Source: Gemmatimonadota bacterium
GTDB taxonomy: Bacteria; GCA-2686955
Direction: 5' to 3'
Assembly: GCA_002686955.1 (NCBI GenBank)
Contig: NYZA01000066.1
Coordinates: 1 to 45,719 of the forward strand
Length of the DNA: 45,719 bases
Shown: in pieces, positions 1 to 45,719 of the stretch
Layout: every line of letters begins with the position of its first letter
Numbering within the stretch: the stretch's first letter is position 1
The notes under the pieces: model-generated
The model's input: the letters and a program-made list of their open reading frames with translations, nothing else
Told to the model about the DNA's origin: nothing
Databases searched by the model: none
Position numbers and translations under genes: made by a program

Positions 1-1
1 C

Positions 2-445
2 CTGCGCCCCGACTCCCCCTTGATCGACTCCGGCGCCGATCTCGGTGCGTACGGATTCAAAGGCCCCGCCCCCGACATCGGTGCCTACGAGCTTCCTTAC
101 GTCACACCCGCCACCGCCGACATCCACCTCACGATCGATCCCCGCCGCGCCGCCCCCGGCGACACCATTTCCTACATGCTGACCATCGAAGACAGCGCGC
201 TACCCTTCACCGAAGCCGCACCTCGCGGTGACGCCTGGATCGAGCTCACGGGCCAGCGCATCCACTACGTGTTGGCGAGGCGCTCTGCGATCCCCATCGG
301 CCCCGGTGCGAGCCACACGGTCGAAGGCGTGGCCGAGATCCCCGACCCGATCCCGGGTGGCCCCTACCGTGTCAAGGCTCGCTGGGGATCTCTGCTCGAT
401 GAGATCGAGGCGTCGGATGTGGTAGATCTGGAGATTGGGGGATGA
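2..445 (+). CDS. C-terminal part of a secreted beta-helix (choice-of-anchor Q type) protein, cut by window start
   Basis: The reading frame is open from base 2, so the gene begins upstream of the window. The first visible residues (SPLIDSGADLG, then PDIGAYE) match the closing signature of parallel beta-helix proteins of the choice-of-anchor Q type, in which a 'SP.IDAG...DIGAYE' block follows the repeats. About 110 further residues form a beta-rich tail resembling an Ig-like module. The larger beta-helix protein at 30068 has the same plan: helix, then 'AIDAGGAGW...DLGWIEYEY', then an Ig-like tail. It is probably exported and extracellular, with substrate unknown. The family call is fairly safe for the motif region; function is not known. 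Confidence 0.75.
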   Translation: MRPDSPLIDSGADLGAYGFKGPAPDIGAYELPYVTPATADIHLTIDPRRAAPGDTISYMLTIEDSALPFTEAAPRGDAWIELTGQRIHYVLARRSAIPIGPGASHTVEGVAEIPDPIPGGPYRVKARWGSLLDEIEASDVVDLEIGG

Positions 446-494
446 GGGTGGTGGGATGACGACACGTTCTCAAGTCGGAGGAGAGTGAAGATCG

Positions 495-1229
495 ATGATC
501 CACATTGAGCAACTGAGCCGCGTTTTCGGAGACAAACAAGCGGTAGATCGGCTCTCCATCCACGTCGGACCGGGTGAGATCCTCGGCCTTCTCGGCCCGA
601 ACGGCGCGGGCAAGACGACCACTCTCAAGATCTGCGCGGGGATGTTGCATCCATCCAAAGGAACAGTCCGGATCGACGGAATGGACGTGCCTGCTCGCCC
701 CCTCGACGCGCGCCAGGCGATCGGCTACGCGCCGGAGGACGCATCACTGTTCGAGGCCTTGACCGCCGAGGAGTATCTGCGGTTGGTCGCTGATCTTCGA
801 CATCTCGATCCCGAAGAAAGCCTCGTTGCGATAGGGGGTTGGTTGCGGCGTTTTGGTCTGACGGGCGAGGACCGACACGCGCGCCTCTCCACGGCCTCGA
901 AAGGCACCAAGCAGAAGATCGTTCTGATTCAGGCGTTGCTCCACGAGCCGAAAGTGTTGCTGCTCGACGAGCCGCTCAGCGGACTCGATCCGCAGGCCGC
1001 CCGCATACTCAAGGATCTGCTCGTCGAGATCGCCGCCACCGGCACCGCGATCATCTACAGCTCCCACATCCTCGATGTGGTCGAGCGGATCTGTACGCGC
1101 GTGGGGATTCTGCATCATGGACGACTCCTGGCCGACGGCGCGCCGGGCGATCTGGTGGACCGAGGCGAGGATCGGTCGCTGGAACGGCTTTTCTTGCGGC
1201 TTACGGGAGCCCGGAATCAAGAGTCGTAG
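495..1229 (+). CDS. ABC transporter ATP-binding protein (orphan ATPase subunit)
   Basis: A 244-residue ABC ATPase. Walker A is GPNGAGKTT near residue 35. The signature region is an atypical LSTASKGTKQK rather than LSGGQ, as in the CcmA/NatA-type exporter ATPases. Walker B is VLLLDEPLSGLD, followed by an H-loop SSH. It should hydrolyse ATP to drive a membrane partner, most likely an ABC-2 type exporter. No permease gene follows or precedes; the next 500 bp hold only a palindromic repeat and noncoding sequence, so the partner is elsewhere or has been lost. The ATG at 495 sits about 10 bases after a GGAGGAGAG-like ribosome binding site. Family call very secure; substrate unknown. Confidence 0.93.
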   Translation: MIHIEQLSRVFGDKQAVDRLSIHVGPGEILGLLGPNGAGKTTTLKICAGMLHPSKGTVRIDGMDVPARPLDARQAIGYAPEDASLFEALTAEEYLRLVADLRHLDPEESLVAIGGWLRRFGLTGEDRHARLSTASKGTKQKIVLIQALLHEPKVLLLDEPLSGLDPQAARILKDLLVEIAATGTAIIYSSHILDVVERICTRVGILHHGRLLADGAPGDLVDRGEDRSLERLFLRLTGARNQES

Positions 1230-1257
1230 TTGTCGACGACCCCGATGGAGCAAGAGG

Positions 1258-1351
1258 TTAGGGTCGGCGCAAGAATAACTAGCGATTTTGGCGCCCAGAT
1301 GTGGTGCAGATGGGATGCCAAAGTCGCTAGTTATTCCTGCGCGGACCCTTA
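1258..1351. mobile_element. Palindromic MITE-like repeat, copy 1
   Basis: About 94 bp with terminal inverted repeats of roughly 35 bp (1258-1292 against 1317-1351) with few mismatches. The outer end reads TTAGGGTCGGCGCAAGAATA, and the complement of the other end reads TAAGGGTCCGCGCAGGAATA. The centre carries GGCGCCCAGATGTG and GTGCAGATGGGATGC. These blocks recur in the same order near the ends of the 186-bp copy at 26215-26400, so copy 1 looks like an internally deleted relative. No coding capacity. No convincing target-site duplication is visible. Confidence 0.8.
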
Positions 1352-1752
1352 GGTCTTGGGAATCGATCCCCTCGAGTCCACCGCGCGGCCGGCGCCATCG
1401 AAGAGGATGGGGAGCTCTGGAATCGGATTCGACTGACCGATCTGTAGAGTCCAAGCAAGGAGAGGCCGCTCGGGGTTTCGCGCGAGGTGGCGCAACGAGG
1501 TGATGCGCCTGCCCGCGCGCACGCGTTCAAAAGCGACGCAACATAGCCCCATTCCCGGTTCGCGGCGATCGCGCATGCGTCGCTCCCAAGACCGAAGAAT
1601 GGTGAACGCGTAGCGCCCTCCCAATCCTCCTTCCGTCACTTCTCTCCGGGCCCCCGGTTTTCTTGTGGCGAGAACTCGCCCGAGCCCGGCTTACTGGTTC
1701 GAACGTCCCCGATCCCACTTCGCTCTTCGCGAATCGCTACAAGGAAACCACC
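1352..1752. other. Noncoding stretch before the secreted hypothetical gene
   Basis: About 400 bp between the palindromic repeat and the gene at 1753. Open frames on both strands are short, lack plausible ribosome binding sites and have no recognisable protein motif. The last bases (AAGGAAACCACC) provide the ribosome binding site of the next gene. I see no RNA gene or terminator. Confidence 0.5.
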
Positions 1753-2331
1753 ATGCTTCTAACTACGCACTTCACCCACCAGATCGCCTCCCTCTTCACC
1801 GCCGCCGGGCTCGCCCTCGCGATCACCGCCTCCCCCGCATCGGGCCGCTGCTTCAACATGGAATCGCCCCCGCCCGGAGCGACCTACCCGGTCGGGTTCT
1901 CCCTCGCTCTGCCCGACGTCACGATCAGCATCGACGAGTTCCAGTACAGCGGCGGCGGCTGGGCCGGTCCCGCGCACGATGCCAATATCGTTGTCAGCAA
2001 CGAGGCTCTGGGCTCCGCCGTCCAGGAGATCATGGTCGACAACTGCACGATCGTCTTCGAGCCCGACCCGCCGGCGAAGGCCGCCCGTTTCCGCTACGCC
2101 GATCTCGGCGGGAACACCAACTTCGAGATCAACGGCGATTTCAGGAATGTCGCCGACCTCTCGATGCTCGACGGCTTCATCGTCGGTGGCCATCTCGTGA
2201 CTGTCGTCTGGGTCTCTGGTCTCGGCTTCGAGCGCGGGATTCTCACGGTGCATCCGGCCGGTCCTCCGATCGATCTGCTGCGCGTGGGCGGGCAGGAGTT
2301 CTTCCTCGACGATCTCTGCTACCGGCGCTGA
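1753..2331 (+). CDS. Secreted hypothetical protein
   Basis: I do not recognise a family. The 192-residue product starts at the ATG at 1753, chosen because AAGGAA lies about 7 bases upstream and because this start gives a clean signal peptide. That peptide has a short polar start, the hydrophobic core SLFTAAGLALAITA, and a likely cleavage after SPASG. The mature part is rich in Asp, Gly and beta-branched residues and contains four cysteines, two of them near the ends, compatible with a small extracellular beta-sandwich. It is followed by a strong intrinsic terminator, so it is a single-gene unit. Longer starts upstream would bury the signal peptide. Confidence 0.7.
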   Translation: MLLTTHFTHQIASLFTAAGLALAITASPASGRCFNMESPPPGATYPVGFSLALPDVTISIDEFQYSGGGWAGPAHDANIVVSNEALGSAVQEIMVDNCTIVFEPDPPAKAARFRYADLGGNTNFEINGDFRNVADLSMLDGFIVGGHLVTVVWVSGLGFERGILTVHPAGPPIDLLRVGGQEFFLDDLCYRR

Positions 2332-2376
2332 TCCGCCGGAACAGGCCACCCGTTCCGCCCCCCGGCCCTTCGGCGG

Positions 2377-2424
2377 GCCCCGCCTCGCGCCCTTTGCGAA
2401 AGGGCCGCGGGGCGGGGCTTTTTT
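2377..2424 (+). terminator. Rho-independent terminator after the secreted hypothetical
   Basis: GCCCCGCCTCGCG pairs with CGCGGGGCGGGGC, the stem continuing through CCCTTT/AAAGGG around a GCG loop, followed directly by TTTTTT. It lies 45 bp after the stop at 2331 and well upstream of the next ribosome binding site, so it separates the two transcription units. Confidence 0.88.
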
Positions 2425-2502
2425 CTGCGCTCGACACGTCGGGCGTCGCGAAGGCTACTATCTCCGCCATCGAGCTGACGAAAGGGGCGGAGAAAGCGCG
2501 CA

Positions 2503-4578
2503 ATGGCCAAATCGGCACCCATGAAGAAAGAGCTCGGGCTCTTCCCGGTCTACGTGCTCGCCACGGGCGCCACGCTGAGCTCCGGGTTCTTCTTGCTGCC
2601 GGGGCTCGCCTTCGAGGGTGCGGGCCCGGCCATGACGCTGAGCTATCTGATCGCGGCGATCCCGGTCATCCCCGCGGTCTTCAGCAAGCTCGAGCTCTCC
2701 ACCGCAATGCCCCGCTCCGGGGGCATCTACTACTTCCTCGATCGTTCGATGGGACCCCTCTTCGGCACGATCGGTGGGCTCGGCACCTGGCTTTCGCTCG
2801 TGCTGAAGGCGGCCTTCGCGCTGGTCGGGATCGGCGCCTACCTCAGCTTCCTGCTGCCGGAGCTCGGCGTGCAGAACCTCGCCGTCTTCCTCGCCCTTTT
2901 CTTCGGTGTCGTAAATCTCTTCGGGGCCAAGAAGACCGGGCAGATCCAGATGCTCTTGGTGTGCGGCATCTTGCCGATTCTCGCCTGGTTCATGGCCACC
3001 GGTTTCGGCGACATGAAGCTCGGACATTTTCGCGGCTACTTCGACTCGGGGATCGAGTCGATGGTGGCGACCGGTGGGCTCGTTTACGTGAGCTTCATGG
3101 GACTGACCAATGTCGTGAGCATCTCGGAAGAGGTGCGCGATCCGGAGCACACCTTGCCCCGGGCGATGTTCTTGGCTCTCGGCACGGCTCTACTCCTCTA
3201 CGTTCTCGGCACGACCATGATGGTGGGGGTCGTGCCCGCCGAGCTGCTCGCCGGTGATCAACACCCAGTCGCGACCACGGCGGAGCTGATCGCGGGTCAT
3301 AAGGGCGCGGTTTTCATGAGCATCGCGGCCCTCCTCGGCTTCTTCTCGGTCGCCAACTCGGCCATCATGAGCGGGTCCCGTTATCCGCTGGCGATGGCGC
3401 GCGATCGCCTGATCTCTCCGGTCTTCAGCCGGCTCAGCGGGCGATCCGTGCCCGTCGCCGGCGTCATTCTCACGACCGGTCTGGTCCTCTTTTCGGTCAC
3501 TGCCTTTGATCCTACGAAGATCGCGAAGCTCGCGAGCTCTTTCCAGCTGCTCCTCTTCGCCCTCTGCAACTTCGCCGTCATCGTCATGCGCGAGAGTGGG
3601 ATCGGCTCGTACGACCCCGGATACCGGTCCCCCTTCTATCCGTGGATGCAGGTCTACGGAATGCTCGCGCCGGTATGGCTGATCGCCGAGATGGGCATGG
3701 TGCCGCTGCTCTTCACCCTGGGCCTGGTCAGTTTCGGCATCATCTGGTTTTTCGGTTACGCCCGCGCCCGCGTGGTCCGCGAGGGGGCGATCTTTCACGT
3801 TTTCGCGCGTCTCGGGGAACGCCGTTTCTCGGGGCTCGAGCACGAGCTGCGCGGGATTCTGAAAGAGAAGGGGCTCCGGCGGGGCGATCCATTCGAGCGG
3901 GTGGTCACCGAGGGACTCGTCGTCGAGATCGAGCACGCCGCGGAGTTCGAGGACGTGGTGGACAGGGTCGTAGATTGGCTATCGGGGCGGACCGGGGTGT
4001 TGCCGGCCGAGCTTCGGGATCGGTTCATGCAGGGGACGCGTCTCGGCGCCACACCCGTGACGGGCGGGGTCGCTCTGCCGCACCTGCGCATCGAGTCCGA
4101 CATACCGCCCTCGCTGGTTCTCGTGCGTGCCAGCGAGGGCGCCCACATCTTGGTGAAGGACCCGCTTCTCGAAGGGGAAGACGGGGACCAGACCGTGCGC
4201 GCGATGTTCTTCCTGGTGAGCTCACACGTGGAGCCCGCGCTTCATTTGCGAATCCTTGCCGAACTGGCCGGTCGCGTAGACGACGACAACTTCATCGGCG
4301 CCTGGGTTTCGGCGACGGACGAGCAAGAGCTCAAAGAGGTGCTGATTCGCAACGAGCGCTTCCGCCCTCTGGAGCTGCGCGCGGATGCGGCGACAGCCCC
4401 CCTGATCGGACACTCTCTGCAAGAGGTGCCGATGCCCAAGGGCAGCCTCGTCGCTCTGATCCGCCGAAATGGGGCGGTGCTCATTCCACGAGGCGACACA
4501 GTTTTGCGCGAAGGGGATCGTTTGACGATTATCGGTGATCCGGCGGCGATTTTGGAGCTGGAGGAGCGGTACGGGTAG
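2503..4578 (+). CDS. APC-family amino acid/cation permease fused to EIIA-like and RCK_C (TrkA-C) domains
   Basis: A 691-residue membrane protein. Residues 1 to about 430 form an APC-superfamily permease of about 12 membrane segments, with the early GATLSSGFFLLPG glycine-rich motif of the first helix and an amino-acid-permease-like SGGIYYFLDR. A cytoplasmic region of about 445-600 resembles PTS EIIA type 2, including GVALPHLR with the His at about residue 527 that is phosphorylated in true EIIA proteins. The last 75 residues (about 615-691) are a TrkA-C/RCK_C ligand-binding domain ending GDRLTIIGDP. The architecture suggests uptake gated by a nucleotide or metabolite and possibly by phosphorylation. 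The ATG at 2503 follows AAAGGGGCGGAGAAAG. Substrate unknown. Confidence 0.88.
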   Translation: MAKSAPMKKELGLFPVYVLATGATLSSGFFLLPGLAFEGAGPAMTLSYLIAAIPVIPAVFSKLELSTAMPRSGGIYYFLDRSMGPLFGTIGGLGTWLSLVLKAAFALVGIGAYLSFLLPELGVQNLAVFLALFFGVVNLFGAKKTGQIQMLLVCGILPILAWFMATGFGDMKLGHFRGYFDSGIESMVATGGLVYVSFMGLTNVVSISEEVRDPEHTLPRAMFLALGTALLLYVLGTTMMVGVVPAELLAGDQHPVATTAELIAGHKGAVFMSIAALLGFFSVANSAIMSGSRYPLAMARDRLISPVFSRLSGRSVPVAGVILTTGLVLFSVTAFDPTKIAKLASSFQLLLFALCNFAVIVMRESGIGSYDPGYRSPFYPWMQVYGMLAPVWLIAEMGMVPLLFTLGLVSFGIIWFFGYARARVVREGAIFHVFARLGERRFSGLEHELRGILKEKGLRRGDPFERVVTEGLVVEIEHAAEFEDVVDRVVDWLSGRTGVLPAELRDRFMQGTRLGATPVTGGVALPHLRIESDIPPSLVLVRASEGAHILVKDPLLEGEDGDQTVRAMFFLVSSHVEPALHLRILAELAGRVDDDNFIGAWVSATDEQELKEVLIRNERFRPLELRADAATAPLIGHSLQEVPMPKGSLVALIRRNGAVLIPRGDTVLREGDRLTIIGDPAAILELEERYG

Positions 4579-4754
4579 GGCCGGCCGAGGTGTTTCTCGA
4601 CGAGCGGGCTCTCCTTCTCGACGACAACACCGAGATCCAGCCCTGCGATCAGCGTGGTATTCTCTCATGGTCGATCTCCTTGGTATTTATGCTACTGGGC
4701 CCGATCAGGCCTTAATGCAGGCTCTCAGTGGCACTGCGTGGGGAGGTCGGCCTT

Positions 4755-4870
4755 CTCATCCCATCTCGAAGTAGCCCGACTGTTACTCCGGTTCCCGGTC
4801 TCCCCGATTGACCGGATCCGCGGCACATCTCGGCCCAAACCGGGCAGTCATTCCTTCGCCGACCCTCAAC
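4755..4870. repeat. Diverged partial copy of the palindromic MITE-like repeat
   Basis: This stretch aligns almost without gaps to the right two thirds of the copy at 26215-26400 once about 35 bp are skipped. Shared blocks include TCATCCCATCT, TCGAAGTAGCCC (TCGAAATAGCCC in the other copy), a CACCGAT/CCCCGAT block, GCACATCT, and the terminal ATTCCTTCGCCGACCCTCAA against ATTCTTGCGCGAACCCTAA. The left inverted repeat is not recognisable. It is likely an old copy that lost its left end. Confidence 0.6.
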
Positions 4871-4897
4871 GGGATTCTCCCTCAAACTCGAAACCGG

Positions 4898-5095
4898 ATG
4901 CGCTCCACTACCCGCCATCTCGATCGATTCGTCCCCCTGGTGCTCTTCACCATCGCCCTGGTCGCCAGAGCGTCGCTAGTCGATCGCCATCTAGCCCCAT
5001 CCGGCGCTTGGTACTGGTTCAATGGGGGCGGAGTTGCTGCGTCGGAATCGTGCCCGGATCGAGAACGACTGGCGATTTTCCCGTCCCGTAGCTGA
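4898..5095 (+). CDS. Doubtful small ORF with one hydrophobic segment
   Basis: A 65-residue frame starting at ATG 4898 with a hydrophobic stretch (FVPLVLFTIALVA) and then DRHLAPSGAWYWF. The pattern faintly recalls the N-terminus of a membrane glycosyltransferase, but nothing following supports that. There is no good ribosome binding site, and it partly follows the decayed repeat. It could be a broken gene end or chance. Confidence 0.22.
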   Translation: MRSTTRHLDRFVPLVLFTIALVARASLVDRHLAPSGAWYWFNGGGVAASESCPDRERLAIFPSRS

Positions 5096-5164
5096 TCTCC
5101 AGAATCGCCGCGACCCTGTTGTAGACTCCCCGATCGAACCATTTCGAAAGAAAGGAAGCGCGAA

Positions 5165-6010
5165 ATGATCCTCGGAGCCCACGAATCGATCGCCGGCGGT
5201 GTTGCCGAGAGCATAGCGCGGGCCGAAGCCGACGGTTGCGAGGCGCTGCAGATCTTCACCAAGAGCTCGAACCGTTGGGCGGCCAAGCCGATCGAGGCGG
5301 ATGAGGCGGCGGAGTTTCGGGGCGAGGTGGAGCGTGCGGGGCTCTCGGTGATCGCCCACGACGCCTATCTGATCAATCTCGCGGCTCCCGACGACGAGGT
5401 TTGGGAGAAATCGGTGGCGGCCTTCGCGCATGAGATCGAGCGTTGCTCCGTGCTGGGAATTCCGTGGCTGGTCGCCCATCCGGGGGCGCCGAAGGAGGCG
5501 GGGGAAGCGTTTGGAATCGAACGGATCGCGAAGGGGCTGGATGCCGCGTTCGATCTGGTGGCCGCGGATGGGGCTGGCGTGTTGCTCGAGACGACCGCGG
5601 GGCAGGGCAGCAACCTCGGGTGGCGCTTCGAGCATCTGCGAGACATCATCGGCGCGGCGCGCCGCGAGGCGCGACTCGGTGTTTGTCTCGATACTTGCCA
5701 TGTCTTCGCCGCCGGTTACGATTTGACGACTCGCGAGGGATACGACGCACTTTGGGAGGAGTTCGGGCGCGTCGTCGGATTCGATCGGCTCAGGGCATTT
5801 CACCTGAACGATTCGAAGAAGCCGCTGGGCAGCCGGGTTGATCGCCACCACAGAATCGGGGAGGGACATATCGGAGAGGAGCCTTTTCGTTGGCTGGTCA
5901 ATGACGCGCGTTTCGCCGACATCACTGCGGTGCTCGAGACTCCGCCGCTCGACGACGGCACGGCCTCGTTCGCGAGCGGATTGATTAAGCTACGGTCTTT
6001 CGAGGGCTGA
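5165..6010 (+). CDS. nfo: Endonuclease IV (AP endonuclease)
   Basis: A 281-residue TIM-barrel AP endonuclease, close to the family's usual length, that cleaves DNA 5' to abasic sites in base excision repair. The N-terminus GAHESIAGG and the QIFTKSSNRW block are typical. The trinuclear zinc ligands of the family can be traced: HDAY, VAHPG, LLETTAGQG, LDTCHVFAAG, FHLNDS, DRHHRIG and the final LETPP. The ATG at 5165 follows AGGAAG by about 7 bases. It stops 3 bp before murJ, so the two are likely co-transcribed. Confidence 0.96.
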   Translation: MILGAHESIAGGVAESIARAEADGCEALQIFTKSSNRWAAKPIEADEAAEFRGEVERAGLSVIAHDAYLINLAAPDDEVWEKSVAAFAHEIERCSVLGIPWLVAHPGAPKEAGEAFGIERIAKGLDAAFDLVAADGAGVLLETTAGQGSNLGWRFEHLRDIIGAARREARLGVCLDTCHVFAAGYDLTTREGYDALWEEFGRVVGFDRLRAFHLNDSKKPLGSRVDRHHRIGEGHIGEEPFRWLVNDARFADITAVLETPPLDDGTASFASGLIKLRSFEG

Positions 6011-6013
6011 TCC

Positions 6014-7576
6014 GTGGTGCGGGGCGCAAGGCGAATCAACCTCTACTTGGCGAGTTTCGTCGGCGCCGCCGGTACGCTTTTCTCTCGCGTTCTCGGCGCG
6101 GCGCGCGACGTCGTGATCGGCCATCTCTTCGGTGCTGGCGCGGCGGCCGATGCTTTCTGGATGGCGTTCACGGTGCCATCGGTCTTTCGGCGATTCGTCG
6201 CCGACGAAGGACTGACCGGGGCGCTGATCCCCGCCGTGAGCCGGGCGGAAAGGGACGAGGGCGTCGAGAGCGCGCGTCGTCTGGCCGGGGCGACGCTGGT
6301 TGCACTTTTTGTAGCGGGGGTGGTCTTGTGCGGAGCCGGTGCTTTAGCCGCACCCTGGCTCGTGCGACTGTTCGCGCCCGGTTTCGTCGCCGACCCGGAG
6401 AAGCTCGAGCTCACGATCACGCTAACACGATGGCTCTTCCCATTTATTCTTTTTGTGTCGCTGGTATCGTTCTGCGAAGGGCTGCTCAATCGGCGCGGAC
6501 ACTTCTTCGTGCCAAAGATCGCGCCCGGACTGGTGAGCGGATCGATCGCCGCATCGGCGTGGTTTCTCTACGATCGCTTCGAAGAGCCGGTTTTCGCCCT
6601 CGTTCCGGGAGTGCTGATCGGGGGGGCGGCCCATCTGGTTGTTTGCCTGCCGCCCCTTCTCCGCATCTGGGGGCCATTGCGCCTCAATCTGGCCGGTTTG
6701 CGGAGCCAGTGGTTCGCCCAGTTGGCGGGTGAGATGGGAAAAGTCGTCGCGATCGGTGCGTTTGCTCAGGTCAACATCATTGTATTGCGCAGCCTGGCCT
6801 CGTTGCTGCCGCCGGGATCGGTGACGCAGTATTGGTACGCGACACGAATGGTCGATCTGGCTCAAGGAGCGGTTGCGGTTGGTGTCAGCAGCGCCGCGCT
6901 GCCTCTGCTGGCTGAAAATGTCGCAGGCAAAGACTGGATCGCCTTTCGCGCTACGTTTTCGCGCTCGGTTCGCTTGATCGCACTCGTGCTTTTTCCCGTG
7001 GCGGCGCTCTTGGTCGTTTTGGGACTTCCGGCGGTGCGTCTTCTTTTCGAGCACGGCGAATTCACGCCGGCGGACAGTGTGGCGGCGGCGCGCACGCTCA
7101 CTGGCCTGCTGCCCTTCATGCTCGCCGTCGCCGGGATCAACATCGTCAAGAAGGCCTTTTTTGCGTTGGATGACCGTTGGACGCTGATCTGGGTAGGGGG
7201 GCTCGGAGTGTTGCTCACGGCCCTCTTTGGAGGGGGGTTGGCCATAGGCTTCGGGTTGGAGATTCGCGGGCTCGCATTGGGACTCTCGATCTCGAGCCTC
7301 ATGCAGCTAGCGACTTATCTCTTCGTGTTGGAGAGGAGGACGGAGGGGGCGTGCGAACTCGCGGCGCTGGTTTCTCCGCTGACGCGAACCGCCGCCGCGG
7401 CTATGCCAGCGGGTGTAACTGCGTGGGTGCTCTTGACGTGGGTGCCGCTGCCGCCCGGTAGGCTTTTCGATGCGGCCGGGCTCTGTCTGGCCGGTGGAAT
7501 CGGTGTCGCGGTGTTCGCGGGAGTGGCGAGATTGCTTGGCGTGGAGGAAGTGAAGGCTGTTTGGGGGAGGGGGTAG
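6014..7576 (+). CDS. murJ: Lipid II flippase MurJ (MviN family)
   Basis: A 520-residue, roughly 14-helix MOP-superfamily protein, the usual MurJ length. It should move lipid II across the inner membrane for peptidoglycan assembly. The N-terminus (SFVGAAGTLFSRVLGAARDV), followed by AAADAFWMAFTVPSVFRRFVADEG, is the classic MurJ signature. Later blocks such as PAVRLLFEHGEF and AGINIVKKAFFALDD match the family. The start is a GTG at 6014, three bases after the nfo stop, implying translational coupling. The MurJ identity is secure; the GTG start is the only sensible one in this frame. Confidence 0.95.
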   Translation: MVRGARRINLYLASFVGAAGTLFSRVLGAARDVVIGHLFGAGAAADAFWMAFTVPSVFRRFVADEGLTGALIPAVSRAERDEGVESARRLAGATLVALFVAGVVLCGAGALAAPWLVRLFAPGFVADPEKLELTITLTRWLFPFILFVSLVSFCEGLLNRRGHFFVPKIAPGLVSGSIAASAWFLYDRFEEPVFALVPGVLIGGAAHLVVCLPPLLRIWGPLRLNLAGLRSQWFAQLAGEMGKVVAIGAFAQVNIIVLRSLASLLPPGSVTQYWYATRMVDLAQGAVAVGVSSAALPLLAENVAGKDWIAFRATFSRSVRLIALVLFPVAALLVVLGLPAVRLLFEHGEFTPADSVAAARTLTGLLPFMLAVAGINIVKKAFFALDDRWTLIWVGGLGVLLTALFGGGLAIGFGLEIRGLALGLSISSLMQLATYLFVLERRTEGACELAALVSPLTRTAAAAMPAGVTAWVLLTWVPLPPGRLFDAAGLCLAGGIGVAVFAGVARLLGVEEVKAVWGRG

Positions 7577-7579
7577 GCG

Positions 7580-7714
7580 TTACGCGAGGAGGGGATTCAG
7601 GGTCCGCAACTTGGGAAAACGACCGAAGTCCCGATCCGAAGTCCAGAGCTCGCGTACGCCATGCTGCAGGCACAGCGCCGCCACTTTTGCGTCTCGTGGG
7701 CCGGCAAGCGTAGG
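7580..7714 (-). pseudogene. C-terminal remnant of a PIN-domain (VapC-type) toxin
   Basis: Read on the minus strand, the 44 codons directly after the kinase stop encode ...GPRDAKVAALCLQHGVRE, then LWTSDRDFGRFPKLRTLNPL and a stop at 7580-7582. The DA..AALCL.HGV.ELWT.DRDF.RFP.L...NPL pattern is the distinctive C-terminal third of VapC/PIN ribonucleases. It includes the DA and DRDF acidic positions. The N-terminal half, with the first catalytic Asp, is absent. The frame is the same as the kinase gene and separated from it by a single TGA, so the kinase gene appears to have been joined onto a broken toxin gene. Short but very characteristic. Confidence 0.75.
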
Positions 7715-10423
7715 TCAGCCGCCGCCCTCCCCAGCGGGTGGAAGCCACTTCGCCAGGGCTTCGCCGATCTCCTTGCGAGTGAAGGGTTTGGAGATGTAGT
7801 CGTTCATACCGGCGGCCAGACATCTCTCCCGATCTTGCTCCATCGCAAGGGCGGTCATGGCGACGATCGGCACTCGGCCTCTCTCCTTCGGGAGCCGGCG
7901 AATTCGGCGAGTTGCCTCGTAACCGTCCATTACGGGCATTTGACAGTCCATCAGCACCAGGTCGAAGCGATCTCGAGTCAGCGCAGCGACCGCTTGCTCG
8001 CCGTTCTCGACCACCTCGACTCGGTGCCCCAGCCGCTCGATCATACGGGTCGAAATGTTGCGATTCACCGCGTTGTCTTCGGCCACGAGGATGAGGCTGG
8101 GTGCTCGCTCGGCGAGGGGAGTCTCCGTTTCGGCGGACCAGCTTCGCTCCAGACCTAGCGCCGCCCTGATGCAAGCGCAAGTCTGCGTCGCGCGAAGCGG
8201 CTTGGCCAGATACGCCTCGAATCCGGCCTGCTCCGCTTCGGCGATGTCGCTTTCGCGCACGATAGACGAAGTCAGGATCAGGGGGATATCGGCGATCGTT
8301 TCGTCGCCTCGGATCAGTCGGCCGAGCTCGCTGCCCGGTACTCCCGGCAAGCGGCGAGTGATGAGGGCCACCGAGAAGGGATCTTGTTTCTTTGTGGCTT
8401 TCGAGAGAGCCGCAAGCGCTTCATTGGCGTCGCTGGCGGTCGCGGTTCGCAGCCCCCAGCGGCGCATGAGGTTCGCGGTGATCGCTTGTTGGGCCGGGTC
8501 GTTCTCGACAACCAGAAGACGCACTCCCTCCAAGCCTTCGATTGCATCCGAGGTGGGTGCGCGACGACTTTCACAGAGTCCTAAGGGCACGGTGAACCAG
8601 AAGCGGCTCCCTCGGCCCGGCTGGCTCTCGACCCCGATGCTTCCCCCCATCATCTCAACGAGGTGGCGACAGATCGCGAGCCCGAGCCCCGTACCGCCGT
8701 ACTCTCTGGTCATCGACCGGTCGGTCTGCGCGAAAGGCTCGAAGAGCTCCCGCTGCTTCTCTGCCTCAATGCCGATCCCCGTGTCGCGCACCGAGAAGTC
8801 GATATCGAGCGAGTTCTCCTCTTTTCCAGCGAGCGTCACTTTGAGTTCTACTCGCCCTTCGCGTGTGAACTTGAGGGCATTGCCGAGGAGGTTCAGCAAG
8901 ATCTGTCTAAGCCGATTTCGGTCTCCCCGCACCATCGTCGGTAGATCTGAAGAAAGCGATGTTATCAGCTCCAGTTTCTTCTGTCGCGTCTGTGAGCTCA
9001 CGATCGCGATTAGATCACCGAGGGAAGATGCGAGATCGAACTCCTCTTCGTCGATCTCCAGCTTGCCTGCTTCGATCTTGGAGAAGTCGAGGATGTCGTT
9101 GAGAACTGAAAGCAATGCCTCGCCCGACACGCGGATCGTTTCGATACTGTCGCGCTGGTGTGTTGTCAGATCGGTGTCCATGAGTAGATCGGCCATGCCT
9201 ATCACGCCGTTGAGAGGTGTGCGAACCTCGTGGCTCATGACCGCCAAGAACTCACTCTTGGCGCGGGCCGCGGCCTGGGCTTCGTCTCTGGCGCGTTCCA
9301 GCAGCTCACGTTGCTTCGATATTTCTCGGTTGGCCGCCGCCAGGCGTACATTTTCGAGCTGGTAAATCTCGCTCTTGTAGCGGGCTTCCGCTTCGCTGAA
9401 GAGTCGGGCCTTCTCTTCGGTGAGCAACTGTTCGCTCAGCTCTTGTGAGCGATTCGAAGCAGCTAGAGCCTTTTTGAAGCGACCCTGCTTCTCGTACACG
9501 GTCGCAAGGCTCTTGCAGCAGTGCTGTTTCTCCAAGGGAAGATCGTGGGATTCGGCGATGCGCTGGGCATTTTCCAGCGCGGCGGCCGCGTTTTCGAGGT
9601 CACCCAACCCCACGAACGCGGAGCTCAAGGTGCGATAAGCATCGAGATCACCCATCGGGTTGTCGATCGCCCGATTCACGTTGATGGCGTTTTGTGCGTA
9701 CGGCAGCGCACGGGCGAACTCCTCCTGCAAGATCATCGTCAGCGAAATATTGCTCAACGTGCGTGAGATGGTGCGCTTGCTCCCGCTCTTGTGTGCGTGG
9801 ATGAGCGATTCCCGGAGCCTTTCGAGCGCCTCGGAGTAGCGGCCCTTTTGTCGGAGGAACACGCCGGCGTTGTTGAGCGCCGTAGCGATCGGCTCTGAAT
9901 CACGTTTTGTTCGAGCCCACTCGACGACGCGGCCATGGTACTCGAGTGCCCGATCGACGTCTCCGAGCCGAAAATGAATGCGCGCCAGATGTGTCAATGC
10001 CGCCGTAGGATCGATATCCTCGTCCGATTCCTCGATGAGCTTCAGTGCCTCCATGCAGATCTCCATGGCGCCGAGGAAATCGCCCGCGAGGAGTTTGGTG
10101 TTCCCGAGACCATCGAAGGCGCGAACGGTCTGTCTCGGATCACGCTCACGCCGTGCGATTCTCAATCCGGCGTTCAGCTCCCTCTCCGCCGTCGTCAGAT
10201 CGGACCGATTGGAGGCGACGATTCCCATCTCGATGCGGGCGGCGGCCTCCCCGAGCGGATACTCGATCTCTGAAGCAAGGTTGAGCGCCTCTTCGAGCAG
10301 CGTCGCGGCGCTCGTCGCATCGGTGCTGAGCCGGCGCCTGGCGAGCTGAACGAGCAGGTCGACCCGTTGCCCTCCCTGGGCCTTTTCGAGTTTGCGCAAG
10401 ATCTCCGCTGCTCTGTCGTCCAT
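7715..10423 (-). CDS. Hybrid sensor histidine kinase with N-terminal TPR array and two receiver domains
   Basis: 902 residues. Residues 1 to about 330 are TPR-like helical repeats (for example [20 protein letters not shown]), with no membrane segment, so the sensor is cytosolic. A coiled coil (about 330-385) leads to the HisKA domain, [18 protein letters not shown], with phospho-accepting His398. HATPase_c follows at about 505-625, with N, G1 and G2 boxes ([37 protein letters not shown]). Receiver 1 (about 640-757) has a Thr where the phosphoacceptor Asp belongs (ALITRRLPG) and is probably a pseudo-receiver. Receiver 2 (about 777-895) is intact: [13 protein letters not shown] with Asp826, MTALA, KPF. 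It follows the PLP enzyme gene by 15 bp with an AGGAGCG ribosome binding site and is probably the last gene of that operon. Confidence 0.93.
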
Positions 10424-10438
10424 CGACGCTCCTGGCGG

Positions 10439-11863
10439 TTACCGCCTGTCCTCGACTTGGCGATCAACTCCCGTCAAGAGGACTACAGACCGTTCATCCG
10501 CTTCCAACAAGCCGGCGCGCCGCAGTCGTGCCACTCCCGCCAGCCCCGCGCACCCGGTGGCGTCGGCGAGGATATCGGTCGCCGATCGGACGGTGCGTCT
10601 CGCCTCTTCGAGAAGCTCCTCCGACACAGTGATGGGGTATCCCCCTGTCGCGATCATGCCGCGCACAACCGCCAGCCAATCGTAGGTTTCGTCGTCCAGA
10701 ATTCCGTGTGCGATGCTCTCGGGCGCGGCCTCCCATGGCCACATATACTCGGATCGATGTGTTGCCGCGTGCCGAAGCGTTCGCGCCACGGCGCGCGAAT
10801 CGGCGTGGCCGCGCAGGGTGCGCGCGCGTTCGGCGATCGAGCGCAGATCGGCCGGGATATGGGCCCCGTTTGCCGAGGCGCCCGGCAGATCGGCTGAGAT
10901 CCGCGCAACGACTCGTTGGTAGGCGCGATCCAAGGGGGCTGTATTCTCGGTTTGAACCGCGTGAATCCGCGGGATCCTGCTCACGATCCCCCACGCTTTC
11001 GCCTCTCGCCAAGCCTGAATGCACGCACTCGCGAGCGCTCCGCCGCCGATCTGTACGAAGATGCGGTCCGGTGGGTTTCGCGCCATCGCGGCCACCATCT
11101 CGTAGCCCAGCGTCATGCCGCCTTCGATCGCGAGCCCGTTGTCGCTGCCCTGGCAAGAGAAGGGGATCGCGCCTTGGCCCACCGCGCCACGAAACGCCGC
11201 CGTACAGGGATCTCCCCTGCTCTCTGGCGGGCGAACGCAGCGGTGGAGGCGCGCGCCGAGTGTTTCTAGCCGGTCTACGATCTCGGGATCCGCCCAGGTA
11301 GGGACAAAGACCTCGATCGGTTTGGCCCCCGCTTTCGCGATCACCGCCGCGGCCAGCGCGGCATTGCCACAGCTCGAGATCGCCAGCGGGCGATCCGCAG
11401 GGATGACCGAGAGGCGCTCCGCGATTTGCAGGTAGAGCATCACACCCATCAGATGGCGAGCCTTGTGCGAACCGGAAACGTTGTTGGTCTCGTCCTTCGC
11501 CCAGAGCTCGGAGTCGAGCTCCCAAGCCTCCTCGATCCCGGCTATGCGGGCGAGGGGAGTGCGCGTGAAGCGTCGATTGTCGACGTCGGCGACCCTCTCG
11601 CTCAGCTCGCGCGTTAGACCAAGGAGCTCCTCGTTCGAAAGGCCGTGCTCCCGCCCGAGTTGCCAAGCGAGCGTCAGCTCCCGATACTGGATGAAGGGAT
11701 TGGCATCGCTCTGTTCTCCGGGGAACGCCACATTCTCGTCGTCGAGCACACGCGAAAGCACGTGATCGATGTCGTCACCTTCACGCGCGTTCCGGCAGCG
11801 AAAGGGATCGTCGATCGGCGCCTCGGCCCCGCAGCCGCCGCAGATCATTGTCGCGATACCCAT
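10439..11863 (-). CDS. PLP-dependent threonine synthase-like enzyme
   Basis: 474 residues. A short N-terminal Cys-rich stretch (C8, C11, C23: ICGGCGAEAP...FRC) recalls the zinc-ribbon start of some threonine synthases. The fold-type II core follows, with the cofactor lysine K134 in VSGSHKARH and a phosphate-binding SSCGNAALAAAV region, then IGGGALASA. The reaction would be a beta-elimination or replacement on an amino acid substrate; the precise substrate is not evident. The ATG at 11863 overlaps the upstream stop by one base (TAATG), which decides the start and implies coupling; a longer start upstream would lie inside the preceding gene. It belongs to the XdhD-SsnA operon. Confidence 0.85.
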   Translation of the reverse strand: MGIATMICGGCGAEAPIDDPFRCRNAREGDDIDHVLSRVLDDENVAFPGEQSDANPFIQYRELTLAWQLGREHGLSNEELLGLTRELSERVADVDNRRFTRTPLARIAGIEEAWELDSELWAKDETNNVSGSHKARHLMGVMLYLQIAERLSVIPADRPLAISSCGNAALAAAVIAKAGAKPIEVFVPTWADPEIVDRLETLGARLHRCVRPPESRGDPCTAAFRGAVGQGAIPFSCQGSDNGLAIEGGMTLGYEMVAAMARNPPDRIFVQIGGGALASACIQAWREAKAWGIVSRIPRIHAVQTENTAPLDRAYQRVVARISADLPGASANGAHIPADLRSIAERARTLRGHADSRAVARTLRHAATHRSEYMWPWEAAPESIAHGILDDETYDWLAVVRGMIATGGYPITVSEELLEEARRTVRSATDILADATGCAGLAGVARLRRAGLLEADERSVVLLTGVDRQVEDRR

Positions 11864-13362
11864 TACAGATTCTCGCCCACACCGGTTCGCCGGTTGACCT
11901 CCTCGATGAGCTGGTCCCAGATCTGGATCAATTCGTGGAGCTCCGTCCAAAACGAACTGTCCTTGCGGGCAACGAAATCCTCGATCGAGATACCTTGCTG
12001 CTCGACCCATGTGAAGTAGCCGAGATTGAAGATGCGCAGCTTCTCCACTCTCGTCAGCTCGCGCAGGTGATCGATCCCCTGTCCCAGCAGGTGCTCACCA
12101 AAGGTCTCCGCCGCGTTGACGGCGTCGAAACCCCCGCCGAAAACCTGTTCTCGTGCCTTTTCCTCTTCCGACGAGTACATCGCCCATCCGTCGGTCGCGA
12201 TCGTTATCACCGCTTCATCGGGGCCCAAGTCGAGATAGCGCGCCAGTTTGATAGCAGCCAGAACATTACAGATCGAGGAGATCCCCAGCTCACTCAGCAT
12301 CCCGACTATATCGGCAGGCACTTCTCGCCTATCGACGAGGTAGCGACGCCCTTCGTCGCTGTTGAAGAGGACGCCCAGACTGTCGGTAGCGGCATCCGAT
12401 ACTCCAACAACGAAATCGGTGTTCATTACGTTATGAATCAGTGGCACGTGTTTGTCGCCGATCCCCTGCACATTGTGGTCCCCGAACCCGTTGTAGAGCA
12501 AAGTCGGGCATTCCAGCGCCTCGACGGCGGCGATCGACGAGCCGAAGCGCTCCTTCAAGTAATCGCCGGCCGCGATGGTCCCCGCGGAGCCGGTCGCGGA
12601 GACGAAGGCCCGCAGCTCGAGTTCTCCGTGCGATTCGCGCGTGGTCGCGTACACGTGCTCCAACGCACGACCGGTGCACAGATGGTGACCCAAATGGTTG
12701 GCGAACTCGCAGAACTGGTTGAAGATGATATTGGTGGGGTCGGCGTCCAGCTCCGCGCACTTGTCGTAGATTTCTTTGACGTTGCTTTCCACACCGACCG
12801 TGCGAATGACGTCGTCAGGGTGGGTAATCCAAGATTCGAGCCAGTCGAAACGCTCCCGGCTCATGCCCTCGGGCAGAATGGCGATGCCGCGACACCCCAT
12901 AATGCGCGAGATCGCGACCCCACCGCGGCAGTAGTTGCCGGTCGACGGCCACAACGCTCGGTGAAGTGTAGGGTCGAATTGGCCCGTGACGAGACGCGGC
13001 ACCAGACAGCTATAGGCCGCCAGCACTTTGTGCGCGGCTATCATGGGGAAGCGGTTGCCGAGCGCCACGATAATCGGTGCTTCTACGCCGGTGAGGGAAG
13101 AGGGCAACACAATATGCGCGGGGACTGCGTCACGACCACTTCGGACGGAGTCGTTGTACCAGTGCACGCGAAAGAGATTCAGCGGATGCGGCGCATCGGG
13201 ATCGATGCCGGTCAGCGCATTCGAGACCTTGTCGGGAATCCGCCTCGGGTCGGCCAGCTCCGCGAATGAGGGCAGCAGCACGCCGGCTTCTTTGAAGCGG
13301 GCGACCGTGTTTTCGAGCACCCCGTGGTCGACGATTTCCTTCTCGAGTCCAAGTGTCGCCAT
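11863..13362 (-). CDS. PLP-dependent fold-type II enzyme (cysteine synthase/tryptophan synthase beta superfamily)
   Basis: 499 residues, longer than a typical cysteine synthase. Likely cofactor lysine K112 is in [16 protein letters not shown] phosphate-cradling [17 protein letters not shown] follows, then [15 protein letters not shown] for the cofactor glycine loop, and a long C-terminal extension. I cannot name the substrate. It shares an operon with an SsnA-type amidohydrolase and an XdhD-type hydroxylase. In E. coli and gut anaerobes, genes of this kind sit beside YgeX, a PLP diaminopropionate ammonia-lyase. A lyase acting on an amino acid released by ring opening is therefore a fair guess, but this protein is not an obvious YgeX orthologue. 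It starts one base after the amidohydrolase stop. Confidence 0.82.
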
Positions 13363-13363
13363 T

Positions 13364-14587
13364 TCAGATCTTCTCCATGCGGCGCCAGAGGCGACCGGCT
13401 TCTTCTTCTGCTTCTGTTCTGATGCGATCGATATCGCCGCTGATCAGCTGCCCGTGGCGAACGAGCACTATACCGTTCACGATTACATGTTGCACGCGAC
13501 CTTTGTCGTCGACGACACGAAGATCGGCGGCGTCTCCGGCTCGCGGCTCCTCTGTCAGTCGTATGCCGAAGAGGTCGCTCGCCATGCGCCAGCCCCCTTT
13601 CACGCGCTCGGCGATGGTGGCCCGATCGTCGTCGTTGGTGTCGGCTTCGTTCAGCAGCGCCGCCTCTTCGGCCGCCATGTCGGCGGGGAAGCCGTCGGTT
13701 CCAAGGGCCACTCGAGACGAAAAAGCTAGGCTCGTGGGGTAGCCGACACCGTTGCCGCGGTTCGATCGTGGATTCTGAACGAGCCATGCGCCTTCGTCTC
13801 GCGCGCGTTCGACCTGCTTTCGGTCGAGGTGAACGCCGTGGGCGAGAATCGAGCCCTCGAGCGGCGCTCCGAGCTCGATCAGCCGCTCCAGAGGTCCGCC
13901 GAATCCACGTTTTCGAGCGTCCTCGACGTCGGCCACATCTTCCGCGAGATGCACGTGCAGGGAGGAGCCCGTCGAGCGACAGATCGCGGCTGCTTCGCGA
14001 ATCGTATCGTCCGATACAGTGAATGAAGCGTGCAGCGCGACGGCCCCGCGCAGGAGAGGATTTCGATTCTCTCGAAGAAAACGAGCGGATTCGCGCAGTC
14101 CCCGGGCCCCTTCGTCGGGCCCGCCGTTCCGCTCGGTCGCGCCGTAGCAGAGCAGAGATCGCACACCCAGCTCCCCGCAGCCATCAGCCAAGACATCGAG
14201 CGATCCTTCGATCAGCCCGGGCGATTCATGATGATCGATGAGCGTGGTCGTGCCGGCAAGCAACGCTTCGGCGACATAGTAACGCGTGGCGGCCCGAAGG
14301 CTCTGTTCGTCGAAGGCTCGATCGAGCCGCCACCAGATCCGCTCGAGGATCTGTACGAAGTTTTCGGGCGGCGGTTCGGGCGCGGGCATGCCGAAGGGGA
14401 CCAGCCCACTGTAGATATGTGTGTGCGCATTGACCCGCCCGACCTCGATCCGCGCTCCCTCGCAGGAGAGATGAAAAGGGCCTATCTCCAGATCGGTGCC
14501 AAAATCCGCGATTCGCCCGTCCTCGATTCGAAGCGCCCGACCGGAGGAGTCGGGTCCCAGAATCCAGGAATCGCGAGCCTCTTTCAT
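13364..14587 (-). CDS. ssnA: SsnA-type amidohydrolase (metal-dependent aminohydrolase)
   Basis: 407 residues of the amidohydrolase superfamily. Metal and catalytic positions are visible: H55 and H57 in [10 protein letters not shown]213 and E216 in HVHLAED, H250 in ILAHGVHLD, and D298 in [12 protein letters not shown]. Several blocks are those of SsnA specifically: [23 protein letters not shown], and [12 protein letters not shown]. SsnA lies in the purine/urate degradation cluster of E. coli and gut anaerobes, where it is thought to act on a ring-derived intermediate. The ATG at 14587 overlaps the XdhD stop as ATGA, fixing the start; the 28 codons upstream in frame belong to the overlap with xdhD. 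Metal-dependent hydrolase is certain, exact substrate inferred. Confidence 0.88.
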
Positions 14588-17214
14588 GATCGCTCTCTTT
14601 CGCGCGGCTTCCGCCCGACGCTCATGGCGCGGGCCGCCGCGGATTCGGTCATCGGGAGGGCGGTCCTCCACCGGCCGTCGAAGGCGGCCAGCGCACCCGC
14701 GACGGCGCTCGCCGTGGGAACCAGCCCGATCTCACCGACACCCTTTGCACCATATGGCCCTTCAGGGTGCCGGTCCTCGATCAGTATCACTTCGATTTCG
14801 GGCATATCGCGCGCTCGCAATACGCCCAATTCGCGCAGATCGAAGGAGATCGGAACGCCCTTTTCGCAGGGTAGCTCTTCGGTCAGCGCGGCGCCCAGCC
14901 CCATATGGATCGATCCCTCGATCTGTCCCTCGCAGAGGAGCGGATTGATCGCCCGTCCGACATCGTGAGCGGCCACGATTCGCTCGACTCGACCCTCGTC
15001 GTCGAGAACGCAGAGCTGCGTGGCGAAGCCGTAGGCGATGTGGATCCGCGCATCGCCTCCCTGATCCGCCGTCGGAACCGTGTCGTCGATCACGACCTTC
15101 GAACGGTAGCCGCGCCCCGCCAGGTCATCGAGTGTATGTCCGCGATCGAGATCGGCGAGCAGCTTGAGCGCGGCGCTCTCGACCGCGCGGCCTCCGAGCA
15201 GAGTTGCCCGTGAGCCGGTTGTCAAACCGCAATCGAGCTCACGAATGGTGTCGGTCTTGGCGCGAAAGACCGATGCAGGCAACCCGGTGGCCTCGACCGC
15301 GCACTGCGCCAAGACAGTGAATAGCCCCTGCCCCATTTCGGAGTACCCGCTCGAGATCGTGACGCTTCCATCCGACTCGACCTCGAGCTCGGCCTTGCCC
15401 CATTCTCGCTCACCGTTCCCGATACCGCAGTTCTTGATCCCACACGCAATCCCAACCGCGCGACCCCTCTCCCGAGCCTCTTCGAAGTGCGGCTTCACCG
15501 CGAGAAGCGTCTGCTTCAATCCGACCGATTCTCGCAGCACCTGCCCAGTCGTGATCGTATCGCCGATCTCCACGGCGTTGCGCATGCGCATCGCCCAGCC
15601 GTCGATCCCGACCTGCTCCGCCAATCGGTCGATGCACCCTTCGATGGCGAAGTTGACCTGGTTGACGCCGAAACCACGCATCGCGCCCGATGGTGGATTG
15701 TTCGTGTATACCGCCCTCGCCTCGATCTCCACATTCGGCACCTTGTAGCTTCCGCAGGCATGGCCGGCCGCACGTTCGAGCACCTTCGCTCCGACCGACG
15801 CGTAGGCACCACTATCTCCAACAATACTCGCGCGCAGCCCGGTCAGATTCCCTTCCTCGTCGCAACCCAGAGCGAAGCGCGCCCTGATCGGATGACGTTT
15901 TGGATGCAGACGGATCGATTCCTCGCGGGAAAGGGTGACGCGAACCGGGCGCCCCGTCATTGTCGCGAGCAACGCCGCATGGGCCTGCACCGAGAGATCC
16001 TCCTTGCCACCGAACGCCCCTCCCGGCGCCACCAGCTCCACCAATACGCTCTCTTCCGCCACTCCCAGAAAGCGGGCCAATTGGCGTCGATCGTCGTAGA
16101 CCCCTTGCCCCTGCGAATAGACGCGCAGCCGGCCATCGTCGAGCGGCTCCGCCAGCGCGCTTTCTGGCTCGAGAAAAAGATGCTCGATTCGTTGCGTCGT
16201 CCAGGTGTCCGATACAGTGTATCGACTTTGCGCGAGCGCCGCATCGACGTCGCCCCGAACGATCGAAGTACGGTGCAACAGATTCTCATGCCTCGGATTG
16301 ACCCGGTGTGCCTCGCCTCCCAGAGCCGCGAGCGGATCGACCAAAGGGGGAAGAGGTTCATGGTCCACATCGATCAGCCGCGCCGCCGCTCTCGCCGTGG
16401 CTTCATCGCTCGCCGTCACAACCGCGAGCACATCGCCAACACAGCGCAGCTCTTCGCCCACCGCGACAAAAACAGGCCAGTCCTGCTCAATCAGCCCGAG
16501 CCAGCGCTGAGAGGGCACATCGTCGGCGGTCGCGATCGCGACCACTCCCGGCAACGCCCGCGCCCGCGCCGTGTCGATGCCGACAACTCGAGCCCGGGCG
16601 CAGGGCGCGAGACGCAGCGCCCCATGGAGCAGGCCCTCTCGCTCCATGTCGCCCACGAACGCCCGCTCTCCGAGCACGCTGCGCACGCCATCGAGACGCC
16701 CCAGATCTCGCCCCACTCCGCCCCCTTCCTCGATCCGCGGAACCGCCTCGCCTCGCCGCGCCCGCTGGAGCATCGAAATGGCGTCGACAACCTTGCGATA
16801 CCCCGTGCACCGGCAGAGATGGCCGTCGATCGCACGAGCGATTTCATCTCTCGTCAGGTCGTCTCGCCGGCCGAGCAATCCGATCGCGCGTAGCGCGAGC
16901 CCCGGAGTGCAGAAACCACATTGCACCGCCCCCGCGGCCACGAAGGCGTTGGCCACGCGCTCCCGGTCCTCCGCCGAGACCCCTTCGAGAGTGACGATCT
17001 CTTTCCCCTCCGCCTTCTCGGCGGGAGTAGCGCAGGTCGTGCGCGGCCGCCCCCCCACCAACGCCAAACAAGCTCCGCACTGCCCTTGGCCGTCACAACC
17101 GTTCTTGATCGACCGAATGCCGCAGCGCACACGCAGTGTGTGCATCAGCGATTCCCCCGAGCGCGTCTCCACCCGAACATCTTCGCCGTTGAGCTGGAAT
17201 GAGATCTGAGTCAT
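14584..17214 (-). CDS. xdhD: XdhD-type molybdenum hydroxylase (fused 2Fe-2S and molybdopterin subunits)
   Basis: 876 residues, single-chain fusion of the iron-sulfur and molybdenum subunits of the xanthine dehydrogenase family. All eight cluster cysteines are present: C40, C46, C49 and C61 (plant-type), and C99, C102, C134, C136 (CGFC, CRC). The Mo domain has PGGAFGGKED at about 397-406, AMRGFGVNQ at 511-519, SGYSEMGQG at 622-630, and the base catalyst E828 in KGVGEIG. It hydroxylates an N-heterocycle, likely a purine. No FAD subunit (YgfM/XdhB type) is nearby, so the electron acceptor is unclear. Start is ATG 17214, chosen because the family N-terminus begins there; longer starts add unrelated sequence. 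It is the first gene of a five-gene operon. Confidence 0.93.
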   Translation of the reverse strand: MTQISFQLNGEDVRVETRSGESLMHTLRVRCGIRSIKNGCDGQGQCGACLALVGGRPRTTCATPAEKAEGKEIVTLEGVSAEDRERVANAFVAAGAVQCGFCTPGLALRAIGLLGRRDDLTRDEIARAIDGHLCRCTGYRKVVDAISMLQRARRGEAVPRIEEGGGVGRDLGRLDGVRSVLGERAFVGDMEREGLLHGALRLAPCARARVVGIDTARARALPGVVAIATADDVPSQRWLGLIEQDWPVFVAVGEELRCVGDVLAVVTASDEATARAAARLIDVDHEPLPPLVDPLAALGGEAHRVNPRHENLLHRTSIVRGDVDAALAQSRYTVSDTWTTQRIEHLFLEPESALAEPLDDGRLRVYSQGQGVYDDRRQLARFLGVAEESVLVELVAPGGAFGGKEDLSVQAHAALLATMTGRPVRVTLSREESIRLHPKRHPIRARFALGCDEEGNLTGLRASIVGDSGAYASVGAKVLERAAGHACGSYKVPNVEIEARAVYTNNPPSGAMRGFGVNQVNFAIEGCIDRLAEQVGIDGWAMRMRNAVEIGDTITTGQVLRESVGLKQTLLAVKPHFEEARERGRAVGIACGIKNCGIGNGEREWGKAELEVESDGSVTISSGYSEMGQGLFTVLAQCAVEATGLPASVFRAKTDTIRELDCGLTTGSRATLLGGRAVESAALKLLADLDRGHTLDDLAGRGYRSKVVIDDTVPTADQGGDARIHIAYGFATQLCVLDDEGRVERIVAAHDVGRAINPLLCEGQIEGSIHMGLGAALTEELPCEKGVPISFDLRELGVLRARDMPEIEVILIEDRHPEGPYGAKGVGEIGLVPTASAVAGALAAFDGRWRTALPMTESAAARAMSVGRKPRERERS

Positions 17215-17341
17215 GGCACTGGAGGGCTGGCTTCGAAACGAACGCGAACCCTCAATTATTACCGACACCCACCGCCGGGGGAAGGATCGCGACCTACCAT
17301 GCAACCCAATTCCCCAAACGAAAACCGCAGAGGAACGGTGA

Positions 17342-17554
17342 TCCCCGGCCGTCGCGGTGGGCGCCGCCTCGGCCGTCATGATGGCCACCATCGTGGGGCT
17401 GCCGGTGTCGACGACCCACGTCTCCACGGGCGCTCTCTTCGGACTTGGAGCGTCGACGGGCGGGCTTCGCCGCCGCACGATGGCGAAGATCCTCGCCGCA
17501 TGGGCGGTGACCCTGCCCGCGGCCGGTGCGGCGGCCTGGGGGGGGGCCTCCTGA
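17342..17554 (+). pseudogene. C-terminal remnant of a PiT-family inorganic phosphate permease
   Basis: The frame after the stop at 17339-17341 reads AVAVGAASAVMMATIVGLPV, then STTHVSTGALFGLGASTGG, and ends ...ILAAWAVTLPAAGAAAWGG. GLPVSTTHV..GAL.G.G and ILAAWAVTLPAA are the hallmark second signature and last helix of PiT phosphate transporters. Only about 70 residues remain of a protein of 350 or more, with no start region. It lies immediately upstream of the XdhD operon on the opposite strand, mirroring the VapC remnant at the operon's far end. Confidence 0.8.
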
Positions 17555-17815
17555 TCGGCTGATCGCTCGAAACTCAGCCCGTACACGCGGGCACCGGCCG
17601 TTGGGGGGGAACGACCGGTGCGACGCTGGGAGTCGCCCGCGGGGGGGAGGGCGCTCCCGCTGGACTCGTTGTCGGGGGGAAGACAACCAGGGCCTCAGTG
17701 GGGGGGGACGGGCCCTGGGTCCAGCGATCTTGTATTGAGCAGTATGGGATGCGGATGTGACCGATCTGTGACGATTGCGTGATCTAACGTGAATTCCGCT
17801 CCGCCTTGAACGGAA
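17555..17815. other. Intergenic region between the PiT remnant and udk
   Basis: No gene visible. It is dominated by the four stem-loops at 17591-17717. The remaining 100 bp up to the udk stop is AT-richer than its surroundings (for example CTTGTATTGAGCAG). No clear promoter or terminator could be assigned. A further run of nine G lies at 17538-17546, inside the end of the PiT remnant. Confidence 0.5.
17591..17717. ncRNA. Four consecutive stem-loops with G-run (C-run) loops, candidate structured RNA
   Basis: Stem 1 (17591-17621): GCACCGG-C-CGTT pairs with AACG-A-CCGGTGC around a loop of exactly seven G. Stem 2 (17628-17658): GGGAG-T-CGCCC pairs with GGGCG-CTCCC, loop GC then seven G then A. 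Stem 3 (17668-17687): GTTGTC pairs with GACAAC, loop GGGGGGAA. Stem 4 (17688-17717): CAGGGCC pairs with GGCCCTG, loop containing eight G. Four different stems share the same loop design, which is hard to get by chance. Read on the minus strand, the loops are runs of C, like C-rich loops of some small RNAs that target ribosome binding sites. Strand and function are unknown; no terminator was recognised on either side. Confidence 0.5.
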
Positions 17816-18466
17816 TCAGTCCCCCGACACCGCCCCGGGGCCCCGATACCCGCGGATGACCTCCCGAATGCGCCCTAGAAGCAGGTCGAGTGCCACGGGA
17901 TTCTGTCCCCCTTCCGGGATAATGACGTCGGCGTGCTCTTTCGAGGGCTCGACGAAGGCCAGGTGCATCGGGCGGACCGTCTCGTGGTACTGCTCCCGCA
18001 CCTGGCCGAAATCCCTTCCCCGTTGCTCCAGATCTCTGCGAATCCGGCGCATTAGCCGAATATCGGCGGCGGTGTCGACATAGAGCTTCAGATCCATCCG
18101 ATCTCTGAGCTCCGGGTGGTGGAGCACCAAGATCCCCTCGACCAGCAGAACCGGACGCGGATCGACCGCATCGGTCTCGGACGCGCGCAGATGCTGCTCG
18201 AAGTCGTAGCGCGGCTTCTCGATCCTCCGCCCCTCGCAGAGCCGGTCGACGTGTTCGATCAAGAGCTCCATCTCGATCGCGTCGGGATGATCGAAGTTCA
18301 TCCTGGCCCGCTCTTCGAACTCGAGCCCGGCAATGTCGCGATAGTAGCAATCCTGCTCGATGAGGGCGACCGACATCGGTCCGAGCGCTTCGGTCAGGGC
18401 TCGGGCGATCGTCGTCTTGCCTGAACCGCTGCCCCCCGCGACTCCGACCACGAAGGGACGATTCAT
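17816..18466 (-). CDS. udk: Uridine kinase
   Basis: 216 residues, standard length for Udk, a P-loop NTPase phosphorylating uridine or cytidine in pyrimidine salvage. Walker A is GVAGGSGSGKTTIA. The LIEQDCYYRD block and NFDHPDAIE are typical substrate-binding elements. YDFEQHLR and VLLVEGILVLHHPELRDRMDLKLYVD cover the Walker B-like region, and RLMRRIRRDLEQRGRD is the lid. Start is ATG 18466, which gives the usual N-terminus (MNRPFVVGVAGG); longer starts add low-complexity sequence. Not obviously in an operon. Confidence 0.95.
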   Translation of the reverse strand: MNRPFVVGVAGGSGSGKTTIARALTEALGPMSVALIEQDCYYRDIAGLEFEERARMNFDHPDAIEMELLIEHVDRLCEGRRIEKPRYDFEQHLRASETDAVDPRPVLLVEGILVLHHPELRDRMDLKLYVDTAADIRLMRRIRRDLEQRGRDFGQVREQYHETVRPMHLAFVEPSKEHADVIIPEGGQNPVALDLLLGRIREVIRGYRGPGAVSGD

Positions 18467-18619
18467 TCTTGCTCCAGCGTATCCGGGGGTGGTCCGATCT
18501 CCACGGCTCCCACTCACCATACAGGGGCGCCCATGACGAACGAAAGTCTTCACTCGACCGCCCCACTCCCGATCCCCTCCAACCCCGCCCAAACCGAACC
18601 CGCCATCCGGGAACCTGCC

Positions 18620-18712
18620 ATGACCGACCCCTACGCGCTCACCAGAGATCTCCCCGAGACCGACCACGAAGACGCCGTCGTCAAGGTGACCGCCGCCCTG
18701 GCCGACCCAGGC
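18620..18712 (+). pseudogene. N-terminal remnant of a DUF302 protein
   Basis: From ATG 18620 the frame gives DPYALTRDLPETDHEDAVVK and then VTAALADPG. This matches the opening strand and helix of DUF302 proteins (Y.ltrtL...feeAv.rV.eAL...G). After about 31 residues the resemblance stops and the frame becomes Arg/Ser-rich nonsense running antisense into the neighbouring gene. A 3'-truncated remnant is the best reading; the match is short. Confidence 0.45.
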
Positions 18713-18743
18713 CCTCGATCAAGTAGCGGCGTAACTTCGCTCG

Positions 18744-19208
18744 CTACACATCGGCGCCGCGGCGCGGCCCCCAAATCCCGTGCAGCGCCATCGCCATCAG
18801 CCCGACGTCGCGCAGAAGCACCATTCGAAGGTCTCGGAGCAGCTCGGCGTCCGATTTCGGCGCGGCGTGGAGATCGAAACAGCCGCAGCTCACCGGGTTC
18901 CCCTCGATCAGGGCCCGGCTCAGAGCGACCATGAACACCAGGAGCAGGCCGGCCGCGACCGTGGCCGCTCCGCGCCTCCACACTCCCAGGATCAGCGCCA
19001 GTCCGACGACCAGCTCGATTCCGGGCATCGTCAACGCCTGCACGTTGATCAGCCCATCGGGAAGCAGACCGTAGGCCCAGATATTCTTCGCGAAAGAGGG
19101 CGGATCGACGAGCTTCGGCCAACCCGCCGCCACGAAAACCGCGCCGAGACCGATCTGCACTCTGACGGCCAGCCATTCGCCGCCGAGCAGCGCCCGAATG
19201 CGGCTCAT
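18744..19208 (-). CDS. DoxX/MauE-like membrane protein
   Basis: 154 residues with four predicted membrane helices (RVQIGLGAVFVAAGWPKLVD at the start, then MPGIELVVGLALILGVW, and further on AATVAAGLLLVFMVALS). The pattern 'G..F..AG..K..dP..Fa..i..Y.llP' is the DoxX/MauE signature. The loop NPVSCGCFD carries a Cys-Gly-Cys pair, as in MauE-like partners of thioredoxin-fold proteins. Start ATG 19208 overlaps the rhodanese stop as ATGA, so the pair is translationally coupled. A joint role in periplasmic thiol or sulfur redox chemistry is inferred. Confidence 0.85.
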   Translation of the reverse strand: MSRIRALLGGEWLAVRVQIGLGAVFVAAGWPKLVDPPSFAKNIWAYGLLPDGLINVQALTMPGIELVVGLALILGVWRRGAATVAAGLLLVFMVALSRALIEGNPVSCGCFDLHAAPKSDAELLRDLRMVLLRDVGLMAMALHGIWGPRRGADV

Positions 19209-19831
19209 CGGGACGCCCCCTTCTCGGTCGCGCCGCCCCTGGCGATCCAGTCCGGATACCCATCCCGGTAGATCAGCACATGCACGAAACCCGCGCCCCA
19301 CAGAAGCTCCGAGAGCGCATGCGAATCGGGGCAGTCCCCCCCATTGCAGTAGACCACGATCGGGTCGTCGAGCTCCGCGCTCCAGGCAAGCTCCTCGATC
19401 CGGCCGGCAACGACCGCGCTCTCCCAATAAGAGATCGAGCGCGCGCCCGCGATATGCCCCTCTACGAACTCACGGCTGCGGCGCGAGTCGACGAACACCG
19501 CCCCATTCGAATAGAGGCGAGCGGCCTGGAGCGGATCGATCTCGACGGCGAGCTCATCCGGGTTCGGCTCTGGAATCGAAATATCGGAAAGATCTTGGGG
19601 GAGCGAGCCGGAGCCTTGCGTGGCGGCGAGGGCATGGCCCGAAGGCGCGGCTCTCTCCCGCGAGCCGCCGGTTCGATCGTTCCTCGCTTCGAGCGCGGGA
19701 TAATCGGAGATCCAGTCGAGCCGCCGATGCGCCCCCGCCAGCAGGTTGTTCCCGATACCGATAGCCGACCCGAGGGCGATCAGTATCAGCGCCCGAAGCG
19801 CCGTGGTTCGAAAGCTATTGGCCATGCGCAC
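19205..19831 (-). CDS. Membrane-anchored rhodanese-like protein
   Basis: 208 residues. An N-terminal hydrophobic segment (ALRALILIALGSAIGIG) acts as signal anchor or signal peptide. A rhodanese domain fills about residues 100-200: DPLQAARLYSNGAVFVDSR, EFVEGHIAGARSI, and the catalytic loop VVYCNGGDCPDSHAL containing the active cysteine. Rhodaneses transfer sulfane sulfur to thiol acceptors; here the domain should face the periplasm. The start is GTG 19831, preferred because GGAG lies 6 bases upstream; an in-frame ATG two codons later (19825) is the alternative. The downstream DoxX/MauE gene overlaps its stop. Confidence 0.88.
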   Translation of the reverse strand: MRMANSFRTTALRALILIALGSAIGIGNNLLAGAHRRLDWISDYPALEARNDRTGGSRERAAPSGHALAATQGSGSLPQDLSDISIPEPNPDELAVEIDPLQAARLYSNGAVFVDSRRSREFVEGHIAGARSISYWESAVVAGRIEELAWSAELDDPIVVYCNGGDCPDSHALSELLWGAGFVHVLIYRDGYPDWIARGGATEKGASR

Positions 19832-19871
19832 AGGCTACTCCGGCGCTCGGCCCCGGCTCCACCATCGATTG

Positions 19872-21158
19872 TCAGTCCGCCGCGAACCCCTCTCCACAGT
19901 CCGATAGGCGGCCGGAAATGCGTCGCTTCACATAGATCCCCTGCTTCTCCACGAAAGCACAGGAGAGGCCATCTCCCCGGCTCGCCAGCTGCACTTGCGA
20001 CGCATCGAGATCGGGGAAGGGATCGAGCGTTCTCGTCGTCGACGAGCCCGGATCGATCGCCCAGGCGCAGCCATTGAAGCTCTTCACGAAGATGCTCTTG
20101 TCGCTCTGACCGTAGATCTTCTCGTTCCACGCCACCCAGAGCCGCGATCCCCGAGAGGTGATATAGGGACCCGATCCCCAGGAGTCGCTCTCGTCGCGGG
20201 TCTCGTTGAGGTCGGATCCGACCTGCTCCCACCGCGATCCGGTCCACCGCTTCACGGTGATCAATCGAGGCGCTCCCCTCATCATGTCGAGGGAGCCGTA
20301 CGCGACGTGGATCTCCTCCCCGTCGAATGCGATCGAGGGGGAGTTGCCGTCCATCGCCCCGGCGACATCTCCGCCCAACGCGACCCACCGATTGTCCGGT
20401 CCGACCGCCTTGACGTAAACGTCTTCGTGGTCGTTCGACATCTCCTCCCAGGTGGCGACGAGTCGAGAGCCATCGAATACCAGATCGATGCTCTCGATCT
20501 CCAAGGCGGATCCGACGTTCAAGGGGCCACCGCCTAGCGTCGTCCACACCCCTCCTCGCAGCGCTTTGACCCAGGCCCTTTCGTTCGCGCCGGTGTGCAG
20601 CTCTTCCCACGCCACGGCGACATCGATGCCGAATGCGTCGACCGCGACCAGGTCGGAGTGCCTCGCACCCTTCATCGGGTCGATGTTCAGGACCTTCTCT
20701 CCCGCGTCGACCCAGAGATCGTCGAGCTCATCGTATAGCTTGACGAAGATCTCTCCCCTCACTCCGGTCTCTCCATTCCGCTGATCGAAAGACAGATAGA
20801 GTCGGCCGCTCGAGAAGGCCAGAGAGGGGCCGAAGGCGCCGTCCTCACCGCCCCCGAGCGGCTGCCCGAGCACTTGCCAGGTCTGAGATGCATCGTCCCA
20901 GCGCTCGACGACGATCTGGTGGTCCCAAACGGCGGCGCTTTTGCGTGTGGCGTGGGCGATTATCTCTCGTCCCTGGGCGTCATGGCAGACCGAGATCGGG
21001 TCGCTGGTGAGATCGATCGGATCGCCATCGGCGCGATCGCCTCCTAGCAGCTCCCAGCCGGCCGGTGCGGCGGCCGCCGTGGATACAGCGGCGAGTGTCG
21101 AAAAGAAAGCTGCCAGCTTCGTGGCGCGTTCGCCGAATCCTGCGTTGCTTCGAAACAT
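19872..21158 (-). CDS. Secreted beta-propeller-like protein
   Basis: 428 residues. Signal peptide at the N-terminus (KLAAFFSTLAAVSTAAAAPA). The mature part consists of recurring 40-60 residue units built around 'W..lGg.l', 'PSLAFSSGRLYLSF', 'VAVAWEE' and 'LWVAWNEKIYG', typical of beta-propeller proteins reported as sialidase-like or WD40-like in metagenomes. No FlgD-type C-terminal domain is present. It starts at ATG 21158, with GGAGGG about 5 bases upstream. Function unknown; I only support an extracellular repeat protein. Its own promoter is likely in the 67 bp after the redoxin gene. Confidence 0.75.
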   Translation of the reverse strand: MFRSNAGFGERATKLAAFFSTLAAVSTAAAAPAGWELLGGDRADGDPIDLTSDPISVCHDAQGREIIAHATRKSAAVWDHQIVVERWDDASQTWQVLGQPLGGGEDGAFGPSLAFSSGRLYLSFDQRNGETGVRGEIFVKLYDELDDLWVDAGEKVLNIDPMKGARHSDLVAVDAFGIDVAVAWEELHTGANERAWVKALRGGVWTTLGGGPLNVGSALEIESIDLVFDGSRLVATWEEMSNDHEDVYVKAVGPDNRWVALGGDVAGAMDGNSPSIAFDGEEIHVAYGSLDMMRGAPRLITVKRWTGSRWEQVGSDLNETRDESDSWGSGPYITSRGSRLWVAWNEKIYGQSDKSIFVKSFNGCAWAIDPGSSTTRTLDPFPDLDASQVQLASRGDGLSCAFVEKQGIYVKRRISGRLSDCGEGFAAD

Positions 21159-21225
21159 GGTTCCCTCCAGCTTCGTTCGTGCTTGTCACCGGAAACTAAC
21201 ACGTCGAAGAAGCAGAAGGGGATCT

Positions 21226-22302
21226 TCAACGAACGAGCAACATGCGGCGCAGCGATTTCGTACCGTCCGCTTCCAGGCGATAGAGGAAGACACCCGATGC
21301 CACCGGCCTGCCGCTATCGTCGTTTCCGTCCCAACGCAAGGCGTGCGAACCAGCCGGCATCAGGTCCGAGACCAGCGTGCGAATCCGATGGCCGCGGACG
21401 TCGAAAACGGCGAGCTCGACCGGTCCCGGCGATGCGAGCTCGAATCGGATCAGCGTGCTCGGGTTGAAGAGGTTTGGCGCGTTCTGCGCGAGCGAGGTGG
21501 ACGCACCGGGCGCTCCGCCACCGGGTTCACCCGAGCCTTCGACTGTTGTAGGCAGAAGCCGTTCGATGATCGCCGACATTTCGGTCGGCCGATACTCCGT
21601 ATCCGCGTACTGTACGATCCCTTCAGCGTCGATGATGTAGTCGCGCGGGTAGGGAGAGAGCCCCCCCAGGAGGTAGTAGCCGCTCGGTTCGTCGGTCAGC
21701 ACCGGAAAGGTGATGCCGGTCTGATCGATGAAATCGCGCAGCACCGGTTCGCTCTCGCGATTCGCGCCGAAGACCAACACGCCCTGATCACGATAAGTCT
21801 GCCAGAGTCCGCTTTCGATGTCCACCAACTGTGGACCGCAGACCGGTCACCAAGAGGCGAAGAAGGTCAAGACCACGACACTTCCACGAAGATCGGAAAG
21901 TGTCACTGTCTCGCCGTCCAACACCGGGATCGTGAAGTCGGGGGCGGGGTCGCCGACGTTCAGATCGGCGCTGTTCCCCTGAACCGAGAAGCGCAGCGCC
22001 GGATCGTCGGTGTCGTTCGATCTGATCGTGAAGCGTTGAATACCGATCTCTTCTTCGCTCGCCGTATAGGTGATGACCAGATCCCTTTGGTCGCCCGCCG
22101 CGATGTTGAAGGGTGCCGGGGGCGAGAGCGCCAGATCGGCGTGAGGCACATCGATCGATTCGATCGACAGGGTGGAGCCACCGTTGTTGCTCAGCACGAT
22201 CGTTGTATCGCGGCTGGTGCCCACCGCCCACGCGTTTTCGGTTGCAACCGCGGAGTAGGGGAGGGAGCATGCGGGATCCTCACGGTTGGTCCAGATCCAC
22301 AT
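21226..22302 (-). CDS. Selenocysteine-containing TlpA/redoxin-like protein with Ig-like and FlgD-like domains (in-frame TGA read as Sec)
   Basis: Two minus-strand frames lie in the same phase, separated by one TGA at 21849-21847. Joined, they give 358 residues. Residues 1 to about 110 form an ASH/HYDIN-like Ig module ([20 protein letters not shown]). Residues 113 to about 255 are a redoxin domain: [27 protein letters not shown], then U152-P-V-C155. About 270-358 is a C-terminal FlgD-like sorting module ([36 protein letters not shown]). The TGA falls exactly on the first cysteine of the thioredoxin-like CxxC, and a SECIS-like hairpin follows. The likely role is thiol oxidoreduction outside the cytoplasm. 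ATG 22302 lies 28 bp after the upstream stop but gives no signal peptide, so the true N-terminus is uncertain. A pseudogene is the alternative. Confidence 0.8.
21820..21849 (-). promoter_or_regulatory. Candidate bacterial SECIS element after the in-frame UGA
   Basis: On the minus strand, UGA (21849-21847) is followed by ten bases, then a perfect hairpin GUCCAC-AGUUG-GUGGAC (21836-21820). The loop starts 16 bases after the UGA and has G as its second base. This fits the published description of bacterial SECIS elements: apical loop about 16-37 bases after UGA, G in the first two loop positions, short perfect upper stem. It would recruit SelB to insert selenocysteine. Confidence 0.72.
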
Positions 22303-22330
22303 GCTGTGATAGGTCGGCCGAGATGTGAGG

Positions 22331-23605
22331 TCAAGTACGGCGGACGAGAACTCTCGAGATCCACCAGAGCATCGCGATACCGGTCGCGGAAAGCAGCAAG
22401 CCCGTCGCCCGCGCGAGTCGGGCGTCGGCGAAGAGGATGCCGAGGGTGCCGAACAATGAGGTCGATGCGTGTAGGCCGAAGGCGATTCTGAGACCGTGTC
22501 GCGGCAGAAGCTGCTTGGCGGTTGGCGTGGGTTGGCGACCGACCAGAGGGGCGAATCGGTGGAACCAGACGAGAAAAGGAACGATTCTGCTGAGCATGCC
22601 GTGGATGATCGTTCCGGCCCAACCCCAGATCGCGAGCCACGCCGCCAGTGCGGTGAGGCGGGGATCGGGCAGGAGCGAGGCGGCCGCCGCGGTGGGAGGC
22701 ACGAGGAGAGCGACGCTCAATCCCGTCCTCCAAAAAAGGACGCTGTCGTCGACCCGCTTCCGGCGGCGTCCCGAGAGGGCCCGGTGGGTGGCGATCGGGT
22801 GGATCCACCAGACGGCGATCGCACCCGGTATCGCGGCCGCGAGCATCCAGCCCTGCGAGAGGCGAAACACAAAGGCCAAGACTGTTGCGGCGACCGTGAC
22901 GGAAACGAGAGCGAGAATGCTCTTGCGCACCGCGTTGGAAAAAGGTGGTGCGAGGTAGAACATCGGGACGACCTGCCACGAGACCGCGGCGAGCAATCCC
23001 CCTACCCAACCGATCCCCGCGAGAGTCCAATGGCATATGAGCCTCTCTCTGCGCAGATCGGGCGACCACTTGAGGGCGTAGAGTGCCGCCAGTATGATCC
23101 CCAAGCTCAGCGCGAGAAGAAGCGAGATCCACGCCAATCCGATCCCACGAACCGTGTCGTTTTTCGTCGCCGCGCGTCCGAGAGCGACACCGGTGGGGAT
23201 CAAGAACGCGATCGATGCCGCCGTGAGCACGATCGACGCGAGCCAGAGCATATTCGTGCTCCCCGCCAACATCCCGCCCGCCAAGGCGCAGATTCCGAGC
23301 ACGAGAGCGGCGTGGACACCGCGGGCGATGCCCGTTGCCGGAACCGGCACGCCGGCCACCACGGGCAGAATCTGGTAGATCGCTCCGAACATCGCCATCG
23401 TCAGGAAGCCGAGTGTTCCCAGATGCACGAGCGCTACGGCGGTCGGTTCCCAGGGAGAGAGCCAGGGGATCTCGCCGAAAGCGATCAGAAGCGCTCCAGC
23501 CGCGACGATGGCCACCGGAGCGGTCACGAAGAAGCGGGAAGGGATCGCCAGCGGCGGTGCTTGCTCGAGGCTGAGCCCGGACTCGGCGCCGAAGGAGCTC
23601 ATCAT
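22331..23605 (-). CDS. Polytopic His-containing membrane protein (heme-copper oxidase/NnrS-like)
   Basis: 424 residues with about 12 membrane helices. Conserved-looking histidines sit in helices: [35 protein letters not shown] and [10 protein letters not shown]. The pattern PSRFF.TAP...L followed by 'HL.TLGF..M.MFGA..Q.LPV.AGV' matches a family of membrane proteins found beside nitric-oxide and cytochrome genes and sometimes labelled cytochrome-c-oxidase-subunit-I-like. Heme or metal binding is inferred from the histidines only. Start ATG 23605 overlaps the TetR stop (GGATGATGAG), so translation is coupled. The gene lies between the TetR-DUF2249 regulator and the selenoredoxin. Confidence 0.75.
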
Positions 23606-24678
23606 CCCCCGCGGATCAGCAGCAGCGTCCCGCGGACCCCTCGGTCGAGCAGCTCGTAGGCCAGCTCCCGCTCTTCGAGGTGGGGGATCAGCATGCGCGG
23701 GAAACGGGGCAGGCGGGCCAGATAGATTTCGCCCGGCTCGATGCTGCATGCCGCTTCCAGAACCCGCTCCAGCGGTCCCGGAGCCTCTAACTCCCGGAGA
23801 TCCGCAACCGGAGCTTTTCCTACGACGACCTCGACGATCCACCCTCCGTCGGGCAGCGGATCGGCTTGGACTCCGTGTCCCCGCTGGTCGAGCAGCACCA
23901 GGAGCGGAGCGGGACGAAAGGGCGCTTCTACGAGCAACACACTTCCTCGCGCCTGTCGTTCGAGCGCGGCGAGAATGGTCTCGAGCGGGTCCTGGCCCCG
24001 CGCGATGATCGGTCGCACATTGAGCTCTTCGATCGTGGGGGTTGCGGTGCTCGGGGACGCAGTCTCGGCGGATTCCGCCTTTTCGGCATCATCGGTCGCC
24101 GCGTCCGGAGCGGCGGCCACCCCCTCGAGCCACATGTCGACCAGCGGGCCGGCTTCATCGGCCAAGCCGGCGGGTCTCCCGGCCATCTGCCATTGAAGAA
24201 CGGTGCCCTGGATCATGCCGGTGTAGAGCGACGCGGCCCGCTGTGGCGTCGCCGAACGCGAGAGATCCCCCTCTCGCTGGCCCTGCATGAAGAACTCCTG
24301 GACGGCCGACCTTTGCATCGCGACGACATGGCGAATCGCCTGAGACACCGCGTCGCCGTCGTTCGCCGACTGGCCGAAGATCAGGCGCGGCAGCCCGGGG
24401 TTGCTCTCGACGTGACCGAGGATCGTGGCCGCGAGCGCGCCAAGGCGCCCGATTCCGGTCGCTTCCTCGCGCAGGATCCGCTCGGCTTCACCGGCCAGCG
24501 CTTCGCGCGTTCGGGTCACCACGGCGAGGAGCAGCGCCTCGCGGTTTCGGAAATGACGGAAAAGCGCCGGCTGGGTCACGCCCAGGACTCCCGCGACCTG
24601 ACGGGTCGTCACCTTCTCGAGCGGCGTTTCGGCGAGAAGATCGAGCACGACTTCGACAATTTCCGCCTTGCGGTCCAC
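23602..24678 (-). CDS. TetR-family regulator fused to two DUF2249-like domains
   Basis: 358 residues from the GTG at 24678, preferred because GGAG lies 9 bases upstream and the TetR domain begins directly after it (DRKAEIVEVVLDLLAETPLE, then VTTRQVAGVLGVTQPALFRHF, the helix-turn-helix). A C-terminal TetR sensor region follows, then a Pro/Thr/Ala linker, then two copies of a DUF2249-like fold: ELNVRPIIARGQDPLETILA and VADLRELEAPGPLERVLEAA. DUF2249 domains occur with hemerythrins and nitrogen-oxide proteins. A longer start at ATG 24726 is possible, but would place the 18-bp dyad inside the coding region. It faces a hemerythrin gene and is followed by the membrane protein and selenoredoxin. Confidence 0.85.
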   Translation of the reverse strand: MDRKAEIVEVVLDLLAETPLEKVTTRQVAGVLGVTQPALFRHFRNREALLLAVVTRTREALAGEAERILREEATGIGRLGALAATILGHVESNPGLPRLIFGQSANDGDAVSQAIRHVVAMQRSAVQEFFMQGQREGDLSRSATPQRAASLYTGMIQGTVLQWQMAGRPAGLADEAGPLVDMWLEGVAAAPDAATDDAEKAESAETASPSTATPTIEELNVRPIIARGQDPLETILAALERQARGSVLLVEAPFRPAPLLVLLDQRGHGVQADPLPDGGWIVEVVVGKAPVADLRELEAPGPLERVLEAACSIEPGEIYLARLPRFPRMLIPHLEERELAYELLDRGVRGTLLLIRGG

Positions 24679-24707
24679 CAGGCTAATCTCCAACGGTTGT
24701 TCGGCGG

Positions 24708-24725
24708 TGTTATCAGATGATAACA
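24708..24725. promoter_or_regulatory. Perfect 18-bp dyad, candidate TetR operator
   Basis: TGTTATCA-GA-TGATAACA is a perfect inverted repeat with 8-bp arms. It lies between the divergent TetR and hemerythrin genes, 30 bp before the TetR GTG start and 49 bp before the hemerythrin start. TetR regulators usually bind such dyads in the gap shared with their target. AT-rich against a GC-rich background, which supports a promoter position. Confidence 0.7.
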
Positions 24726-24774
24726 TGCCTGGGCATCCGAATCCCGAAACCTCGCATTCTAGGCTGGAGAACCC

Positions 24775-25221
24775 GTGACTACAAAAGGGCCTTCCGAATT
24801 CTTTACCAATGACCACCGCCTCTGTGACAGGGAGTGGGCCGAGCTCGAGAGCGCCGCGGAAGCGGGCAAGCTAGACGAGGCCGCCAAATGCTGGGCTCGC
24901 GTCGATGCGTCGATGCGTCGCCATTATGCGATGGAGGAGGAGGTGCTCTTCCCGGCCGTCGAGAGCGCAACCGGCATGTTCGGCGGAGGTCCCACCGCCG
25001 TGATGCGAAGCGAGCACGAGCAGATGCGCGGGCTTCTGGACCAGATGGGGCAGGCGGCGGCGCAGGCCGACTTCGAGACCCTGCTCGACCAGGGCGATAC
25101 GCTCCTGATGCTGATCCAGCAGCACAATGTCAAGGAAGAGGGGATCCTCTACCCCCTCGCCGATCAGGCACTGGGTGCGCAGTGGAGCGAGATGGAGTCG
25201 AAGCTGGCCGAATTCAGCTGA
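24775..25221 (+). CDS. Hemerythrin-like (HHE domain) protein
   Basis: 148 residues, a four-helix bundle expected to bind a di-iron site. Ligands are visible in order: H14 in FFTNDHRLCD, HYAMEEEVLFP, SEHEQMRGLL and LIQQHNVKEEGILYP. Bacterial proteins of this type sense or buffer O2 or NO or help iron-sulfur repair. Start GTG 24775 with GGAG five bases upstream. The neighbour on the other strand is a TetR-DUF2249 regulator with a shared dyad, so it is probably regulated by it. Confidence 0.93.
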   Translation: MTTKGPSEFFTNDHRLCDREWAELESAAEAGKLDEAAKCWARVDASMRRHYAMEEEVLFPAVESATGMFGGGPTAVMRSEHEQMRGLLDQMGQAAAQADFETLLDQGDTLLMLIQQHNVKEEGILYPLADQALGAQWSEMESKLAEFS

Positions 25222-25238
25222 CGCGATATGCTGCCCGC

Positions 25239-26171
25239 ATGGCGCATCCACGGGTAGTACTCCACATCGGCCTGCCGAAAACCGGCACGACAACGTTGCA
25301 GACCGGTCTTTTCGCAAGGCACGATGCCTGGCATTTCGTGGGAAAGCCCTTGCTTTTCACGAACGCCGAGATGCATCGAACCATCCGCCCGATCGTGGAG
25401 CTCGACGACGAAGTCTACGGCGCCGGACTCGACTCCTTCAGGAGCGATCGGATCGAAGCCCTGCTCCGGTCGCCAAGTGATCGCATCGTGATCTCGGAAG
25501 AGGAGTTTTCGACCGGAACGGTTCGAACCCGCGTCGATCGGAACACCATCGCCCAACGCCTGCGCGATCTCTTTCCCGACGCCCGCATCATCGTCACGGT
25601 GAGGAACCAGCTCGATGTCATCCCGTCGGTCTACGGGCAGCTCGTCAATATGGGAGTCCTGGTTGGGCGGAGCTTCGGAAGCTGGCTCGATGAAGAGCGC
25701 GCGAAAAGGGGCGACTCCGACAGGCTGCATCTCTTCGACTACGCCGCCCTCGTGCAGCTCTACGATCGGCTTTTCGGGGCGGAAAATGTGAAAGTGTTGC
25801 TTTTTGAGGAGCTCAGAGCGGATCTCGATGCCTACCTGACCCGGCTGAGCCGCTTCATCGGTGTCGATCCGGCCGCCGTGATCGCCACCTATCGAGGGGG
25901 CAGCGGCGGAAACCGCAATCCGCGCATAACCATGCGGCACGCCCGGTGGCGCCGATTCACCATGGCCATCCCTCTCATTCCGTGGGAGGTGCTGCTGGTC
26001 GGTCTTCGGATCAGACCGTCTTTCTATCGTTTCTTGGAGAAAGGGACCGCGCTGGATACGCACTTCTCGGAAGAACAGCGGCGATTCCTCGAGGAGTATT
26101 ACAGAGTCGGGAATCGCGCCCTCGGTGAGCGCCTTGGCGTGGAGCTGGTGGAGCTCGGGTATCCGGTATGA
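25239..26171 (+). CDS. Sulfotransferase family protein
   Basis: 310 residues. The N-terminal HIGLPKTGTTTLQ is the 5'-phosphosulfate-binding loop of PAPS sulfotransferases, and IIVTVRNQLDVIPSVYGQL matches the 3'-phosphate-binding segment. It should transfer sulfate from PAPS to a carbohydrate or other acceptor, possibly a surface polysaccharide given nearby glycosyltransferase and CapK-like genes 1-2 kb away. Start ATG 25239, 17 bases after the hemerythrin stop, fits the usual family N-terminus; a much longer frame upstream would overlap hemerythrin. Acceptor unknown. Confidence 0.85.
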   Translation: MAHPRVVLHIGLPKTGTTTLQTGLFARHDAWHFVGKPLLFTNAEMHRTIRPIVELDDEVYGAGLDSFRSDRIEALLRSPSDRIVISEEEFSTGTVRTRVDRNTIAQRLRDLFPDARIIVTVRNQLDVIPSVYGQLVNMGVLVGRSFGSWLDEERAKRGDSDRLHLFDYAALVQLYDRLFGAENVKVLLFEELRADLDAYLTRLSRFIGVDPAAVIATYRGGSGGNRNPRITMRHARWRRFTMAIPLIPWEVLLVGLRIRPSFYRFLEKGTALDTHFSEEQRRFLEEYYRVGNRALGERLGVELVELGYPV

Positions 26172-26214
26172 GCTGGGAAGTGTTGAAGGGAAGAAGAGTC
26201 ACAATATGCGTCCC

Positions 26215-26400
26215 TAAGGGTTCGCTCAAGAATAGAATGCTGTTTTCGCATCCCATCTGCACTCCATCTCCGGCCGATCGGCAAGCCCCGAAATCCTCGA
26301 AATAGCCCTACTATTCCTGCGGTTTCGGAACTCACCGATCGCCCAGATCTGAAGCACATCTGGGCGCCCCAATAGCATTCTATTCTTGCGCGAACCCTAA
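26215..26400. mobile_element. Palindromic MITE-like repeat, copy 2 (longest)
   Basis: 186 bp with terminal inverted repeats of 27 bp differing at two positions: TAAGGGTTCGCTCAAGAATA at the left, TTAGGGTTCGCGCAAGAATA as complement at the right. Inside is a second palindrome, GCCCAGAT...ATCTGGGC. The end blocks (GCATCCCATCTGCAC, GGCGCCCAGATGTG) match copy 1 at 1258-1351, and the right two thirds align with the decayed copy at 4755-4870. It sits between two converging genes. No transposase frame inside, so it would be mobilised in trans. Confidence 0.82.
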
Positions 26401-26410
26401 AAGGCGACGT

Positions 26411-26707
26411 TCAATCTCTCGCGCTCGATTCCCGCCGCAGCTCGGCAACCATGCGCGACAGGTCGGGATCGTCGTCGGCGTCGGTGCCTCGGCCGGCTTC
26501 GATCAACGCCAGGTAGCGTTCGCCGAGACGGGCCAGCTTGCGCTCGCGACCCGAGGGTCGATTCTCGGCCGAAGTGCGCAAGCGTCGCGCCACATCGTCG
26601 AGCGCATGCTCGACCTCTCCCGCCAGCTCGATCACCTCCTGTTTGACGCAGCTGGCAGCGCTTTCGAACGCCTCTCGAAGGTCTTTTCCGCTCTCTTGCT
26701 TGCTCAT
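26411..26707 (-). CDS. Small hypothetical helical protein
   Basis: 98 residues, not recognised. Start ATG 26707 with GGAG about 9 bases upstream. Composition is highly charged and helical (EVEHALDDVARRLRTSAEN), suggesting a small cytosolic coiled-coil protein, with no signal peptide or membrane segment. It lies downstream of rpsU on the same strand with a gap of about 200 bp. Confidence 0.55.
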   Translation of the reverse strand: MSKQESGKDLREAFESAASCVKQEVIELAGEVEHALDDVARRLRTSAENRPSGRERKLARLGERYLALIEAGRGTDADDDPDLSRMVAELRRESSARD

Positions 26708-26910
26708 GATTCCGTCTCCACGCTCGCCTTTGTCATCGCGCAGACATCGATCGGCGACCCCGGTGCCCAAGGTGTGGTTGGACGAGGCTGGAACAACACG
26801 GAGCGGATCCCGCGTGAAATGAAAAACGCACTGCTGATCCGCGGCGATGGTTATGGGCAGCCGGCGTTGCTCTCCGACCACTTCAGTATCGTCGACTGAA
26901 TAATGCGGGC

Positions 26911-27096
26911 TCAGTTCATCTCGCGCATGACGCGCGCACGGGCTTCGTGCGCCTTGATCCGCTTTCGCTCGCTCGGTTTCACGAAATAGCCGGCGCGCCG
27001 TTTCTCCTGCAGGATCCCCTCTTTCTTGCAACGGCGCTTGAAGCGACGCAAGGCGAACTCGAGCGATTCCTGATCACGAACAATGACCGATATCAT
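26911..27096 (-). CDS. rpsU: 30S ribosomal protein S21
   Basis: 61 residues, typical S21 size. Sequence blocks VIVRDQESLEFALRRFKRRC, KEGILQEKRR and FVKPSERKRIKAHEA are diagnostic. S21 binds the small ribosomal subunit near the anti-Shine-Dalgarno region. Start ATG 27096 with AGAGGGT seven bases upstream. The leader contains a small stem (AACGGC...GCCGTT) that may be a remnant of autoregulation, but this is weak. Confidence 0.96.
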   Translation of the reverse strand: MISVIVRDQESLEFALRRFKRRCKKEGILQEKRRAGYFVKPSERKRIKAHEARARVMREMN

Positions 27097-27185
27097 TCGG
27101 TACCCTCTCTAGAACTTCTCAAATCGTTACCCCGAAACGGCACGGATAGCCGTTACCTGGAAAATATGGAGGGGGTATGGGAGCG

Positions 27186-28391
27186 TCAAGGCACGCACTC
27201 ACCGATCACCCTCGTGATTCTCGCCAGATGGTGCTCCACCCCGTGCTTCTGCTCCCACTCCCTGCGGTTCGCCTCTCCCCAACGCCGTCGCAGCGAGCCG
27301 TCGAGGATGAGCGGACGCAAGGCGTCGGCCAGCGCGCCGGCATTCCCGGGGGGCACGGTTCTTCCGCCCGCACCCACCGTTTCGGGCATCGCTCCGACCG
27401 CGCTCACGACGACCGGAAGACCCGCCGACATCGCTTCGAGCAGGGCGACCGGCGCGCCCTCGTGGTGCGAGGGTAGACAGAAGATGTCGGCCGCGTCGAA
27501 ATGGGGGCGGCGCGACTCATTCTCGAGCTGACCGGTTCGGGTCACGATCGCGCCGAGCTCGAGACGATCGATCGCGCTCTCGATCGCCTTTCCTTCGCCC
27601 ACCCACTCCTCGGCACCCAAGAGGGTCAGGCGAAGATCGTGGCCTTCGCGCCGAAGCCCAGCCACCGCGTCGAGCAGCTCATGCACCCCCTTTCGACGAC
27701 CTTGAGCACCTACATGCAGAATCCGCACCGGAACTTCGCGGTCGCGCGCCGGCGGAGGTCCCAGATCCTCACTTCCGTTCGGCACGATCGTGCATTCGAT
27801 TCCGGAGAAGTGGCTCTCGATCAGCTCCTTCCAATAGGTGGATAGAACAACTACGCGGGCTGATGAACGGAGGGCGGCTCGGCAGACACCCGCGATCGGC
27901 GCCGGTCCGCGCGCGAGAAGCCGATCGAAATCCCCGCCATGGACGTGCGCGACGATCGGAACGCCGAAGAGGCGGCAGATGCCGATCAGGAGCGAATCTC
28001 GCAGTGATCCGGTCGCGGTGCTGCTGAAGGGGCTGTGTGCGATATCGGGCCGGTGCAGCGCGAGCTCGGCGAGCAAACGAGCGACATCTCTGCAGGCGTA
28101 GAGGAGGTTGATCAGTGAGAGGCGTCCGCGGAGCGACACCGGCACGAGCCGTTTCTGTGTGTCGATGTTGCGAACACTCCACGGTCCCGTCTCCAGGTGC
28201 CGAAGAAGGCCGAGAGTGAGCGCCTCGACTCCGGCCGTGGGCGGAGGCAGCGGCCCGATCAGGAGCACCTTCGTTCTTGCCGGTTCCGAGAGTTTCTTCA
28301 CGCCCGACTGATCGACCGCTCGCGCGGCGACTGAAGGGCTGAAGATCGTTCGAATCGCGTCGATTGAAGAGCGCAGACGCCCGATGCACAT
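27186..28391 (-). CDS. Glycosyltransferase family 4
   Basis: 401 residues. The N-terminal domain contains VLLIGPLPPPTAGVEALTLG, the C-terminal domain RILHVGAQGRRKGVHELLDA and the nucleotide-sugar binding ADIFCLPSHHEGAPVALLEA with SAGLPVVVSAVGAMPE. This is a GT-B fold retaining transferase of the GT4 kind, adding a sugar to a glycan acceptor. The start is uncertain. ATG 28391 is the longest, but the segment before the fold (about 35 residues) has no ribosome binding site, so a later start is possible. It diverges from the CapK-like gene across a 28-bp gap. Confidence 0.88.
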   Translation of the reverse strand: MCIGRLRSSIDAIRTIFSPSVAARAVDQSGVKKLSEPARTKVLLIGPLPPPTAGVEALTLGLLRHLETGPWSVRNIDTQKRLVPVSLRGRLSLINLLYACRDVARLLAELALHRPDIAHSPFSSTATGSLRDSLLIGICRLFGVPIVAHVHGGDFDRLLARGPAPIAGVCRAALRSSARVVVLSTYWKELIESHFSGIECTIVPNGSEDLGPPPARDREVPVRILHVGAQGRRKGVHELLDAVAGLRREGHDLRLTLLGAEEWVGEGKAIESAIDRLELGAIVTRTGQLENESRRPHFDAADIFCLPSHHEGAPVALLEAMSAGLPVVVSAVGAMPETVGAGGRTVPPGNAGALADALRPLILDGSLRRRWGEANRREWEQKHGVEHHLARITRVIGECVP

Positions 28392-28419
28392 CGCACCACT
28401 TCGAGGAAGACCCCACTCG

Positions 28420-29868
28420 ATGATCGAAGATCGTCTCTACGGCATTCGAGAGCTGTACGAATCGAGCCCCCTCTGGATGAGAAAGGGGGCCGGCTTGCTC
28501 TTTCGTCGTTTGCCGAATCGGCTGCGATACGGGCCGGTGTACGCGCGGATGAGAACGTTGCTTCGAGCAACCCGCGAGATGCGGCGCGACGAGCTCGATT
28601 CGATCGAGAACCGCCTGCTTCGCGACGCCGTCGCAAGCGCGTACGCGAATGTTCCCTTCTATAGAGATGCGATGAAGAGCAGGGGGATCGAGCCGCGCCA
28701 CGTTCGCTCCAGATCCGACCTGTGCCTTCTGCCCCTCCTTGAGAGAGGGACGCTTCGAGATGCGGCGGACGCGCTGCGCTCGGAAGCACACGGGGCGCAA
28801 AGGCGACTCTACGTGACCACCGGTGGATCGACGGGGGACCCCGTCGGGTTCGACCTCGAGACCGGAGTGTGCAGGTCGAAAGAAGCCGCGATGCTGGATC
28901 ACGCCTGGAGCATCGTCGGGTACAAGCGGAGCGACCGTAGCGCCATTGTTCGAGGATCGGTGTTGGGACGTGACCGTGTTTGCGACGAGGATCCGATCAA
29001 GGGGAGCTTGCTCCTTTCGAGCTACCACCTGACAGACGCGCATGTGCCGATGATGGTCGATCGCTTGAAGGCGTATCGGCCGCGCTACATACAGGGGTAT
29101 CCATCGTCTGTTGCGATTCTGGCCCGCCATCTGCTCGAAACGAACACCTCTCCACCCGAGGGGTTGCGCGCTCTTCTCTTGAGCTCGGAGACCCTGCGCC
29201 CGGACCAGCGTCGCTTGATGGCCGAAGCCTTTCGTTGCAGGGTCTATTCCTGGTACGGGCACGCGGAGCGAGTGGTGTACGCGGCCGAGTGCGAGCATGG
29301 GGACGGCTACCATCTCTTTCCCGAATACGGCACGATGGAGCTGATCGACGAGGCGGGCAATGTCCTACCCTGGGAAAAGGGTGTCACCGGCGAGATCGTG
29401 GGAACCGCGCTTTGGAATCGTGCGATGCCTTTGATCCGTTACCGCACGAACGATATCGCGACCGTTGGAACCGATGGCTGCCCCTGCGGCCGCCCCCACC
29501 CGAAGCTCGCATCGGTCGAGGGGAGAATCCAGGAGTTCCTGATTGCATCGGGCGGGCGCCCGATCTCCACGACCGCTCTCAATATGCACTCCGACGTGTT
29601 CGACCGTGTCGACCAGATGCAGTTTCGCCAGCACGAAGAGGGATGCGTGGAGCTCCATGTCGTGCCTCGCCACGGCTTCGGCGAACGCGACGAGCTGGCG
29701 ATTCGCGAGCAGGTAGGGAAGAAGTTCGGGGCCGGAACGGAGCTCGTTCTCCGCCGCTGTGCCGAGATTCCACCGACCCGTAGCGGCAAGCGGCGCCTGG
29801 TAGTTCAGGATCTACCCGTGCCGGATATCCTGGCGGGAGCGCTCCCCGCGACAGCCCACGGCGCTTGA
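28420..29868 (+). CDS. CapK/PaaK-like adenylate-forming enzyme
   Basis: 482 residues of the phenylacetate-CoA ligase-like family. Motifs: YVTTGGSTGDPVGFDLE (the ATP-binding TSGSTG equivalent), YRTNDIATVGTDGCPCGRP, and IQEFLIASGGRPIS. Family members linked to capsule or exopolysaccharide genes (CapK) are thought to activate a substituent for glycan modification. Starts at ATG 28420, with GAGGAAG upstream; a longer ATG at 28384 lacks a site. It sits next to a GT4 glycosyltransferase and near a sulfotransferase, consistent with surface glycan synthesis. Confidence 0.88.
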   Translation: MIEDRLYGIRELYESSPLWMRKGAGLLFRRLPNRLRYGPVYARMRTLLRATREMRRDELDSIENRLLRDAVASAYANVPFYRDAMKSRGIEPRHVRSRSDLCLLPLLERGTLRDAADALRSEAHGAQRRLYVTTGGSTGDPVGFDLETGVCRSKEAAMLDHAWSIVGYKRSDRSAIVRGSVLGRDRVCDEDPIKGSLLLSSYHLTDAHVPMMVDRLKAYRPRYIQGYPSSVAILARHLLETNTSPPEGLRALLLSSETLRPDQRRLMAEAFRCRVYSWYGHAERVVYAAECEHGDGYHLFPEYGTMELIDEAGNVLPWEKGVTGEIVGTALWNRAMPLIRYRTNDIATVGTDGCPCGRPHPKLASVEGRIQEFLIASGGRPISTTALNMHSDVFDRVDQMQFRQHEEGCVELHVVPRHGFGERDELAIREQVGKKFGAGTELVLRRCAEIPPTRSGKRRLVVQDLPVPDILAGALPATAHGA

Positions 29869-30067
29869 AGAGCGCTCGAGCCCCCCCTGTTTCTGCGTAG
29901 ACCCCCGGGCGCACTTACCATGGCTACTCTACGTTCGCTCTCAGTCGGCGCATCAAGAGCAGATCGCTTCCCTTGCGTAAAAGGAGAGCTTATGGTTCGC
30001 GTGCGGGGGATCTCCAGGAGAGCCGGATTCCGGCGCTCTCCATCTGTGCGCATCCCGGAAGGTCGTC

Positions 30068-32563
30068 ATGACACGACAAGGTCTCCCCGCATCTCTCGTT
30101 CTCCTTTTTTCCACGGCCGCGCTTTCCGCGACTCTCCGCGTCCCATCCGACTACGAGACGATCCAGGACGCGCTCGATCAAGCCGATCCAGGCGACGTCG
30201 TGCTCGTGGCGCCGGGACTGCATGAGGGTCCGCTGGAGGCCCGATCGCTAGATGTGACGATTCGCGGCGAAGGGCCGCGCCACTTCGTCGTCGTGGTGAG
30301 CGATCGTTCCGCTCCCGTAGTTACGATCCCGGCTGGAACAACCCTGGTTCTCGAATCGCTCACCCTGAGTGGCGGCTACCACGCAAGTTCGGGGGGCGGG
30401 ATTCGGGCGGAACACGGCGGAGGCGTGACGATCGACGACTGCGTAGTCCGCGACAACAGCTCGGACAGGGGAGGAGGCATAGGGATCGTTGACGGCGGTT
30501 GGGCCGTGATTCGAGGATCGGTGATCGAAGAGAACCAGGCGGCGACACGCGGGGGAGGTTTGCATCTGAACTCCTCGGATCTGCTCGTCGAGGATTCGCT
30601 GATCGAGAGGAACGCCGCCCCAGACGGGGGCGGTGCCTACGGGTTCAACGTCGCCGACATGACCCTCCGCCGAACCACGATTCGCGGAAATACAGCCGAT
30701 GTCGGCGGTGGCGTGAAGCTCTTCGCCGGAAGCGGCCCGATCCGCATCGAGGAATGCACGTTCGAGGCCAACAGCGCGCAGGGGGACGGCGGAGGATTGC
30801 TCGGGACCGACGCCGGAACCATCTACATCACCGAGAGCAGATTCGCCGAGAACAATGCGGCCGCGGGAGGCCTGGACGGCGCAGGCGGAGGCACGCTGTT
30901 CTACGGGGCTACCTTCGTCGACATCACGGCCACGGAGTTCGAAGGGAACTTCGCGGAAAGGGGCGCGGGAGTCAGAATAACCGGTGAAGGATCGGTCGAT
31001 ATCACCGACTGCGTTTTCCGTGAGAACCGGGCGGGGGACGATGAGCTGCCCGGCTACGGAGCCGGTGTGAACTACTACAATGGGGCGACCGGGCAGATCG
31101 TCAACAGCACGTTCGAGAACAACTCCGCGACCGCGGAAGGCGGCGGAATTCACATGCACGATGCGGACGCGGTCCTCGCCGATCTCCTGATCTGCGACAA
31201 TGCATCTCTGGCGCCGGATCTCCAGCATGGATATGGCGGAGGGGTCTTTCTCTACAATACCTTCTCGGAGCTGGTCGACAGCCACATCTGCCGAAACGCC
31301 GTCTCCCGAGCAGGTGGTGCGATCTACAGCCAAGGAACACCATTCCATTACGGTCCACGCCCCACCGGTTCGTTGATTGCGCGAAACCTGATCGAAGACA
31401 ACAGTGCGGAGGCCGGCGGCGGAATCGAATCGGCGGCCTACGATTCGCTCTGGATCGAAGGCAATCTGCTGCGCAACAACATCGCCGACCGCAAAGGCGG
31501 AATCGGAATCGACGCTAGCAGTGCCGCGCACGTCATCGACAACCGATTCGTGGGCAATGTCGCGACTTCGGCGATCACGACTCTAGGCGGCGCCGGGCTC
31601 TTTACCGGCGGATCGAGAATCGAGATATCGAACAACATCTTTGCCAAGAACTCGGCGCCGGCGGGTCATGGAGGGGCGATTCGCATCACGATGCCGGGGG
31701 CCCAAGCGCTCGTTCGCGACAACGTTTTCACCGAGAACGATGCCGATCGCGGGGGCGCGATCTTCTGTGACTCCGGTGCGGCTTTCGTGATGGTGCGCAA
31801 TCTCTTCGTGACCAATCGCGCAGGCACCGAGGGGGGGGCGATCATACTGAACTCACCCTGCACGGGGCGAGTCGAGAATAACACGATCGTGGCGACCGAG
31901 GTGAGCGCGGGAGAATCGGCGGCGGTCTCATACATGGGGTTCTGCGACGTCGTCTTTCTGCGCAACCTCGTCAGCGGAACGACCGGCGGGGTCGGGGTGC
32001 GCGCAACGGCCGACCAGCGCGCTACCTTGCTGAGCAGAAACCTCTTCTGGAACAATGAAGAGGGCCATTACAGAGGCCCGGTCGACTTAAGCTTCGACAT
32101 CTACGCGCCGCCCGAATTCGCACCCAACGACTCCCTCTTTCGGCTCCTGCCGGAGTCGCTCGCAATCGACGCCGGTGGGGCCGGCTGGGCGAGCGGTCCG
32201 CGTGATTTGGGGTGGATCGAATACGAGTATCCCCGTGCCCCTCTGGCAGCGGTGGCTCTCGACGGTCTTCCCAACACCATCTCTCCCGGCGATATCGTCG
32301 TCGGGAACCTGAGCGTGACCAACCTCTCGGAGATACAGAGAGTCGTCGAAGTAACCCTCGAGCTTGCCGCCAGATGGCCTGTCGCCCTTGATCCGCCGAT
32401 AGAGCTCAGTCTACCTCCTGCCCACACCACCGAGATCGAGCTGAGCTTCACCGTGCCGGTCTATTGCCCGAGCTGCGACGGCGGCCTGATCCTCATGACT
32501 CGGGCGTGGATCGACGGCGAGCTTCAGGCCGACGATGCGGACGATATCTGGGTGGAGCCCTGA
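30068..32563 (+). CDS. Secreted right-handed parallel beta-helix protein
   Basis: 831 residues. A short signal peptide (LPASLVLLFSTAALSA) is followed by ATLRVPSDYETIQDALDQA, the usual opening of polymorphic beta-helix outer-surface proteins. The central 550 residues are about 20-residue coils with repeated 'GGGI', 'I.nN.A..GGG' and 'N.F..N.A..GGAI' ladders. A closing 'LAIDAGGAGWASGPRDLGWI' block and an Ig-like tail with cysteines (CPSCDGG) end the protein. This is the same architecture as the fragment at the window start. Role unknown, probably adhesion or polysaccharide contact. GGAAGG lies 6 bases before the ATG. Confidence 0.88.
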   Translation: MTRQGLPASLVLLFSTAALSATLRVPSDYETIQDALDQADPGDVVLVAPGLHEGPLEARSLDVTIRGEGPRHFVVVVSDRSAPVVTIPAGTTLVLESLTLSGGYHASSGGGIRAEHGGGVTIDDCVVRDNSSDRGGGIGIVDGGWAVIRGSVIEENQAATRGGGLHLNSSDLLVEDSLIERNAAPDGGGAYGFNVADMTLRRTTIRGNTADVGGGVKLFAGSGPIRIEECTFEANSAQGDGGGLLGTDAGTIYITESRFAENNAAAGGLDGAGGGTLFYGATFVDITATEFEGNFAERGAGVRITGEGSVDITDCVFRENRAGDDELPGYGAGVNYYNGATGQIVNSTFENNSATAEGGGIHMHDADAVLADLLICDNASLAPDLQHGYGGGVFLYNTFSELVDSHICRNAVSRAGGAIYSQGTPFHYGPRPTGSLIARNLIEDNSAEAGGGIESAAYDSLWIEGNLLRNNIADRKGGIGIDASSAAHVIDNRFVGNVATSAITTLGGAGLFTGGSRIEISNNIFAKNSAPAGHGGAIRITMPGAQALVRDNVFTENDADRGGAIFCDSGAAFVMVRNLFVTNRAGTEGGAIILNSPCTGRVENNTIVATEVSAGESAAVSYMGFCDVVFLRNLVSGTTGGVGVRATADQRATLLSRNLFWNNEEGHYRGPVDLSFDIYAPPEFAPNDSLFRLLPESLAIDAGGAGWASGPRDLGWIEYEYPRAPLAAVALDGLPNTISPGDIVVGNLSVTNLSEIQRVVEVTLELAARWPVALDPPIELSLPPAHTTEIELSFTVPVYCPSCDGGLILMTRAWIDGELQADDADDIWVEP

Positions 32564-32639
32564 CCATTGAAGAAGGGCGCACTCTGGATCCGCGAGAGGA
32601 TCCCGAATGCGCCCCGCCTGGTTCTGCGAGAAGTCGGCG

Positions 32640-33881
32640 CTACTTCACCAGCACCATCTGTCGTGCCTCGGCACCCCGGTCGGTCTCGATCCGGTAGAGA
32701 TAGACACCGCTCGAAACGTCGGCGCCGCGGTCATCGCGACCGTCCCAGACCACCCGGTGCGTACCAGCTCCCCGTTCCGCGTCGACCAGGCGGCGGATCA
32801 TGTTGCCCGCCAGATCGTAGATCCCTAGGCGAACCGGAGTCGCTTCCGCAACGGTAAAGGCGATCGTCGTTCGAGGGTTGAAGGGGTTCGGTGCGTTCTG
32901 CGCCAGCTCGAGATGTCGGCCCGCCGGCAGTCCGGCGTTCGAGCGCAAAGTCACGATCTCGAACTGCCCATAGTGGTGGAGCGAGCTGTCCAGATCGATC
33001 TCGTCGAGTGCGTACCAGTAGCGCACCCCCTCTTCGAGGCCGTTATCGACGACCGAGTAATCGATCGGTCGCGCGGAGTAGCCGCCTGGCGCGGCCGGCA
33101 CCACATGCGTCAACTCCTTCCCCTCCATCGCGGGATTGTCCGCGCGGTAGACCTCGAAGTGGCTCGCGCCATCTTCGCTCACGGTGCGCCATTCGATATG
33201 CACCCCGTCGGAGGCCGGCAGCCCGCGGAAGTAGGCGAGCCGCACCGGCAAGTTCGCCTCACCGGTGATCCGTGCACCCGGCGAGTAGAGCGAGTTGTCG
33301 TCGGTATCGGCGACCGAGTGGTCCTCCCAAGATCCTCCCCCATCGGGATCGCGGGTGTAGCTCGCATCGGGATTCGAACTGGCCGAAGTGATCTGAACAG
33401 CACCTGAGCTCAACGGAACGGCTGAGCCCCAGTAAACCTCTACCGTGTCGGCCTGATCATCGGAGATCAGCCAAACGTTCTCGTTGTCGTTGCCCAGGCC
33501 ACTGCCGATCGAGCCGTCATCGGTGAACACCTGGTTCGTGAAGCCATCTGGAGTGCCGCCGCCGAAGACTGTGATCATCTCGTTAACGTGCATCGTGGTT
33601 CCGCCAGGAAAGGCGAACATGCTCCCGAAGGCGACGTCGTTGTCCCCGAGCCGGTAGTTGCTGATGTTCACTGTCGCGGGACCGGTGTTCAGGATCTCGA
33701 CGAACTCGTCCTCTTTATAGTGGGCAGTTCCGTCATTGTTGGCATCGCCCCGCTGGTCGACGTGGGAGGCGGGATCGAAATGGACCTCGTTGATAATGAG
33801 AGCTCCGTCCGCCGAAGGGGCGGCGAAGAAAGCGGCCAAGGCAAGGGCCGTAAGTCCCAGACACCAATCACAACGCTTCAT
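32640..33881 (-). CDS. Secreted lamin-tail-domain protein with FlgD-like C-terminus
   Basis: 413 residues. Signal peptide from ATG 33881 (LGLTALALAAFFAAPSADGA) with AGGAG about 6 bases upstream. The lamin tail domain begins LIINEVHFDP and contains DEFVEILNTGPATVNISNYR, residues about 27-175. A fibronectin-type-III-like segment follows (IEWRTVSEDGASHFEVYR). The last 85 residues (NAPNPFNPRTTIAFTV to MVLVK) form the FlgD-like sorting/Ig module shared with other exported proteins here. Extracellular; role unknown. It converges with the beta-helix gene. Confidence 0.88.
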   Translation of the reverse strand: MKRCDWCLGLTALALAAFFAAPSADGALIINEVHFDPASHVDQRGDANNDGTAHYKEDEFVEILNTGPATVNISNYRLGDNDVAFGSMFAFPGGTTMHVNEMITVFGGGTPDGFTNQVFTDDGSIGSGLGNDNENVWLISDDQADTVEVYWGSAVPLSSGAVQITSASSNPDASYTRDPDGGGSWEDHSVADTDDNSLYSPGARITGEANLPVRLAYFRGLPASDGVHIEWRTVSEDGASHFEVYRADNPAMEGKELTHVVPAAPGGYSARPIDYSVVDNGLEEGVRYWYALDEIDLDSSLHHYGQFEIVTLRSNAGLPAGRHLELAQNAPNPFNPRTTIAFTVAEATPVRLGIYDLAGNMIRRLVDAERGAGTHRVVWDGRDDRGADVSSGVYLYRIETDRGAEARQMVLVK

Positions 33882-34095
33882 AACGTTTCTCCTAGTGCGA
33901 CTTCCCACTCTCCGACCACCGGCGTGAGTCGGGTCGCGTTCAGTTCTTGGGCACCGAAGCCACGCAATACCCAAGGCGTGGATTCGGTCTGCTCTTCGTA
34001 CTTCGGCAAGCACGAGCCCGAACTGAAGTGAAAGGAGATATGCTCCCAAGATGTTGTCAGGGAACCCGCGAAGGCGCACGATCGGAACAGGTGTG

Positions 34096-35466
34096 ATGAG
34101 ATCACTGAAGGCGTGGATCCTGGGCCTGGCGATCCTGTCGACTCTCGCCTCCGCACAGGATCTCGAACGTCTTCCCCGCTTCCCCGGCGGTGCCGACTCG
34201 GAGCCGCCTCCACCGCCAACGAGCGCGGCGCACCGCAACCTGATCTTGATGATCGGCGACGGCATGGGGGTCGCTCAGCGCACAGCCGCCCGCCTGATCA
34301 CCGTCGGTAGCGAGGGCCGAACCGAAATCGACCGTCTTCCCGGTCTCTGCCTGGTGACCACTTGGTCGGCCGACGCCATGACCACCGACTCCGCGGCATC
34401 GGCCACGGCCTACGCCTGTGGAGTGAAGACGAACAACACGGTGCTCGGCCTCGATCGCAGCGGCAATCCCATCCCATCGATTCTCGAGCTGGCGAAGCAG
34501 GCCGGATACGCGACCGGTCTAGTCGCGACCTCGGATCTGACCGACGCGACCCCCGCTGCCTTCTACGCACATACCGCCTCCCGCGTTCGGTGGTGGGAGA
34601 TCCTAGATCAGCTCCTTCAAGTCGCCCCCGATCTGCTCCTCGGCGGCGGGCGGTCGGCCTGGATCGCCGACGGCGTCGATCTCGACGGCGACGGACTCAG
34701 CGATTCGCGCAGGCACGCCCTTCCAAGCGCCTCCGCGCGTCGCCGCTCCCCCCTCGATCTGGCCCGCGCCGCCGGCTATCGAATCGCCATGACCGATGAC
34801 GAGCTGACGCGAGCCGGCCCGGAAGGCGGCAAGCTGCTCGGCCTCTTCGCCCCGCACCATCTCGCATACGAGAAGGACCGTTTCGCGGGAGGTCCTCAAG
34901 AGAAGAGCGCCGCCGATCAGCCTCATCTCGCCGACATGACGCGAGCCGCGCTCGAGCGCCTTACGAAGACAGGTGAAAAGGGGTTCTTCCTGATGATCGA
35001 AGGATCGCGGATCGACATGGCCGCCCACGAGGGAGACGCCGAGGCGCAGGTATGGGAGACCGTGGCATTCGACGAAGCGGTTGGAGTGGCCCGCAGATTC
35101 GCGGCCAAGGACCGCCACACCCTATTGATCGTGACCGCCGACCACGAAACCGGTGGCCTCTTCCTGCCGGGATGGCGGCGCAGCGACGGAACGATCGGCT
35201 TCCAAAGAGGACGAGAAATCATCGCCAAAAGAGATGCGCGCGGCATGTCTCTCCCCACCCGCACCGATCCCGCCCCGCCGGCTTTCCATCTCGGCTGCGT
35301 CCGCCACGTCACACTGGGGGTTCCGGAGGACGATCCCGGCGCCGGACGAGGCGAGCACACCGCCGTCGACGTGCCGCTGGCGCATATGGGCCCCGGCGCC
35401 GAGGGGTTGCACGGCGTCATCGACAACAGCGACGTGTTCGAGGTGATGGCGGACTATCTGTTCTGA
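34096..35466 (+). CDS. phoA: Alkaline phosphatase
   Basis: 456 residues. Start ATG 34096 gives a canonical signal peptide (AWILGLAILSTLASAQ); the upstream ATG at 34051 would lengthen the n-region. Active-site elements: LMIGDGMG with a metal Asp, nucleophilic Ser in TTDSAASATAYACG, MIEGSRIDMAAHEGD, TADHETGG and GEHTAVDVPL. It hydrolyses phosphomonoesters in the periplasm or outside. The gene diverges from the lamin-tail gene across about 215 bp, which must hold both promoters. I see no Pho box that I can defend. Confidence 0.94.
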   Translation: MRSLKAWILGLAILSTLASAQDLERLPRFPGGADSEPPPPPTSAAHRNLILMIGDGMGVAQRTAARLITVGSEGRTEIDRLPGLCLVTTWSADAMTTDSAASATAYACGVKTNNTVLGLDRSGNPIPSILELAKQAGYATGLVATSDLTDATPAAFYAHTASRVRWWEILDQLLQVAPDLLLGGGRSAWIADGVDLDGDGLSDSRRHALPSASARRRSPLDLARAAGYRIAMTDDELTRAGPEGGKLLGLFAPHHLAYEKDRFAGGPQEKSAADQPHLADMTRAALERLTKTGEKGFFLMIEGSRIDMAAHEGDAEAQVWETVAFDEAVGVARRFAAKDRHTLLIVTADHETGGLFLPGWRRSDGTIGFQRGREIIAKRDARGMSLPTRTDPAPPAFHLGCVRHVTLGVPEDDPGAGRGEHTAVDVPLAHMGPGAEGLHGVIDNSDVFEVMADYLF

Positions 35467-36480
35467 AGAAGAGGAAGATGAAGAGTGGGGGGAGGACCGC
35501 GCATTGACTCGCGGATCTCCGCCACTCGCAGCCAGGCCCGCCCCCCGGCTCCGCATCCCCGAACGAGGCGCCCTCTCTGCCCGCGCCGGGAGCGAGCCTC
35601 CCGCGCCCCACGTCGCGGGTCCCTCAGATCGCACCGACGGACGGCTCAACCTTTCACCTGTAGCCTCGTGATGGCCGTCACCGCCTCGTCGGTCCTACCG
35701 CCACTCCCGGGAGAGCTGCTCGTACCAGTCTTCCTCGAGTAGGTCGCGGGCGTCGGCGGGCGCCTCGAAGCCGGGGTCGCGCGCGGACGCGGTGCGGACG
35801 CGATTCCAGTCCAGTGTTTCGAGGAGCGTGTTGCGCATAGTTTTCGCGCCGCCAAGGCAATCGCCCCTCCCGTGGGCTCGGTTCCCGGATCTCGAAACGA
35901 ACTCGAATACCGGGCTCGAAAGGCTATGCGAAACAGGCACCTGGCCTCAAATCATGCGTGTCGTCGACGAGGTGCGGGACGGGCTCCGCCATCCGCCGCC
36001 CCGCCACGACCGAAGGGAGGACTCGCGATAGTGACTCGCGGCGTCGCCAGTGCATCGCATCGATCCGCGAGGTCGCTCAGCCATCACTCGCGCGAGCTTG
36101 CGGCTATTCGGTGGGGGGCGATTTCGGGCTGGATATGGCCGGCGAGAGAGCTGGGCCCCCGGCTGGTTTGGAGCCACCGGTGGACGGTGCGGGCGAGCCC
36201 TTGCCGGCCTGTTCACCGCCCCACCGAGTGCCGGTGTTGACTCGCCCCGGGGCGAGTCGCGCCGCCACCCCTCGATCGGGTTCGCAGTCTTCCCTCCCTC
36301 GGCCGGCAACAGGCGACACCGGCCCGCGCCCAACCGTGCCTCGCAGCCGCCGCAGCGTCCCCTTCCGGCGAACGTCCCCGGCCCCGACTCACCCGCTATC
36401 TCTCGTCGGGAATCCGCGGAGCTTGGGGCTATGCCGAAACCTCAAATCCGCCCGAATGCCCGTTGCACACCCCCCCGGCT
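35467..36480. other. Roughly 1 kb with no supportable gene upstream of the cobalamin riboswitch
   Basis: Between the phosphatase stop and the riboswitch. Frames on both strands are Arg/Pro/Ser-rich and lack homology signals. One 47-codon minus-strand frame (35695-35838) is listed with low confidence. The riboswitch promoter should lie in the last 100 bp, but I cannot pick it. Confidence 0.5.
35695..35838 (-). CDS. Doubtful small ORF or gene remnant
   Basis: 47 residues from ATG 35838, reading MRNTLLETLDWNRVRTASAR then ...DARDLLEEDWYEQLSREW. Its amino acid composition looks protein-like in contrast to the surrounding shadow frames, but no family is recognised and no good ribosome binding site is present. 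It could be a truncated N-terminus. Confidence 0.28.
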   Translation of the reverse strand: MRNTLLETLDWNRVRTASARDPGFEAPADARDLLEEDWYEQLSREWR

Positions 36481-36499
36481 CTCGGCTAAGCTGATGCAC

Positions 36500-36640
36500 A
36501 CAAGAGATCCGGCTCAGTCGGGTGGAAGCGCGGTGAGAATCCGCCACAGCCCCGCTACTGTAATCGGAGGCGCGTCGCCTCGGCGCTCCCCCCCAAGTCA
36601 GGTCAGCCCCTGAGCCCGACCACTCAGAACCTCCGCGGGT
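36500..36640 (+). promoter_or_regulatory. Cobalamin (AdoCbl-type) riboswitch
   Basis: The core reads GGTGGAAGCGCGGTGAGAAT, then CCGCCACAGCCCCGCTACTG and TAA, closely matching the conserved 'GGGAA..CGGTGAGAATCCG..aC.G.CCCGC.ACTGTAA' segment of cobalamin riboswitches. AAGTCAGGTCAG follows at 36594, equivalent to the 'aGTCAGGA.AC' closing element. A paired GCGCGTCGCC...GGCGC arm lies between. It controls the five-gene operon that starts at 36764. Boundaries are approximate. Confidence 0.9.
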
Positions 36641-36684
36641 GAGGTCTGGTGGCACCCGGAGAACTCCGGGCGCTTCCCCGTCCG

Positions 36685-36760
36685 CGCGAGGCGCAGGCGG
36701 GTTTACCTTTGCGCCTCGCGAGAGACGGCGCACCGCTCCCACGATGGTCCTGTGGGAGTG
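36685..36760 (+). promoter_or_regulatory. Riboswitch expression platform: leader hairpin and RBS-sequestering hairpin
   Basis: CGCGAGGCGCA (36685-36695) pairs perfectly with TGCGCCTCGCG (36710-36720). A second hairpin pairs CGCTCCCAC (36734-36742) with GTGGGAGTG (36752-36760), which contains the GGGAG ribosome binding site of the gene starting at 36764. There is no T-run. This suggests translational control: when the hairpin forms, the ribosome binding site is hidden. Confidence 0.65.
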
Positions 36761-36763
36761 ACG

Positions 36764-38371
36764 ATGAGCAACCACATTGTGATCGGCTTTTTCGGCGCGG
36801 CTCTCGGAGCATGGGCTTCGATCTCGGGGGCACCGACCGCCAGGGCGCAGGAGTGGGGCGACGAGATCGTCCTGCTCGAGTCCCCCGGAATCCCGTCGTA
36901 CGTCGGCCTCTCGAACGGTGGAATCGCCGTCACCCCCGACCGCACGATCCACGTCGTCTGGACCGAGCAGGACGCCGAGCTCGAGGGCTCGCTTCGCCAT
37001 CAGGTCTACACCGCCGAAGTCGTCGATAACGCGGTGAGCACTGCCGCCCACGTCATCGTTCCCTATCTCGATTCCTACCCGGGACGGCCCGATACCGGCG
37101 CGAAGTGGCCCACACTCGCGACCGATCCCGAGGGGGGGCTCCATCTCGCCTGGCACGACTACCGGATCGGCGAGATCTGGAACGTCGAGATCTACTACAA
37201 GCAGCGCCCGCCTGTCACCGAGTGGGATCCCTCCCCTTCCGCCGATCTGAGGCTGACCACCACCGACCACCCAGAATGGAACGGTGACAACGGATACCTG
37301 CCGACGATCCGCCGCTCCCCACTGGGAGAGCTGAGGGTTGTCTGGTTCGACATGCGCTTCTATCCCGAGGAGGCCGAGATCATGTCGAAGGCGACCCTCC
37401 CGGAAGGGGGGTGGGACACGACTCCGGGCGACTCCGCGGACGAGCGTCTCACCGAGAATCCGGCCAATTCCGAGTTTCCCGATCTCGTCTTCGATCCGGA
37501 GGGTGCGGCGCACGTCGTCTACGCCGAGAATTCGAACGATATCTACGGCATCTACTACACCTGGCTGCCCGCGGGCGAAGCCGAGTGGAGCCTGCCCCAG
37601 AGGATCACGCCCGACAGCGTGGTGGCCCGATCGCCCTCACTCGCCCCCTCTCCCGATGGTTCGATACTCTGCGTTTGGGAGGACGGGCGGGACGGCGCGG
37701 CCCGAGTCTATGCCGCACTTCTCGACTCGGCGGGTGGGTCATGGGGAGAAGCCGAACCGGTCAGCCCGATCGGTGTAGGGGTTTCGGGACCGGCCGCGGC
37801 AGCGTCCCCCGACGGCATCTTCCACATAGTCTGGTCCGATCGCAGGCTCGGTTTCTTCGACGATGTCGTCTGGTGCCAGCACGGGAGAGGGGGGGACTGG
37901 GACCCTTCTGGAGCCGCGGACGAGCGGGTTTCGACCGGTACCCGAGCGACCGACCCGGAGATCACCGGTTCTTGGGACGGACGCGTCATTGTCTCGTGGC
38001 GCGACAAGAGTGAAGACAGCTCGGCCGACATCTGGATGCGGATTCGCTCCGCCGGGCCGACCGAGGTGGCCGATTCCCCCCGTGCGACTCCGGCGCGTTC
38101 ACGCTTCGGCAACCCCCATCCCAATCCCTTCAATCCGCGCGTCATTCTACCGGTCGAGCTCTCCTTCGAGGGCTTCGTGCGGGTCGAAATTCACGATATC
38201 TCCGGCCGTAGGGTTCGGCGCCTCTTGAGGGAGCACCTCGAGTCCGGAACCCACCGCCTTCTCTGGGATGGGCGGAATGACGCAGGTCGTCCCCTTCCCA
38301 GTGGCCCCTATATCGCCCGCCTCATCTCCGCGGAGACCGAAGCGCGCACAACGCTAGTTCTTCTCAAATAG
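36764..38371 (+). CDS. Secreted propeller-like protein with FlgD-like C-terminus, first gene of the cobalamin operon
   Basis: 535 residues. Start ATG 36764, chosen because GGGAG lies five bases upstream; an in-frame GTG at 36752 overlaps that site. Signal peptide to about residue 29 (ending ARAQ). The mature part has repeated sialidase-like units such as 'GGLHLAWHDYR', 'ELRVVWFDMRF', 'GAAHVVYAENS', 'SILCVWEDGRDG' and 'GIFHIVWSDRR'. The last 85 residues (NPHPNPFNPRVILPVELS onward) are the FlgD-like module. It directly follows a cobalamin riboswitch, so its amount should fall when B12 is plentiful. Role unknown, possibly surface corrinoid capture. Confidence 0.85.
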   Translation: MSNHIVIGFFGAALGAWASISGAPTARAQEWGDEIVLLESPGIPSYVGLSNGGIAVTPDRTIHVVWTEQDAELEGSLRHQVYTAEVVDNAVSTAAHVIVPYLDSYPGRPDTGAKWPTLATDPEGGLHLAWHDYRIGEIWNVEIYYKQRPPVTEWDPSPSADLRLTTTDHPEWNGDNGYLPTIRRSPLGELRVVWFDMRFYPEEAEIMSKATLPEGGWDTTPGDSADERLTENPANSEFPDLVFDPEGAAHVVYAENSNDIYGIYYTWLPAGEAEWSLPQRITPDSVVARSPSLAPSPDGSILCVWEDGRDGAARVYAALLDSAGGSWGEAEPVSPIGVGVSGPAAAASPDGIFHIVWSDRRLGFFDDVVWCQHGRGGDWDPSGAADERVSTGTRATDPEITGSWDGRVIVSWRDKSEDSSADIWMRIRSAGPTEVADSPRATPARSRFGNPHPNPFNPRVILPVELSFEGFVRVEIHDISGRRVRRLLREHLESGTHRLLWDGRNDAGRPLPSGPYIARLISAETEARTTLVLLK

Positions 38372-38383
38372 GAAGCCGATTCA

Positions 38384-39721
38384 ATGCGAACACAGCTCTC
38401 ATTTCCGGCCGCGCTGGCCGCCTGCGGCATTGCCTACGGTGCCACTATGCCGGCCGCGCTCATCGTCAACGGTGGCGATTCCACCCTCGATCTGAAACAG
38501 CTCCCAAGCGGCACCTTGAGGCGTAATATCGCCGGCTTGCCCAACTACGCCACCGGCGTTGCGGTTTGGGGCGACCACGCCTACGTGACCGGGTCTGGCG
38601 ACGACCGGATCGCCCGGATCGACCTGGTTTCCGAGACCGTCGAGCTTGATTGGATGACCCTGCCCGCCTTCTCGAATCCGTGGGGAGTCGCGATTCGTGA
38701 CGCGCATCACGGCTACGTGGTCCTCTCGGCCCTGAACGCCGTCCAGGCATTCGATCCAACGAACGCGGAGCTGGTCGGCGATCCGATCGAGGTCGGCAAT
38801 TGGCCTCAGGGCTGCGAGCTCTACGGCGACCGTCTGCTCGTTGCGGTAACCGGGTTCGACACCGAGACCTTCGGCTATGTCGATCCGGCGGTGACCGCGA
38901 TCGATCTCGACGACTGGACGGTGGAGGCGACGACCGAAACCCATGTCAATCCGCAAGATGTGGCGGTCTTCGATGGCCGAGTTTTCGCCGTCTGTACCGG
39001 CGATTGGGGCGCGATCGAGTCGGCCGTCGAAGTTCTCGACGCTTCTACCCTGGCGTCGATCGATCGGATCGATGTCGGCGGAACCGCCGGGTCGATTGCG
39101 ATCGACCGCGACGGCGTCGGCTATCTGGGCGACAGCGGCTTCCTCTCGATGGGGATCTATACGTTCGACGCCGCCTCGCACATCCTCCTTCGCGGCCCGG
39201 GCGATCCCCTGAGCAGCGACGCGACCTCGGCGCTCCTCAGCGACGAGCGGCGGGGCGCCCTTCTCAGCACCACCTACGACTTCTTCGCCGGCACTCTGAT
39301 CGAATGGTCGTGGCCCGGTCTGGTTCCCGTCGGGGCGGACCCGATCGGTGGCGGTCCGGTGTCTATGGCCCTCTGGGACGAGCCGTTGATCTCCGTCGCG
39401 GCCGACGCGCTTACGCCGAATCCCGCGCATGGCGGCGATCTGGTAACGCTGACGGGAACGGTGACCAACAACAGCGATATCGCGCTCGACGCGATGCTCG
39501 AGCTCGATCTCTACCTACCGGACGGATCGGCCTACCCACGGAACCCGGTGCTCTCGTCTCCGGTGCTCGGATTCGGTCCATCGAGCCCGCGCGTCTTCTC
39601 GGTTCAGGAGGTTCTTCCGATCAACATGCCGCTTGGTGACTACACCTTGGTGGGCCGTGTCTTTGATCGGGACGGCGGTACACAGCATGACGCGGAGACC
39701 GTGCAGCTGACTGTCTGGTAG
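38384..39721 (+). CDS. Secreted YncE-like beta-propeller protein of the cobalamin operon
   Basis: 445 residues, N-terminal signal peptide (SFPAALAACGIAYGATMPAA). About 300 residues of YncE/YVTN-type propeller: LPNYATGVAVWGDHAYVTGS, NPWGVAIRDAHHGYVV, WPQGCELYGDRLLVAVTG, then FAVCTGDWGAIESAVEVLDA. A C-terminal Ig-like domain (TPNPAHGGDLVTLTGTVTNN) follows. The same VCTGD(W/Y)GAI block occurs in the lipoprotein at 41978, so the two are paralogues. AGGAAG lies eight bases upstream of the ATG, and the gene begins 12 bases after the preceding stop. Placed directly upstream of a TonB receptor, it may bind corrinoid, as BtuG does in Bacteroides. Confidence 0.85.
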   Translation: MRTQLSFPAALAACGIAYGATMPAALIVNGGDSTLDLKQLPSGTLRRNIAGLPNYATGVAVWGDHAYVTGSGDDRIARIDLVSETVELDWMTLPAFSNPWGVAIRDAHHGYVVLSALNAVQAFDPTNAELVGDPIEVGNWPQGCELYGDRLLVAVTGFDTETFGYVDPAVTAIDLDDWTVEATTETHVNPQDVAVFDGRVFAVCTGDWGAIESAVEVLDASTLASIDRIDVGGTAGSIAIDRDGVGYLGDSGFLSMGIYTFDAASHILLRGPGDPLSSDATSALLSDERRGALLSTTYDFFAGTLIEWSWPGLVPVGADPIGGGPVSMALWDEPLISVAADALTPNPAHGGDLVTLTGTVTNNSDIALDAMLELDLYLPDGSAYPRNPVLSSPVLGFGPSSPRVFSVQEVLPINMPLGDYTLVGRVFDRDGGTQHDAETVQLTVW

Positions 39722-39723
39722 CC

Positions 39724-41985
39724 ATGAGCCCAATCCTCCCAATCCTGTTGTTCGCGACCCTGGTGTTGCGCCAGGTGGCGGGGGAGTGGGCGCTCGTGGG
39801 CGCGGTGGTTGGAGAAGAGGACGGCATCCCCATCTCCGGAGCATCGATCTCGGTGGAGGGCGAGCCTTTCGGGGCGGTCAGCGATGGCGCTGGGCATTTC
39901 GCGATTACCGGCCTCAGTGATGGCGTCTACCGGCTGACGGTGCGTCATGTGGGTTATCGCACCGCGACGAGATCCGCGGTTCGATTGCGTGGGGGGCGAG
40001 CGCCGCGTCTGAGCTTTTCCCTTAAGTCGCGTGTGCATGAGCTTGGAACCACGGTCGTTCGGGCGGAACGAGAACCGATTCCCGGGGCGCTTCCTCCTCC
40101 CGAGGCGGGCTCCGTCGTTACTACGCTGCACGGCTCGGAGATTCGGGCGATGGGGGCCGAGGATCTAGGGGAGGCGCTCGCATTCGCGCCGGGCGTGCAG
40201 TTGGAACGTGACGCGGCGGGTGGGACCGTCAGCGCGTCGATTCGTGGAAGTGGCGGGGAGCGGGTGTTGGTGCTGGTCGACGGTCTTCCGATCAACGATC
40301 CGGCGACGGGAGAGGCCGATCTTCGCGAAGTGCCGGTGCACTCGATAGAGCGCGTCGAAGTACGTCGGGGCGCGATGGCGGCTGCGATGGGCCACGGCGG
40401 GGTAGGGGGAGTGATCGCGGTCGTTACCGAGTCCCCGCTGGTCGCTCCAGGCGGAGGATCCAGACCTTCGGCGCTGCGCTTGCGCGTCGAATCGGGCGAG
40501 TACGGATGGCGTAGTGTGCGGGGATCGGTGCGAGGTACGGTCGCCGGGGTCCTCACCGATGTGGAGGCAGGAGATTCGCGCTACTCGGGAGATCTGCCGG
40601 TGGCCGAGCCCACCTATCCCTATGAGCGGATCCGGAACGGCGATGCGAATGAGCAATCGATCCGAGCCGGCGTGGCGAAGCTCTGGTCACCCGGCGGGCT
40701 CGAGGTCCGTGCGTCGACCTGGTGGCGGCGGGCCGTGGGGGGCGCGCCCGGCACGCTGGAGTTCGTGACGCCTGAGGCGCGAGTGCGTCACGAACGGGGA
40801 ACGGCCCATTTGAGCCTCCGGCGCGGCTCCTGGGCCAATGGCCGCCTCCACGTCGGGGCCGACCTCTCGGCCTCCGTGGCGACCCATCGATACCGCTCCC
40901 CCGCGACCCAGGACGGGCAGCCTTCGTTTCCGGCGGATCGGCGCAATGACGCGCGGATCGTACGTGCGGAGTCGAGGTTGGTTTGGGGCGACGCGGGCGG
41001 GGGCGGGCGGTGGTCCGGAGCGGGCTGGGTCGGGCTCGATCGCCATGAAGATATCGACTACCTCAAGCCGGATCGTGGGACGGGAGCGCGCGGTCGCGAC
41101 GAAGGTGGTGTCGACCTCGGGGCGCTTTTCCGGCGGAGACCTTTCGGCCCAGGGTCGCTGGTGAGTCTCCAGAGTGGGCTTCGGGCCGATCGGCTTTTCC
41201 CCGGCGGGTGGCTCTTCGCCCCGAGGTTCGGCATGGAGCTGGAGGATGCGTCGGGAGACTGGATTCTCGGGGCGGGCGCGTCACGAACCCTTCGTCCTCC
41301 CACCTTGAACGATCTTTTCTGGTCCGGGGACTTGAACCTGAGCGGCAATCCGAATCTCAGACCTGAAGTGGCGCTGGGAATGGATGGAAACGCGATCCGC
41401 CGATTTGGGAATGGCTGGACGCTCGAAGCGCGGACCTGGGTATCGCGGGTGAGGGATCTGATCCAATGGCAAGCCGGACCGGCACTCGAATGGCGGCCGG
41501 TCAATGTGCCGGCGGCCCGGCTCGCGGGAAGCGAGTGGTCGATCCAGTGGAGAGGTGGGCCGGGAATTCGGCTAGAGGGAGGTGCGACCTTTCAGAGGGC
41601 GGAGAACCGTGACGAGAGCGACACCAACAGCTTCGGCAAGGCGCTGGTCTTCCGTGCCGATCGTCTGGTCCATCTGCGCGCCGGCTGGCGGCGACCCGAT
41701 GGTGACGGAATCGACCTTTCCTACCGTTTCGTGGGCCGCCAGCCAACAACTGCGGCGAACACCGTCTACCTCGACGCCTACGGTCTTTTTGACGCATCCG
41801 GCAGCTACACCCTAGTGCGTCACGGGGGATGGCTCTTGAAGGCGGGAATCGATGCCCGCAATCTGCTCGACGCGCGCTATCGAAGCGCGGTCGACGCGCT
41901 TCCGCCTGGGCGCGAGCTGCGGGGCGACGTTTCGATTGAGTTCGATGTGGGGCAGTCGCTCCAGCAAGAGGACGAGAATGCGTAG
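39724..41985 (+). CDS. btuB: TonB-dependent outer membrane receptor, probable cobalamin/corrinoid transporter
   Basis: 753 residues. An N-terminal hydrophobic export segment is followed by a carboxypeptidase-regulatory-like domain (about 25-100: VGAVVGEEDGIPISGASISV). The plug is next (about 120-225), with VVTTLHGSEIRAMGAEDLGE, GVQLERDAAGG and RVLVLVDGLPINDP. The rest is a 22-strand-type barrel; its last visible strands include LLKAGIDARNLLDARYRS. The terminal residue is not Phe. Transport across the outer membrane would be driven by TonB. Substrate is inferred from the cobalamin riboswitch; the symbol is assigned on that basis. Two bases separate it from the preceding gene, and its stop overlaps the next start. 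Confidence 0.85.
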   Translation: MSPILPILLFATLVLRQVAGEWALVGAVVGEEDGIPISGASISVEGEPFGAVSDGAGHFAITGLSDGVYRLTVRHVGYRTATRSAVRLRGGRAPRLSFSLKSRVHELGTTVVRAEREPIPGALPPPEAGSVVTTLHGSEIRAMGAEDLGEALAFAPGVQLERDAAGGTVSASIRGSGGERVLVLVDGLPINDPATGEADLREVPVHSIERVEVRRGAMAAAMGHGGVGGVIAVVTESPLVAPGGGSRPSALRLRVESGEYGWRSVRGSVRGTVAGVLTDVEAGDSRYSGDLPVAEPTYPYERIRNGDANEQSIRAGVAKLWSPGGLEVRASTWWRRAVGGAPGTLEFVTPEARVRHERGTAHLSLRRGSWANGRLHVGADLSASVATHRYRSPATQDGQPSFPADRRNDARIVRAESRLVWGDAGGGGRWSGAGWVGLDRHEDIDYLKPDRGTGARGRDEGGVDLGALFRRRPFGPGSLVSLQSGLRADRLFPGGWLFAPRFGMELEDASGDWILGAGASRTLRPPTLNDLFWSGDLNLSGNPNLRPEVALGMDGNAIRRFGNGWTLEARTWVSRVRDLIQWQAGPALEWRPVNVPAARLAGSEWSIQWRGGPGIRLEGGATFQRAENRDESDTNSFGKALVFRADRLVHLRAGWRRPDGDGIDLSYRFVGRQPTTAANTVYLDAYGLFDASGSYTLVRHGGWLLKAGIDARNLLDARYRSAVDALPPGRELRGDVSIEFDVGQSLQQEDENA

Positions 41986-42976
41986 TGAGTACATCTTCGC
42001 TTCGATGGCGCTTCTTCCGCTGTTGATAGGGTGCCGCGACACGATCACCGATCCTCCCCCCGCTTCCCCTCCCGAGGAGATCGAGGTAGGCATCGCGCCG
42101 ACCGCGATAGCAGCCGTCGCTGGGAAGATCGCGGTGGGAGAAGTGGCGTTCGATTTCGGCGGACTCACCTTCGGCCCCGGGGTGGTGCGTTGGATCGATC
42201 CCTCGACCGGGGCGGTCCTGGGCGCCACCGAAGTCGGCACGAATCCGCAGGTGGTGATCGCGGCTGGTGCCGCCCGGGACCGGCTGGTGGCGGTCTGCAC
42301 GGGGGACTACGGCGCGATCGGCGGTGAGCTCGATCTGCTCGATCCGGACGCCATGGCGATCGAGAGAACGATTCCGCTCGATGGCCAACCCTCCGCGGCC
42401 TGCGCCGGCCCGGGAGACCTGGTCTACCTGGGGTCGTATGGCGACGGCGGAGTCGCGGTGGTCGATCCGATCGCCGGTCAGATCATTCGGGATTGGGATC
42501 CCGGCGCCGGGTACGAGGCCGCGGCGGTGGCCGCGCGGGGGGAAAATCTCTTCGCGGTCGATTTCGACAGCGATCTGTTGATCCATCTCGACTCCGACGG
42601 CGTCGTTCTCGATGCCATCGCGGTCGGTGACGGTCCGATCGACCTGGTCGCGGATCCGCGCGACCCCGACCGGGTCTACGTTCTCCACAGCCTCGAAGAG
42701 ACACTCGGGGTCGTCAGCCTCGGCGGCCGGTCGTTCAGCCGTTTCTCCGAGCCGATCGGCAGGGCCCCCAACGACGTACAATGGCACGATGGAGCCCTCT
42801 GGATCGTCGCGAGCCTTTCGAACGAGATCCAGTCCCTCGATCCCGCCGGAGGAGAGCTTCTCCTGGCGCGCCATGTCGGCGTGAACCGCAACCCGATGCA
42901 GCTTGCGTTCGCGGGCGGCTGGGTTTTCGTGACCAACTTGCTTTCCAATACCGTGTCGGTGCTCTCGGCCGGCTGA
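41978..42976 (+). CDS. Beta-propeller lipoprotein of the cobalamin operon (BtuG-like candidate)
   Basis: 332 residues. The N-terminus ends in a lipobox, LLPLLIGC at about residues 12-19, so the mature protein is a lipoprotein. The rest is a YncE/YVTN-type propeller: VAVCTGDYGAIGGELDLLDP, AGPGDLVYLGSYGDGGVAVV, DLVADPRDPDRVYVLHS and GWVFVTNLLSNTVSVL. It overlaps the receptor stop by eight bases (ATG inside GAGAATGCG), so it is translationally coupled. Bacteroides BtuG, a propeller lipoprotein, caps BtuB and binds B12 tightly; this gene has the same fold, lipidation and gene neighbour. Sequence orthology is not shown. Confidence 0.85.
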   Translation: MRSEYIFASMALLPLLIGCRDTITDPPPASPPEEIEVGIAPTAIAAVAGKIAVGEVAFDFGGLTFGPGVVRWIDPSTGAVLGATEVGTNPQVVIAAGAARDRLVAVCTGDYGAIGGELDLLDPDAMAIERTIPLDGQPSAACAGPGDLVYLGSYGDGGVAVVDPIAGQIIRDWDPGAGYEAAAVAARGENLFAVDFDSDLLIHLDSDGVVLDAIAVGDGPIDLVADPRDPDRVYVLHSLEETLGVVSLGGRSFSRFSEPIGRAPNDVQWHDGALWIVASLSNEIQSLDPAGGELLLARHVGVNRNPMQLAFAGGWVFVTNLLSNTVSVLSAG

Positions 42977-42984
42977 GGAGCCCC

Positions 42985-43569
42985 ATGTCGAACGAAATCC
43001 CGATTGGAGCGATCCTTTGCGGCGGAGAAGCAAAGCGGCTAGGTGGCATCGACAAGGCGGCGATCGAGATTGATGGCGCCACTTTGGCATCGAGGGCGGT
43101 TGACTTGCTGCGCCCCCATTGCGAGGAGCTCATCGCACTGACCGGCCGACGAGAGAGCTTCCCCGTGGACGGGGTTCCGGTCGTTCGCGACCGTTTTCCG
43201 GGCCGAGGACCGCTCTCCGGGCTCGATGCCGCGTTTCGTTCTCGGCCAGGCCGGACCATCTTCCTTCTGGCCGTTGATCTGTGCGCGGTGCCGGTGAGTG
43301 TTGCCTCGCGCCTGATCGACGCCCTTCGCGAGCGGCCCGACGCCCCGGCGATTCTCCCAAGGACCCAGGCCCTCGTCCAGCCGGTGTTCGCGCTCTACCG
43401 GCCGGGTCTGGCGGATGAAGTCGAGTCGAGAATCGAAGCGGGTAGACCTCTGTCCATGCGCGAACTGGCGGAATTGGGCCATGCGGTCGATGTTCCTTAT
43501 CAGCCCGGTGTCTTTGCGGGGGTCAACCTGCCGGAAGATCTCGCGCGCCTTTCTCATCGGGGGAAGTAG
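42985..43569 (+). CDS. MobA-like nucleotidyltransferase
   Basis: 194 residues. N-terminal GAILCGGEAKRLGGIDKAAI is the nucleotide-binding loop of the MobA/CobY family, and the C-terminal FAGVNLPEDLARL corresponds to the NTPEDL motif of MobA. FLLAVDLCAVP supplies the metal-binding Asp. MobA adds GMP to molybdopterin; the structurally related CobY adds GMP to adenosylcobinamide phosphate. As the last gene of a cobalamin-riboswitch operon, a corrinoid role is possible, but the sequence leans to MobA. The molybdenum hydroxylase in this window gives MobA-type work too. Start ATG 42985 with GAGGAG 5 bases upstream, 8 bases after the lipoprotein stop. Confidence 0.82.
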   Translation: MSNEIPIGAILCGGEAKRLGGIDKAAIEIDGATLASRAVDLLRPHCEELIALTGRRESFPVDGVPVVRDRFPGRGPLSGLDAAFRSRPGRTIFLLAVDLCAVPVSVASRLIDALRERPDAPAILPRTQALVQPVFALYRPGLADEVESRIEAGRPLSMRELAELGHAVDVPYQPGVFAGVNLPEDLARLSHRGK

Positions 43570-43687
43570 TTCCTGTCGCGCCTCCATCAATCCGTTTACT
43601 CTTCTGGTTCAGTTGTCGCAGATACCGGTTGGCGGTGCATGAGGCAATCGAAAGCCCCACTGGGCCAAGGGCGGGAAATCGAGACCG

Positions 43688-45640
43688 ATGCAAACTAGAA
43701 GAGCGATCTCGACCGCGGTGCTGTGTTCGCTGTCGGCCATCAACGCCTCGGCCGGCACGAACACTTGGTCGTGGAATCCGGTCGCCGGTGTGAGCGTCAA
43801 CCAGGTGCTCGCATCGCCTCATTACGTCGAGCAGGCGTTTGCGGCCACCTACGGCGCGTCCATGCTACGCACCGATGACGGCGGCGCCTCCTGGACCAAT
43901 GTCTCTCCTCACGATCCCGACGGTCAGTGCATAGCGCTTTCTCCAGGGCAGCCAGAGACGATCTTCTTGGGCACCGAAGGGAGCGGAGTGTTCAGAACGA
44001 CCGATGGGGGGGGGACGTGGGAGCGGAAGTCGGAAGGGCTTCGGCGAAGCTACATCTTGTCATTGGTAGCCGATCCGGAATCATCGGAGCGCCTCTACGT
44101 CGGCGTGCAGGGTGCGGGAGCGTACCGATTGAGCTCCTGGTCCGACCCGTGGAGAAACCTCTCCGAGAGCTGGATGCGCCAAGAGAGCTTGTTCGAGCTC
44201 GATCTCGACGCCTCGAACGACCGGCTGATGGCCCTGGGCAGGACGGCCGGCCTGATGGTCGGCGCCGTCGGCGCTGGGTGGAATGAGCGTTCGAGCCCCG
44301 GCCAGCCTATTCGCGCCCTCGCAACCCACCCACGCACCGATGGCACATTGCTGATCGGGGGCGACGGTGCCTTCGTGTCGTTCGATGAGGGGCTTCGTTG
44401 GACCAACGTATCGGGCGGACTCGGCGGGCAGACGGTCTACTGCCTCGCGGCGGACACAGGCGATACGAACCGTTTCTACGCCGGCACCTTGGGCGAGGTC
44501 GCGGTCTTCGATTCCGACGATCTGATCTGGCAACGTTTCCCCTGCGGCGATCCTCGACACATAGTGAACACCCTCTCGGTCTCACCGATCGACCCGAGTA
44601 TCATATGGGCGGGTGTCGAGGGGGACGGCGTCTATCGTTCGACCGACTCCGGAGAAACCTGGGACCTGAGGAGCACGGGCCTTCCCAATGTCGCCTGCGT
44701 TTCGATGGTGGTAGATCCGGATGACGATCGAATCGCTCTCGCGGGTGCTTATCATGGCGGCGTCTACCGAACGATCGATGCCGGCCACACCTGGGAGCTG
44801 CTCCCCTCGCCCGCGAATCACTGGAGGATCGTTCGCGATCTTGCGCTCGATCCGATGAATCCGACGATAGTTTACGCAGCCGTCATGCCGGATGGACTCT
44901 GGCGATCGGTCGAGGGTGATACCTCGTGGACCAGGCTGTTTCCGTCCGACCCGAAACCGGAGTTTCGAGATGCTTGCACGGCGGTTCTCCTCGACGTGAC
45001 CGATCCCGATCGCGTCCTTGTCGGAACCTACGGCAACGGAGTATTTCGCTCGGTGGACGGCGCACTCAACTGGAGTTACGTAGGTCTCGATGGGGAATCG
45101 ATTTGGGCCCTGGAGCAAGATCCCTTCGATCCGAATCACTTGTTGGCGGGGAGCTATCACGGGGTCCACAGCTCGGTCGATGGTGGTTGGAACTGGACGA
45201 CGACCTCCGGTGATTTCTCCATTCGTTGCATTGCGTTCGATCAAGAGGTTCCGGGCGCGGTGTTCGCCACGACCAGATCCGACGGTGTCTTGCTGAGCAG
45301 CGACGGGGGTAAGAGCTGGTCGCAAGATCCCTCGACGATCGACGATCTCGAGAATCTCTGGGGCGTGGCCGTCGTGCGAACCAGGATGGATCGGCGCATT
45401 CTGGTCGTCGGGACTTATCGAAACGGAATGGCGCACAGGGAGCTCGACCCCGAACTCGATTCGGGCTGGATCTGGTGGAACGAGGGACTGGAGGCCGATC
45501 TTTCGAGAGAACTCGCGATCGGGTCGCTCCAAAACGGTAGGATATATGTTGCATTTGATGGCGGCGGAGTCGGATCGATCCTTCCTTCGGAGCTCCCCCT
45601 GCCCATCGATGGTGAGATCGTCGATCCGCCTACCTACTAG
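43688..45640 (+). CDS. Secreted BNR/sortilin-type beta-propeller protein
   Basis: 650 residues, signal peptide at the N-terminus (ISTAVLCSLSAINASAG). At least six Asp-box repeats are visible: RTDDGGASWTNV, RTTDGGGTWERK, RSTDSGETWDLR, RTIDAGHTWELL, HSSVDGGWNWTT and LSSDGGKSWSQD. Their spacing fits a large 10-bladed VPS10/sortilin-like propeller. No FlgD-like module at the end. It starts 118 bp after the MobA-like gene; whether it belongs to the cobalamin operon is unclear because the gap is wide. Role unknown. Confidence 0.85.
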   Translation: MQTRRAISTAVLCSLSAINASAGTNTWSWNPVAGVSVNQVLASPHYVEQAFAATYGASMLRTDDGGASWTNVSPHDPDGQCIALSPGQPETIFLGTEGSGVFRTTDGGGTWERKSEGLRRSYILSLVADPESSERLYVGVQGAGAYRLSSWSDPWRNLSESWMRQESLFELDLDASNDRLMALGRTAGLMVGAVGAGWNERSSPGQPIRALATHPRTDGTLLIGGDGAFVSFDEGLRWTNVSGGLGGQTVYCLAADTGDTNRFYAGTLGEVAVFDSDDLIWQRFPCGDPRHIVNTLSVSPIDPSIIWAGVEGDGVYRSTDSGETWDLRSTGLPNVACVSMVVDPDDDRIALAGAYHGGVYRTIDAGHTWELLPSPANHWRIVRDLALDPMNPTIVYAAVMPDGLWRSVEGDTSWTRLFPSDPKPEFRDACTAVLLDVTDPDRVLVGTYGNGVFRSVDGALNWSYVGLDGESIWALEQDPFDPNHLLAGSYHGVHSSVDGGWNWTTTSGDFSIRCIAFDQEVPGAVFATTRSDGVLLSSDGGKSWSQDPSTIDDLENLWGVAVVRTRMDRRILVVGTYRNGMAHRELDPELDSGWIWWNEGLEADLSRELAIGSLQNGRIYVAFDGGGVGSILPSELPLPIDGEIVDPPTY

Positions 45641-45719
45641 CCCGCATTTCTCACCAACTTTCGTCGCGAGGCGGCTCAGATTCGTGCCCTGGCGGTGCTT
45701 CGCACCGTTTCGCGCGGAG

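Follow-up and report, generated by a model that had tools for sequence, protein, structure and literature searches.

Within the window, the 45,719-nucleotide stretch of DNA analysed here, a minus-strand frame resembling a redoxin is interrupted by one TGA. Does this codon end a gene, reflect an error in the sequence or encode selenocysteine (Sec), and to what kind of protein would it belong in the last case? The window is part of a metagenome-assembled genome (MAG) of 4.28 Mb in 270 contigs, 84.5% complete.

Reading the TGA as Sec (U), we obtained from 22302-21226 a product whose sole internal stop, U152, lies within FFASW-U-PVCGPQ; its parts are listed in Table 1. Two Pfam families match this read-through product across the TGA and exceed their gathering scores, AhpC-TSA (PF00578; 1.4e-24, 86.9 bits) and Redoxin (PF08534; 1.9e-20, 73.6 bits). 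The single-frame translation and these matches bear out the preliminary description, which had placed an in-frame TGA at the first CxxC position of a redoxin. The C-terminus matches FlgD_ig above the threshold (1.7e-8), and the N-terminus gives a weak HYDIN/ASH Ig match (0.0066 / 0.14) that is stronger in a relative (L052; 1.6e-11). For the Por_Secre_tail model, the window copy falls short of the cut-off of 23 bits, whereas two relatives exceed it (L102, 39.5; L117, 24.7). The AlphaFold2 model displays three confident domains, preceded by 23 disordered residues (pLDDT < 50). In profile and fold searches, the redoxin domain lies nearest to ResA and related extracytoplasmic thiol-disulfide oxidoreductases. 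Foldseek aligned the model with ResA at an E-value of about 1e-11 and a TM-score by target of 0.84 and, together with the PDB profile search, assigned the window redoxin a ResA/TlpA-like fold with a CxxC-type active site. Tailed proteins are plentiful in the window, which also encodes, at 30068-32563, 32640-34265 and 36752-38371, a beta-helix protein and a pair of proteins ending in FlgD tails, one of them with a lamin-tail domain.

Table 1. Features of the selenoprotein locus, in window coordinates
Feature	Position	Strand	Basis
Selenoprotein gene, short form (Ig / Sec-redoxin / FlgD-like tail), 358 aa	21226..22302	minus	translation, Pfam domains, full-length relatives
Terminal TGA stop of the selenoprotein gene	21226-21228	minus	
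Sec codon UGA (U152), position 1 of the UPVC motif	21847..21849	minus	UGA in every Ig+redoxin relative; Cys in redoxin-only homologues
bSECIS-like hairpin within the coding sequence	21820..21836	minus	stem of 6 bp (7 bp in many relatives), core loop GUU with G first
ASH/HYDIN-like Ig module, residues ~27-109	21976..22224	minus	weak Pfam match; stronger in relatives; beta sandwich in AlphaFold2 model
ResA/TlpA-like redoxin domain, residues 116-244	21571..21957	minus	Pfam, PDB profile search, Foldseek top hits 2ls5 and ResA
FlgD-Ig / T9SS-type sorting tail, residues ~272-358	21229..21489	minus	FlgD_ig 34.8 bits; Por_Secre_tail TIGR04183 18.2 bits
Unrelated membrane-protein gene upstream	22331..23842	minus	stop 28 bp before the selenoprotein ATG

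We confined searches for relatives to the Ig+redoxin part because the FlgD tail alone matches many unrelated proteins; indeed, the same type of tail ends many other proteins of the window genome. A full-length search recovered the Ig+redoxin core with one TGA in a second genome (G056) and in a paralogue within the window genome. When an Ig+redoxin profile was run against 386 genomes, every sequence spanning both domains among the matches listed carried one TGA: that in G056, four in the window genome (on contigs C27, C66, C108 and C203), two in G208 and a fragment in G199, which carries a TAG besides the TGA. The redoxin-only matches in these genomes mostly have Cys. The window genome thus holds four family genes with TGA, the three further Sec paralogues being those on C27, C108 and C203 (L053, L092 and L093). 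A WUxxC pattern scan of the same genome gave two further matches (C144 and C262) that are noise, with stop-filled frames and no domain-like sequence. A further scan took in a collection of 84,980 genomes; its query had X in place of the Sec column, which leaves the choice of codon unbiased. All 28 loci spanning Ig and redoxin have TGA at the Sec codon, and their carriers belong to Neomarinimicrobiota, KSB1, Calditrichota (including a MAG named Caldithrix abyssi), WOR-3, unassigned FCB-type MAGs and one member of the Myxococcales. The same holds for 23 of 23 members in 22 carrier genomes among 120 genomes of Candidatus Neomarinimicrobiota (the phylum of L100). After removal of overlaps, about 47 distinct Ig+redoxin genes remain, all with TGA and none with Cys.

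This distribution bears on whether the TGA stands for a TGC or TGT of an ordinary Cys redoxin, miscalled in sequencing or assembly. Such an error would be conceivable for a single MAG contig, the more so as Cys homologues of the redoxin domain exist. Yet the TGA is common to the roughly 47 family members of independent genomes, where it is accompanied by a covarying hairpin, and because so many genes share it an error is excluded in practice and its probability negligible. The alignment speaks equally to a true stop, after which the downstream frame would restart as a second gene. Automatic calling does yield two open reading frames here, but the UGA sits inside the redoxin fold, between the two halves of one Pfam domain, and replaces a catalytic Cys, and in none of the relatives is the domain complete on one side alone. 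An ordinary stop, or two genes, is contradicted by the family alignment; we rejected this reading as very improbable. As expected for Sec, U152 aligns with the Cys of redoxin-only homologues. In a redoxin tree, the Ig-Sec family forms one clade that includes the window sequence (25 rows, SH-aLRT 99), and U152, P153, C155, P217 and P219 are invariant in 25 members, P219 likely occupying the cis-Pro place. Outside this main family stands a 605-residue frame (L054; G002:C35:36903-37352, minus) that combines a signal peptide, an N-terminal Sec redoxin (ATWUGGC) and a T9SS-type tail, and that also has a SECIS-like hairpin.

Downstream of the UGA, the window transcript can form the hairpin GUCCAC-AGUUG-GUGGAC, starting 10 nt past the codon; its 5-nt loop begins after 16 nt from the UGA and has G at loop position 2. 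Considered by itself, the window hairpin is within chance expectation (fold z = -1.38; 6 of 7 pairs, P = 0.097 under synonymous-codon resampling). Rather, its significance lies in its conservation and covariation among relatives. The register is identical, 10 nt past the UGA, in 32 family members, in which 197 of 224 possible pairs are formed against 112.8 ± 5.6 under synonymous resampling, a distance that, expressed in standard deviations, overstates independence as the 32 genes are kin. Across 20 diverse Sec redoxins (16 family members and four others), 90.7% of cells are paired, compared with 65.1% in shuffled and 26-49% in slid alignments, and the covariation score of 0.695 (0.203 when shuffled) was reached in 0 of 500 shuffles. 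In six of the seven pairs both partners have changed, and the core loop invariably opens with G (GUU, GGU, GGC or GUC). By contrast, 39 Cys redoxins form on average only 2.7 of 7 pairs in the same register. These comparisons are strong evidence that the covarying hairpin is an RNA structure under selection that is coupled to the UGA. The proposed fit to the bacterial SECIS rule stands accordingly: the hairpin is placed as described, close homologues with the TGA carry it too, and Cys homologues lack it. An Rfam scan of the selenoprotein gene returned no SECIS-type or other credible family.

The genome also encodes the means to decode the codon. The search for Sec machinery, set beforehand as a refutation test, found every component in the window genome: a tRNA-Sec(UCA) (76.9 bits, with ARAGORN concurring), SelA (498.7 bits), SelB (359.4 bits, over its frame) and SelD (322.6 bits). 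The selD gene (L056; G000:C248:6306-7232) has an in-frame TGA of its own (GGUARK), and SelD of this genome is likely itself a selenoprotein. Family and machinery occur together more widely. SelA occurs in all 27 genomes that contribute family members from the 84,980-genome collection, and in the 120-genome phylum sample it is present in 21 of 22 carriers versus 67 of 98 non-carriers (Fisher P 0.0075). The one carrier in that sample that lacks a SelA match, G467, is a draft genome with its family member on contig C248; a gap in the draft or borrowed machinery may account for the missing match.

From the sequence evidence as a whole, we consider it highly probable that the UGA is decoded as Sec in a Sec-only redoxin family whose typical members are exported and tail-displayed, and of which the window copy is a short form. 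tRNA-Sec and SelB would read the UGA at 21849-21847 under the direction of the SECIS hairpin in the downstream coding sequence, yielding a ResA/TlpA-like thiol-disulfide oxidoreductase as catalytic part, with UxxC replacing CxxC. Typical members would be exported, and the C-terminal T9SS/FlgD or dockerin tail would lead to display or release outside the cell. There, Sec would attack, form a selenenylsulfide with the second Cys and reduce disulfides (or peroxides) on outside substrates, while binding or anchoring is the probable role of the LVIVD propeller and the Ig module. The most likely reaction is exchange or reduction of disulfides on substrates outside the cell, with Sec attacking; peroxide reduction is a less likely alternative. 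Here the reaction, the substrates and the surface location are what we infer, whereas Sec coding, hairpin covariation, Sec machinery, domains and the relatives' signal peptides were computed.

Typical family members are larger than the window protein. Over 630-730 residues, they align a signal peptide, LVIVD repeats (~320 aa), an ASH/HYDIN-like Ig module, the Sec-redoxin and a FlgD_ig/T9SS or dockerin-like tail; the paralogue on C27 has an additional upstream repeat region that, by appearance, resembles a beta-helix. All nine relatives inspected have hydrophobic N-termini, with a peak hydropathy of 2.4-3.4, and export of the Ig-Sec family is well supported. The arrangement of ASH-like Ig, Sec redoxin and FlgD-like modules first proposed for the window protein is indeed present in it, yet it is a shortened version of this longer standard form.

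The window copy starts within the Ig module. Its peak N-terminal hydropathy is 0.76, it has neither a signal peptide nor an LVIVD propeller, and no frame near the gene holds an LVIVD sequence or offers, upstream of 22302, another start that would supply a signal peptide. Where the 5' part of the selenoprotein gene is missing, the upstream membrane-protein gene stands instead, with 28 bp between its stop and the ATG. In a sister genus (L174, G001:C717), the homologue of this upstream gene is followed by a gene that by eye looks rubrerythrin-like and by a sulfotransferase, with no redoxin; the two loci differ by a rearrangement. The window copy has no signal peptide or anchor of the kind that would place a ResA/TlpA-like protein outside the cytoplasm, and its export, as originally suggested, is unsupported because it lacks both signal peptide and propeller. 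This leaves two readings, a short form that stays in the cytoplasm or a paralogue truncated at its 5' end. If the latter, it would be the non-functional or poorly expressed 3' fragment of a full-length gene (signal peptide, LVIVD, Ig, Sec-redoxin, tail) left behind an unrelated membrane-protein gene, or an assembler join, giving little or no exported protein while the family itself stays real. The missing N-terminal parts, the short distance to an unrelated stop, the disordered first residues of the model, the different neighbour in the sister genus and the outcome of a promoter/terminator scan, which found no site at the gene, all agree with such a fragment, and we hold it quite possible, if short of probable. 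Against it, the 358-codon frame is otherwise intact and hairpin, UxxC and tail end are conserved; therefore either the truncation is recent or the short form has been selected.

In some Neomarinimicrobiota, the Sec gene has recurrent neighbours (L108:1533-4923, with matching genes in L100, L104, L106, L109, L112 and L119), namely a secreted thioredoxin, what may be an outer-membrane protein, and a DUF3179 lipoprotein, a kind already catalogued among selenoproteins. Near the main gene there is also another exported redoxin, smaller and with a T9SS-type tail (L101 ~201, L103 ~4294, L113 ~4781 and L106 ~2864). It has Sec in L101, L103 and L113, where 7, 7 and 5 of 7 hairpin pairs form, and Cys in L106, where 2 of 7 form; the genes read as a Sec/Cys exchange in which the hairpin has been gained or lost. 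The DUF3179 lipoprotein, the secreted thioredoxin and the smaller Sec redoxin would fit an extracytoplasmic redox module.

In its broadest form, our proposal is that the selenoproteins of one widespread family in FCB-type phyla, with signal peptide, LVIVD propeller, ASH Ig, Sec-redoxin and T9SS/dockerin tail, lie on the cell surface or are secreted, and that this family is strictly selenium-dependent and has no Cys orthologue of the full architecture; we lean modestly toward this view. If it holds, these uncultured bacteria would require Sec for a redox function outside the cell, and their selenium supply would sustain chemistry there. It is mostly through their Cys versions that predicted selenoproteins are recognised, and the authors of deep-Sep state that Sec families without Cys versions may be missed (PMC12013277); the multi-domain family described here has Sec in every case seen, across several phyla. 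Ordinary gene calling splits its genes, leaving annotations of a truncated LVIVD protein and a stray tail. The family suggests redox chemistry outside the cell that depends on selenium, and it offers a clear target for testing why Sec is kept.

How does this family compare with known systems? ResA, TlpA and DsbE, to which the catalytic domain comes closest among solved structures and profiles, have CxxC at the place of the window UxxC. Unlike the family, they are single-domain Cys proteins without Ig module, propeller or sorting tail. Redoxin and Prx-like selenoproteins with UxxC are already known (PMC13188914, PMC2398784). These thiol:disulfide oxidoreductases belong to the same superfamily (PF00578 / PF08534) and likewise have Sec at UxxC position 1 with a bSECIS downstream, but they are catalogued by catalytic domain, with no mention of an LVIVD-Ig-redoxin-tail arrangement (PMC13188914, PMC2398784). 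A 'Redoxin family protein' catalogued there (PMC13188914), HEU0032618.1, may or may not belong to the Ig-Sec family. The fusion selenoproteins of the GOS marine metagenome set a precedent for Prx-like and Trx-like Sec domains fused to others, although their partners are UGSC/Unknown, distant Secretin_N and unknown domains rather than LVIVD-Ig-tail (PMC2398784). NCBIfam NF041054 (ResA-like WAxxUGC motif-containing protein) is also a ResA-like Sec protein, but its motif differs and it scores the window protein at 30.5 bits with a cut-off of 300; none of the selenoprotein models in NCBIfam 20.0 had its curated cut-off reached by family proteins. Signal peptide, LVIVD, Ig and sorting domains are common to the full-length relatives and to the FCB surface proteins with T9SS type A or FlgD tails and LVIVD (choice-of-anchor B). 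Our literature search found no description of selenocysteine in T9SS/FlgD-tailed or LVIVD proteins: LVIVD with seleno- terms returned nothing, and FlgD or type IX secretion with selenium returned only papers that seem unrelated by title or abstract. DsbA-like and DsbG-like selenoproteins are periplasmic. Export of bacterial selenoproteins is in itself nothing new; the kinds listed in a 2026 review include these two. Of the exported Sec architecture suggested as possibly new in the preliminary description, UxxC redoxins and export of selenoproteins have precedents, and the Sec-only LVIVD-Ig-redoxin-tail architecture is the part that appears to be undescribed.
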